DNA of 64,000 bases, from the NCBI GenBank assembly GCA_015178975.1, contig WHVD01000003.1, positions 1,426,001-1,490,000 of the forward strand. Reading direction: 5' to 3'. This DNA is from Hysterangium stoloniferum. Lineage: Eukaryota; Basidiomycota; Agaricomycetes; Hysterangiales; Hysterangiaceae. Both the position numbers and the translations under genes were made by a program. Under the pieces are notes generated by a model, which did no database searches, was not told the DNA's origin, and saw nothing but the letters and a program-made list of their open reading frames with translations. Within the stretch, counting starts at the first letter, position 1; each line of letters begins with the position of its first letter. This document shows positions 1-64,000 of this stretch, piece after piece.

Positions 1-148
1 CCACAAGAGTCGATGTACCGCATACATAGGTCATTGAACTAATTATAAGTGTATAATAAAATAGAGAGAGAATAGAAATAATAAAGGAAATATAGTATGA
101 GCTCATCCAGACTATATTTCCTGAGTATATTTCACTGTACCTCTCACA
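1..148. mobile_element. LTR fragment, family D, cut by the left window edge
   Basis: This stretch matches the last part of the LTRs at 17,924-18,555 and 30,813-31,396, including the box around 'gtcgatgtaccgcatac'. It ends in CTCTCACA at 148, the same terminus as the complete family D copy. It appears to be inserted in a family E LTR that resumes at 149. The other end lies outside the window, so no target duplication can be checked. Confidence 0.7.
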
Positions 149-948
149 GGAAGGTTACGATTAGTTTGGAGGCCGTGAAATAACCAAGAGCAGGATTACA
201 AGAAAAGGAAATAGTCCGAGGGTTACAAGTATATATAGACATATGTGAAACATAGAGTAGAACAGATCATCATAATAAAAAGGGACGTATCAGAGTTTAA
301 CCAGATAGTATGAGTATATTTTGATGGGGGCGTAAATGGAGTTTGATCACCACGAAAGCATACATCAGCATCAGGGGTCTGATGGTTTCCGACATGGTGT
401 GAAGGGTATGCATATATCATGATTGGACTGTGGAATAATACATATATTATAGTATTTTATTATTTAGTTCTTACTCTTTTTCCCTAACTCTCTATATCTT
501 TCGAGCATACCCGTATTTCTTAGTTCGAAGTCTTGTGTATATCTATGGGCGCTCTCGGTGCTAAATATCAGACACACTTTAACCCAAGAACCACCACTCG
601 TAAGACACAAACTAGGTCTACTACGAGCGGTGATCAGGGTAACGTGTCAGCTACCACATAGGTAGCATTATCCGAACTACTGAATACTTCTGGCCTCGAA
701 CTGTAATAGTCGAGGCCTCCACTCGAACCATCGCACTCGTTGACTCCTTCGTCATCTTGTGCTCTTTCTCTCACTTTCTCTTATATTGCACCGAATAGGT
801 CAATATCCTCCTCTTCTACTCATTTCTTCGTATATAGAACGGTCTGAACTTCTACCACTCTTCACACATGGTGACTTGAACACTAACTTGAAACATCAAT
901 AGGTAGCGATAACCTAGGGGACCGTTGGGTTGTGACATGGTCGTAACA
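149..948. mobile_element. LTR fragment, family E, hosting a nested solo LTR
   Basis: Positions 149-397 and 867-948 match the second half of the family E LTR at 1,137-3,209, ending GTCGTAACA at 948. The middle (398-866) is a younger solo LTR. The fragment lies in the integrase region of the first Ty3/gypsy fossil. Its left part is hidden by the family D LTR and the window edge. Confidence 0.7.
398..866. mobile_element. Solo LTR, 469 bp, mosaic of modules L1 and R2
   Basis: It starts TGTGAAGGGTATGC and ends ACTCTTCACA, with a direct repeat CATGG at 393-397 and 867-871. The left half matches the family A LTRs (10,294-10,934 and 27,057-27,696), while the right half matches family C (6,767-7,168 and others). 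No internal region or second LTR is present. It reads as a solo LTR left by recombination, or a very short non-autonomous element. Confidence 0.85.
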
Positions 949-1242
949 ATCTGTAAGGGGAGACCATAGAGCTTCCATACATTGTCCCTATAGAGCCTGG
1001 CAATGCCTTCTGAAGTGATCTGGTCTGTAGTGGGTATGACATGAATCATTTTGCTAAGTCTATCCACCACTACCATGATGGCATGGTATCCTTGACTTTC
1101 TGGAAGTCCAGTAATCAGATCCATAGTGATGATTTCTGTTAAGAACTGGAAACTGACTAATGTTGGTGGACTGATGGGGACTGATTGGAAGGACTTGGCT
1201 TCAGCTTATGTGCTGCGCCCTCGCTATTGTCCGTCAGGTGTC

Positions 1243-2565
1243 TGTGATGTATCAGCATCATATCATAATATCCTCTTAATTTTCTGTGGATTATTTAATA
1301 TTCTTTCGAATTTATTGTATTTTTATTATATTTTTATTGTGAAATATAGGCTCTATTCCTTTTAACTTCGCATAATAATAGCATATATGAACTCATATTA
1401 TGCTATTATATCTTAGTTAATTTATTATAATTTTTAACTAATTATTTATATTTTATTTACTTAGTTATTACCTTTCGGCACCTTGTGCAGCCTAGTTTGC
1501 GCATTTTTGGAGTCATGTGACTTATTACATAAGCCTCCAGTGTCGGGATGTCACAAAGGTCACGAATGTGACCACCCGAGTCACACAAGTCACGAATGTG
1601 ACTACCCGAGTCACACAAGTCACGAACGTGACTACCCGAGTCATTATTAGGTTCCGCCGACTCATCGTTTGCTCCCGTCCCGGGACCGCGGCCTTGAACC
1701 TTCATGTTCAAGCAAGATGTTAGAACCCTTGTCTCAGAGAAGGGAATCACATGTTAAACAAAGGGTAAATAATGAGTAGAATGTGAGGTCATTATGATCT
1801 CACTAATGACCTCATAAACTAAATAGTTAGCTAATCATTGAGTTAGCAAAATGTATATAAGGAGGGCTAAGTTTCCAATAAAACCAATCTTATCTCACAC
1901 ACATTTGCAGCACAGCACTAGCTTATCTAATCATCCTAAGGACAATAATAGCCTTAGTCTGATACACTCACTGCAAGCACCTACACTTGCAGCATCTTGA
2001 ATCTTTGTCAGCAACTCTTGAACTTAGCTAATCATCTAAGTTCCCCAGCCTCACAGCTACCCTTTAGGCTTATTAATTAGATAATAAACCTAATAAGTAT
2101 CTAAGTATCCTTACTGAAATCCCTGCCAATACTAGATTATTCAAGGCCCAGCCCTAAGTTTATTGAATTAATCAAGTACAAGCACTCAGATAATCCAATA
2201 CATATTATTTTCTCTATTAATAAATTATTTAACACCTTGTTAAATAACTATTAATAGTTATAAATAAGCATACAAAAATCCGAAGCTCTTATATCAGGTC
2301 TCTGCCAAGTTACTGCGCATATATTCAGCTTCCAGCCCCTATTCTCAAGGAATAGTTCTTGTATTTGCTAAAAGAGTCATACACAGTTCTATTGAACCTT
2401 TCAATAATCAAAATAAGCATTGATTTGAGTTGTTTAAGCTTCATAGCGCAGCTCATTAATCTATCAGTATTTAAATTACTGGACCTTTGCTTGTTTTATT
2501 GTTGAAGCTCTGTGACACTATAGCATATATTGAGCTATCTAAGAGAATCCCCTGAATACATTACA
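1243..2565 (+). mobile_element. Solo LTR, family F, 1,323 bp
   Basis: It starts TGTGATGTATCAG and ends AATACATTACA, with target duplication GTGTC at 1,238-1,242 and 2,566-2,570, inserted in the family E LTR. A tandem array of a 30-bp unit containing GTCACGAATGTGAC lies at about 1,555-1,645, and a TATA-like TATATAAGG at 1,854. Orientation is taken from that TATA box. The termini and part of the right half resemble family G (25,148-26,664), so F and G are probably related. Confidence 0.88.
1854..1862 (+). promoter_or_regulatory. TATA-like element of the family F LTR
   Basis: TATATAAGG lies about 205 bp downstream of the GTCAC/GTGAC tandem block, matching the arrangement in the family G LTRs. 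It is a candidate LTR promoter by position and sequence only. Confidence 0.45.
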
Positions 2566-3848
2566 GTGTCCTTAAATTTCGGGCGGGCAAAGACTAGTCC
2601 CAACGAATACCTCTCGGTGAGAACTACCGATCAGAACCAAGGGATGAGTTGAGTGTCAGGCCAAGGGGTTGGGGACCGAAGATGGGCAAGCACATGTGAA
2701 GGCGGAAGGCGGAATTCTTAGTATGAGACTTCTGGAGGCGTAAGAGGGTATTCTGAGTTGATATTCTGATTGCCTAGTAACTACAACTACAGTGGGTTCA
2801 TATACTACAAGTAACAGGTGTCTAGAAAATACTAATGGGGAGAAAGGCGGAAAATGGTATTAACAATAAGCTTGACTAGGAACAGGAAGTTTATGATTAG
2901 TTCGGAGGCCGATGATAACTGAGAGCAGAACTACGGTAAAAGGAAATAGTTCGAGGACTACAAATATAGATAGACATATGTGAAACATAGGACAGAGCGG
3001 ATCATCATAATAAAGGGGACGTATCAGAGTTTAACCAGATAGTTTGAGTATGTTTTGACGTGGGCGTAAACGGGGTTTGATCACTGTGAAAGCATACGTC
3101 AGCATCGGGAGGCCGATGGTTTCCGATGTGGTGACTTGAACAGTAACTTGAATCGTCAATAAGTGGCGATAACCTTGGGGACTGATAGGGTTACGACACA
3201 GTCGTAACAATTTCCCAAATGTCCTTAGGAATCTGGGTTGGTACAAGCTTTCCAACAGGACTGGCAGGATAAGTCTTAGTTCTATTGCACCTATCACATC
3301 CTTTGGCATAAGATGCAACAAATCTAAAGATTCCTGGCCACCAGTAATTCCTGGAAACCAATTCTAAAGTTTTCCATCTGCCTGGGTGGCCACTGGTATG
3401 AGCATCATGATGCAGTTCAACAATCTGCCTTCTAAGTTCCATATCTCTTGGCACATAGACTTTCCCTCTGAAGAGAATGAGACCCTGTTCCTCTGCCCAT
3501 TCTGTGCCCTCAATCCCTTTACTTCCTGACTTTTTCAGTTCCTCTACTGCCTTGACTACAACTTCTTCCATATCCTTGGCCTGTCTGATTTTCTTCAGCA
3601 GATCTATCTCCTGACCTATTAACACAGCATGACCCTGCTTAAGAGCTTGGATCCTGAAATAAGAAGGCTTGAGAAGGGTAATATCTTCATTATCCCTCTT
3701 TCCTTTCCCATGATCAGGTCTTCTGGATAAAGCATCTGGTTTCAGGGAATTTTACCAGGCCTATAATGTAAGGTGAAGTCAAATCTGGACAAAAACAGGG
3801 ACCATTTAGCCTGCCTCCTATTTAGTTTTTTGGCAGACATAAAATACT

Positions 3849-5204
3849 CTAGATTTTGTGGTCTCTCCAGATTTGAAAGGTATGACTGCTCTCTTCAAGA
3901 TAATGCCTCCATTCATCCAAAGCTCTAATGATAGCCAGCATTTCCTTGTCATGGATTTCATAATTTCTTTCCACTTCATTCAGACTTTTAGATAAAAAGG
4001 CTACAGGGTGCCACTTGCCATCTGGTCCTTCCTGAGACAAGATAGCACCTGTTGCAAAGTCAGAACTATCTGCCTCTAACTTGTAGGGTTTGTTGTCATC
4101 AGGAAAGACAAGAATTGGAGATGAAGCGACCTTGTCCTTCAGGCCTTGAAAGGCTGCCTTTTCTTCCATAGTCCACTTCCATGCTGGATAAACCTTCTGT
4201 AGAAGTTGACAAAGCCTAGGAAGGATTGAATCTCCTTGACTGTGGTAGGTTCTGGCCATTTGGAGACACCTTCTATCTTCACTGGGTCCATGGAGATGCA
4301 GCCATGTGAAATGATAAGTCCAAGATATTCAATCTTTTCCTTTTCAAATTCATATTTTTCTACTTTCAAATAAAGTTTGTTTTTCTCCAATATTTCAAAG
4401 ACCTTTTTGACCACTTCTCTATGTTATTTCAGAGTGTTTGTGAAGATAAGAATATCATCCATGTAGACAATGTCAACTTGACCATCAATCAACTCTATGA
4501 ACAAGTCATTCATCATGGTCTGAAATGTAGCAGGACTATTGGTGAGACCAAAGAACATGACCAACGGTTCAAACAGTCCTCTGCTGGTTCTGAAAGCTGC
4601 CTTCCATTCATCTCCTTCCTTTATTCTGACATTGTTATAGCCATCTGACATCCAACTTAGTGAAGTATTTGGCTCCCTTTAACTTGCTGATAATATCAGA
4701 GATGAGTAGTAAAGGATAGGAGTTTTTGACTGTGATATCATTTAGCTTTCTGTAATCTTGGACCAATCTTAAAGAGCCATCCTTCTTCTTTATAAAGAAT
4801 ACTGGAGATGCCATAGGAGACTTGGAGGGTTGGATCCTTCCACTTTTAAGGTTCTCTCCTAAGAATTCATCCAATTCCTTCTGCTCATGTGGTGCTAAGG
4901 GATAGAGCTTGCTTCTACAAGGTTCTAATCCAGGCTTCAATTCAATGGCATGATCCCAGGGTTTCTTATTTGGCAATCTGTCAAAAGACTCTTTGGAGAA
5001 TATTCCCTTGAACTGGTGATAACATTTTGGGACTAGTTTCTCAAAAGTTTTTTTTCTGGTCTTGTTTATGAGACTCCTCTGCCAACTTCTGTGATACAGT
5101 AGAAGTAGCATTGATATTAGACTGAGGATAGATAATTGTAGCCCAGATCCTATCACTGTCTTCAACCCCTGACTGATCATCTTCCTCATCATCTTCATCT
5201 GCAT
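3849..5204 (-). pseudogene. Reverse transcriptase and RNase H part of gypsy fossil 1
   Basis: Reverse transcriptase signatures are present in order: the KKKDGSLRLVQDYRKLN stretch, the [15 protein letters not shown] stretch and the YMDDILIF active-site box. They are followed by the connection segment and an RNase H stretch (FATGAILSQEG, EVERNYEIHDKEMLAI). The segment belongs to the Ty3/gypsy class and is broken by a small number of changes. Confidence 0.85.
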
Positions 5205-5605
5205 CTTCTATGAGACTAGGAAGTTTCCTTCTAGACTCTGCTACCTTCCTTTGTCTACTTTTCTTAATTCTCCTAATCTGGAGAGAACATTCAGGTGGAC
5301 ACCTGGTCAAATCTACTTGTCCAGTTCTCCAATTGATTTCAGGGTTATGGTGAAAGAGCCAGGTATGTCCAATAATTGCAAATTTGTCTTTAAGGTCACA
5401 TACAGCAAAGAGTGCCTTTTCTGTATGATCTTTGAAGATCATTGTTAATTCTACTTCTTCATGGATAGAGCCTCCTTGGTTCAATGTCCCATCAACATTG
5501 TAGACAGGGATAGGTCTAGGGAGTTTAATTGTATTGAGATTGTGGTATTCTATAAATATTTTGTCCAAAAAGAAACCAGTAGCTCCACTGTCTAATAGTG
5601 CAGTT
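5205..5605 (-). pseudogene. Aspartic protease region of gypsy fossil 1
   Basis: The minus strand encodes a retropepsin-like segment (FIEYHNLN, PRPIPVYNVDG, GHTWLFHHNPEINW), typical of the stretch between gag and reverse transcriptase in basidiomycete gypsy elements. It is cut at 5,605 by a family B solo LTR with target duplication CAGTT. A short remainder lies between that LTR and the next one at 6,767. Confidence 0.7.
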
Positions 5606-6734
5606 TGTTAGGATACATACAGGGCAGGTCTCCAGAGAAACCCACGGAATATCTAGTAGGACTTGGCTTCAGCTTATAGGCTGCGCCCTCACTAGATCGT
5701 GTCGTCCAATTTCAGACAGGCAGATGAGAATCCCAGGGAGTCCGGGTGGGGGTCGTGGGTCGTGAGTTGTAAGTCGGAGGTCGTGGGTCGTGAGTCGAGA
5801 TTGGTGAGAGAGATAGATACACCGGAGCCCATGGGCTCTGACTAGTGTGAGCAGTGTGATTCAAGTAAGGGTTTAGAGCAGAAAATGTATTAGATTACTG
5901 GGGGGAATCTAAGCCGATTTTCTGACTGGATTGTATGTACAACATCTGCCAGTTTAAATAGACTGTGGAGTAAATGTCATACCAAATCCAGTAATAATGA
6001 AATGAAACGAGCAAAACATAAAACGGGGATAGTGTCAGGAGACAATATTAAGTTTTCCAATTTCACTTCTGACTCTCCTTAATATAGTTTCATAAGTAAA
6101 GACTGAAGGAGGCACCTTGTTGTTATCACATTTTCAAACTCCACTGTACCTTTAGTTAGTCACCCACTAGCCGAGGATTCCTTAGACTTTTCTCTTCAGA
6201 TTTCCTCTGCTAGGTAAGTAATATTGTATTCTACATGTATGTATTTAGACAGCTATAAACTCACTTCGGATTTCCTCTGCTAGTACCCCAACTCAGTCAT
6301 AGTGTGAGTTAGTGTGGTCTAGAGAGTTGCCCTTACAGATAGTAAACACCAAATTGATGTTAGGAACGGGATGGAACGGAGCGGAGTCCGAATAGTGACA
6401 AATCATAAACCATAATGGGAAATGGAGCGGAAGTGGAGTCCGAATCGTGACAGGTCATTTGACTAAAACGGGAACGGGGCTCGGTTAGAGAGGTGACGGG
6501 TTTTCTGAGTGGGGTCCAGTGACTGACGTACAGGACGAGGTCGGATATAGACAGAGATAGAGTCTGGTGGGTTTTCCAGTGACTGAAACAAAACGTAACA
6601 AAGATGGATGTAGATGAGTCTGACGTACAGAGTCCGGTGGGAATTCTGGTAAACTCATAATGGGTGTGTATAGGGCGTGGGTGCATATAAGTTACATAGT
6701 ACCCGGAGTCCGGGTGGGATTTCCAGTTATAACA
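5606..6734. mobile_element. Solo LTR, family B, 1,129 bp
   Basis: It starts TGTTAGGATAC and ends TTATAACA, with target duplication CAGTT at 5,601-5,605 and 6,735-6,739. It carries GGCTTCAGCTTATAGGCTGC near the left end and a short degenerate version of the GGTCGTAGGTTGTAAGTC repeat that is much expanded in the copy at 17,058. It is inserted in the protease region of gypsy fossil 1. Confidence 0.9.
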
Positions 6735-6766
6735 CAGTTACTGACATTCTAACTCCTATATCCAAG

Positions 6767-7168
6767 TGTGAGGAGTATGCTTTTACCACAGTTTCATTGT
6801 AGTAAAACACTCCTTTTATTTCATTTATATTTTACATATTTTACTCACATTTTCCTATCCTTTACATTCTTCGACTATTGCACCATTTCATTAGTTTGAA
6901 GCTCTGTGTATACTTGTGGGCGCTCTCAGCACCAAATAAGAACAGACACACTTTTACCTAAGCACCACCACTTGTAAGACATAAACTAGATCTACAGTGA
7001 GCAGTGATGTGGGTAACGTGTCAGCTATACATAGGTAACATTACCTGAGCTATCTAACACTTCTGGCCTTGAACTGTATCAGTCAGGGCCTCCACTCGAA
7101 TCATTCTTCCTCCCCTTCTACTCATTTCTTCATATATAGAATGGTCAGAACTTCCACCACTCTTCACA
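6767..7168. mobile_element. Solo LTR, family C, 402 bp (modules L2 and R2)
   Basis: It starts TGTGAGGAGTATGC and ends ACTCTTCACA, with target duplication CCAAG at 6,762-6,766 and 7,169-7,173. It is shorter than the other C copies (474-475 bp). It lies just beyond the family B LTR, in the same pro-pol part of gypsy fossil 1. Confidence 0.9.
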
Positions 7169-7384
7169 CCAAGGATCTGAGAACAATAGGAAGCTGGGTA
7201 GAGGTTTTGGGGTTGAGACTCCTGATATAAATTCTTTCAGGGGGATCTTCTGGAAAGAGTGTGGCTGACATGGGTTCCGAATTAATGTCTAGAGTTTCTG
7301 GTTGACTTGAAATGATTTCTTGGGGATCCTCTAATACACTAAATTTATTACTCCATTAGGACATGTCCTTCACCAATAGTGCCT

Positions 7385-8176
7385 TTAAAAACCCTCTTTC
7401 TGTCCACCCTGCTCCTTCTGCAATTCTTCCTTCATGTATGCCTTCAGGGCATCAAAGTCCATACTATTAATATCCATCTTTGAGTTGCATTGAGTGGCCT
7501 TATGTCCTGGCTTCCTGCACTTGAAACATATGAGAGGTCTGACAGCCTTCCATCCTGAATCAACTTCCATAGGTACAGCCTCAGATGGTTTAGCAGTCTG
7601 GGCTGTTTGGCTAGCCAGGATATTCTTCTGGGGTGTGGCTGGTTTATGGGATTTGGAAGACTGGCCAAAGTTTCTTCTGCTAACCTCCCTTTGTCTCCAC
7701 TGTCTGTCTAATTTGGTGGCCCATTCAAACCATTCTTTCAGGGTAGTAGGCATTTCTGGAAGAGCATATATCTTGTCAACCAATGCAGAGTTGAGTCCCT
7801 GTTCAAATTTCTCAATGAGGGCTGCATCATTGTACAATGTATCCTCTTTGAATTGTTTGAACTGAGAAATATACTCCTCAGCACTCTGTGATCCTTGTCT
7901 GAGTTGGTTCAGCTTATGCCTAGCTGTACTGGCAGGGTTGGGGTCTCCAAAGATCTGATTGAACTCCTCTACAAAGTTTTCCCATGAGTCAACACCCTTG
8001 TTGTTGTAATACTCTTTGACTTTGAGTTTGGCCCAAGGTTCAGCAGTGCCTACTTTCAAGATTTTGGCTGATGAGGTGGGTAGAGATGGCTGGAGATCTT
8101 TCAAAAGCTGCTGCATCTGAAGTATCTTTTGCTGCAGCTCTTGAATAGAAGGAGTAGAGGATGTGGGAGTATCCAT
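7385..8176 (-). pseudogene. Gag of gypsy fossil 1, with CCHC knuckle
   Basis: This is an open stretch whose first ATG is at 8,176. It carries a retrotransposon-gag domain (GVDSWENFVEEFNQIFGD, SAEEYISQFKQ) and, near the C-terminus, one CCHC zinc knuckle, CFKCRKPGHKATQC. This is the most intact part of the element. It begins immediately after about 250 bp of leader. Confidence 0.85.
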
Positions 8177-8792
8177 GGTATCTGTAAACAGGAAAAAAGA
8201 GGTGGGGTCCAATAGGGTAGGGTGTGCACTGATCTTCTCTCAGGAGTGTGTGTGAAAGAAAGCTAGCTACAAAAGTGCCCTTGGTCACACCTATCTACTT
8301 AAACTAAAAAAGACTATTTAATTATTTTACTGAACACCCAGTTGTCAGCTTTTTGAGCCTGATCCCAGAATCACAGGGTTGACTACCTGGATATTTTCTA
8401 GAGAACTGAAAGCTGTCTCAAAATGAGAACCAGCCCCAACAGTTGGTGTTCCCAAGTAAAAAGGTCACAACACACTATAAGATTTGTTGACAGTGCACAG
8501 AGCCTGAGAGGTTGATAGATGGAGGAATGAGGAATTGGATGTAGGGTGTTATTGGGAGAGAGAAAAAGGAGAATAGATTTGTTGAGAGAGAGAGAGAAGG
8601 ATAGAGAGATAGATGGTAAAGTTGTTTTTAAAGAGTTTCAATCTTCTGTTAGGGCAACACTAACAAGGCTACCAAACACAAGATAGAACACAGAAATAAA
8701 AGTGGAGAGGGGACAGCTCAATGACAGGGGAGATTACACTTGTTTTAGTGGGATTCCTAAGAGATTGAAACCAAAGACTAGCTATGTACATG

Positions 8793-8804
8793 CCCCTATT
8801 TATA
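8793..8804 (-). promoter_or_regulatory. TATA-like box upstream of gypsy fossil 1
   Basis: The minus strand reads TATAAATAGGGG about 45 bp downstream of the CG-dense block at 8,849-9,237 and about 600 bp before gag. It is placed where a U3 promoter would lie. Inference from sequence only. Confidence 0.4.
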
Positions 8805-8848
8805 CTATTTATTATTTATGAGAAATTAAGAGAAAGTGCATATATGCA

Positions 8849-9237
8849 CTGCTATTGAGCAAACTGGCGCTTCGGTGTCTGACCGGCGCCTCGGCGTTTG
8901 CGTCGGCGCCGATTTGTCTGCAGCGGCGGGGCGCACATCTGTGCACAGGGACGACTTTAGACACACAGTGCGAAGCACTGTGTGTCAACCAGACCATGGG
9001 CAGTGGCGGCCTTATGACGACGGCGGTTGCGGCGACCTCGCGACGACGACGGCTGCGACGGCCTTGCGACGACGGCGGATACGGCGACCTCGCGACGACG
9101 ACGGCTGAGACGGCCTTGCGACGACAACGGATACGGCCGTGCGACGACGGCGACAGCGGCGGCGACTTTGCGATGGCGGCGCGGCCTTTCGACGGTGGTG
9201 TGATTACGTAATCGCGTTCGCACCTGTATCTATGTGT
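8849..9237. repeat. CG-dense block with CGACGACGG-type repeats
   Basis: This island of about 390 bp of CG-rich sequence sits in AT-rich surroundings. It contains degenerate tandem CGACGACGGC units and lies between two copies of the 14-bp palindrome GTGCATATATGCAC (8,837-8,850 and about 9,240-9,253). Open frames on both strands follow the repeat periodicity and are not regarded as genes. Similar CG-dense blocks occur upstream of TATA boxes in LTR families F and G. Confidence 0.6.
8960..8986. other. Perfect 12-bp hairpin with GAA loop
   Basis: GACACACAGTGC, loop GAA, then GCACTGTGTGTC. The arms are perfectly complementary, unusual for the otherwise decayed surroundings. It lies inside the CG-dense block. 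Confidence 0.7.
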
Positions 9238-10293
9238 AGGTGCATATATGCACCTTATAAAATATAGAGAAAATATAGAAAAAATGTAGAAAAATATAAT
9301 AAACTTAAATGGAATATATTATATATATTGCCCTGACAGATACCCAACAACACACCTGCTTAATGATTTCCTTTTCCAGCCACTCTATCTCAGTTCTGTT
9401 CTAATGACATTCTATTATTCTTTGCATCACTTCACCATATCATTTGCCACCTCAGAATATTTATCTTTTTTCTGTTGTCTTGTATTTCTCTTAATCTTCT
9501 GTTACATATATTTCCCAATTTCCTTTGTTCTGTTAATATCAAATCTCTATTTTCAGCTCTGTGCTTCCATTTACTTTAGTATAAAACCCCATCATGTACA
9601 CTACTATCCTTCAGTTTGGATATTGACTCAGAATACCCATTTAGAATCCCTCTCTATACTTAGAAGTGTATGCAATAATACCTTCATTTACCTTTTAAGT
9701 GTTGTTTATATTGCTTAATCCTTTTGCTAGTGTCTGGCCAGACTGAGACTTATGACCCTTTTTGACCTTAGCCTCCTATCCTGAAACATACTTTCTTGCT
9801 TGTTTCAAAGTATCAGAGCATCTGACAGTTTTGTGTGAGGGCACAACACATTGTTGAAGCCAAGTTCTACTTGATTTTAGAACTGGAGTTGCTTGTTAAG
9901 TATATAATGACCTTTTAGTTCCCCATTTTCCCTTTTCCCATATTGTCCCACTCTTAACACTTACACTTTGGTATAACTTTTTGTCATTCAGTTGTTTCAT
10001 TCCACATTGCACTTCTATTCTTTCAACATTAGTCTTTTTATACTGTCAGGGCTCCCCATTTGTTTGAACATATATTCTATTTCTATCTTCCCATACCATA
10101 TACCTTTTGATATTGATTTCTTTAGTATAAAGCATAAACCACCCATCCCCAATTTGAATATTGACTTTAGAATTTCCCTTATTGTCCTTCAAGCTTACAT
10201 GGTAATAAACTTTAGCTCTGGAGTATTGTGTTGGACTGCTATAACTCTGCTCTAAGTCATTGGCCTCACTGTGTGAGAGCTACTGCGAAATAT

Positions 10294-10934
10294 TGTGAAG
10301 AGTCGATAGATTCTGACCACTCGATGTACGAAGAATAGTATTTATTCAACTACTATTATTAAGTATTGACCATCCAGTACAATACTGTGGATTACTAGAC
10401 TGATAGTACTAGTAGAGAGATGCACTACACATTACAAGAGCAACTGTACAGTTGCTTGTGATGACGAGGACAAGAGAAAAGAAGAGTTGACCTTTACGGT
10501 ACAACTTGTAGCTAGAAGTAAGAAAGATAGTCAGCGAAAGACTGAATATCAGAGGTAGAGATATAGTAGTGTGAATCGACTATAGTGTCAATGAGTGCAA
10601 AGACTTGAGAGTGGGACTCGACCTTTGCGGTTTGAGTCCAAAGATTATTAGTATGCAAGAAGTCACTACCTTTATAGGTAGCTGAGACGTTACCCTTGAC
10701 ATCTCTCACTATTCGATGTCTTGGTCGTTACGAGGTGGTGTCTGCTGGGTAAAAAGGTGTCTGTCATTTGGCACCAAGAGCGCCCATAGATATACACAAG
10801 ACTTTGAACTAAGAAATATGGGTATGCTCGAAAGATATAGAGAGTTAAAGAAAAGAAACGAAAACTAGATAATAAAGTACTATAATATGTATATTATTCC
10901 ACAGTCCAATCATGATATATGCATACCCTTCACA
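10294..10934. mobile_element. Solo LTR, family A, 641 bp (modules L1 and R1)
   Basis: It starts TGTGAAGAGTCGATAG and ends GCATACCCTTCACA, with target duplication AATAT at 10,289-10,293 and 10,935-10,939, inserted in the family D LTR. The copy at 27,057-27,696 is the same family in the opposite orientation and nearly the same length (640 bp). Confidence 0.9.
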
Positions 10935-11079
10935 AATATATTCCAAAATATAGCCTGGACAGGCCCACACTATATTTTGACTATTATTTCTATTTCTCTC
11001 TATTTTATCTATTTTATCATATGCATATATTAGTTCAATGATCTATGTACTCCTATGGTACATAGACTCTTGTGGGTAC

Positions 11080-11878
11080 TGTTATGACCGGAATTCCCGC
11101 CAGACTCTGGGCACTAACTTATATGCACCCACACCCTATATGCACCAATTGTCAGTTTACCGGAATTCCTGCCAGACTCTGTATGTCAGACTTGTCCACA
11201 CTCAACTTCGTTACTTCATGTATCAGTCACTGGAATACCTGCCGGACTCCGTCCCTGTCTATGTCTGACTCTGTCCCACGCATCAGTCCCTGCTCAGAAA
11301 ACCCGTCATCCCTCTAACTGAGCCCCATTCCCATTATAGTCAAATGACCTGTCACAATTTGGACTCCACTCCCGCTCTGTTCCCATTATGGTTTTATGAC
11401 CTGTCACAATTTGGACTCCACTCTGTTCCATCCTATTCCTAATACCAAGTCTGGTGTTTACTTATCTTGTTTTATGTTTGTTAGTTTCGTTTTCATTATT
11501 ACTGGATTTGGTATGTTATTCATTCCACAGTCTATATAGTCTGGCAGATGTTGTGCATACAATCCAGTCAGAAAATCAGCTTAGATTCTCCAGTAATCTT
11601 AGTACATTTTCTGCTCTAAATTCCTCTTTGAAGTACACCGCTCTCACTAGTCGGAGCCCACAGGCTCCAATGCATCTATCACTCGACCTCTGACTTATCT
11701 ATCTAAACTCCCTGACCTCTTGACCCATGACCTCCACCTGGACTCTCCAGGATTCTTATCCACCCATTTGAAATTTGACAAGACAATCTCACAAGGGCGC
11801 AGCCTATAAGCTGAAGCCAAGTCCTACTGGCTTTCCTACAGGTTTCTCCAGAAACCCTCCATGTACGCACTCTTAACA
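11080..11878. mobile_element. Solo LTR, family B, about 799 bp
   Basis: It starts TGTTATGACCGGAATTCC and ends CACTCTTAACA, the inverse of the copies at 5,606 and 17,058. It is shorter because the internal repeat is nearly absent. The flanks GGTAC and GGCAT could be a decayed 5-bp duplication, but this is not certain. It is nested in the family D LTR. Confidence 0.8.
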
Positions 11879-12494
11879 GGCATATACACACTAGACCTAT
11901 GTACATACTTTAGTGCCTGTAATTAAAACTCAGACACTTTTTATCCCATAACCATGACTTGCCCAGACACCCACTCAGTGTCCTGCAAGTTGTGATTGGG
12001 GTATCATCTCAACTGTCACAGACAGGCTTTAGCCATCAGAATAATCATTGTTCTGAACTATATTAGTCAAAACCCGAGCTGTTACCATAGGAGGATAGTC
12101 ACAATTCATTGAATATACAAAATTTTATGAAAAACTTCTCATATTTTTAAGTGAGACTACTTCCTCTGGCTATGACTACATGTTTTAGGGGTTTATATTT
12201 AATCACCTGAAATTTCATCTTTAAAATATGCATGCCTGTGAAGAGTGGCGGAAGTTCTGACCGTTCTATATACGAAGAAATGAGTAGAAGAGGAGGATAT
12301 TGACCTATTCGGTGCAATATAAGAGAAAGTGAGAGAAAGAGCACAAGATGACAAAGGAGTCAACAAGTGCGATGGTTCGAGTGGAGGCCTCGACTGTTAT
12401 AGTTCGAGGCCAGAAGTATTCAGTAGTTCAGATAATGCTACCTATGTAGTAGCTGACACGTTACCCTGATCACCGCTCGTAGTAGACCTAGTTT

Positions 12495-14820
12495 CACTGG
12501 AGGCACCCCAAGATTTTTGGAGTTGCAAAACCTTCAGAAAATCTTGCTATTTGGCCAAATTTGCTAAGCATTCTTTGAACTGAAAAACTGTTCGAAAATC
12601 TTGAGTTTTAGTAGGTTTTTCTGAGGACAAAAATTGTATCTGAAAACCCTAAAAATGTTGATCAGGAAATTCTAAGGAAACATTGTTGGAAATAGCCTAT
12701 TTTCTGTGGATTTTCTAAATAGGAAAATTCTTCAAAAATCCTGGGTTTTGTTAGGGTTTTGCCACCCAACAGAATTCTATGAAAACTGTAATAATTTGCC
12801 TAGAGAAATCAATTGAAAACCACATATTTCTACTCAATTTTTCTGCTCAGGGAATTGGGTGAAAACTATAATTTTTTACCAGGAAAATCTTGTGCCAAGA
12901 CAATGTTTTGTTAATGTTTTGTCAAGGGGAAAACCCATAATGAAATTGACAATTTAATTATATGGGAAATCATTGAATAATTATAGATTTTAATAAGATT
13001 TCCTTGGCCACAAACACTATGGAAATTCAAAAAATGTGTTGGTGAAATCTTGAAGAAATTAACATTTTCGCATGAGTGTCTTAAAGGTTTTTCAAGATGA
13101 GAAACCTTGAACTGATTTTTCCTGATTGAGCATGATTCACAATTGTTTGGAATGGTACAGTGGGATTTACAAATATTTAAGAGGATTGTTTTAGATTCAG
13201 GTAGATTCAGATAGATTCAGATAGATTCTCTTAGATTCAGATAGATTCTTTTAGATTGACATAGATTCAGATAGATTCAGATAGATTCTTTTAGATTCAC
13301 ATAGATTCAGATAGATTCTTTTAGATTGACTAGATGCAGATAGATTATTTTAGATTCAGGTAGATTCTTGTAGATTCAGATAGATTCTTTTAGATTCAGG
13401 TAGATTCTTTTAGATTCACATAGATTCAGATAGATTCTTTGAGATTCTTTTAGATTCAGATAGATTATTTTAGATTCAGGTAGATTCTTGTAGATTCAGG
13501 TAGATTCTTTTAGATTCACATAGATTCTTTTAGATTCACATAGATTCTTTTAGATTCAGATAGATTCTTTTGGATTCAGATAGATTCTTTTAGGTTCAGA
13601 TAGATTCTTTTAGCTTCACATAGATTCACATAGATTCTTTTAGATTCAGATAGATTCTTTTAGATTCAGATAGATTCTTTTAGATTCAGATAGATTCTTT
13701 TAGATTCAGATAGATTCTTTTAGATTCAGATAGATTGTTTGAGATTCAGATAGATTCACATAGATTCACATAGATTCACATAGATTCACATAGATTCAGA
13801 TACATAGATTCTCTTAGATTCACATAGACTCTTTTAGATTCACATAGATTCTTTTATGGTTTAGGGTGAATCTAAAAGAATCTAAAAGAATCTATCTGAA
13901 TCTCAAACAATCTATCTGAATCTATCTGAATCTCAAAGAATTTATCTGAATCTAAGAGAATCTACCTGAATCTAAAATAATCTATCTGCATCTAGTCAAT
14001 CTAAAAGAATCTATCTGAATCTATGTCAATCTAAAAGAATCTATCTGAATCTAAAAGAATCTATCTGAATCTAAAAGAATCTATCTGAATCTAAAAGAAT
14101 CTATCTGAATCTAAAAGAATCTATCTGAATCTAAAAGAATCTACCTGAATCTAAAACAATCCTCTTAAATATTTGTGAATCATGCTCAATCAGGAAAAAT
14201 CAGTTCAAGGTTTCTCATCTTGAAAAACCTTTAAGAAACTCATGTGAAATTGTTAATTTCTTCAAGATTTCACCAACACATTTTTTGAATTTCCATAGTG
14301 TTTGTGGCCAAGGAAAATCTTATTGAAATCTATCATTATTCAATGATTTCCCATATAATTAAATTGTCAATTTCATTATGGGTTTTCCCCTTGACAAAAC
14401 ATTAACAAAACATTGTCTTGGCACAAGATTTTCCTGGTAAAAAATTATAGTTTTCACCCAATTCCCTGAGCAGAAAAATTGAGCAGAAATATGTTGTTTT
14501 CAATTGATTTCTCTAGGCAAATTATTACAGTTTTCATAGAATTCTGTTGGGTGGAAAAACCTAACAAAACCCAGGGTTTTTTAAGAATTTCCCCATTTAG
14601 AAAATCCACAGAAAATAGGCTATTTCCAACAATGTTTCCTTAGAATTTCCTGATCAACATCTTTAGGGTTTTCAGATACAATTTTTGTCCTCAGAAAAAC
14701 CTACTAAAACTCAAGATTTTCGAACAGTTTTTCAGTTCAAAGAATGCTTAGCAAATTTGGCCAAATAGCAAGATTTTTTGAAGGTTTTGCAACTCCAAAA
14801 ATCTTGGGGTGCCTCCAGTG
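12495..14820. mobile_element. Foldback (palindromic) CACTG-ended DNA element, 2,326 bp
   Basis: The termini are CACTGGAGGCACCCC and its exact inverse, flanked by TTT on both sides (12,492-12,494 and 14,821-14,823). Uninterrupted copies of the same LTR show a single TTT here, so TTT is the target duplication. The two outer arms of about 665 bp (12,495-13,177 and 14,160-14,820) are inverted copies with only scattered differences, so the arms could pair as a giant hairpin. The inner part is an inverted pair of tandem arrays. No transposase frame is present. CACTG ends with a 3-bp duplication point to the CACTA/EnSpm (CMC) group, non-autonomous; this assignment is inference. Confidence 0.85.
13178..14160. 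repeat. Inverted pair of TTTTAGATTCAGATAGATTC tandem arrays
   Basis: The first array (13,178 to about 13,855) repeats AGATTCAGATAGATTCTTTT with variants. After a short spacer near 13,856-13,866 the reverse complement array (AGAATCTATCTGAATCTAAA) runs to about 14,160. The left array is more than twice as long as the right one, so the arms expanded or contracted independently. The unit is too degenerate and continuous for a CRISPR array. Confidence 0.85.
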
Positions 14821-15040
14821 TTTGTGTCTTACGAGTGGTGGTTCTTGGGTTAAAGTGTGTCTGTGTTTTTAATTGGTGCTGAGTGCACCCACAAGTATAC
14901 ACAATGCTTCGAACTAATAAAATATGCAAGATTCAAAGAATAGGAAAGATAGAAAAATATGAATAAAATATGTAAAATATAAATGAAATAAAAGGAGTGT
15001 TTTACCACAATGATACTGTGGTAAAAGCATACTCCTCACA

Positions 15041-15297
15041 ATGCCCTTTTAAAATACACACAAATGACATAGTTACACAAAATTATTTGGGTTATGACTT
15101 AATCTTAGGGTTAACCTAGATTATTTGGGTTATTACTTAATCTTTGGATTATGATGTATTCTCTTGTATACAAGCAAACTTTCAAATATATTTCATATAA
15201 TTTAAATTTAGTTGGTTTAGAGAGTTAGCCAGAACTATCTGGGGTACCAATCCCCATTGTGCAATTTATTCCAAAAGAATAATCTACAGATGATTGT
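15041..15297. other. Unannotated AT-rich spacer
   Basis: It contains a loose duplication (ATTATTTGGGTTAT..., about 15,085-15,155) and no gene. It continues the sequence that flanks the family C LTR on the left. Confidence 0.4.
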
Positions 15298-15404
15298 TGT
15301 TAAGCTTGCATACACAGAGGGTTTCCAGAGAAACCCACAGAAAAGCCAGTAGGACTTGGCTTCAGCTTATAGGCTGCACTCTCGCAAGATCGTCTTGTCT
15401 CAGC
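15298..15404. mobile_element. Family B LTR fragment
   Basis: TGTTAAGCTTGCATACAC followed by GGCTTCAGCTTATAGGCTGC matches the first about 107 bp of family B. It abuts the Tc1/mariner fossil directly, and the rest of the LTR is absent. Confidence 0.7.
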
Positions 15405-16031
15405 ATCTATCCTTCCATTAATTTTGGTGGAATATTCTGGTCCTTCCCACAACATACAGCTTCACAACATCAGATTTCCTCCTCCAAACCTAACTGTACC
15501 CTCAACCACCCTATCACTGAGCCCCTCTCCTGCCCTTTTCCATACCTACTTCCTCCCATCTGACCCCAAACAACTGATTTTTGTCTCATCTAACCAAACA
15601 AACCTCTTCCAATCATCCACAGTCCAGTCCTTGTGTCCCAGAGCAAAGCCCATCCTTGCCTTCCTATGCCTCTTAATGAGTAAAGGCCTTTTTCTCTTCA
15701 CCACAGCTCTCATTCCAGCTTTCTTGAGTGCTCTATGAAAATTCTTCACTGAAATAAACTCTCCAGTCATATTTTGAAGGATTTTGGTGACCTCAGTGGC
15801 ATGTTCTGCCTTCTGAGAAGTGATTTGTTAGAGGGAATAATGAATATCTGAGGGAGAAAGCTTGCATGGATGGCCACCAGGTGCTTTGGAAAGTGATGGA
15901 CAATGAGTAAAGTGAATTCTGGATATAGTAAATTGACCTCTGCCAGTGATTGCAGAGATCTGAGAAGCAGACTTGCCCTTATTGAGCAAAATGAAAATGT
16001 GGCTAACCTGAGGAGGAGTAAGAGCTTTCAT
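15405..16031 (-). pseudogene. Tc1-like transposase, decayed
   Basis: The start at 16,031 gives an N-terminal helix-turn-helix (MKALTPPQVSHIFILLNKG, then ASQISAITGRGQFTISRI). A second frame from 15,770 gives the catalytic part, with the first DDE aspartate in WLDETKISCLGSDGRK and then, after an in-frame TAG, VWKRAGEGLSDR and FGGGNLMLWSCM. The two halves are in different frames near 15,770-15,828, and the C-terminus beyond 15,405, which would carry the last acidic residue, is gone. The protein family is clear; the copy is inactive. Confidence 0.8.
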
Positions 16032-16381
16032 GGTGTAGAATGTTGAGTTGTGGGGATGTTGTTGAACTAGAAAGTGAACAGCTATATATATATCTAATTT
16101 TGACAGGTCACATGATTTTTATTTGCACTTCTTTGCATATAATCAATAATGTTTTGTGCTGATCATGTGACTGGGACAAAACCCTTCCAATGTGATTTTA
16201 TTATTATTTTATTTATAGCATGGGAAATACTAATACTTATGTCATAATATTTCAAGGGCATATAGATAACATGTAGACCTAACTAACCACCAAATTTCAG
16301 GTCTGTATCTACAGTGGTTCTTGAGTTATTCAAGAATCTTTGCACAACTAAAAATCATTGGAAGGGTTTTGTCCCTCACTG
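15405..16381 (-). mobile_element. Tc1/mariner DNA transposon remnant
   Basis: The right end reads inward on the minus strand as CAGTGAGGGACAAAACCC, with TA just outside at 16,382-16,383, as expected for Tc1/mariner. The transposase (15,405-16,031) lies inside. The left end is missing, cut at 15,404. A 20-bp inverted repeat, GGGACAAAACCCTTCCAATG (16,173-16,192 and inverted at 16,356-16,375), suggests either a derived small element or a rearranged end between the TIR and the gene. Confidence 0.75.
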
Positions 16382-16383
16382 TA

Positions 16384-16657
16384 GTATATAAGGGCAATGA
16401 TAGGAACGAAGGAAGTCAGTCAGAAAACCTGTATTATATTATATTATTACTATATTACATAATCATTGAAATTTTCCAAGTCCTTCTTTGACTTATTTAT
16501 TCATGAGCCTCTGTGTCCTATCTTTGCCTCATGCTTTATCAACAAAATGAATTAATACTTCGTCGAATGAGGCATTTTTATTCGATATTGTTGAATATTC
16601 TTGAATTGTTTATTCAACTTTATCGAGTAAAATTCAATTTGTGACACAGAGCCTGTG
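16384..16657. other. Unannotated AT-rich spacer
   Basis: It lies between the Tc1 end and a family E LTR. It contains a TATATAAGG at 16,384-16,394 but no gene. It may be remnant LTR sequence. Confidence 0.35.
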
Positions 16658-17204
16658 TGTTAAGAACTGAAAACTGACTGATGTCGGTTGGCCGACAGGG
16701 ACCGATCGGAAGGACTTGGCTTCAGCTTATGTGCTGCACCCTCGCAAATGTTTGTTGAGTGTCCTTAAATTTTGGGCGGGCGAAGACTAATCCTAATGAG
16801 TTCCTTTCAGTGAGATACTGATCGGGACTGAAGGTTAAGTCGAGTGTCGGGCCAAGGGTCGGTGACCGAGAGTGGACGAGCGCATGTGAAGGCGGATGAG
16901 GGGATTCTTAGTACAAGACTGCTAGAGGCGTAAGAGGGTATTCTGAGTCGATATTCTGATTGCCTAGTAACTACAACTACAGCGGGTTCATATACAAGTA
17001 TCAGGTGTCTAGAAAATACTAACTAGGAGAAGAGTGGAACAGGGTATTGACAATAAGTGTTAGGATACACACACAGGGCGGGTTTCTGGAGAAACCTGTG
17101 GGATATCCAGTAGGACTTGGCTTCAGCTTATAGGCTGCGCCCTCGCTAGATCGTGTTGTCCAATTTCAAACAGGCGGATGGGGATCCCGGGGAGTCTGGG
17201 TGGG

Positions 17205-17490
17205 GTTCATGGGTCGTAGGTTGTAAGTCGGGGGTCGTAGGTTGTAAGTCGGGGGTCGTAGGTTGTAAGTCGGGGGTCGTAGGTTGTAAGTCGGGGGTCG
17301 TAGGTTGTAAGTCGGGGGTCGTAGGTTGTAAGTCGGGGGTCGTAGGTTGTAAGTCGGGGGTCGTAGGTTGTAAGTCGGGGGTCGTAGGTTGTAAGTCGGG
17401 GGTCGTAGGTTGTAAGTCGGGGGTCGTAGGTTGTAAGTCGGGGGTCGTAGGTTGTAAGTCGGGGGTCGTGGGTTGTAAGTCTGAGGTCAT
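17205..17490. repeat. Minisatellite, 21-bp unit, about 13 copies
   Basis: The unit GTCGGGGGTCGTAGGTTGTA repeats with hardly any change. Because 21 is a multiple of three, it creates long artificial open frames on both strands (GVVGCKS and TPDLQPT repeats), which are not genes. The family B copy at 5,606 has only a few degenerate units. Confidence 0.93.
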
Positions 17491-17923
17491 GGGTCGTGAG
17501 TCGAGATAGTTGAGAGATAGATGCGCCAGAGCCTGTGGGCTCTGACTAGTGCGAGCGGTGTGAATCAAGTAAGGTTTTAGAGCGGAAAATGTTATTAGAT
17601 TACTGGGGGGGAATCTAAGCTAATTTTCTGACTGGATTGTATGTACAACATCTGCCAGTTTATATAGACCATGGAGTGAATGTCATACCAAATCCAGTAA
17701 TGATGAAACAAAACTAACAAAACATAAAACGGGAATAGTAAACACCAAATTGGTGTTAGGAACGGGATGGAATGGAGCAGAGTCCGAATCGTGACAAAGC
17801 ATAACCCATAATGGGAAATGGAGTGGGAGTGGAGTCCTAAATCGTGACAGGTCATTTGACTAAAATGGGAACGGGGCTCAATTAGAGCGGTGATGGGATT
17901 TTGAGTGGGGTCCAGTGACTGAT

Positions 17924-18555
17924 TGTGAAGAGTAGTGGAAGTTCTAACTGTTCTATATATGAAGGATATCGACTGTTTAGGTACAACACTAAGATGTATT
18001 GACTGTCAAAGTCTAATACAGAATGAATGCGTATTGACTACTTAGTTCAATATGGTAGAGGGAAGTAGCTATCTAGAATAAGGTAGAGAGCTAAAACGAA
18101 TAAGTAGAATCGACTGTCAAGTGCGATTCTGAACGACTGCTCGAGAGTAAAGTAGAGTACTAGAGAGTCAAATAATAGAGTAGTGTGGATGTGGTCCATG
18201 CGAGTTGAGATAAGGATTGAGTTTCAACTGGTACAGTTCGAAACTCTGATAGAGTAGATAGCTAAAGCCCATCTGTGACGGTTGAGACGATACACCAATC
18301 ACAACTTACAGGACACTAATGGGTGTCTGGGTAAGTCGTGGTTGCGGTGTAAAAAGTGTCTGAGTTCTAAACTATGGGCGCTAGAATACATAAGTCTGGC
18401 GTGTACACGCCCACAAGAGTCGATGTACCGCATACATAGGTCGTCGAACTAATTATAGATGTATAATAGAAGAGAGGAAACAGAAATAATAAAGGGAATA
18501 TAGTAAGAGCTAATCTGACTATATTTCCTGAGTGTATTTTGCCATACCTCTCACA
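17924..18555. mobile_element. Solo LTR, family D, 632 bp
   Basis: It starts TGTGAAGAGTAGTGG and ends ATACCTCTCACA, with target duplication CTGAT at 17,919-17,923 and 18,556-18,560. It is the only complete family D copy and the youngest layer of this nest. Confidence 0.9.
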
Positions 18556-19107
18556 CTGATGCATGGGACAAAGACGGGCATAGACAGAGACGGAGTCCGG
18601 GGGAAGTCCGGTGATTGATATGTGTCATAATGAGATCGAACGTAACAAGTCTTGACATAACGGAGTCCGGGCAGGAAATCCTATAAACAGACAATTGGTG
18701 CTTGTAGCACGTGGGGGCATACGGGTTAGTGCCTGGAGTCCGGCAGGATTGTCTGGTCATAACAATAAGCTTGACTAGGAACGGGAAGTTTATGATTAGT
18801 TCAGAGGCTGAAGAGATAACCGAGAGTGTAATTATGGGAAAAGGAAATAGTTCGAGAGTTACAAGTATATATAGGCATATGTGAAACATAGGATAGAACG
18901 GATCATCATAATAAAAGGGACATATCAAAAGTTTAACCAGATAGTACAAGTATATTTTGACATGGGCGTAAATGGAGTTTGATCACCGTGAAAGCATACG
19001 TCAGCATTGGGGGTGATGGTTTCCAATGTGGTAACTTGAGCGATAACTTGAATCGTCAATAGGTGGCAATAACCTCAGGGCTGAACGGCTGCGACACAGT
19101 CGTAACA

Positions 19108-19576
19108 CTTTTACTCATTGGAGCCCATGGGCTCTGACCCATCTATCACTTGACCTCCGACCTATTCATCTCGACTCCCTGACCTCTCAACCACGAACCC
19201 CGCCCAGACTCCCCAGGATTCCCATCTGCCCATTTGAAATTGGACAAGACGATCTCGCAAGGGTGCAGCCTATAAGCTGAAGCCAAGTCTTACTGGCTTT
19301 CCCACAGGTTTCTCCAGAAACCCTCCATGTACACACTCTTAACACGGGAGTGGAGTCTGAATCGTGACAGGTCATTTAACCATAATGGGAATGGGGCTCA
19401 ATTAGAGGGCTGATGGGTTTTCCAAGTGAGGTCCGGTGATTGGTGTGTGGGACAGGGTCATGGATAGACAGGGACGGAGTCCAGTGGGTATTCCAGTAAA
19501 CTGATAATTGGTGCATGTGGGGTGTGGGTGCGTATAAGTTATTGTCTGGAGTCTGGTGGGATTTCCGGTCATAACA
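19108..19576. mobile_element. Two family B LTR pieces in opposite orientation
   Basis: 19,108-19,344 matches the first part of family B, inverted, ending CTCTTAACA. 19,345-19,576 matches the last part in direct orientation, ending GGTCATAACA. The pieces abut exactly. About 290 bp of the middle of a normal B LTR is missing. Confidence 0.7.
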
Positions 19577-19770
19577 ATTGTTTGACTAAATTTTGTCAGA
19601 TATAGAATAAATATTAATATTTTTGCATTCTTCAGAGTGATACCTAATCAACTGAATTTGATTAAATATTAATTTTACAACAAACAATATATATATATAT
19701 ACTTTAGTGGATAAATTGTTTTTAAAGTTTTGGGTTATCCTCCATAATCCACATGGACTACATCCATGCT
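19577..19770. other. Unannotated AT-rich spacer
   Basis: AT-rich sequence with a short TA run. No gene or known repeat recognised. Confidence 0.35.
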
Positions 19771-20393
19771 TGTGAAGGGTATGCTTTTACCACAGTTTCA
19801 TTGTGGTAAAACACTCCTTTTATTTTATTTATATTTTACACATTTTAGTCATATTTTTCTATCCTTTATATTCTTCGAATATTGCACCATTTCATTAGTT
19901 CGAAGCTCTGTGTATATTTGTGGGTGCACTCGGCACCAAAGAATACAGACACTTTTTACCCCATAACCACAACTTGCCCAGACACCCACTTAGTGTCCTG
20001 CAAGTTGTGATTGGGGTATCATCTCGACCGTCACAGACAGGCTTTAACTACCAGCACAATCATAGTTTTGAACTACACTAGTCGAAACTTGAACCATTAT
20101 CTCGATCCATGGAGACTATATCCACACTACTCTGTTTATTCAACTCTCTCGTTATTTCCTTAAACACTCGAGTAGTTGCTCATAATTGAACTTCAAAGTT
20201 GATTATCTTTTATTTGTCTTAGCTATCTATTCTACTTAAGATAGTTAATCTTCTTAACCGTATTGAACTAAATAGTCAATACGTGTTTGGCTTGTATTAG
20301 ACTTACATAGATAGTCAATACATCGCTGTGTCATATCTAAATGGTCGATATTCTTCATATATAGAACAGTTAGAACTTCCACCACTCTTCACA
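19771..20393. mobile_element. Mosaic LTR, 623 bp (modules L2 and R3)
   Basis: It starts TGTGAAGGGTATGCTTTTAC and ends ACCACTCTTCACA. The first about 150 bp match family C, with the hairpin TTTTACCACA...TGTGGTAAAA. The remainder matches family D. The flanks (ATGCT and CAGAT) do not match, so either the duplication has decayed or the copy arose by recombination between two LTRs. Confidence 0.75.
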
Positions 20394-20826
20394 CAGATTG
20401 ACCTCTACCAACAGGAAGATGGAGATCTCGGAATGGTTGAGCAGGGGGTGGTATATTAGAATTTACAGCTAAATGCCGATGACAATCAGATGGAGATGTC
20501 ATTTGCAATTGTGCCCTATGCTGCCTTCGCCTCTCCTCCTGATTACACTCAGATGTTCAATCCATAATAATATAGCAATCACAGCAGCAGCAGTAGAGAG
20601 AGAAACCCTGCAAGAGAGGGAGAAGAGAGGAGGGGCAGAAAGTTGTAGTGAATTAGGCTAAAATAAGCCAAAGAAAATTACAGGGAAAGGACTCACTTTC
20701 AATACTCCACTTATACCTATGTATAAGAAGCAGTCACCAAAGCAGTAGGGAGTGCCAGGGAAAAGAAATGCAGACAAATGGGTCTAAAATAGCCTAAAAA
20801 CGTGAAGAATAATGCATAAATATTTT

Positions 20827-21621
20827 TTAACAGCATGAGGGAAGGTACCAATACAAACCTGGAGGTATATTATATCTTCCAGTAACAATTCTCCTGAATT
20901 GCCACAGTCCTTGATGGGATCTGAAGGTGGTCTTCAGTTTATCTTCTTCTAACATTTCAAGTTGGGTAAAGCTAGCTAATGCGTCAAAGGAAGATAGGAT
21001 GTTGGATCCTGAAAGTGCTTGCATGATTTCAGACTGGTGTGGCAATGAGAATTCATCGGGAACTGTTAGGCTGTTCAACTTCCTATAGTCAATCACCACT
21101 TGTGGTTTCCCATTGCAATAGACGACAAAGGCTGGTGCCCCCCAAGGACTTTTGGACGGTTCGATTACTCCCTGTTAAAACCAAGTATCCATTTGTTCAT
21201 CAATGACCTTCCTATTGGCTGGGGAAGTTGGAAACATTGACATCAAAATAGGTTGCATGCCTTCTTTCAATGGGACATTGACTTTGACATCTACTTGTCC
21301 TAAATGCCCATCTACTCCAAAGGCTTGGACATTCTTAGTCAATACTGACTCCAAGCAGGAGGAGATATCAGTAGGAATGTCAGGTCCTAAGTTAACCAAC
21401 TTATGTAGGTCCTCCACCTGAAATGTTTCTGTGGTAGCAACCTTTGACATTTTAGGGCCTGCTGGGTCAAAATCATCTGCGAGTTCCCATTCTGGGGGCT
21501 GTCTGGAAGGTTGAGGATTAAGGACACACTCCTCTTCTATTCTTGATAGGCTCTCTATGAGGTGAGTGATCTCGGTTGCCGTTGACTGCATCAATGCCTT
21601 CTCAGTTGAAGATCTAGGCAT
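20827..21621 (-). pseudogene. Reverse transcriptase start of gypsy fossil 2
   Basis: The minus strand encodes MVIDYRKLNSLTVPDEF and TTFRSHQGLWQFRR, the N-terminal fingers of a Ty3/gypsy reverse transcriptase, preceded by a linker region with acidic residues. The polymerase active-site box is not present. Positions 20,394-20,826 hold only unrecognised sequence. Confidence 0.75.
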
Positions 21622-23074
21622 CTGAGCCCATTTGTTCGCGTTGTGAATTAATCCAATGGTTTCCCCTCATCTAATGATTCTTGGTGTCAGAGAGGGGTTA
21701 GCAAGAGGTATCGTGATGTGTTCCCTAGAGATAGCAGTGGTGGGAGCGGCTAGTATACTTCCATTGTCATTCTGCAAGACAACTCCCTCGACTATCCATT
21801 GGTCACTGATAAGATCTCCAACAAAGATTGGTACTAATTGAGCTGATTCTGGCTCTATAGTACAATCCTGTAGGGCCCATGCAACTCTTTCAGTATGCAC
21901 CCCTTTGTCTGATTTGGAAGTCAATTCAGGTGAGTCATTGGCTAGTTCCTCAAGGGGGATCTTGCTAATCGAGAAGGCTAAAGGCTGTGGCTCCTTGGAG
22001 GAACTGGCTGGGATAGATCCCACCCTCCCAGTAGAATCTGTAATGTATTAGCCTTATTTTAATACTATTTTCTGAAAAAGGAGTCCAATGCTCTATCAAA
22101 ATGTGCAAATACTCAATTCACTGCAAGGTAAAATAATTTAAGTATTTGATATTAAACAGTGGCAGCCTTAATAGACTTAGAACCCCTGAAGTCAAGAGTT
22201 TACTTGAATATATGCACCCTACTTCGCAAAGAAGGTTTTGAGAGCTGCTTGTGCAAGCTTGTTCTTTTTCTGTGATAACAACTACTAAAATAAGAATAAC
22301 AATTTACTGATTCCAAAGCTAGATTTAACTTCAATGCTAGCTAGTTTATATATATTTTATACTATTTGTCAAACAGTAAAAATATTTATAAACAGGTCAA
22401 AGATTAGATATAGAATAAAACACTATTTGGTTAATATATGCTTTATTTACACTAACCTACAGGGTCTACTGTGATATTAACTTATCAGGATCTTAATGTA
22501 GTCTTAAGGATTCTGCAAGGATATTCTCAGTATTTGTTTATGTGAATATGCTTTACTGATTCACAATGAATGAACAAAGGAACAGGATTATTTGCAATGT
22601 AATAAACAGTCAAATTACTCAACTAGAGGTGACTGAAGTCTTAAACTACAAATAACAATGTAAGGAAAACTAATAATCAGTACTCAATTAAGAGATGACT
22701 ATAGTATGAGATTATTTATATATTATTAGTTGATAACCAACAACTCTAACTGAGGTGGAAATAATATATAAAAGATAGCCAACTATTCAATTAAGAAGTG
22801 GCAAGGGGGAACAAAAGTCAACAACTCAGATTGAGGTGACAGGGGAACAGCAGATCAGTCAACAGCTCAGATTGAGGTGACAAGGGATCTGATTGGGCCA
22901 ACAACTCTGATAGAGGTGGCAAAGGTTTCCAACAGCTCAGATAGAGGTGGAATTAGATGTCCAACTGCCCAGATAGGGGTGGAGTAGCCTGCTTGCTGCA
23001 GTGACACACACAGATGTGGTGGGTTGATGTGATGATATGATTGATTGGTTTTTTTATTCAAGGCTGGAGCTGAG

Positions 23075-23083
23075 CTCCTTATA
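23075..23083 (-). promoter_or_regulatory. TATA-like element of the family G LTR (minus copy)
   Basis: TATATAAGG on the minus strand is followed by GAGCTCAGCTCC. The same arrangement is seen in the plus copy at 25,761, supporting conservation of an LTR promoter. Confidence 0.5.
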
Positions 23084-23379
23084 TACATTTTAGTCTGAGA
23101 CATTTAGAAGATTCTAGAAGATTTAATGATGTCATTCTGGGAGGAGTGATGTCATTTAGAATTTTCTAGAATTTTCTAGAGCATTGTGGAAGGTTCTAAC
23201 TACTTCTAAGACACTATAGAATATTCTTGGCATAATGGAACATTGTAGAATTTTATAGAATATTCTACAATATTCTATCTAATATTAGTACCTATTAACT
23301 AATGTTCCATTGGAAGCCACTGGAATGTTCCAGAGAGTTTCCTGTTTTTGTTGCAGTAGCATATATGATGACATAATGC

Positions 23380-23560
23380 TCTCGCGCCTGTGCGCGCGCA
23401 TGACACCCTTCGCGTCTTGTGACTGTCACGCGTTGTGACAGTCGCGCGCCTCTGTGACCGTCGCGCGCCTCTGTGACCGTCACGCGCCCTTGTGACCGTC
23501 ACGCGCCCTTGTGACAACTGTCACCTGTTATGACGGTTGTCACTCGTTGTGACGATTTTC
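23380..23560. repeat. CG-dense tandem block in the family G LTR
   Basis: Repeats of GTGACCGTCGCGCGCC with variants, including the palindromic GTCACGCGTTGTGAC. The sister block lies at 25,385-25,610 with about a dozen 16-bp units. Open frames here follow the repeats and are not genes. Confidence 0.8.
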
Positions 23561-24097
23561 CCGCGCGCCGTGTAATAAACGCCAGGCCGGTTTTATATTA
23601 TTATATAATTATTATATTTACTTTTAATTAGTTATAAATATAATATTTTATTATAATAATATAAAAATATATATATTTCACCTTGATAATGCGCGAGTAT
23701 TTCAAATCGCGTTTTGTCGGCGTCGGAGTTTGAAATATCATGTGAATGTCACATGATTACTCGCGCGTTGTGAATAAGCGCTGAGTCGCCGACATATTAA
23801 TCAAAAAAGAATAAAAAGTAGAAATTCAATTACTTGCTCAATTTATTAGATAAAAATACAAAATAAATTGTATAAATTCAGGATAAATCAAACAAATATT
23901 GTACAATTTAATCGTCGCAATATAATTACATTTGAATATTTGTTTTCGCAATTTGTTAGGGGAAATTGTTTAAAAATTGGAAAAAACTTAGAAATACATA
24001 ACAGAATCAATCTAGAGCCCAATGGCTGGTCTTGTAATGTCCCAATCTCATAGTTCACATGAAAGTCCTCTCCAAGAAGAATCGGGACGGTCATACC

Positions 24098-24436
24098 TCA
24101 GACAACGTACATTTCAGCGGTAAATTTAAGGAGCATACCGGTGTCATCTTCGAGGTAAATGGGGACATTGACATATCCTAAGACCTTAGCATTACCGGTA
24201 AGTTGTACGAGGTGCAACTTGAGTCCTTGCTTGAGCTTGGGGTGGTCCTCTAGTTCTTTGTAGAAATCCTCCGAAATTAAGGAGAGGTCAGCCCCAGCAT
24301 CCAGCCTGAATTTAATAGGATTAGAGGCTTCTGAGTTCCCTACGTGTCCATAGATGTGTAATGCTGAGATCCCAATACTGGAGTATCCACCCGGGGGATC
24401 CCTTCTGCGGTAAATGATGGTCGAATCCTCTTTCAT
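24098..24436 (-). pseudogene. Aspartic protease region of gypsy fossil 2
   Basis: The stretch FRLDAGADLSLIS resembles the D-S/T-G-A active site of retropepsins, followed by VPIYLEDDTG. It sits between two solo LTRs. Further acidic, low-complexity coding remains lie at 24,437-24,951. Confidence 0.65.
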
Positions 24437-25384
24437 AAGCTGACTGGATCAAGGGTATTGGAGCCTGGGTCTTTTGCTTTCTTGTGGCCAGTTTGACGTT
24501 CCTCCTGATCCATCTACCATTAGGTACCTCGGGCATAGCATTCAGAATGAAGTCATCCACTTCAGAGTCTGACTCCTCACAAGGAATTAGGTCGGGTAAC
24601 TGTCCTGGGTCAAAGGGGAAGTTCTCCTCCTCTGATCCCTCTAACTCAGAGGGGTCTTCTATAACGTAGGTCTGACTTATTTCCTTAGATCAGTTTGCAA
24701 ATACTTCCTCGTCGATGATTTCCTCAATGGTAGGAGGTTTAGATCGCAATAAGGCTCCCATCTCAGTCAGACCTTTCTGGTTCTGATGATGAGCGTCCAG
24801 CCAGTCTCCTTTCTCGAGGAAATCACAGTCTGATATAGAAACATAGACTTGCGATGCTTCATTCTCATTTGAAGATGAACTCACATCTAAAACAATGTTG
24901 TCCTCTGATTGAGGAAGGTAGACAGAAATGAAAATCGATTCCTCATCAATGTGTGAGGAGTATGCTTTTACCACAGTTTCATTGTGGTAAAACACTCCTT
25001 TTATTTTATTTATATTTTACACATTCTATTCATATTTATCTATCTTTTATATTCTTCGAATATTCCATCATTTCATTAGTTTGAAGCATTGTGTATACTT
25101 GTGGGTGCACTCCGCACCAATTAGAACTCAGACACACTTTTACCCAATGTTATGTATTTTATTAGTTTTCTACCTTTTAAGTCCCCCAAAAGCCGAAATA
25201 GCCAAAATGGCTTGTGAAATGTACTTATATTGCGATGATAAAATTTGTATAAATATCTTTTAAATTTCGTTGAATTTCTACAATTTATTTTACATTTTTA
25301 TCTTAAATATTGAAGAAGTTATGAATTTATTCTTTTTTAACTAAATACTATCAAACCGGCCACCAGGCGCTAATTACACAACGC

Positions 25385-25610
25385 GCGAGAAAATCATGTG
25401 ACAGTCGTCACAAAAAGGCGCGACGGTCACAAAGCGCGACAGTCACAAGGCGCGACGGTCACAAGGCGCGACGGTCACAAGGCGCGACGGTCACAAGGCG
25501 CGACGGTCACAAAGCGCGACAGTCACAAGGCGCGACGGTCACAAAGCGCGACGGTTACATAGTGTGACAGTCACACGGCGCGATGATCACAAAGGCGCGC
25601 GGATGACATA
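25385..25610. repeat. CG-dense tandem block, 16-bp unit
   Basis: About 12 units of GGCGCGACGGTCACAA lie upstream of the TATA box of the family G LTR. Variation is mostly C/T or G/A. Confidence 0.85.
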
Positions 25611-25760
25611 CACGAAAGGCGCGGGAATAGATTACATCATCATGTATGCTATTGTAGAAAAAACCGGAAATTCCTGGAGCATTCCAGAAGCTTCCCCAGG
25701 AATAGCTAAATTAGGATAGTAATGATGTAATATGTCTCAAAAATGTCTCACATTTTATTG

Positions 25761-25769
25761 TATATAAGG
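25761..25769 (+). promoter_or_regulatory. TATA-like element of the family G LTR (plus copy)
   Basis: TATATAAGG followed by AGCTCTGCTCC, about 150 bp downstream of the CG-dense block. The same arrangement is found in the inverted copy. Confidence 0.5.
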
Positions 25770-27056
25770 AGCTCTGCTCCAGCCGTGAAAATATAACTTT
25801 TTTTATCCACCCACATCTGTGTGTTACTGCAGCAAGCAGGCTATTCCACCCCTATCAGGGCTGTTGGACTTTTAATTCCACCTCTATTTGAGTTGTTGGA
25901 AACCTTTGCCACCTCGGTTAGAGTTGTTGGCCCAAGTAGTTCACCTTGTCACCTCAATCTGAGTTGTTGACTTATTTGTTCCCCCTTGCCACCTCTTAAT
26001 TGAGTAGCTGGCTTTATTACTTTTTCTGACTTCTATTTAAGTTGTTGGAATCTGTTGCCACCTCGGTTAGAGTTGTTGGCTATCAACCAAGTAATAAATA
26101 AATTGTTTGTTTTATTGTTTGAAATTAGAATATAATTCTAATTTCTCCTGGTTTGGCTTATAATTAAATACTGAGAATATTCTTGCAGAATCATTAAGAC
26201 TACATTAAGATCCTGATAAGTTAGTATCACAGTAGATCCAGTAGATTAATTTAAATAAAGCATATATTGCCAAATATTGTTTTATTCTATAGTTGATCTT
26301 TTGACCTGTTTATTAATATTTTTACTGTTTGATAAATAGTATAAAATATATATAAACTAGCTAGAATCGAAGTTGAATCTAGTTTTGGAATCAGTAAATT
26401 GTTATTCATATTTTAGTGGTTGTTTTCACAGAAAAAGAACAAGCTTACATAAGCAGCTCTCAAAAACCTTCTTTGCGAAGTAGGGTGCATATATTCAAGT
26501 AAACTCTTGACTTCAGGGGTTCTAAGTCCATTTAGACTGCCACTGATTAATATCAAATACTTAAATTATTTTACCTTGTTGTGAATTGAGTATTTGCACA
26601 CTTTGATAGAGCATTGGACTCCTTTTTCCAGAAAATAATATTAAAATAAGTCTAATACATTACACCCAAGCACCACCACTCGTAAGACATAAACTGGGTC
26701 TACTACGAGCGGTGATCAGGGTAACGTGTCAGCTACCATATAGGTAGCATTATCTGAACTACTGAAGACTTCTGACCTCGAACTATAACAGTCGAGGCCT
26801 CCACTCGAACCATCGCACTCGTTGACTCCTTCGTCATCTCGTGCTCTTTCTCTCACTTTCTCTTATATTGCACCGAATAGGTCAATATCCTTCCTTTCTA
26901 CTCATTTCTTCGTATATAGAATGGTCAGAACTTCCGCCACTCTTAACACAATGTTATGTACTTGTCCCTGTATGCTTAATCCATAAACCTCTGATCCTCT
27001 GCCTCCTCGGTTGGGTTCTGCATGGAGCACTTGTTAATAGAGACATAGTGCGACAT

Positions 27057-27696
27057 TGTGAAGGGTATGCATATATGCATAATTGGACAGTGGATTAATA
27101 TGCATATCATAGTACTATATTATCTAGTTTCTATTTCTTTTCTTTAATTCCCTATATCCTTCGAGCATACCCATATTTCTTAGTTCGAAGTCTTGTGTAT
27201 ACCTATGGGCGCTCTCAGTGCCAAAAGACAGACACTTTTTACCCAGCAGACACCACCTCGTAACGACCACGATGTCGAATAGCGAGAGGTGTCAAGGGTG
27301 AAGTCTCAGCTACTTATAAAGGTAGCAACTTCTTGCGTAATAGTAATCTTTGGACTCAAACCGTGAAGGTTGAGTCCCATTCTCAAGTCTTTGTGCTCAT
27401 CGACACTAGTTGATTCACGCTGCTATATCTCTACTTCTGATATTCAGTCTTTTGCTGACTATCTTTCTTACTTCTAGTTACAAGTTGTACCGTAAAGGTC
27501 AACTCTTCTTTCCTCCAGTCCTTACCGTCACGAGCAATTGTGCAGTTGCTCTTGTGACGTGTAGTGCGTCTCTTTACTAGTACTATCAGTCTAGTAATCT
27601 ACAGTATTGTACAGGACGGTCAATACTTAATAATAGTAGTTCAATAAAACACTATACTTTGTATATTGAATGGTCAGAATCTATCGACTCTTTACA
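27057..27696. mobile_element. Solo LTR, family A, 640 bp
   Basis: It starts TGTGAAGGGTATGC and ends CGACTCTTTACA, with target duplication GACAT at 27,052-27,056 and 27,697-27,701. It is the inverse of the copy at 10,294 and lies in gypsy fossil 2. Confidence 0.9.
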
Positions 27697-28277
27697 GACA
27701 TCCTACCCACATGGGGGCAGTCAATCTTAAAGTCCTCTAAACTCCCGCAAATCCAGCACTCCTTCGGGGGTTTAGCGATGCTTTTCTTGTCACTTCATTC
27801 AAAAAAGAACTTGCCGTGTTTCTTACCCTGTTTCACATTAGATCTCCTAGGGACGGTTTTATCTTCAGCTTCGTTGAGAAGGACATGGCCTCAATTAGTG
27901 GGGTCGATTCCTCTAGAGTGTTCTTCCTCATGCCAGGGATCCAACTCTTCCTGTTCAGCGATCATGACTCTGGGCTTCTGAAACTGATAATGCTCTCAAT
28001 GTGTTTGGACCCAAGCATTAATCAGAGCCTCTTGTAGATTGTTAGCATAAGTCTGCAAGCTCATGATGTCATCGATGGGTTGTCCTTGTAGAAGGTAAAG
28101 CCATTCTGTGGGCAGTATCAGGATGAGTTAGCACATTTCATCCTTTCAATTTTGGTGGAACCCATACAAGAATCGATAAAGCTTAATTCTCCATTGAATG
28201 TAGTGAACAGGTGTCTCATGATTGTGGGTGGCTTGTCAAAATTACATGGCTTCCCATTCTAAGGCTAAGGATTCGTG

Positions 28278-30736
28278 CTAATGAGTTCCAAGTAATCTCT
28301 CTACAATGCCCCAAAGGAACAATCTGTGAGATTGACTGAATTCAGTGCGATGTTCACAGTCCAGGGTGCTCCACCAGATCTTGGCATTGCCGGTGAGTTG
28401 TCTTGGCAGAGGGACTCCTAACAACGTGCTCATGGAGTCTGATATCTCCAAGAGACTCATGATATCCATAATGTAGTCCAAAGCCTTGGATTGAGTTCCA
28501 TCGTATTCGGGAAGGTCAGACCATTTTATCTTGATGTTGTTGGTGTTAAGAGTGATCTTTTTATCCTTAGGTAAGTTGTCGATAAGCACGCTGGCTCGAG
28601 GCTGCGTTGAGTTCAAAAGGGAGAGTTAGATACTCCACCATGATGCCCCATGTCCCAAATTTCCTCCATAGTCTGAACTATTAGAACTCCTGGATGAACT
28701 GCTAGGGGGTCCTCATGGTGGCAGAAAGGGATTCAAGGAGATCGGCAGGGAATGGCGGGGATTATCTGGATTCAGCGATCCTCAACCAGCAACCTAACCA
28801 GCTATACCCTCGGTGTGAAGGATAGGTCATATAGGAAGCGCGACTAAAGGCTCTAAGCCTAGACCTTAAGCCGCTTTATAATACAATTATTTCATTTTGT
28901 TTTATATTTTTTATTCTCTCTTTATCATTCATAAATACGCTTTATAGTTCGAGAGCCCATGTATGCTTGTGGGCGCTCTCGCCCACAAGAAGTATGTGTA
29001 TGTCACAGTAGTAGTCACACGACTAAATTTTAGACACTTTTCAACCCCGACAACCATCACCTGCACACGCAAGTACTGGTTTGGGGTCTTGTCTAAAACA
29101 AACTTCTACTTATCTCTCTTCATTGAGTTATAGTAATTACATTTCGTACTGAAACAGTCGAAATCTGTTATTACTATTCGACTCAACTTCAAGCTCTTGA
29201 CTAGCGCGGTAAGAATATCCATCGTAACTAACTTTCTTAGGATATTCTCTCTCTTTCGTGCACTACGTACTTTCTCTTGTCTATTCGGCCTTCAGCCCAA
29301 CTAGCTAAACAATCGAATCGTACCGTAAAGTCGATCCGTCCTTGTAATTATCTGCCGATCGTACCTTAAAGGTTGATTGCAATCTACATCTTAAACTACT
29401 AGTCGATTGTATTTCGTACTATCGTTAGTCGATAACAATCATACATTGAGTGGTAAACTACTCGACCCTTTACACTCGGTGAATGAGGTAGAGAAGGATG
29501 GTTGACCCCTGTTGGCGACTGATCGATTCCTAATCGCAGGTTGTTCATCACCGAAGTTAGGATTATCCAGAATTCTTTCAAACACAGTGTGAGAGCGATG
29601 GATCCCCTGATGGGGCACAGGGCTGGGTTCTGTCGTGATTTCTCTCTCGATTTCGATCGTATTCAAAGGCCAACGTGGCTGAGGCTGATGGAAGGGAGTG
29701 CAGACTTCAATCCCCTTTTCCTGAAGACGATCTGCAACTTGCATCCTCATATCCAATGGGAAGTCTTGCAAAATGACAGGACGATTGAGTGAATGGAGGA
29801 AACGAGTATCAGGAGACCCATTTAGGTTGCAAACAAATGAATTAGTCATGGAGATGGGCAAATCGGGCACTTGAATCGGATTATTATAAGGGTAAAGCAC
29901 CTCCAAAACCATTTTATCGAGCCTCCTCTGATTTCGCTTCAACTGGCCCCTTAGAGTAAAGTATGCAAATGATACATTTCATGTGACTCTGTTAAGAGAT
30001 TCCTCCAACATTTGGATGTACATATACTGGTAGTCAACCTTGGGCACAATATGATCCCCACCGAGTAGGACGTGAAGGATTTGCAGCGCATCATCATGTG
30101 CACCAAGCGCTTCGGGGAATAAAGAGAACACTTCCCACCTAAAAATTGTCCTTCCCCTTCCATAATGGATGTAACATCACTCGACCATTCGGGAATCGAG
30201 CGGGTCAGATCCTCAAGGGTTCCTGGTCACATGAATAAGTCCTGCACCAATAAGATGGCCTGATAACGACCTAACCAGACTGCTACAGTCACTGGTAAAG
30301 AAGGGTAATCTGTATCGTACTCCTCCATAAAAGGAGTAAGCTGATCAGCAGAGATTTGATCGGTATAGTACATGTCCCACTTCACATTGATAGGCTCAGC
30401 ATAAACCATATGACCCCCAAGGAACTGCTTGAGGATGACCTGCCTTGGTGGGAACGAGAGAACGGGCTCGGGTGCATGGGTAGGCTCGACATTAGCTCCA
30501 GGGGTGCTCAACTGCCTGGTTGATGGACATTCCTCATGTGGATCAGGGGGAGTATCCATTGACGGTCCAGCTGCTGCTCCAGGGGAATTCCCAGGAGGGG
30601 CTGGTCTTTGAAAAGTCAACAAAGACTTCCTCATGGTGACATTACGGGGTGGTTCCAGACTAGCAGGTCTTTGATGAGGTTTTGAACTACTTGGGGTTGT
30701 TGAAGATCTTGGTATTTGGTTCTTGCCAGTGGTCAT
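28278..30736 (-). pseudogene. Gag region of gypsy fossil 2
   Basis: Segments on the minus strand at about 28.3-28.6 kb (NIKIKWSDLPEYDG, GNAKIWWSTLD), 29.5-29.9 kb and 30.2-30.7 kb (proline-rich start MTTGKNQIPRSSTTPSS) fit a basidiomycete gag polyprotein. A solo LTR (28,814-29,474) lies within. The segment is broken in several places. Confidence 0.55.
28814..29474. mobile_element. Solo LTR, 661 bp (modules L4 and R4)
   Basis: It starts TGTGAAGGATAGG and ends CGACCCTTTACA, with target duplication CTCGG at 28,809-28,813 and 29,475-29,479. It shares only the central box (TATGCTTGTGGGCGCTCTC) and the termini with families A, C and D. It is inserted in the gag part of gypsy fossil 2. Confidence 0.88.
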
Positions 30737-30812
30737 TTACGTGCTTAGAAATTAATAGTCGTAGAGTAATATTTTCTTCATAGGAAAAGAGTGGTCTGGC
30801 CCAGATCACCAC

Positions 30813-31396
30813 TGTGAAGAGTGGTGGAAGTTCTAACCATTCTACATATGAAGAATATTGACCGTTTAGGTACGACACAAAGATGTATTGACTATCTAAG
30901 TCTAATACAGACCGAACACATATTAACTGTTTAGTTCAATACAGTCGAGTGAAATAGCTATCTAAAGTAGAATAGAGAGCTAAAACGAATAAGGAGAATT
31001 GACTGTGAAGTACAATTCTGAGTGACTGCTCGAGTGTAGAAGAGAATAACGAGAGAGTTAAATAACAGAGTAGCATGGATGTAGTCCATGCGGATTGAGA
31101 TAAAGGTGGAGTTTTGACTAGTATAGTTTGAAATCTGATTGCATAGATAGTCAAAGCCCATCTGTGATGGTCGAGATGATACCCTAATCACAACTTACAG
31201 GACACTAACTGGTGTCTGGATAAGTTGTGGTTGCATGGTAAAAGTGTCTGAGTTCTAACTATGGGCACTAGAATACATAAGTCTGGCGTGTATGCACCCA
31301 CAAGAGTCGATGTACCGCATACATAGGTCGTCAAACTAATTATAAGTGTATAATAAAATAGAGAGAAAGTAGAAATAATAATGGAAATATAGTATG
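30813..31396. mobile_element. Family D LTR, truncated
   Basis: It starts TGTGAAGAGTGGTGG and follows the family D copy at 17,924 to the AGTATG before 31,397, where a family E LTR begins. The last about 60 bp of D are missing. Confidence 0.75.
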
Positions 31397-31919
31397 TGTT
31401 AAGAACTGAAAACTAACTAAAGTCAGTTGGCCGACAGGGACTGATCGGAAGGACTTGGCTTCAGCTTATGTGCTGTGCCCCCACAAATATCCATTGAGTG
31501 TCCTTAAATTTCGGACGGGCGAAGACTAATCCTAACGAGTTCCTTTTGGCATAATACCGATCGGGACCGAAAGTTAAGTCGAGTGTCGGGCCAAGGGGTC
31601 AGGACCGAGAGTGAGCGAGCGCATGCGAAGGCAGAAGATGGAATTCTTAGTATGAGACTTCTGGAGGCGTAAGAGGGTATTCTGAGTCAATATTCTGATT
31701 GCCTAGTGTTAAGAACTAGAAACTGACTAATGTCGGTGGACCAATGGGGACCGATCAGAAGGACTTGGCTTCAGCTTATGTGCTGCACCCTCGCAGTTGT
31801 CCGTCAGGTGTCCTTAAATTTCGGGTGGGTGAAGACTAGTCCCAACGAATACCTCTCAGTGAAAACTACTGATCGGAACCGAGGGATGAGTTGAGTGTCA
31901 GGCCAAGGGGTTGGGGACC
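31397..31919. mobile_element. Two left-end fragments of family E LTRs in tandem
   Basis: Fragments 31,397-31,706 and 31,707-31,919 both start TGTTAAGAACT and contain GGCTTCAGCTTATGTGCTG. The second begins where the first stops. The right halves of both are absent, suggesting nested insertion followed by loss. Confidence 0.75.
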
Positions 31920-32393
31920 TGTGAGGAGTATGCTTTTACCACAGTTTCATTGTGGTAAAACACTCCTTTTATTTCATTTATATTTTACATATTCTATTTA
32001 TATTTTACTATCTTTCATATTCTTCAAATATCACATATTTCATTAGTTCGAAGCATTGTGTATACTTGTGGGTGCACTCAGCACCAATTGGAACTCAGAC
32101 ACACTTTAATCCAAGAACCACCACTCGTAAGACACAAACTAGGTCTACTACGAGCGGTGATCAGGGTAACGTGTCAGCTACCACATAGGTAGCATTATCT
32201 GAACTACTGAATACTTCTGGCCTCAAACTGTAATAGTCGAGGCCTCCACTCGAACCATCGCACTCGTTGACTCCTTCGTCATCTTGTGCTCTTTCTCTCA
32301 CTTTCTCTTATATTGCACCGAATAGGTCAATATCCTCCTCTTCTACTCATTTCTTCGTATATAGAACGGTCTGAACTTCTACCACTCTTCACA
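31920..32393. mobile_element. Family C LTR, 474 bp
   Basis: It starts TGTGAGGAGTATGC and ends ACCACTCTTCACA. The flanks (GGACC and GTCCC) do not form a direct repeat. Family E precedes it and a family A fragment follows it, so sequence was exchanged or lost here. Confidence 0.8.
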
Positions 32394-32520
32394 GTCCCTT
32401 TACTAGTACTATCAGTCTAGTAATCTACAGTATTGTACAGGACGGTCAATACTTAATAATAGTAGTTGAATAAATACTATCCTTCGTACATCGAGCGGTC
32501 AGAATCTATCGACTCTTCAC
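32394..32520. mobile_element. Family A LTR end fragment
   Basis: It matches the last about 125 bp of the family A copy at 27,057-27,696, ending CGACTCTTCACA. It directly adjoins the truncated copia coding region. Confidence 0.75.
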
Positions 32521-35500
32521 ATGCAGTGGCTAGCAGCTCTACAAACGAATGTCACGCGTTCATGACCAACCTAACACAACCTCCAAAGACACGCACCATA
32601 ACTTATACCAACTCTGCGGCAAGTGACCACTGTTTTGTCAACATTGGCGATTTTTCATCTTACACCCCCATCAATGAAAAAAATGGCACTACAGCTGCTA
32701 CTGGAGGAATCTTCAACATACATGGCATAGGGACAGTTATGAAACAAGTCGCTTTCAATGGAAAAATAATTGACATCACTTTTGATAATGTGTTACACAC
32801 TCCTGACCTGTCACACAACCTCATGTCCATTGGTCGGCTGGATAAGGCCAGTTACTTCTCCATCTTTGGCAGTGGGACTGTTATCTTCATCGACAAGAAT
32901 AATAAACCATTTATGCGAGGAAGGGGTATCAGCACAATATATGAGGTCGATGTACACCAATCAGATGAGCCCTTTACACTTCACTCAGACACATCAGGAA
33001 TTGAGTGTGGACTTACCGTGAAAAACATTGTCACTGTTTGCGCCACCAATTCACATGCCAAACCAACAGATATAGACACATGGCATCATCGTCTTGGGCA
33101 TGTCAGTTATCAGACAATTGAACACATGCATCGTGATGAAATAGTTAATGGACTTGACATAACTTCCCTTACTCCAAAGCCAGGAGCCTGTGAAGATTGC
33201 ATCATGGGAAAGCATACCCGGCGCCCATTCCACGCTAACGATAATCATGAAGTGTCCATCAGGGAGCGTATGTACATTGATCTATGGGGACCATCACGGG
33301 TAAAGTCTACAGGGGGAAGAACTTACATGATGCCCATTGTTGATGGTTTTTCGGGATACATTGATGGTTATTTTCTGGCAGATAAACAGGCTGAGACAAC
33401 CTTAGCAGCACTGAAACAAAACATTGCACTGACAGAACGTCAAACAGGGCAGAAGGTGCGATGTATACGCACAGATGAGGGGACTGAGTTTTGTAACACA
33501 TCTTGGCATGCTTTCCTCGCAGCACAAGGAATAGTTCATGAAACCACGACTTTGTACTCTTCTGCTTCCAACGGAATGGTCAAACGTGTCCATAGAACCA
33601 TCATCGAACGGGTACGGGCATTATTGCATGAAACTAAATTACCATTGTCGATGTGGTGTGAGGTCGCATCCACAGTGATTTATCTCACTAGATTTGTGCC
33701 CACCACAAGGAAGATTTTCCGGTCACACGACGTTATTTTTGAGGAAGGTACTATTCATAAGACTCTACCTCCCTCAAGTGAGGGGGAGACAAGTGACAGT
33801 GTACCAGGTGAGCTTTCCCACAATACCACAAACCTGAACACGGTCGAGACATCTGCTGAGGCTCCCATTACAGCAAATATAGAAGAACCCTTAATTCCCA
33901 TGCCACGGCATTCCACTCGCACTCATATTCCAATGAAAGCAGCTATTGAATCACAGGCATCCGAACAAATCTTTGAAGAAGCACAGCAGGCTGGTTTGGA
34001 TTGGGCGATGGATGTTGACAACGCTAAAGCTTTTCACACCAGCAGCACAAGTAACTTACCTGAACCACAGAACTACTGGCTCCCTAACTCATACAAGGAA
34101 GCAATGACCCAACCACACATCTGGGCGGACCCAATCAAAAAGGAACTTGCTGTTATGAGGGAACGTAACGTATGGGTTGCTGTTGACCCCCCAACTGATG
34201 CCCACCTAGTCAAGACGCGTTGGACTTTTGCCAACAAATATGATGCTGATGGAAATCTCACCACATGCAAGGCTCGGTTAGTTGCAAAAGGGTTTACACA
34301 AATCCCGGGTGTCGATTTTTTCGAGACTTATGCTTCAGTTGTTCAATATGAATCCCTGCAAATGAACCTCACCATCGCTGCAGCAATGGACATGGAAGCA
34401 TGGCAAATCGACTACGTTGCAGCATACCTGAATTCACACCCACAAGCAATCATATACATTGAACTTCCAGATGGAGCCAAAGAGGAGGGGAAAGTGGGGC
34501 AATTGAACAAGACATTATATGGAATGATGGATGGTGCGTATAATTGGGCAGAAGCATTGAATAAGGAGATGGGGGAATTGGGGTACTATAGGTCAAAGGC
34601 AGATCCGGCCGTTCGATCCAGACATGCGAATGGCAATGTCACGATAACAAGCACATATACAGATGATACAATGGGAGTCTCATCTTCGAAGGAGGAGGCA
34701 GAGCGGGCAAAGGAGGAGTTGGGTTGGACATACAAGACGAAGGATCTAGGCAATGCAAATCTCGTTCCTGGAATTTGCATTGACAGAGACAGAATGGCTG
34801 GAACCATTACCATTTCACAACATGCATATCTCGAACAGGTTTTGGATAGATTTGGAATGAAGGGGTGTAATTCGCGTGGAACACCCTTACCACCTGGCCT
34901 GGTCCTTACAAAAGACATGGGACCACAGACAAAGGAGGATCGAGTTTTCATGGCTGACAAGCCTTACCGGGAACTATTGGGTTCACTCATGTATGCTCAA
35001 ATTGCAACGCGACCAGATCTGTCATACACAATATCTACTCTCAGCAAATTCACATCAAACCCAGGGCGAACACATTGGAATGCTCTCACACACGTTCTGT
35101 GATACATTCAAGGGACCCTAAACTACAAGATCACATATGGTGGTGACTACACAGACCTCAAACCGATAGGTTATGTGGATGCAGATTACGCTGGGGACAC
35201 AGACAGTTGCAGGTCATGTTCGGGACACATATTCATTCAAGCAGGTGGACCAACTGCATGGGAAACACAACATCAGCCCACAGTTGCACTATCCACGACT
35301 GAGGCTGAGTACATGGCGCTCACGCGAGCGATGAAACAGATCTTATGGATGTACTCAGCTATGGATGAAGTTGGTTACCCACAAACGAGGCCTGCAACTT
35401 TGTGGAATGATAATGCTGGAGCAGTGTCACTAACAAAGAACTCTAAACATCACTCATGCGTCAAACACATTGATATACGTTATCACTACATTCGAGAGCG

Positions 35501-35654
35501 TGTGGAAGATGGCGATATCGAAGTACTCCATATTGCATCAAATGATAATCTCGCCGATATGTTCACTAAGCAGCTCACCCGCATTAAACACGAACAACAA
35601 TGTATTGCCCTTCGTTTATGCCCAGGAGTACACTCACCAGGGGGAGTGTTGTAA
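32521..35654 (+). pseudogene. Copia polyprotein part: integrase, RT and RNase H
   Basis: The domains appear in copia order. A protease-end/GAG-pre-integrase region (WHHRLGHVSYQTIEHMHR, with CEDCIMGK) lies at about 33.07-33.22 kb, the integrase core (IDLWGP, DGFSGYIDGYF, RTDEGTEF) at about 33.28-33.5 kb, the reverse transcriptase (KARLVAKGFTQIPGVDFF, then TYTDDTMG at the active site) at about 34.2-34.8 kb, and RNase H (DADYAGDTDS, STTEAEYMA) at about 35.17-35.6 kb. Integrase before reverse transcriptase identifies Ty1/copia. It is fossil, with the N-terminal gag lost. Confidence 0.88.
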
Positions 35655-35910
35655 ATTGAGGCTCACATGTACTCACAACGACCCATAATGACTCATAATG
35701 ACTCATCACGACCCTTAATGACTAATCATGAATCATAACGACAATAAGCTTGAAGTGATTCAAGCTACGATAAGATTATGATAAGGTCACATTTTACGAT
35801 CATGTCTTGCAACCATTTTACATTTATGTCTTACTACTCCTTACCCTCGTGTCAGATGACTTTATACTGCTTGTTCCGATACAGTATAAGTACTAGCTAC
35901 GCAACATAAC
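35647..35910 (+). mobile_element. Copia 3' LTR, first part
   Basis: It starts TGTTGTAAATTGAGG immediately after the purine tract and overlaps the last codons of the polyprotein. It contains several ACTCATAATG-type short repeats and CAGTATAAGTAC near 35,881. It continues after the chromovirus at 43,449. Confidence 0.7.
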
Positions 35911-36494
35911 TGTTAAGTGCCGTGTCAGGAACTTATTCCGGAACTATCGGGAAGTCACCGGGAAGTCGGAAACTCGTCGATAGGGTCAGGACGTCGGCTT
36001 CAGCTTATGTGCTGCACCTCTACGCAAACGCTCAGTGTCCTTAATTTCGGAAGTGAACTAACGACGGAAGATATGGATATTCAGAGTTCCGAAGAGTTCC
36101 GAATATCGAGCGTACAGAAAGACGGGAGGAGGAATAAGAAACTAAGTCGATATCAGATCTAAAGTAAAGTACAAATTCGCGGAAACTAATATAAGTCTAC
36201 TCGTTATTGTACTACAAACTGAGACCATAATAAGACGGAAACGGAAGTGTTCTTAAAACGGAAATACAATAAGACATATTAGGAAGACAATATTCCAAGA
36301 CGGGAATACAACAACAAACGAATGAATACTTGTCAACGGACAAATTACCAAATGCGGAACAAACGAAGAACGCGGATGATACGGTAACTATGATGTTCCG
36401 TAGTCGGAGGTCAAAGTCGGAAGTCGGGGATCGGAAGTCGGGAATGGAGAGACCGGAAGTCGGATATTGAAACATCCGGGAACGGGTCGTAACA
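35911..36494 (-). repeat. Chromovirus LTR (3' LTR in element sense)
   Basis: Plus-strand ends are TGTTAAGTGCC and GGGTCGTAACA. It contains GGCTTCAGCTTATGTGCTGC about 85 bp from the left end, also present in LTR families B and E. It is 99% identical to 42,865-43,448. Confidence 0.95.
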
Positions 36495-36678
36495 GTACCC
36501 CCCTGTTAGGCCGAAATCCCATAGAGGCGATTAGGTACTGAGTGTTTGAAGCGACGGCTGATTGTTATGTGTCGTGAAATTTACGCAAATATGGAGGTGA
36601 GAGTTTCGGCTGTTATTCTGAGTATAAAAACCTCCAAATATTCGAATTAATGTTTTTGTTTCTTTAACCACAACTTGT

Positions 36679-37833
36679 ATGTCGATTCGTCGGCCGTTAT
36701 TCATCACTACCCCGGAAGACTCAGATACCGAAATATCCGTACTTCAAAAGATGTCGAAGGTCGCAGAACTTCAACAAAAACGCCAGAAAATGGAGGAGTT
36801 GAAGCGACGACAGGAAGAGGAGGAAAGAGCGTTGATGCAGGAGTTGAAGGAGGCGGAGGAGGCGGAAAAGCGGGAATTGGAGCGGGCGAGGGCGGAAAAA
36901 GAAAAAGAGTTGGCGAGGTTGCGGAAAGTGATGGAGGATCGGAGGTTGAAGGAAGAAGAAGTGAAGAAACAACAAGAAGCTGAGGCGGCGGAAAAACGTA
37001 AGGAGGTAAGGGAAGGAAAGGTGAGTCCGATTCCATAGATTTCCGTGGTTCCAACCGATAACTGTTGCGTACAGCGAAAAGCCGTGGAGGTGGAAGTAGA
37101 GGGAGAAGCTGGGCCTTCGAGTCCTAAAGTAAGTGTATCTGTAACGGAAACGGTAGTTGTTTAACCTCCGAAACAGAAACCAAAAGTCAAAGCTCCGGAA
37201 CGAATGGAAATCGTCCATGAAACTCCGTGTTATCGATGTTCCATACGGAACATGACGTGTTGGAAACAGAAGGTAAAATGGGGCGGAACTTGCTATCCTT
37301 GCGCGGTTCTCAAACTTCCGTGCACCCTTGCCTCAAAAAGAGTTCCGAAAGGTGAGAAGACTCCGAAACCTAACGACGCGGGAAGTTCAGGAGCGGCCAA
37401 AGCTACGGAAACTGAAACGTCGAAAACAGATAGTACAGGCATTGAGCTTCTCAAGGACACCGTCGACGCGTTGGTTTTTATCGGGACGGAAGTCATGAAA
37501 ATGCGGGATACAATGGATCGTCATAATGATATCCAGGAGAAAGGTTTCCGTTCGTTGGTCCGGAATTTCCGGAGGCAAAACGATTTCCTGGAGAAGATGA
37601 TGGTTAGTATCGGTGTAATCACGGTATCCGAACGATTTGCCGATAAAGCGAAAAACCAGCCGAACGATCCATTGGCGGAGTGTGTGGAGCGGAGATGGGG
37701 GTCGGGAAAAGAGCCGGAAGAATCAGAGAGTGAAGATGAAGAGGTACAGGATATGGTGGAAAGTGCGGAAATTGCTGAAGAGCCGGAGGTTGGGACGGAA
37801 GGTGGATTTGGGGTGTCAGAGACTTTAAGATAG
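36679..37833 (+). CDS. Antisense accessory gene: coiled coil plus Zn2Cys6-like motif
   Basis: This frame lies on the strand opposite gag-pol, between pol and the LTR at 35,911-36,494. It starts with ATG at 36,679. The first block (to about 37.03 kb) is a highly charged K/E/R heptad-like coiled coil (QQKRQKMEELKRRQEEEE). The second block, in the same frame from about 37.2 kb, carries CYRCSIRNMTC, ten residues, then CYPCAVLKLPC, that is C-x2-C-x6-C-x10-C-x2-C-x6-C, the spacing of fungal Zn2Cys6 clusters. A helical region and an acidic C-terminus (EESESEDEE) follow. The short stretches between the blocks have ordinary fungal intron borders (GTGAGT and GTAAGT with CAG acceptors), so this may be a spliced gene. 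Function unknown. The motif lacks the usual basic residues of Gal4-type factors, so DNA binding is uncertain. Confidence 0.6.
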
Positions 37834-37918
37834 ATTTAATAATATTTTTTTTGACTTGCAAAACCTAAAACGAGTGGGAAAATGGAAGTGTCGGAAACTG
37901 AACAGAAAAGAACAAGGA

Positions 37919-40900
37919 TTAGAGTGATGATAAAGGTCCGGGTTTGCCTGGATAAGCCGTGTGGAAGTCAGTAACAATTTCCATAGCATGTCCAAGTTCT
38001 GTGGCCAATATCCATGAAGTTTCCTCGTCGGTACCTTCATAACCTGCCCATTTAACTAAATAGAGCAATTTACAAGTACGTCGGCGATTGTCGATTTTAG
38101 AATCCAATATTTCGGAAACTTCGAATTCGGGTTCTCCATCAATGATGACCGGAGGGAACGGAGGTTGAATACGTTCCGGGAAAGAGTTAGGAACACAAGG
38201 TTCTAACATGGAAACGTGGAAAACGGGGTGGACTGCTCGCATACTGTCGGGAAGACGGAGAGTCCATGAAAGTGAACCGGCTTGTGCTATAATTTCAAAA
38301 GGTCCTAAGAATTTCTCAGCGAGTTTTTTAGAAGGTCGGGTAGTACGGAAGAATTGAGCTTTTACAAAAACCTGATCACCAACTTTAAAATTAGGAGGCG
38401 GGATCCTGTTTTTGTCCGCAGAACGTTGATAATGTTCCTGTGCGGAAGAAATAGCTTTCCGAAGTTCTTGATGTAATTCGTCGAGGTCGGTAATAAATTC
38501 TTGAGCACGGACAGAAGCCAAATCTCGTTCGGAATGTACTGTGAGATTCGGATTATAGCCTTTATTGGCGAAGAAGGGAGATATGCCGGTGGTTGCATTC
38601 GGAGAGTTATTGTAGGCGAATTCCGCGATCGGAAGAAGGGATTTCCAGTTGTCCTGTTGGTAATTACAATAGATGCGGAGATATTGTTCCAGTGTTTGAT
38701 TAACGTGTTCCGTTTGTCCATCACCTTCTGGGTGATATCCCGAGGTGAAGTGTAGTTTCATGTCGAGGGCTTTTCCGAGGGCCTGGAAGAAATGGGAGAC
38801 GAACTTGGAGCCTCGATCGGAAGTTACGTGAGATGGAACTCCGTGTTTGGAAAATACGTGAATAATGAAAAGTTCCGCTAATTGTAAGGACGTGATTGTA
38901 TCATGAGTGGGTATGAAAATGCCTTGTTTCGAGAATCGGTCCACAACGACTAGAATGGATGTAAAGCCTTCGGAAGTCGGGAGTTGTTCGATGAAATCCA
39001 TGGAAATTGAATTCCAGGGTTTTTCTGGTATCGGGAGTTGCTTGAGAAGGCCGTACGGCTTATGCCTCTGGGTTTTGGAGCGTAAGCAGGTGGTGCATGA
39101 CTTACAGAACTGAGTTACGAAATCTCGGAGGTTGGGCCAAGTATATTCTCTACGGATTAAACCAAGAGTATTGTTGATGCCGTAATGTCCGGAGATTGGA
39201 TGATCGTGTTTATACTGAAGTACGCGGAGTCGAAGATTGTCGGAATCTGGAACGTAGATATGTCCATCGAGACGGATAAAACCTTGAGAGTCTTGTGTCC
39301 ATCGGGGTTGGTTGGGATTATCGGGAATGTCTAAATGTGGCTTGAGGGCCGGGTCGGAAGTGAGTGCGGAAAGGATATCTTGATGTAATTGTTCAATGTC
39401 CATAATCATGACGCTACGCATAATTGGATAGTAAAGGGAAGTTGCTCGGATAGATGCGGAAAGTTGTTGCGTTGTAAAAACCGGTTTCAGGTTATGTGGA
39501 TTAACAACAGCGTAGTTACTTTCCCCCTCTTTAGGATAGACGTCCCATCGTCGAGTCATGGCATCTGGTTGTCCACCAAGACGTCCGGGTCGAAAACGGA
39601 TAATCATGTTGAAAGCAGGAAAGAAATTCAGACCAACGGGCCTGCCGGCGGGTTAAAAGTTTAGTGGTAGAAAAATATTCGAGATTTTTGTGATCGGTAA
39701 CGACATCAACGGGAGTTGCGGAACCTTCGAGATAATGGCGCCAATGTTTGAAAGCTTCAAAAATTGCCAAAAGTTCCTTATCATGAACATCGTAATTGAG
39801 TTCGGATACTGAAAGTGTCCGAGAAAGAAATGCGACCGGATGAATTTCACCGTCGGACTCTTGAATGGAAAGAATCGCGGCAATTGCATAATCGGAAGCA
39901 TCGGTTTCCACAATAATCGGAAAATCAGGTTTCCAATGGGAAAGGATCGGGGCAGAAGTGAAAGCATTTTTTAAAGTCTGGAAGGCGGAGCGGCATTTGT
40001 CGTCAAAAACCCATGGTTGAGTTTTACGGGTAAGACGAGTGAGCGGTACTGTAATATCCGAGTAGTTCCGAATAAAACGACGGTAAAAGTTGGCGAAACC
40101 TAAAAATGATTGAATGTCCTTGACCTTCCATGGTTCGGGCCAGTCACGGACAACTTGAACCTTGGTTTCATCCATTCGGAGACCATCAGGGCCGATGATG
40201 AAACCTAAGTATTCAATAGAATCCATGTCGAAATAACATTTTTTACCGTTGGCGAAAAGACCGTTTTTACGGAGTCTTCGGAAGACTTCACGGACCTGTT
40301 CATCGTGAAGAGCAGGATCCTCGGAAAATACCAAAATGTCGTCCAAAGTAGACTATAACACATACGTCAAGCATGTCGGAAAATATATCATTAACAAAAC
40401 GTTGAAAAGCGGAAGGGGCGTTGGTAAGGCCGAACGGCATAACCAACCATTCAAAGGATCCATAGCGAGTCCGAAAAGCAGTTTTCCATTCGTCACCCTC
40501 GGCAATTCGAACCAAATGATAGGCGTGTTTGAGGTCTATTTTGGTGTAAATTCGAGCTTTCCGTGGGGCGTCGAGTAAGTCGGTAACGAGTGGGAGTGGA
40601 TACTTATCTTTCCGTGTGATGGAATTTAATCCTCTGAAATCGACACAGAGTCGAAGGGAGCCATCCTTTTTACGGACGAAAAGGACGGGTGCTCCATACG
40701 GAGACTTTGAGGGACGGATAAAACCTATCGACAAATGTTCATCCAGGAACTCCCGAATAGACGAAAGTTCCGATTGGGATAATGGGTAAATAGGTCCTAA
40801 CGGAGGGTTTGAACCAGGCTCAATATCGATTTTTAAGTCGTAAGGCCTATGTGGTGCAAGCCTGTCAGCTTTTTGCTTACTGAAAATGTCCGCGAAATCA

Positions 40901-41550
40901 TGGTATTTTTCGGGAACTCCTTCCAGATCGGCTTTTAGCTCGGATAATTCTGGAGTTGCAAAACGTCCAGATGCTTCATCAACTTTTAAGCTGATCGAAA
41001 AACATTGCGAGCCATCCAGTTTACTCGCCCTAACAAATGCCGAAGCGTTGATGAGAGAGATTTTTGGGGGCTCGGAAGTTTCGATAGAAGCCGGAGATGC
41101 CGTTGATGCCGAAAAGGCGTTGGCCGGAAAAGACGCTGCAGGAGGAACGGAAGTGTCGGGAGTCCGGAAAGTGATACTGCCCAATACCCAGTCAATCAAC
41201 GGATTATATCGGGTGAGCCAGTTGTATCCAAGAACTGCCGAACAGCTAGAGTCCAACTGTGTTACGAAAAATGTAACCGTCTGGGATGTTCCACAAGGGA
41301 ACCGGATAGACATGTCGCAGGCTTGAGTAATTGCCGTATTGCTAGTGCCGTCAAACAAACGCAAGGAAATTGTGGGAACAGAATGGAGTTTCAGATTATG
41401 TTTCGTGACAAAGGTGGTATCTACAAAACAGTGTGTGGAGCCAGAATCTATTAGAGCTCGGAACACTAAATTTCCAAGAAAGTCAGAGACGAGTTTTACA
41501 AATAATGAATCGGGATTAGAGAGAGCGGACGCGTTGAGACGGACAACCTC
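37919..41550 (-). pseudogene. Chromovirus pol: protease, RT, RNase H, integrase, chromodomain
   Basis: Protease is at about 41.4 kb (FRALIDSGSTHCFVD), reverse transcriptase at about 40.2-40.8 kb (VRKKDGSLRLCVDFRGLN, VMPFGLTNAPSAFQRFVN) and RNase H at about 39.7-40.0 kb (ETDASDYAIAAIL). The integrase zinc finger is at about 39.1-39.2 kb (HPISGHYG, CTTCLRSK), with its core at about 38.6-39.0 kb (DFIEQLPTS, VTSDRGSKF). A C-terminal chromodomain is at about 37.95-38.15 kb (EVSEILDSK, LYLVKWAGY). The chromodomain places it among the chromoviruses, whose integrase is thought to target marked chromatin. Only a few breaks. Confidence 0.9.
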
Positions 41551-41606
41551 GGAGACACGGAGAGAGTCAACGCAACCCTCTGTCCGTGTAGATTCCGGAG
41601 GGTTGC

Positions 41607-42830
41607 TTACTCTTTTTTCGACTCCGTGGCGGGTTTATCCTTAGACGTTGTAGTCGTAGTGGAAGTTGCCGCGCGAGCCTTGGAAGAGCTAGATTTAACG
41701 GTACAGTCGGAAACCTTGTGTCCGCCTTTTCCGCAGAAAAGGCAGAGGTCGTTGTCCATACGCCGTTGTTTCTCCTTTGGGGTGAGTTTACCGTCGGTAC
41801 CCAACAAATGGGAAATGTCGGGTTTGTCGGAAGTTGACTGTTTTTCCTTGTTGGATTTCTTGTCTTTCTTCCGGTCGGAATTTGATTTGCCAGTATTAGT
41901 GCCAGAGCCGGTATTATTGCCTGAGTTGTTGCCGGAAGACTTGTTAGTCGACGCCTTGTTGTTCTGAGAATGTTCCGTCGGGTTCTCTCGAGAAACCTCG
42001 GCTTTTCGTTCCCAATAACGGGCATCGGATGTTTGAGCTTTCATCCGCATGAGTTGGAGAGTTTTTGGCTTCCCATCTTTGCAGATTTCGTCTTTAAGGC
42101 GTGACGGAAGTCCCATATAGAAATGGTGCCTGAGGGCGGAATCGTCCCATCCACATCGTGCGGCGAGGGTATTGAACTTGACGAGATAATCGGAAACTCG
42201 TTGATTGTCCTTCATCTTGAGCGTCATTAGTTCGTTTTCTGCTTCGCCGGATTGGTCGTAAGGTCCGAAATTAGTTTCCAGTTCTTCCACGAAAGCATCC
42301 CAGTCGTCGAGCCATATGGGTGTCTCGTCGGATAGTCCGGATAGTCCGGGTTCGAACCAATCCTGAGCGGTATCCTTGAGATATGAGAGCGCAAAATTGA
42401 CTTTTCAACTGTCGGATTTAAAAGCATTGGGTCGATCACGGAAACTGAAACGGCATTGAAGAAGGAAATTCTTCAATTTTTTCGGATCCTTGCCGGTAAA
42501 TGGTTCGGGTTCTTTGACTCCGGTGCGGGATGATTCTTTACTATCCTCAGCGGATTTCAAGTAATCAGCGAATTTGGAAATGGAGTTAAAAAGCAACATT
42601 CCAGTTTGATCATCGGAGGGTTTTGTCGATGTATCCGGTTGATCTTCTGCTTCGTTGTCGGTAGTGTGGGGAACATTGGTGTCCTTCGTTACCTCGGTAA
42701 CCTCCTCAGTAACTTCTTCGACAGAAGCTGATGTTGTCGGCTGAATTGGGGTTTCGAGTTGGGTGGTGTAAAGTTGCAACGGGGATTGAAGTTGGGATGG
42801 TCCTTCGGCAGCTTTGCGTTTGGGACCCAT
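41607..42830 (-). pseudogene. Chromovirus gag
   Basis: The minus strand starts MGPKRKAAEGPSQLQSP at 42,830. It has an acidic N-terminal region, a gag domain near 42.1-42.5 kb (VSDYLVKFNTLAARCGWDD, HHFYMGLPSRLKDEI) and one CCHC knuckle, CLFCGKGGHKVSDC, near 41.7 kb, within a lysine- and serine/threonine-rich tail. Broken lightly. Confidence 0.88.
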
Positions 42831-42864
42831 GATGAGCGAGTCGCAGAGTTGAGATCTGATATAC

Positions 42865-43448
42865 TGTTAAGTGCCGTGTCGGGAACTTATTCCGGAACTA
42901 TCGGGAAGTCACCGGGAAGTCGGAAACTCGTCGATAGGGTCAGGACGTCGGCTTCAGCTTATGTGCTGCGCCTCTACGCAAACGCTCAGTGTCCTTAATT
43001 TCGGAAGTGAACTAACGACGGAAGATATGGATATTCAGAGTTCCGAAGAGTTCCGAATATCGAGCGTACAGAAAGATGGGAGGAGGAATAAGAAACTAAG
43101 TCGATATCAGATCTAAAGTAAAGTACAAATTCGCGGAAACTAATATAAGTCTACTCGTTATTGTACTACAAACTGAGACCATAATAAGACGGAAATGGAA
43201 GTGTTCTTAAAACGGAAATACAATAAGACATATTAGGAAGACAATATTCCAAGACGGGAATACAACAACAAACGAATGAATACTTGTCAACGGACAAATT
43301 ACCAAATGCGGAACAAACGAAGAACGCGGATGATACGGTAACTATGATGTTCCGTAGTCGGAGGTCAAAGTCGGAAGTCGGGGATCGGAAGTCAGGAATG
43401 GAGAGACCGGAAGTCGGATATTGAAACATCCGGGAACGGGTCGTAACA
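42865..43448 (-). repeat. Chromovirus LTR (5' LTR in element sense)
   Basis: It has the same ends and length as the other copy and 5 transition differences from it. The ATG of gag lies only about 35 bp beyond it on the minus strand, leaving very little leader. The primer-binding site is not obvious. Confidence 0.95.
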
Positions 43449-43970
43449 ATAACATAACCTCAGTCAATTCTTACCAAGCGTGTCGACTGAGGTATGATAC
43501 CTGTTATTTTCATTACATGACATAACTAATATTTCCAGAGCAGATATTATATTTGTTATAGGTGTTATTTAATATTAGTCGATTCTTACCAAGCGTGTCG
43601 ACTGAGATATTATATTTGTTATAAAGTCACTGTACATAAGTTGAAGCCAAGCTCCACCTGTTTTATAGAGTCAGACCTCTGGACTAGTACAATCTCTATC
43701 ATTGGCACCCTGATGTAGCCTTCTTTTACCCCTTTGCTTAGATCTTAACACTTATGTACTCACAAACTCCTACTGTCTATATATTGGCATACTGATTCTG
43801 TAGGACAGATATTCTATTTGTTGTAGGTACAATATTTAATATTAGTTGATTTACTCTTTCGTGTCGGCTGAGATACTCTATTTGTTATAATTTATCTCAA
43901 TCCTTTTATTTTTGCCTTTTTCGACGATTTGTGAGGTACGTCACGCTTGTGTGACTCTCAAATAGGCACT
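43449..43970 (+). mobile_element. Remainder of the copia LTR and adjoining repeats
   Basis: After the chromovirus duplication the sequence holds three diverged copies of a unit around CTTACCAAGCGTGTCGACTG and ATATTATATTTGTTATA (about 43,455-43,620 and 43,790-43,890). The copia LTR probably ends within this stretch. A short GTTGAAGCCAAGCTCCACC at 43,638 resembles the shared LTR motif of families B and E. Confidence 0.45.
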
Positions 43971-45328
43971 GGTATGACATATTATTAGAGTTATGGTTAT
44001 GTATTTATTGCACAACAAACGTTGAGATCATAGGGGGTTAAATAATGATGGTACGAATTTCAAACCAAGCCAAGGCAACCGGGGTAACAGCAGACTACGG
44101 ACATGAAACGTTTGTCGATTGATCTTAGGGATAAAACATCGGCGCCGTCGATGTCCCGTACTGCACGAGGAGAAGAAATGGAGACGGGTATGTGCTAGTG
44201 TACGAGAAGTTTTGAATGGGATATTATTTGAGAGTGCGGGGCCGAGGCACTAGAAGTCACGGAGAGAACACAGTTGTACCACTAGATTGTGTCTTGATGA
44301 CTGTTGGGCAAGTAGAGGAACGGAGATTCCCAATACGGTAAGGAACACGGAGGATCGGCGGCTCGAAATGTGCGATGAGGACGACTGTGACTAAATGAAG
44401 TGGCTGATCATCTGCACGAGGATAACGCAGGATAATAGACGTAACCGCAAACTGTTGACCGGTATTACTGAAAATATAATGAGATAGGGTGAAATGGTAC
44501 TTCACGGGGAACCGGTAGGTTCGCGGTGGACACGTGGTACAATAAGATAATGACGAGACCGTTTGTTATCGGAATCATGATGCAGTCCCAGTGGCCCGGT
44601 AGTGTAATAACATCATCTTCCGGGCACGGTTGGAGGCGAAAACCCACTGTCAGAAATGTCAGACTGTTGGATGATCCGGGGTGCGCAAAAGGCGATGAGT
44701 GGCCAGAGAGGGACAACGGGCGTGGGCTGAGGAGCCTATGGAAAACAGAGGCAGATGCCACGTTCGATGGTGAATGCTGGGCAACGGACTAGTGGCGCCG
44801 CCATTCCAAAGGTTAGAGTATGGCGGTTGCGAAGGAAGGCACGATTGGATGATGGATAGGATACCGAAAGAACCCGGAGTCCGGAGGATACAGGATTATC
44901 CTAAACATGCGTGTTTTGTGGGAACACACGGTTTGATACGGTCGATTAGAGTGCAATTAATAAATTCTGGAAACAAACGACGTCGGATTATGTCCGAAAC
45001 AAACTCTCGGCGCAAGTTATGTGATCGTGTACGCACGTTCGAGTCGAAACGGTGAAGACGGTGAAGAGCATAAATCTTTGAACACCGTCCGCCGCAACAC
45101 TCGACGCCGCCGTCGACAACCGCCTAATTCCCACTCACAAAATCATCTCAGGAACGTAAGATTAATTAAATATGTCTGGTGGAAGCACCCTCTCGTACGA
45201 AATAGACCGAGCATTCTCAATGACGCACGTGGTATACATTCAAACCCGAAAACAGTCTTACTTTAGGGCGTCTCACTTGTTGTTATTAGTCAAATATTTT
45301 ATCTCATCTCTCTCTCTCTCCCCCTCTC
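43971..45328. other. Transition zone, no gene recognised; upstream region of KCS1-like gene
   Basis: Base composition shifts here from AT-rich repeats to mixed sequence. Short open frames on both strands show no recognisable domain. A CT-rich tract (TCTCTCTCTCTCCCCCTCTC) ends directly at the ATG at 45,329, typical of fungal promoters. Confidence 0.45.
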
Positions 45329-48300
45329 ATGCCATCATCGTATTCTTACTCCGCTGCCAACTCTTATTTATCCCGTACCTCGCGCCCATCCCCTCCTCCT
45401 TCACCTTCACCACCTACCCTAATTAATGAACTCCAGCCCCACCCACCGTCAGCTATAGGTCGCAAAGTCGCTGCTTCTCTACAGCTCTTTAAACAGTCTG
45501 GGCACCGCACCGTTCAAACAGACAATCCCGATGACAACGACCAGGAGGAGGAGGTACATGAGGCCCAGTTCGTTAAGAGGGCAGAGTGGCCAGACAGAGA
45601 AAAAGTGGCGACCACAGCGGGTGTCGCTATCACTCACAGTAAGAGCTCCACTACCCTCGAGCGTGTATGCACACGCGACGAGCCTAGTCACCAGGTCAGA
45701 CCAGAGCGTACAAACTCCCTTCGGGATAACCATTTTTCAGAACTTCTTGATTGGACAACCGATCCGAGAACCGTTGAGCCATATCCTCTAGCCGACTATC
45801 GAGACTCTCATCCTACTCTTGACCTTAATGACCCTTTACGTAGGCGAGAATACCGAAATGACAAGGAGCGAGAGAGAGGCCGAGAACGTGAGCGAGACCG
45901 CGAAGCAGACCGTGACCGCAACCGTGAACGAGACCGCGACCGCGACCGCGAACAAGACCGCGACAGAGACCGCGAACGAGTTGACCACGCTCGCGATACA
46001 CTATCCACCCCGAAGGACAAGGATCGTCAATGGGAGTTCGTCACTGACAACGGTTCTCTTATCGAAATCCCCTCGCCTCCTACCCCGCCGTGTCCCGGTT
46101 CATTATCTTCCCTCTCCACTACTATCACTCTCCTTGAACGCCGACACACATCTTCATCTCGCCCTCCACAACCTCAACCACCTTATCGTCCCTCTCCTCC
46201 CTCACGACCTACCCCTCATTACAACCCCCCGACTTCACACCATCCCACCCCTCTTAAGCCCCTCCCTGCACAACCTGTCCCCTCCCCCATTTCCATCCCT
46301 AGCTCTCACCCCCCTCATTCACCATCGACAACCGACGACGAAGCCTGGGACTCCGCCTCAGCTACCACATTTAGTACTGCCACAACTTCTGCTCGTCCAG
46401 AAAGTCTTGACACCTCCCATCATCTCCGTGAAGTCCCATCCCCAGCGTCTACTCCCTACAACAATGCCGCCGGCGATGAGGACGAAGATGATGACATTTT
46501 CGATATGCAGTTACCGCATGTCCCTCTCAGGCCCTTCAGGAATCAGGTAGGCGGTCATAGTGCCATTTACAAATTTACAAAAAGGGCTGTTTGTAAGGCA
46601 CGTGTCTTTTGCTTGTTTCAGTCGTTTGGACGTGTTATGCTGAAGACACTTCCTTTTTTTTTTTTTGGTTTCTTGGATTGCCTTTTCCAATCTCGTTATC
46701 TCCCCGCTAACGTATACCTTTAACCACCCCCTGAACAGCCCCTTGTATCCCGCGAGAATCTCTTCTATGAAGCCGTAGAGCGGGAGGCACCGCCTCTACT
46801 CGCGTTCATACCTCGCTACCTCGGTGTTATGCTCGTCAACTACCGCAGAGTACGCGTGTCCCCTCATCCCCATCATGTCCAAACCGAACCGCATACAACT
46901 GGTCAAACTCTCCTCACACCACCCCCTGACGAGCATCCTCGTCCCCCGCTCATCAAATCTGCGACAACACCCGCAAAAGACACTCATGATGTCGAAAGCG
47001 CAGGGGAATGGGGTGACGATGAGGACACTGACACCGAGACGGAGTTGCCAGAGGTTCCACTCGATAGGAACTGGCATATTATTCCGGAGTGGATGTTAAG
47101 GGGAAGGAAGATGTCCCCGAAGGATGGAGGGACGAATTCGCTATCGAGAGCTGGTTCAGCGGCTGCAAGGACTAGCGAGACGGGCGTGGAGACACCGTTG
47201 GCGATATCTCCGGTTGAAAGGAGAAACGACATGACAACTCGTCCTACGATGCCTATGTCTTCGTCGCTTCAAGGATTTCCCTCTCACTTCTCGTCGTCTA
47301 TAATCAATGCTCCCCCCGCCTTCACGCCTTCCGCCTCTTTCACAGCTTCAGCATCCCCAACGCCTCCTGGTGGTTGGCGCTCCTTTGGCGGAACCGGCTC
47401 TACAATGGTAAACACCAAACTCAAAGATCATGTTTTTGGCACAATCTTAAAGCGCTTTCGAAAACGGGCTTGTCATCGACCCGGGATTGGCACCGAAGAT
47501 GAGGATGTTGATGAACTCGATATCAGCAGGGGGAGAAAGCGGGGTAGGTTAGCGGGTCTGAAGGAGGAGGATGGCGCGTTGAGAAGGGTGCAGAGCGAGG
47601 AGGTTATTGTTAGCCCGTCGAGGAATCGGCATGCGCGGAGGAAAGTCAGAGCAGATAGCGTAGGTGTGTTTGACTATGTGCGGGAAAGGAATGGGGAACA
47701 CGAGCGAGAGCGTGAGCGTGAACGTAGTCGTTCCCTCGATGATATGCAGTTACAGTCCCAGCTGTCTGTCCCGCCTGTCCCCACTCATATCGAGCCTGTG
47801 GAATTGGCGCGCCAGGAACATTTTATTTTGATGGAGGACCTGACGGGACGCTTGAAGTATCCGTGTGTTCTTGATTTGAAGATGGGCACCCGACAGTATG
47901 GCATTGATGCCACGCCTATCAAGAAGAAGAGTCAAAGGAAGAAATGTGATCGTACGACTAGTCGGACCTTGGGAGCGAGAATTTGTGGCATGCAGGTGTG
48001 TTGGAAACGTATTTCGCTTTAATGTTCTCATTTATTTAACTTTTTTATCTGGGCAGGTTTGGAACCATGCTACACAATCGTATGCCATGCAAAATAAATA
48101 CATAGGCCGCGAAGTGCGCACAGAAAATTTCCAATCTGTCCTCGCGTCGTTCTTTCATGACGGCCAGCACCTCCTCATCCACCACATCCCCGTGCTGCTA
48201 CAAAAACTCTACGCTCTAGCGCGCATCATCTACCGCCTGAAAGGCTACCGCTTTTACGGCTGCAGTCTCCTCTTCATCTACGACGGCGACCATGACGTGC

Positions 48301-48929
48301 AAGACGCGTACGCGCGCTGTGTATCCGACTCCCCCTCCTCCCGCTCCAAGCGCGGCGAATCCGTAGACCGCCACCACCGCCACCACCACCACCACCACCA
48401 CCACCACCGCACACAAACACACAGCGCCGTCCAATCGCACGCACACAGAAGCGGCTCGAGCACGAGCACGCTCCGTCGCGTACACAGCGAAGACCTCCTC
48501 CTCGGCCCCGTTGCGCAGCGCGCGCATCCCGGCAGGCGCAAGCGCGGCGAACTGAACATCCGCATCGTCGACTTTGCGCATACGACCACTGGGCGCGACT
48601 ACATCCCCCCACGGGCTGCCGCACCGCCAGCCTCGTCCCCGTCGCCCGCCATGACGGGGTATCAAGCGGACGTGGACCCCGAGTCCGGGCTGATATACGC
48701 GCGGTTCCAGCCGCATCATCCGGAACAGCCCGATTTGGGGTTTTTGTTCGGGCTGAAGAGTCTGGCGGAGACGTTGACGCGGATATGGGACCAGGAGCGG
48801 GCACGGAGGTTCAAGACGAGGGAGGAACAGCTGCTTCCCCTTTCGGAGGATGGGAAGGATATTTTTGATGTGGTGTTTGGCACGCCTGATATGCCTGGGG
48901 AGATTGATCTGGGGATGTTATCGTCGTGA
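45329..48929 (+). CDS. KCS1: Inositol hexakisphosphate kinase (KCS1-like)
   Basis: This enzyme phosphorylates InsP6 to the inositol pyrophosphate 5-InsP7, a phosphate and stress signal. Three exons close in frame: 45,329-46,597, 46,739-47,995 and 48,057-48,929 (1,132 residues; yeast Kcs1 is about 1,050). [17 protein letters not shown] (407-423) runs into [14 protein letters not shown] across intron 1. The inositol polyphosphate kinase signature PCVLDLKMG (about 798-806, P-x3-D-x-K-x-G) and the C-terminal RIVDFAHTT (about 1011-1019) are both present. The N-terminal 400 residues are low complexity, with an Arg/Asp/Glu repeat near 185-225. A histidine run (about 947-960) is inserted in the C-terminal lobe. 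Intron 1 must be GC-AG (GCACGT...AACAG) to keep the conserved frame. Intron 2 is GT-AG, 61 bp. Confident family call. Confidence 0.93.
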
Positions 48930-49109
48930 GGGTGTACATTCATGCGGTGCCTTTTTTTTCGCCATTGTTGATTACATTAGTACCCTTGGGCACGCGCACA
49001 CACACTTTATCTGTGACAACGCGTGACAAGACGTGAATAATAATAACTGCATTACATAATGTATATCCCATAAAGTCCAAAGAAGGGCTATCCTAATCTA
49101 TTAATCTAA

Positions 49110-50752
49110 TTAAACACCAATGGTCTGATCCAGTTCCTTCACTAAAAGCTCATTCACAGCAGTGGGATTATCAAGATACACTGTGAGAATAACCAAGTCA
49201 GTCTCGAGCAGTACATTCTTATCAACTCGGCGCAACTCACCATGGTGTCCCGCACCAGGTATAATGACTGTCTCTGCATTGTCATTTCCCGCCGCACGAA
49301 GATTTTCGACCGCTTTGAGTCCACCGACAGGATCCATCCAGTCATGCTCGCCGTAGACAAATACAACAGGGATCTTAAGATCAGCCACGCGATCGACCAG
49401 AGGCATGCGCGCGTGCGCACCCGGTGCAAGAATATGCGCTGAAAAAGTGGCGGCACTTAGCTTTTACTGGAAAAGGCGAGTCAGACGAACACGTACATAT
49501 GCAATATTCTCCGGACCCCTTCGCGAGCGTGATGTGCAAGATATAATCATGGATGTTCCGTGTTTCTTCGTCGGACAGCCCAGTGAAGCGCCGCGAGGAA
49601 TACTGGGGGAATCAAGAGTCAATTAACGCCATGCACACACCCTCACGATGCAGGCCGTGCAGAGCGCGCACCTTTCCGACCAGCATCGGGCCCCAGAAAA
49701 GGGTGGATCGCACGACTTGGAAGGGGCTCCAGCCCTGTTCCCACAAATGGGTCGCCAATCTCCGTAAATTACTCTCACGTTGCTTCTCGACCTTTTGTTC
49801 CGCTTTTAGTTTGTGCACGGCAGTGGCGTCTGCTCGTACGGAAAGCGATGATGACGATGGTGATGGTGGTGACGATGATGGCGGTGTGGGTGCGGCATCG
49901 AGCTCGCGGGACGGTTGTGTCGTGCCGTTCGGGTCATGGGGGACGCCTGCAGGGGAAAGGAGCACGAGCCGCGAGACTCTGTCTGGGTACCGGAGTGCAT
50001 AGACGGCACTGAGGTATGCGCCTGAAAAAACAACGTATGAGCGATGTGTGAAGATGGCGAGGGAAACGTCGGTATATGCACCCAGCGAATGCCCTATAAG
50101 GGTCATCTTCTCGACGCCCATCTTCTCCCTCCACTCCTCAAGGCTTTCAACGAAGAAAGATTCTGCCTCCCGCACTCGTCCCTCGATGTCGGTTTTCTTC
50201 GCGCGTACCTTGAACGGGACTCTCGCCGACCGGCCCATGCCTAGCCAGTCGAGAGCATAAACCGGTGTCTGGCGTCGTTCGGCCCAGTTACCGAGCGTTG
50301 GCAAGTTTTGGAAGAAAAACCCCAGTCCAGCACCGTATCCATGAAGGAGAACAGCGGGTGGGGCGTTATTGGCAGTGGTGGCTGGGAGGAAAGAAAGCGT
50401 GTTGATGTAGTGGGCCGGATTGGACAATTGAACAGTCGATGATCGGGCTGCTATCGGTGGCGGAGGAATGGTAGTGGTGCCGTCTTTTATGTAGGGAAAT
50501 GGGAGACGGCTATGAGTGGCAAAAAATAAGCATCGAACATTGGATGTACACTGCATCTACACACCGCAGTAATCGTTCTTCGCTTGCGGCACTCCCTTTT
50601 TGCCCTACATACCACCTATTTTTACGACAGATATCAGAATTGTGAAGATCGCTTCGTGTCTATTTGGATACTCACCAACTAGTGAGACTCTCTCGAAAAG
50701 TAACCGGGATCGCACGCGCTGGTGGCAAAGAGGAGTCGATAATCGATCCCAT
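49110..50752 (-). CDS. Alpha/beta hydrolase of the CGI-58/ABHD4-5 family (CLD1/ICT1-like)
   Basis: Six exons join in frame: 50,752-50,676, 50,509-50,082, 50,021-49,672, 49,602-49,497, 49,438-49,241 and 49,180-49,110, giving 409 residues. Visible motifs are the oxyanion region HGYGAG (82-87), the nucleophile elbow GHSLG with Ser167, the acid Asp in GEHDWMD (about 353), and the catalytic His in GAGHH followed by HHVYLD, the H-x4-D motif of this family. Yeast relatives are the mitochondrial cardiolipin deacylase Cld1 and the acyltransferase-like Ict1. Ser167 is present, unlike the Asn of mammalian CGI-58, so hydrolysis of phospholipid acyl chains is plausible. Exon 1 (MGSIIDSSLPPARAI) and its 166-bp intron are the least certain part. 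The gene converges on the KCS1-like gene, with ends 181 bp apart. Confidence 0.85.
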
Positions 50753-52596
50753 GGGAAATGGAAGGGATATGGGGCGGAACGGGAGCGATTTAAGAACTGA
50801 AATTGTGGCAGAAGGGCTAGGGAAAGAGTTGTTTCATTCCTTGCTGCTTTATAAGTCTCAAATTCCCTGCGGCAGTCATACGTCATCCAGTCAGCCGTGC
50901 CTTGACGTGTCTATACCGGCTTACACACCACCCGATGGAGACACACAGCGATGCACGCAGCACTATGGCTGGCCAATGCTATCCATTCAGAGAATGTTCT
51001 CTGATTTGAGGTCATATTCTTCGTGTCTGTAGCGTTTGTGCCGACGTAGATCGTTGCCCTTGAGGTTTGAACGTCAATGCCGCTACCGCATGCAGAACAG
51101 CACCGGAATTGCTTCGTGGCTCATACACTCGTGCGGAGGATGCGTATCATGTCCACACACTGTCAGCTCATCGATGAATTGCTCTGGCTTCCAAGCGCAT
51201 CGGCCCCTTGAACAGACATGATTTTCTCTCCATTTCTTGCTGGAGCTTCTTACGTATCCTTTGTGTAACCCACGGTCCAAATGTGCACCTAGTGGAATGC
51301 CGGTGCCTGAATGGAGGGAGGAACTGGCGTAGGGTGTCCCAGAAATGGAAGGCGATGACTTATGGTCCAGGTCTACACGATAACTCCTGTTACCCTGGCA
51401 ATCATACACTTATAGATAGGCATGGCAGCCACAGATGAATGATCCGATGTACCTAATCTTGAAGGCTGGATGCCACTAGCGTCGATACGGCTCTACGATG
51501 GCCACCCGACATTTCAATGTAAAGAAGTATCTCCATCGCCCCATCTATCCGTAACGTGCTAAGCACGTCAATTGAAGATCTTACCACTTTGCAGTGCAGA
51601 TTACTTATCATGGGTGTCCGTGTTTACAAGCAGGATACATATCTACCACCAGATGCGTTTACAGACCAATTAACGGTTCAGGTTGTTGCCACCTTCAATT
51701 GCTGTGCTTATGATCACCAATCTGAGGCTCCATTCAGGCTGGATGGATGGTTAAGGGCCCTGGACAGTCCCCTAAACACAGGTTTGACACTGGCCTTTCA
51801 TTATTCCATTTGAAAGACCTGAAATAGTACCAGGCCAATTCAACCTAATTTTTATGAAACACTTGCGTCTTGTACGTGATATTTATCGTTGTTGCCAGGA
51901 ATGTTGAAATTAGAATCACCATCCTCATCTTTGTTGAATGAATATAGCTGTGGAGGTCTTTCGAAAATGAAATCACTTGCTAAAATCATTCCATGCTCTC
52001 TCCATAGCCATTCTGACATTGTCACGGTAGTCGTTATCCTATAAAGTATGAGCAGTCAAGCGTCTCGTGGCCGATTCACATGTCGCTGATACAACAGCAA
52101 AGTGCGGTGAAGACACGATTTATACAATTAAATGGACAATCAAGCAATCTGTTTTGTAGCTATCACTCGGCGTCTTCAGTGATGTATTTCTGGCGGATAT
52201 CTTTCCATTGTTTCTGCAAAGACGTGCGCGTAAGCCATAAGTGGGCGACCCAGCTCAACGACTCACTCCTCTATTCCACTTATCCCAGAAGGACTCGACT
52301 CCAATGTCAAAGCCCACACCAAAGGCGTATGCACCGAGCAGAATACTAGTCACATAGACACCTCAAAGGCAAATGTCAGATATGCACAATCCACCAAAAG
52401 TCCAAACGCTAACTGTTCCGCTTCACAATGGTATTATAAAACGAGGTCGCAAACTGTCGGGCCAGGATGAATTAGAAGAGAAAGATGTGAAGTACTTCAC
52501 TGCACAGACTTACCGCCATGGTCGCGGAGGGGGATGTGCGTTGTGTTTACGCGTATTTTTCCGGCGACAATTTGATTCCGCTCCTTCCGCTGCGAG
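50753..52596. other. 1.84-kb intergenic region between divergent genes
   Basis: It holds the upstream regions of the hydrolase (-) and uS11m (+). Open frames up to about 120 codons occur but show no domain and have stop-rich surroundings. No repeat or RNA gene was recognised. Confidence 0.5.
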
Positions 52597-53274
52597 ATGT
52601 CACTACTGCGACTGCACCCCCCCCTGCGGCTTCCATTCGCAGCACTAGCACGTCGACCATGCGTCCGCACCCTTGTCACCGACCTGCCTACGCCTTTTCC
52701 TGCGTCAAGCGAAGCTGGGCGTCCGCGGGGCACGCTCGACGGACTGCTGCTGGGCACCGCGACTTCCTCCGACCCGCCCGACATCTTCGACGGCGGCCCG
52801 CCCGTCGCCCCCGCTGGCTTTCTCCCCGCCCAGCAGCAGCAGCAGCAGCACCCGCCCCCGCACCCCAAAAAGACACTCGCGGCCGCCCATGCGCTGCCTG
52901 CCCACGAGCTGTTCTTCCTCCACGTCAAGTCGAGCCACAACAACACCATCCTGACGCTGAGCGACCGTGCGGGGAATCCGCGGTGCTGGGTGTCGTCGGG
53001 TCTCTGTGGGTTCAGGAAGGTGCAGCGCTCTAGCTACGAGGCTGGCTACCAGTGCGCCGTGCGCATGTTCGAGAAAGTGGCAGAAATCAGGGCGAACACG
53101 CCGATGATCAAACTAGAGGTCGTCTTTAAAGGATTCGGGCAGGGGCGGGAGGCTGTTTTTCGTGCTCTCACCACATCAGAGGGGGACGGCATCCGGGATT
53201 CAGTTTGTCGTCTTCGAGATGTTACACCGGTCAAGTTTGGTGGGACAAAGTCGAAAAAGGCGAGGCGATTATAG
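52597..53274 (+). CDS. MRPS18: Mitochondrial small-subunit ribosomal protein uS11m
   Basis: A single exon of 225 residues. The N-terminus (MSLLRLHPPLRLPFAALARR) is rich in Arg and hydrophobic residues, with no acidic residue, as expected of a mitochondrial targeting sequence. The uS11 domain starts near residue 105: HNNTILTLSDRAGN, SSGLCGFRKVQRSS, LEVVFKGFGQGREAVFRAL and the C-terminal DVTPVKFGG, KSKKARRL. uS11 binds the platform of the small subunit near the mRNA exit. A glutamine run (residues about 77-82) and proline-rich linker separate the leader from the domain and are not part of the family core. The gene converges on the forkhead gene, with ends 198 bp apart. The yeast orthologue is Mrps18. 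Confidence 0.92.
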   Translation: MSLLRLHPPLRLPFAALARRPCVRTLVTDLPTPFPASSEAGRPRGTLDGLLLGTATSSDPPDIFDGGPPVAPAGFLPAQQQQQQHPPPHPKKTLAAAHALPAHELFFLHVKSSHNNTILTLSDRAGNPRCWVSSGLCGFRKVQRSSYEAGYQCAVRMFEKVAEIRANTPMIKLEVVFKGFGQGREAVFRALTTSEGDGIRDSVCRLRDVTPVKFGGTKSKKARRL

Positions 53275-53472
53275 GACCGCCAAGGTTGTAGAAACAGCTT
53301 TTGTTCGTTTAAGCGTTGCACTTATAGTCCACTCGACATCTAGCTTCGGGTTAACACCCTTTATTTTACGTTTACCAAGGGTTCGTATGGGTTAATCATT
53401 ACAGTCATACAGCTTGCAACAAGCTGGTTGCGAGTAGCGGGCAGCGACGGACAGAATTATTAAGCATGTGCA

Positions 53473-55483
53473 TTATGTTCCGACAATATCAACATCTATA
53501 TCCATGCTCGACGCATCTGTCTCATCCTTTAATTTTCTTTTCTTCTTAGGTGGTTCTTCACTTGTAGAATCCACAGCAGCTTGACCTTGGCCGTTAACCG
53601 TCTTCGCAGCTTCATTAGCGGGGGATATTGCATTATGATGTCCATTTGCTTGTACTGTAGTAGCATCGCTGGTTTCAGCACCTGGTGTACTGTCTTCCTG
53701 CTTCGGTCCTTTCTCTGACGTTCTTCCATTCCCCAAACCACCCCCTCTTCCCCGGCCCTTACCTCTACCACGACCCCGATTACCGCCTTCCGATCTCATC
53801 TTTGTCTTCAAAAATCGTACAACATCAACCTGCAATGTCTCCAGTGCTTTCTGTGCACCCATCTGCTCGAGTTCTTTCAGCCTTTCCGGTGTGATATGTG
53901 AAAAAACGGTTGGGTTAAGGATTAATGTCCCCTCATGTACAACCATTGGTGGTGTCGTAAGAATGGCAGAAGCTGACGACGATGCAAGAGCCGCCGCCGC
54001 TGCAGAAGAATGATAGGATTCGGGTAATGGTGCAATAATGATAGGAAGAGATACACTAGTCGCTGGTTGTGGCACAACGGAGGACAGAGATGCAGACGAT
54101 TTCCCCGTAGATGATACTGGCAGTGTAGACGTTGAGGGAATAGGCGTGGAGGCTGGTTTGGGAACCGCGGTTAGTGTTGCAGCAAAGGCATGAGCTGGGG
54201 TGAGTTGGAGGGTCACAGAAGCCCCCCCTGCGGCTGCGGCTGCGGGTATACGTGAGGGAGTTCCATTGGCGATAGAAGCTTTAGGTAATTTGGCGACCGC
54301 ACTCAATGCACCGTTGAGGGTGGGTTTGTATACAATACTTGACTTCAAAGGTTCTTTCGTGAAAGCCGGTTTAGGCGGCGGCAAGGGAGGTTTCGATGTT
54401 GTAGGCTGTGCAGATGTTGAAGCCATGGTTCGTCCACTCTGCCGATCAAGTTCTGCTTGTCGCGCCTTGGCATCTTGATCCCGTAAGGTTGGCTCTGCTT
54501 TTGGATCAATTCCCCATAGAAATCCCTTGGTACGCTCGTCGGAGGACTTAGCTACGTTTCGGAATGCCTTGTTTGAAGAGAGGTTATGGCGAACAGAATT
54601 CTTAAAATATAATGGAATCAGATCATGTCAGCCTAACTAAGATATTATTTCTCACCTCCCATGGCCCTCCAATATTTAGTTTATACCATTCATAGTTATC
54701 AATCATCCATTGTATAACTTCTTGCAAAGTCGCTTTCCCACCTAATGATGTGATCGCGCGATAACACATTACACCATATGTGGCCAGGGGCTTTGGTGGC
54801 ATTTTTTCTGGGGGAAGCTGCTCGACATGAGGTCGTTTACGCTTCTTAGAGTTCTTGGTAAGTTTCGAGAGAGCAGGTGTTGCGCTACTCGATGCTATTG
54901 GCGGTGGGATCGGGGCAACCGGCGACACCTGACGTGAAGATCCACCCGACAATGATGTGATATCCACAGAGGGGGATCGTTCTCGCGCTGTCGAAGGGGG
55001 AGGGCTCAGAGAGGTGGCATCGGGCTCTGGTGGAGGGGGTAGAACAAAGTGAAATGTCCGTGACGCTATTTGTATCTGAGACCTAGATAGGTAGATAAAT
55101 CTGACGAGGGTGTCTTCACGATCTCAGGCGACTCACCTAGCTCCTAGTGGAACCCTGCTGCCGCTAGCTGCCCATATCCCATCTACCCAGGCTCCGTTGC
55201 GCCCTAAAACAACTAGTACAAAACGCTCATCCTCTTCTTCGTATTCTATTCGTGCGTGTAGCCGTGATACGCTCTTGAGAGGCCCGAGGTCAACGTCTAC
55301 TAGGGAGGGGTCAGCCACGGCACCGTTGTTTGATGGTATGGGTCGCCGTCCAATGGTGACTGTTAGGGTCTGGAGATAATAAGTGAAATTAGGAAAAGCG
55401 AGCGAATAATAGGCAGAGATCTTGTCGGTATCATGTTGCTCGACAGGAGGCAAGGCTGATGTCGAGGCTACAGGAGAGTGCAT
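53473..55483 (-). CDS. FHL1: FHA-forkhead transcription factor (FHL1-like)
   Basis: Three exons (55,483-55,137, 55,082-54,656 and 54,600-53,473) close in frame at 633 residues. The FHA domain (about 40-130) shows TIGRRP, SVSRLHARIEY and LGRNGAWVDG. The forkhead domain (about 213-290) shows YGVMCYRAITSLGG, LQEVIQWMIDNYEWYK and, across intron 2, PWENSVRHNLSSNKAFRNV with the recognition helix NSVRHNLS. The last 300 residues are Ser/Thr/Pro/Ala-rich, with an RG-rich patch (GGNRGRGRGKGRGRGGG) and a basic cluster PKKKRKLKDE that could be a nuclear signal. Yeast Fhl1 combines the same two domains and controls ribosomal protein genes under TOR and PKA. Introns are 54 and 55 bp, GT-AG. Orthology rests on domain order only. 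Confidence 0.88.
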
Positions 55484-56440
55484 AAGAGTGGTACGACGTG
55501 AAGGAGCCTATTTGGCAACGTGCTGTGAGCTTTCGAGCGGCGTCACCCCGGCTGTCTGGCGGCACGTTCCTTACATGGGCATTGGACATGCGCCTCTTGT
55601 TTCAGACTCTCACCTTCTCTATTTGAGGTATTCTGCCGATCATCTGCAACGACAGTGACAGCTCTCTCGCCTGTTTTGTCGATCTGTATGGTACTGACGA
55701 GCCGAAAGGGCTTTAAGTAGATATCAGCTGCCACACGTCTCTTTCCGATCGCAAGCTACGTCAACGCTGGCTCTTCGGATTATCTTTTGTGAGACCTTCT
55801 TATTTCGTGAATGGCATTGTAGATTCATCCATGGGCATCGACAAATTAGTCGGATCTGACATGTTTCTAGCTTATGACATGCAGTCTCATCCGATCTGTA
55901 TCGGGGTCCTTAATATCCGTCTCCCACCGTCTTCAGTTGGATATCGACTTGTATGCCTCAGCGACACATCGCCATATGTATTTTCAAGGACATACATTCC
56001 CCTGCGTATGTTGGTTGCTCCTACGCAGATTGAAGCCCGTATTCTTTGTGTCTAACTCATCTATTATTTGCTATATCTCTTAAAAATAACCTCGAATGGT
56101 TAAACCGATACTCTCTCATATCGTCAAGCAGATTAATCATTGAAAGCATTGGACATTATTCATGATTTGTTAATTCTCCAGCTAAATTGGACTGAGATCA
56201 TGTCGCTTGACCATGGATCGTATTGATGAATGAATACTCCAGGTTCTTCATAACGGTAATTACCTATCGATAAAAAGCGTCCAACAAGTATGATATAATG
56301 CTGTTAATTAGAGTGAAGAACCACAGTACATATTACCTCGAGATACGAAGGTGTTACAAATACACAGATATCTTTCTAAATCATTGACGCTTTTCACAAA
56401 AAAACAAACCGGTGGTGAATAATCTGCACTACCTGGGATA
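55484..56440. other. Intergenic region upstream of the FHL1-like gene
   Basis: About 950 bp between two minus-strand genes. Short open frames only; nothing recognised. Confidence 0.45.
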
Positions 56441-57897
56441 TCATTCACGGGGGCTATCTGTATAAAACCATGTTCCTGGAACAAGAGCAATCGGCAACAA
56501 CCAAGTTGCAGAGAGAATTACACCGTGGCCTTTGTAATCTATGAGGTAACACAAGACGCCTCTTGAAAAAGAAAAAAGCACTTGCCTCTGTCGAAGCCCT
56601 GCACAGTGGTCCAGGACCATGCGATAAACCCTCCAACATAGCCCAATAATGGAACTGCAGACGGTAGAAATATTAAACAGTTTACCTTTCACGTCTTAAC
56701 AAATCGGAGGCTTACCTATCTGCCCGACTACCAATACAGCAGGCTTTAGCTGAGGAGGTAACATTGCGATGGGTATTCGTTTCACTAGCCACGACAGCGC
56801 TGTAGTTATCAGAGCTGCACGTTTCGCAGCCTCCAATGATTTATCGCTAAGCGCACGCATGACGGGAGGCGGGAGATAGCTATTGAATATTCAGAGTTCA
56901 ATCATCGTCATAAATAGACATAAATAAGCATTACCGACATGCGGTATCCCCACCACGTCGCTTCCAACGAGATCTTGGTCCGGCTCGGATACCAAATGCG
57001 CACTTCTTTAACCGTCATGGGATAATCTGCAGGAACTTCTTCGCTCGCAACGGGGTGCGGATCCGCCGCTCCAGCAGACGCAGCTTTCCCTTTCCCTTTG
57101 TCTTTCCTTAATAACCATGCCACAATACTTTCCTTCAAAGATCCATCCTTCCCTAACGCCTCGTCCTCCCTCTCACCCGTGTCTAATGAGACTATATCTG
57201 ACTTGGCAATCTCCACCTCGGTGTCGTCCGTTGGGTGAAGGGGGCACGACACCACGAGGCTGTTCATCTGGACAGTGTCGTCGCATGCGGTCGTGTGGGC
57301 TTCCACGCTCTGACTTTTTGGACTTGATCTGTCAAAAATGTCCGCGGCATTACTACGCCCCTTCAGGAACACCGCATTCACAGCAGATGCTGACGACAGG
57401 AGCGACAATAATGTGGTCTCTGCAGACCCGCCGCCCGGGCTAGAGCCCGCAGGGGGGGGCTCCCTGGGAGCTTTGGGGGATCCAAAGCCGAACAGCGCGG
57501 AGGGAGTGCATTTCTGGGGGACGGCAGCGAGGAGAGCGTGGATTCGGTGGGCCAGTGTCTCCGCAGTCGCCGTGCGAGGATGCTCGGACTCCTCGACACG
57601 GAGCGATTTGCAGCGCGGATCGGCTGGCGGAGACAAGTCCCGACTTTCCGTGGGCGATACGGCCTCCTCTTCTTGAACCGGCCGCGAGCTCGGGCGAGCT
57701 GTGATGTTGGCAGATTCTGGTGGGGCTGCCACCAAGGCCGTCGGGTCCAGGTCTGTCTCTGGGGGATCTGCAGCTGAAGCCAGAGTGTCTTCAGGAGCTA
57801 TTTTTCTAGTATCCTTCTTCGTTTTCACCAGTTTAGACGTTAGTCGTTTAAATGCTGTAGGTATGCTTCCCGCACTTGTGCTTGCGTTGGTGGACAT
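56441..57897 (-). CDS. Conserved basidiomycete protein with hydrophobic C-terminus, unknown function
   Basis: Four exons close in frame: 57,897-56,939, 56,879-56,716, 56,654-56,586 and 56,538-56,441, 429 residues. The first ATG (MSTNASTSAGS) was chosen because frame further upstream has no ATG. The N-terminal 300 residues are disordered and Ser/Pro/Ala-rich. The last about 130 residues are ordered: WWGYR, LPPPVMRALSD, SLEAAKRAALITTALSWL, then two hydrophobic stretches, LLGYVGGFIAWSW and VILSATWLLPIALVPGTW, possibly membrane-inserted. I recognise the pattern as a conserved agaricomycete hypothetical family but no function. Intron 1 needs donor GTCGGT to keep the frame, which is weak. Intron 3 is GC-AG with the consensus donor GCAAGT. 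Confidence 0.72.
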
Positions 57898-57927
57898 CGT
57901 GATGCTAGGAGAGAACAACAGTGCCAC

Positions 57928-58379
57928 AATAGCTGTAGTGACAGCTATATCAATAGTTCTAGTATCAATGAGACGATGGAGAGATTAGATAGGTCTGAGA
58001 GGCGACCCTGCTCTTGGTGAGAGTGACTCGGTGTGACTTCACCGTGTCTCAGAGGAAGCAGCATCCCTTTTGATTTTCCAGTGAAAGGTTGAATAGGGTC
58101 ACATGATTGGCAAATCTGGTTCACATGTTCAACCGTTTAATTGCTCTCTAACACTGTCATGCAAAACCGGGGATACGACAGGTGACCAGGTCGAGAGTAT
58201 CAGAACCAAAGAATCACGTTGAATAGCACGCTCAGCCTGTCGAAGAAAATAGATGTACTCGTACAAAATAACAATCGTGTGTGTGTGTGTGTATGTTCGT
58301 ACAAACAAATCGGCAAGGCGAACAACCCTATTTTATCAGCACTGAAAAAAACATCACTCATTTGCAATCTACAGATGTA
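57928..58379. other. Intergenic region with a GT microsatellite
   Basis: Lies between two minus-strand genes. A short (GT)n run is at about 58,276-58,293. Otherwise unremarkable. Confidence 0.5.
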
Positions 58380-59640
58380 TCAGCCATAGCCATCGAGACT
58401 TTTTTTAATCCCACAAAATACCTTGAGTACACGCCCTGCACTTGTACGATCATACTCGTCCTCATCGTCGTCCGATTCTAGTAGATCCAAACCTCCACCG
58501 TCTTCACCGAACTTCTCAGGTAAGGGCAGGGACGGGGGTAGAGGTTCGGGAGGGATACATAGCATTTTGTGGGACTGGGAAGTCGATGTCGAAGGGGTCC
58601 TGTAAATTGCATCGCTGATAAGACTGCTTGTGCCCACTGTTGTCGAGCGCCCTGGACGCTTTACTAAGTAGCTGTCTCCGGCCCCCCCAGGCGAGTGCAA
58701 ATAGTCATCGGACGAGACCCTCCGGAGCGAGCATGTCGAGCGGGGGGCATCGAATGAAAGTGGACGGAAGGCCGAAGCTGCCGAACCACTCTGCTCAGTT
58801 AATAAATGGTGCGAATGCAAAGATGGGGTATAGTTTGTAGTCTCCGAGCTATGTCCTCCTTCTGTGCCCTCGCCCCTCAAGAAATCGAATCCATGTCCAG
58901 GACGAGTCTCGGTCATATTCGACGTCCCAGCATCGTCGTCGTCGTCGTCGCCGTCGTCTATGCGCACCCTGTATCGCGCAGACCTCATTGCATCTTCGGA
59001 GTCCCGTTCGAGCTGGCGCGCTTTTACTGTCTTGAAGAATCGGAAGCCGAGGAACCCGAACCCGCAGATGGCCAGGAGTGCAACGATTGCAAAAACTATG
59101 CCAACTTGGGCCTTGTTGCGGAAGAAATCTGAGCCTGTGTTTGGGGTGGATGCAAGAGACCCGGACGGACGGACGGTTGAGGTGACGGTGACAGCCATGG
59201 TTCCTGACAAACTTGTGAAAGTTGTGGTGAAATCAGATAGGGAGGGCTGCCTGGATGTGGGGGATATTGAGGAGTCAAAGTGTGAAGTCGTTATGGTCGG
59301 GGGTATAGAATCTGTCAAAGATCGAGAGGGTGTAGAAGAGCTGGAATATGAAGACGAAGACGAAGACGAATTGTCATTGGGCAGAGAGGTTATCGAGATA
59401 ATCGGGAGGTTGGTGACCACTGGGGGTGCTAAGGAAATAGGTGAGAATGAGGGTAGGCCTGTCAAAGGAATGGAAGGTAGAGTCGGCGGATTTAAAGGGT
59501 CGGGCAGTCTGTTTTGGAGTCAACCACGTTCATTCAGCAACCAGCGACAAAGACGCTCACGAGGACGCAGACGGGATGAGTGTGCCACCAGCATCAGAAC
59601 CACTAATCAATTCGGGGAGACCTGTTATAACTTGAGTGAA
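58380..59640 (-). CDS. Single-pass membrane protein with Ser/Thr-rich ectodomain
   Basis: The main exon is about 59,508-58,380. It encodes a Ser/Thr/Pro-rich segment (SSSSSSSYSSSSTPSRS), one membrane helix near the middle (QVGIVFAIVALLAICGFGF), a basic stop-transfer FFKTVKARQLER and a Ser- and Asp-rich cytoplasmic tail ending GIKKSLDGYG. There is no ATG at the head of this exon. A probable upstream exon ends at 59,561 (ITGLPELISGSDAGG), joined by a 52-bp intron 59,560-59,509 in matching phase. The true start and a signal peptide were not located. The layout resembles fungal wall-stress sensor-like or receptor-like surface proteins, but no WSC or other named domain is visible. Confidence 0.65.
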
Positions 59641-60273
59641 CCATGCAGGCAGAAGTCACGCTGGAAGGCATTTCGACGAACTGGAACCGACACCTCCCCC
59701 AATGTCATCTCTTCTCCCTAGTCCTGTGTGACGCGGTTTAGTGATAGCGCCTCGACGGTGCCCCAACATAAGCTATGGAATAAAGAGCGTGATGGATACG
59801 GTGAAGGGTGTTCTGCAACCTGGGGATGTATCAATGGTTCGTCGTGCAGCGCGGTGGAGCATCGCTCCGACACATACTCTTAGATCAACACCATACGGAC
59901 AGAAATAACTACCCGTTCCTGATGTTGTACACACGGAGCTGTTTTTGGAAAGGCAAGGAGAAGGATGGAAGGAAAGCTTATTTGACTCCCGTGAGTCCCT
60001 GTCTCCCACGCTGGAAGCATCCTACATTAGCATCAGTCTTGACGCAAATCAACTCCCAACCATAAATGTTATATTTGAGCACCTTGTTACTTCATGATTT
60101 CCTTCGGGATCGTGCGATATGATACTATATTTTAAATGGGATATCATAAATAGAGAGGTGTAACTACTACTAATTTAGATCACGAATGTTATCCTACCAG
60201 AACAATGCGCGCCATCAAAATATATGGCCTTCCAAAGCAAATCGAAACAGTACGAGACACGAAGCCATTATAA
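59641..60273. other. Upstream region of the membrane-protein gene
   Basis: About 600 bp that should contain the missing first exon of the preceding gene. No convincing exon with a signal peptide could be picked by eye. Confidence 0.4.
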
Positions 60274-61691
60274 TTAGCGATATCCGCTGTAACTCTCTCC
60301 AGCCTTTCGTACCATGATCTCCCGCAGAGGACCTAATAATCGAGTGAAGGCCGCTGCACCTAGCCGAGCGCACTTCAGACGAGGTGCCGAAGTATCTTTA
60401 CGGTGCACAGCACGAACAGTGGCCGCCCGCGGCGTAGCCCCGAGCAGGGCCAGTTCTGTGATCACTTAATGAACAAGAGATGCGCAGATTAATTCTCGAA
60501 CTCACCACCAAAGTAGTCGCCTTTCGTATATGTGCCAAGTTCGACCTCTTCCCATTCGCCTTTCTCATTTTGCTGCTTCTTGGTGATAATTGCTTCGCCT
60601 TCCTCCACGAAATAGAACGTATCGCCAGGATCGCCCTGTTTCACAACAGCTTCACCATCGGCGTACTGCTCGGAGGTCAAGACATCAGCAATCTTGCTGC
60701 GTTCAATAAGGCTTAGCGGAGAGAGGATAGGGACTCCCTTGAGGAATTCTTCGTACATCCTCCGCCTTCGACGAGCAATCTGTGTAACGATCTTGCGGAA
60801 AGTAATTCTGTCTAATTGCCAGAGGGTGGAGGCTTCGACTGCAACGACCGTCGCCGCCCGCGGATGGTTGTACATGAGAGCCAATTCTCCGAACGAGTCG
60901 TTTGGTTTGCATACGGCTACCTTCTGACCGAAGCGTGGATCTTGATCGTCTAGTGTGAAGTTCTCGGCAACATCGCCTTCCGGGAGCGTAGGAAGTGCTT
61001 CTTCTTTTTGGATATAACAATATAATAGTCCTTCTTCCACGATGTAAAAGAAGTTTCCGTCGTCTCCTTGACGGATGACGACATGGCCCGCAGACACTTT
61101 CGTCTCTTGCATCGCGGCAAGAACGCCGCTTTCTTGTTCTTCATTCAGATCGCGGAATAGGAAATTGCGCGAGATGGAGGCTTTAATACGCCGAACCTGC
61201 TCGTCAGACTTGGGAAAAACGGGAGTCGGTTCATCGAGTTCTTGATCAGGGACCAAGCCCGACTCTGCACTAACAGAAACTCTCCGTCCTAATGACGACA
61301 TGGGAGGTCTCAAAAAATTACCCGAGTCATCATCGGGAAAGGTGAGAGGAGGATTCGTCAATAACGCGTTTCCAGGAACATTTAGTGTCCCAGGGAATGA
61401 GGGAACGGCACGGGATTGAGATGGTGGATTAAGTGGTGGGACGATAGATTTACCAGGGGTATAATTCGTGTTAAATAATGAGTCGTTCACCGGAGACAAA
61501 ACAGCGTCTGTGATGTGGTCTATAGGAAGTTCGGCCTGTGAAGAACGGCCTGCCAATGTATCGCGCATCCTTGCACGCTGCTCCTCAAGTCTGTGTTGGA
61601 ACCAGTTGGAACAGTATTGCAGCGTATCTTTAGGCTGCACGCGGTTGAAGTCGCGAGTCAGATCAGCGATAAGCTGCTCGAAGATGGACAT
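60274..61691 (-). CDS. BCY1: cAMP-dependent protein kinase regulatory subunit
   Basis: Two exons (61,691-60,506 and 60,455-60,274, with a 50-bp GT-AG intron) give 455 residues, close to other fungal regulatory subunits. The dimerisation/docking helix pair is at 1-43 (QPKDTLQYCSNWFQHRLEEQ). The inhibitor site RRVS at 136-139 is of the phosphorylatable RII type. Cyclic-nucleotide domain A (about 180-300) has the phosphate-binding cassette FGELALMYNHPRAATV (267-282). Domain B has FGELALLGATPRAATV (394-409), interrupted by the intron after the codon for FG. Both cassettes keep the Glu and Arg that hold cAMP. It holds the catalytic subunit inactive until cAMP binds. Divergent from the YTP1-like gene across 1.1 kb. 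Confidence 0.95.
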
Positions 61692-62788
61692 GGTGGGTTC
61701 AAAGGACGGTTTAGAGAGCAGCCACTCACTGGATTTAGTGAAGACAATTCCCTGATCACTATTTCGAACTCCGCTGGACTCTGGCTAAGTATGTTGATCA
61801 TGACCAAACGCTGCAGAGCCAATTTTGTGCCATCCTTTTTTCAAGATGAAACTGCGCTGAATTAATCGAAGAGAGATGAGATGAAAGCTGACAGACGGTT
61901 GATGTTGGCAAAGAGCTGCCTCGATGACAACAGGAGAATATCAAGCTGATCGATGCAAAGAGGCAAGCGGAGCCGCCAGATCATCAGGGTTTCGAACGAT
62001 GTCACATTTCCTCTGTATATAGCAGAGCTATTAAAGACGTGCTTATGAGATTGGCTAAACTGTGAGCACACACCCTACACTGGAGGCACACCATCTTATA
62101 CGGGATTCTTCTCGAATCTAATTGGCTTTTACTAGTCAGTTTCCCTCGCATGTCTCGGGATAGTGCATCCTTGAAACTCAACGCTGACTGATCTTCAGTA
62201 AGAAGCCTCAACTAATATGTCGTAATATCTGTTGATCAATTAGTTGCCCTCGCATAATGGCAAGCTTAGGTGGCATGGGTGAACTACTTTTAAGAGTAAC
62301 AATATCCCCACATGGCATATTTCTTTCTTCAACCGACGTCTTTGAACAATGAACTCTCTATATATAAATAACGTTTAAACTTCCCCAGATCTTGGTCCTG
62401 AGAGATTTGCAGTATTACTCAGATGCAATGATGTAACTAGGTGTGGCTGAGTAACAAGTTTCGCCGCGTACTTCACGTGACCATCTAGAAACCATGCCAT
62501 TCAACCCATACGAGGATAACCCAGAAGATAGCCCTAATCTAAAGAGGTCTTGGAAGAAGCTCGTTCGACAGGGGACAGACACCGGATAAGGGAACCAATG
62601 CGGGATGCTGCCAGAACCCGGCCAGGCCACATAGGCAGGTTCGGGAATAGGAGAATGACTTCATCTAAGGTTAAGATACCTCGGATCTGACGTACTTCTC
62701 GTTGACTCAGATTCGAGTGGTTTCCAACTTTCGGGAAAACTGTTGTTCATAAGGAAGCCCGCCTCGTCTACAGTTGTCCCGGTCCCCA
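61692..62788. other. Bidirectional intergenic region, PKA regulatory subunit / YTP1-like
   Basis: About 1.1 kb between divergent starts. A TATA-like CTATATATAAATAACG is at 62,357-62,372 on the plus strand, rather far (about 420 bp) from the next ATG. Otherwise no motif is called. Confidence 0.45.
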
Positions 62789-63962
62789 ATGTTGTTTCGC
62801 GTGTGCATTCGTGTTTTTCTCTTGCTATCGGGTCTTTCCTTCATCGTCGCCTCTGCAAGTCCTCCCAGCAGCTCCGCCCCTCTCACTCTTCGACATGGTC
62901 ACGAGGAGGAGCCTAAGCATTCCCATGCCCAGCCCCTTCTCGAACTGAACGAGACCGAGATATTGTTGTCTCATGCGCCAGACCCAACATCCTACTGGTT
63001 GCATGATTTTGAGTTGTCCCATGAAGACGGCACTAATAACTGGCGAGGTTTAATGCTTCTACATGTCATTGGCATGACCCTGGCATATTTTGTACTTCTA
63101 CCCGTCGGTGAGCATGCCACCGATCTGCACGTTACCCAAGTTTTACCTATTTAAAGGCATATCATTGCGTTCCGTGAGGCACCGATGGCATCCTGCTGTA
63201 GTTTTAGCCTTCAATATCGTCGGGATATTTAGCGCCGCAGCAGCATCATTGTACAAGAAACTGACGGGAGATCTGTATGCAAGGATTCCGTTTCATCACA
63301 CTGCCTTCTAATAACTTTTTCGGCCAGATATGAAGGCTCTGTTCACGGTAGTATTGGATTCTTCACCCTCGTCTTTGCAAACGTTCTGGCTGCGTTCGAC
63401 ACGATACCATTTGTTAGGCGAGCATACATCTTTGCCCGCTATTGCCAACATAAGAACATCCGCGCTTTCTGGAACATTGTGATTCTCGATCAAGCACGGC
63501 AGTCAGATCCGGAATACACTGCCCTTGCACAGGAAGTGCAAAGCGAAAACGAGGAGATTAAGCTCGAATATGCATGTAGCCCACAGGACACACTAGATCG
63601 GTCATCTATCGAGTCCGTTCATATGCCATCGTCTGAATCTGAAACGCATGAGTGGCCCCGATCTATCTCGTCTCAAGATACTTTCATCAACCATCACAGT
63701 CATGACCAGCGCCATAGCCGATATCGTTCTACCTCTTCCAACTACTCAGACGATACCCTGCATAATCCAAATCTGCCAATCCATCGGAACGCCAATGATT
63801 TCGAGCACTCATCGCGGTGGTCTCAAGTGAGGCAAGTAGCCATTGGCACCGCAGAACGTTGCCTTGTGCTTTTAGCATTTGCCCAGCTCCTTTCAGGTAT
63901 AACGGTTTACTCAGGCATATGCCGTGAAAATTATCTCAACGGGTGTATGGCACATTTAATTA
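62789..63962 (+). CDS. YTP1-like multi-pass membrane protein, 5' part
   Basis: It starts at ATG 62,789 with a signal peptide (MLFRVCIRVFLLLSGLSFIV). Exons are 62,789-63,107, 63,157-63,274 and 63,328 to about 63,962, where a GTATGT donor leads out of the window. After a His/Glu-rich lumenal segment (HGHEEEPKHSHAQ) come membrane helices: WRGLMLLHVIGMTLAYFVLL, PAVVLAFNIVGIFSAAAASL, then VHGSIGFFTLVFANVLAA. This is the DUF2427-plus-Ytp1 arrangement of fungal YTP1-like proteins, distantly like cytochrome b561-type membrane proteins and of unknown function. A long acidic/Ser-rich loop follows. Introns are 49 and 53 bp. Partial at the right edge. Confidence 0.82.
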
Positions 63963-64000
63963 GTATGTACCCTCGTTCTAACCCCCCACCTCTTTTCCTC

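Follow-up and report, generated by a model that had tools for sequence, protein, structure and literature searches.

The window, a stretch of 64,000 nucleotides of Hysterangium stoloniferum DNA that was analysed as a whole, contains a Ty3 chromovirus with gag-pol on the minus strand. Convergent with pol, between pol and the 3' LTR, lies a plus-strand gene at 36679-37833 (here called the antisense gene), which comprises three exons encoding 350 residues, starts with the ATG at 36679 and ends with a TAG included in exon 3, 85 nt from the end of pol at 37919 (Table 1). The ATG-started frame opposite gag-pol with a coiled coil and six cysteines, described in an earlier note on this DNA, was present in full at these positions. 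Assignment of the element to the Ty3 chromoviruses was based on the order protease-RT-RNase H-integrase (RNase H by eye), on the paired LTRs with their target duplication, and on a chromodomain following the integrase at the end of pol in Pfam scans (rve, 40.2 bits against a cut-off of 32.6; Chromo, 26.9 bits against a cut-off of 25.1).

Table 1 Features of the chromovirus and its antisense gene (positions in the window)
Feature	Position	Strand	Evidence or remark
Target-site duplication ATAAC, left copy	35905-35909		repeated at 43449-43453
3' LTR of chromovirus, 585 bp, TGTT...AACA	35910-36494	-	LTR comparison
7-bp units starting CGG, same orientation, two interruptions	36405-36467	+	proposed binding array
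TATA box GTATAAAAA of antisense gene, 48 nt before ATG	36622-36630	+	identical in 34/34 copies
Exon 1, charged, coiled-coil-like	36679-37020	+	pN/pS 0.31
Intron 1, GTGAGT...TACAG, in-frame TAG	37021-37074	+	GT...CAG in 35/35 copies
Exon 2	37075-37128	+	spliced reading, copy alignment
Intron 2, GTAAGT...ACAG, in-frame TAA	37129-37176	+	GT...CAG in 34/35 copies
Exon 3: SPKKPKVK (across exon 2/3 junction), six cysteines, long helix, acidic tail, TAG	37177-37833	+	pN/pS 0.25
pol, integrase with chromodomain	37919-39607	-	Pfam Integrase_H2C2, rve, SH3_Tf2-1, Chromo
pol, RT/RNase H part, shifted frame in window copy	39531-40346	-	residues read by eye
pol, aspartic protease and reverse transcriptase	40300-41466	-	Pfam RVP_2, RVT_1
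gag remnant with CCHC zinc knuckle	41607-42290	-	ORF list, read by eye
5' LTR of chromovirus, 585 bp	42864-43448	-	LTR comparison
Same CGG array in 5' LTR	43359-43421	+	TRF period 7, 43356-43418
Target-site duplication ATAAC, right copy	43449-43453		flank comparison

The two LTRs of the window copy differ at 5 of 585 sites, all by transitions, and its pol is split into shifted frames; several other copies have an open pol of 1237-1239 codons. An LTR search of the genome returned 1839 first-look LTR candidates for the family. Identical LTRs with matching target duplications were found in two of the 20 longer loci examined, and the family has therefore moved very recently. At G000:C35:402490-408563, two family LTRs that match the window LTR at 98-99% identity lie on one strand about 5 kb from each other, with no antisense-gene or pol match between them among the matches listed; this pair is perhaps a non-autonomous derivative needing the protein in trans. 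Other repeats in the window are a decayed second Ty3 element on the minus strand (3000-8300; gag 7385-8239 and protease/RT 4635-5607, read by eye), on whose 3' side no plus-strand frame of at least 110 aa was listed, a plus-strand Ty1/copia pol (32466-35654) that adjoins the chromovirus, and a minisatellite of TTPDLQP and similar repeats (17146-17619) that is open in three frames.

We aligned 35 copies of the antisense gene, the window copy (L009) among them. Thirty-four reach the TATA box and the ATG, and both were unchanged in every one (window copy counted). The earlier note had seen regular fungal intron borders between the coding blocks, and the copies bear these out, with GT...CAG kept throughout for intron 1 and in all copies but one for intron 2. 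Intron 1 was 51, 52, 53 or 54 nt long and intron 2 was 48 or 47 nt long, apart from 12 nt in one copy with a deletion, which was the sole copy without GT...CAG. Retaining either intron disrupted the frame in 33 of the 35 copies. Divergence between copies was 10-12% in the introns (0.104-0.123), 8% in exon 1 and 5% in exons 2 and 3; it was 4-6% in the LTR, 2-3% in the promoter stretch (0.023-0.029) and 2% at the end of pol (0.021). Since the end of pol diverges just as little, the low value of the promoter stretch does not establish promoter constraint. Exon 1 was mainly 342, 333 or 309 nt long across copies (at least 150 matches listed). Copies with a shorter exon 1 (e.g. L018 and L060) were about 68-82% identical to the window exon 1, and their pol was 91-98% identical to the window pol; judged from these sequences, copies of the L018 and L060 type are mosaic elements. 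In another copy, L062, about 530 bases are inserted near intron 2, and exon 3 lies within an open frame of 271 codons.

All copy searches covered one assembly, the window's own (111 Mb). At the DNA level at least 40 copies were found at 89-100% identity, 39 of them spanning the whole stretch and one cut by a contig end. The 39 full matches were 1133-1157 nt long (a spliced copy would be 1053 nt), and the introns were kept in all those listed. This retention agrees with reverse transcription of the sense RNA only: according to the known replication route, the introns would be reversed in the genomic RNA, would be unspliceable there and would survive retrotransposition. A search with the exon 3 protein gave at least 150 matches (866 first-look candidates) down to 73% identity, and at least 150 were likewise obtained with a distant member as query and with exon 1 alone. 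Of the 150 listed matches, 113 had an exon 3 with no stop codon and the other 37 held stops there; 33 of the 45 in-frame stops in these matches were TGA (both hand counts). Some near-identical copy pairs may be assembly duplicates.

Linkage of the gene to pol was nearly complete among the 78 listed pol matches, which are the best of a longer list and in which one copy occupies two rows. Seventy-six had an antisense-gene match on the opposite strand, at most 2.6 kb beyond the end of pol and with a median gap of 96.5 nt, and two were without a listed gene. Seen from the other side, 61 of the 150 exon 3 matches listed pair with a listed pol within 400 nt. After subtraction of the window copy and the extra row of the split copy, the gene stands antisense beside pol in 74 further copies, contrary to the possibility, raised in the earlier note, that other elements hold no homologue.

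Pooled pN/pS was 0.27 for the whole gene, 0.31 for exon 1 and 0.25 for exon 3 (copies not independent of one another); by region it was 0.17 in the cysteine cluster, 0.22 in the helical part and 0.47 in the linker. In 17 representatives the gene gave 0.27 (bootstrap 0.21-0.34), and the integrase part of pol in the same copies gave 0.55 (0.46-0.66). The value was 0.28 in pairs with a synonymous difference of at least 0.2. Ten other frame readings (five per exon, exons 1 and 3) ranged from 0.31 to 1.58, eight of them from 0.82 to 1.58; the low pair (0.42 and 0.31) came from the reverse frame in which third codon positions coincide with those of the gene, and which contained 74 and 97 stops. Across 30 copies, the 350 codons of the antisense gene contained 11 in-frame stops, compared with 31 in the 470 codons of the pol part. 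Purifying selection acts on the frame, whose pN/pS is far below the value near 1 that the earlier note had named as speaking against its reading. Its claim that the element carries an antisense protein-coding gene of its own is upheld by copy number, introns, TATA box and selection, and the best explanation of these sequence comparisons is that the antisense gene serves as a functional accessory gene of the chromovirus family. In the most divergent pair bin, synonymous difference averaged 0.22 in the antisense gene and 0.08 in pol; parts of the element therefore have different histories, which probably arose by recombination between subfamilies.

The predicted protein has a coiled-coil-like region at residues 24-114 (32% K+R, 30% D+E) and, encoded at 37228-37323, six cysteines spaced C-x2-C-x6-C-x10-C-x2-C-x6-C. 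Four of the six are invariant and the other two are each present in 24 of 25 aligned copies; the pattern is complete in 23 of the 25, and one cysteine is lost in each of the remaining two. The cysteine region has a net charge of +6 in 34 residues and the acidic tail one of -14 in 45 residues. Zn2Cys6 clusters (PF00172) have the spacing range C-x2-C-x6-C-x5/12-C-x2-C-x6/8-C, which the six cysteines fit. Pfam Zn_clus was the only family listed for the 42-residue cysteine piece, where it aligned in register at 12.7 bits against a cut-off of 21; it scored 8.8 bits on exon 3, matched 18 of 25 exon 3 members (best E 2) and stayed below the Pfam gathering cut-off (21 bits) in every scan. A genome search with PF00172 gave no match at the listed gene copies among the 83 places listed (compared by eye). 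In AlphaFold models the mean pLDDT was 48.9 for exon 3 and 49.1 for the cysteine piece, with no confidence in the cysteine region; the best part was a long helix at exon 3 residues 83-160 (block means 57-80). A PDB profile search gave no match at E up to 10, and Pfam scans of exon 1 and exon 3 gave no match to bZIP. By its spacing and weak profile match, the cysteine cluster is a predicted, divergent Zn2Cys6-like one. For the Zn2Cys6 regulator suggested in the earlier note the support is indirect: the spacing fits and the CGG arrays described below agree with it, but the Zn_clus score stays below the cut-off and the models give the cluster no confidence.

An IMG/VR match (L064; 52 query residues, 36% identical) was rejected as chance, the frames of its contig being viral- or bacterial-looking and no pol adjoining it. 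Contigs C56, C115, C209, C308, C309, C85 and C37 hold loci with at least two Zn_clus matches close together; at several such loci a further Zn_clus match lies in another open frame about 400-500 nt off, and C113 has three single Zn_clus matches within 12 kb. The clustered loci are perhaps another repeated gene family or a mobile-element gene.

The side of the candidate target, namely CGGAA words and CGG arrays, lies beyond what the earlier note had observed and is new here. The units of the 3' LTR array are CGGAGGT, CGGAAGT, CGGGGAT, CGGAAGT, CGGGAAT, CGGAAGT and CGGATAT, and TRF also marked period 7 in this LTR (36402-36441). A row of four CGG at 7-bp spacing was reached by none of 1000 dinucleotide shuffles, and a row of three by 4 of them. 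Among 29 other copies, 13 keep the run of four, 3 keep three and 13 keep two. With the window copy as the reference for motif positions, change across copies within the array units was 0.5% at position 7 (T), 4-7% in CGG and 14% at position 6; position 7 is the best-kept part and position 6 the worst, and CGG is not the best-kept. CpGs of the motif fared only slightly better than other LTR CpGs (7.2% vs 10.0% changed; copies not independent). Array units decay from CGG to CAG or TGG, and in-frame stops in the copies are mostly TGA; both kinds of change suggest CpG decay after insertion and cytosine methylation of the copies.

Within the chromovirus the word CGGAA was enriched. It ranked first of 512 five-mers in the LTR (16 observed, 2.3 expected from dinucleotide shuffles) and, under codon-preserving shuffles, first in the antisense gene (18 vs 9.7) and in the integrase (17 vs 7.4). 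Summed over five slightly overlapping coding pieces, the antisense gene and the integrase included, it again ranked first (62 vs 31.6, z 6.5). Elsewhere in the element its rank was 3 in gag, 17 in PR-RT and 68 in RT-RH, with no real enrichment in RT-RH alone; enrichment was absent from the copia pol of the window (rank 460) and from two host frames (ranks 169 and 120). A by-product of codon use was rejected as the source of the word, for synonymous-codon shuffles yielded half the observed number. The chromovirus holds 97 CGGAA in 7540 bp, compared with 4 in 5301 bp of the second Ty3 element, and the copia element holds 3 in 3909 bp. The plus-strand form prevails whichever strand codes (57 CGGAA vs 22 TTCCG, seven element regions summed).

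Genome-wide, the double unit CGGAAGTCGG(1-12)CGGAAGTCGG was found at 353 places, overlapping places in arrays counted, and its reversed control at 0. The 100 places listed form 46 clusters, of which 21 stand at an LTR-like distance from a listed gene; all 21 are on the strand of the gene (distance was a search condition, strand was not). Among the 25 clusters without a listed gene near, five coincide with LTR matches by eye (C1:3091460, C35:332500, C35:402521, C35:408010 and C68:707012). Certain LTRs show expansion of the unit into arrays that repeat every 21 bp, or three 7-bp units; examples precede the gene on C68, C508 and C410, and others occupy the far LTR on C508, C511, C212 and C529. 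These expanded arrays formed 21 clusters among the 100 listed of 129 places; 10 of the clusters were at the LTR position of a listed gene, as compared by hand, with the one on C533 fitting only roughly.

Counted from the antisense TATA box, the array of the 3' LTR is about 155-217 bp upstream; its counterpart in the 5' LTR occupies the U3 end, ahead of gag-pol, so that a single array could drive transcription of the antisense gene as well as of the genomic RNA. We consider it moderately probable that the product regulates the element at the DNA level, as a predicted Zn2Cys6-like activator or de-repressor. Such a protein would dimerise through its coiled coils, enter the nucleus via the SPKKPKVK stretch, bind CGG half-sites with its divergent Zn2Cys6 cluster and recruit host factors with its acidic tail. 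Its targets would be the CGG arrays of the LTRs, all in one orientation, together with the CGGAA words across the element, and through the array that serves both transcripts it would work either as an activator or as a sequence-specific anti-silencing factor. The words in coding regions would fit spreading over the element (anti-silencing) or a role at the RNA level, and promoter action alone would explain them poorly. Several results weigh against DNA-level regulation: the sub-threshold Zn_clus scores and the lack of listed gene copies among the 83 Zn_clus places, the low pLDDT, the modest conservation of CGG and of the run of four in the array units, the small advantage of motif CpGs, the lower ranks of CGGAA in gag, PR-RT and RT-RH, and the 25 of 46 pattern clusters with no listed gene near. 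We propose more tentatively, as something possible rather than probable, a form of self-recognition in which the protein binds the CGG words and arrays of its own family and lifts silencing from, or drives, that family only.

A real and selected gene might also have a product that acts elsewhere than on DNA: it could, for instance, be a second nucleic-acid chaperone, cooperate with Gag or integrase, or suppress the RNA silencing of the host; CGGAA, which is UUCCG in the genomic RNA, would then mark RNA packaging or stability signals read by Gag. The word indeed favours one strand wherever it occurs in the element (57 vs 22), genes lying on both, as would be expected of a signal in RNA, and convergent genes would make double-stranded RNA likely, which lends plausibility to a link with RNA silencing. 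We nevertheless regard an RNA-level role as rather unlikely. As far as the consulted part of PMC5735166 goes, the binding arrays of VANC21 are likewise on the same strand. In the fungal element, arrays are densest at the U3 end, where 7-bp units follow one another in tandem and have multiplied in some copies, in the manner of a DNA target, and the protein combines a nuclear-localisation-like stretch with Zn2Cys6 spacing. It is less probable still that the product is a repressor or copy-number brake that limits gag-pol transcription when copies are many. The antisense products of some retroelements are negative regulators, and convergent transcription itself could damp gag-pol; against this, the family is highly multiplied (1839 first-look LTR candidates), identical LTRs occur in two of 20 longer loci and an acidic tail suits activation, none of these points being decisive.

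Two further explanations were weighed. Were it a host gene captured once, carried passively and now decaying, its introns and own promoter, which resemble those of a cellular gene, and the stops in 37 of 150 listed exon 3 matches would be expected. This is made very improbable by the pN/pS of 0.27 (bootstrap 0.21-0.34), still 0.28 at synonymous differences of at least 0.2, by the retention of the gene beside 76 of 78 listed pol matches, and by the stops themselves, 33 of 45 being TGA as from CpG decay after insertion. To a chance frame, or to two stops misread as introns, we give practically no credence: the window copy has two introns whose lengths are divisible by 3 and an unspliced frame with just two stops, but other copies have intron lengths of 52, 53 and 47, which are not, 34 of 35 copies retain the splice signals of the two introns, and the introns are about twice as divergent as exons 2 and 3. 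A single frame with nonsense mutations was likewise ruled out by the splice signals, the introns that are not multiples of 3, pN/pS and intron divergence.

Antisense accessory genes of LTR retrotransposons are known in plants, and element-specific anti-silencing is known in Arabidopsis DNA transposons; the VANDALs are DNA transposons. If the DNA-level reading is true, one fungal genome would hold more than 100 natural tests of one protein and of its evolving binding arrays, and retrotransposon self-recognition and escape from silencing would become directly testable. The element also offers a natural example of introns that persist through retrotransposition because the gene runs in the opposite direction. 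Annotated gene sets of such genomes may include many of these genes under the label of host transcription factors; among the predicted Zn2Cys6 proteins of fungal gene catalogues there are many with charged N-termini, which may belong here.

Fungal Zn2Cys6 (GAL4-type) factors prefer CGG-type half-sites, and the first loop of their cluster usually has lysines. The antisense protein resembles these factors (PF00172) in its cysteine spacing and in the CGG-type half-sites of its presumed target. It differs from them in a first loop, SIRNMT, without the usual lysines, in a score below the Pfam cut-off, in predicted or probable helices that flank the cluster on either side, and in being borne by a retroelement. 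HBZ of HTLV-1 is a bZIP protein, spliced and with a coiled coil. In the consulted part of PMC11963269, HBZ is described as an antisense gene near the 3' LTR with a nuclear product; the fungal gene is like HBZ in lying antisense near a retroelement 3' LTR and unlike it in giving no bZIP match.

In the portions of the literature that our search reached, neither an antisense gene of a fungal LTR element nor a fungal case of element-specific anti-silencing was reported. By term search, 'antisense' was absent from the available text of a review of fungal LTR elements (PMC3248453), the Tcn1 paper (PMC2864245) and a survey of plant LTR elements (PMC6317226). Plant Ty3 elements of the Retand lineage, in the consulted sections of PMC11963269, have antisense ORFs with a TRP28 domain between pol and the 3' LTR; these ORFs occur in nearly all recent copies, their product is predicted to bind DNA and a regulatory role is proposed for it, and Grande and RIRE2 are named alongside Retand for antisense ORFs. 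Like them, the fungal antisense gene lies between pol and the 3' LTR, in 76 of 78 listed pol matches. Unlike Retand, a non-chromovirus plant lineage with TRP28, the fungal element has a chromodomain and its gene a six-cysteine cluster.

According to the parts consulted of two papers, VANC21 of Arabidopsis binds YAGTATTAY, which is dense and on the same strand in VANDAL21 (PMC5735166; PMC10398659). One of them also describes these targets as evolving by gain and loss of tandem repeats, the VANC proteins as carrying DUF1985/DUF287, the motif as lying in non-coding regions and the binding as proven (PMC5735166, consulted sections). The antisense protein gave no Pfam match to DUF1985/DUF287. As with VANC, the fungal element has element-specific motif arrays in one orientation that expand in tandem, their genome-wide specificity applying to the listed places; unlike the VANC motif, which is non-coding, CGGAA is enriched in coding regions too, and its binding is predicted. 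In its self-recognizing form the system would amount to a VANC/VANDAL analogue in a fungal retrotransposon, with a different protein fold as its evolutionary origin. On the best reading of these analogies, the proposed regulator would work like Arabidopsis VANC and be built like the plant Retand antisense ORFs.
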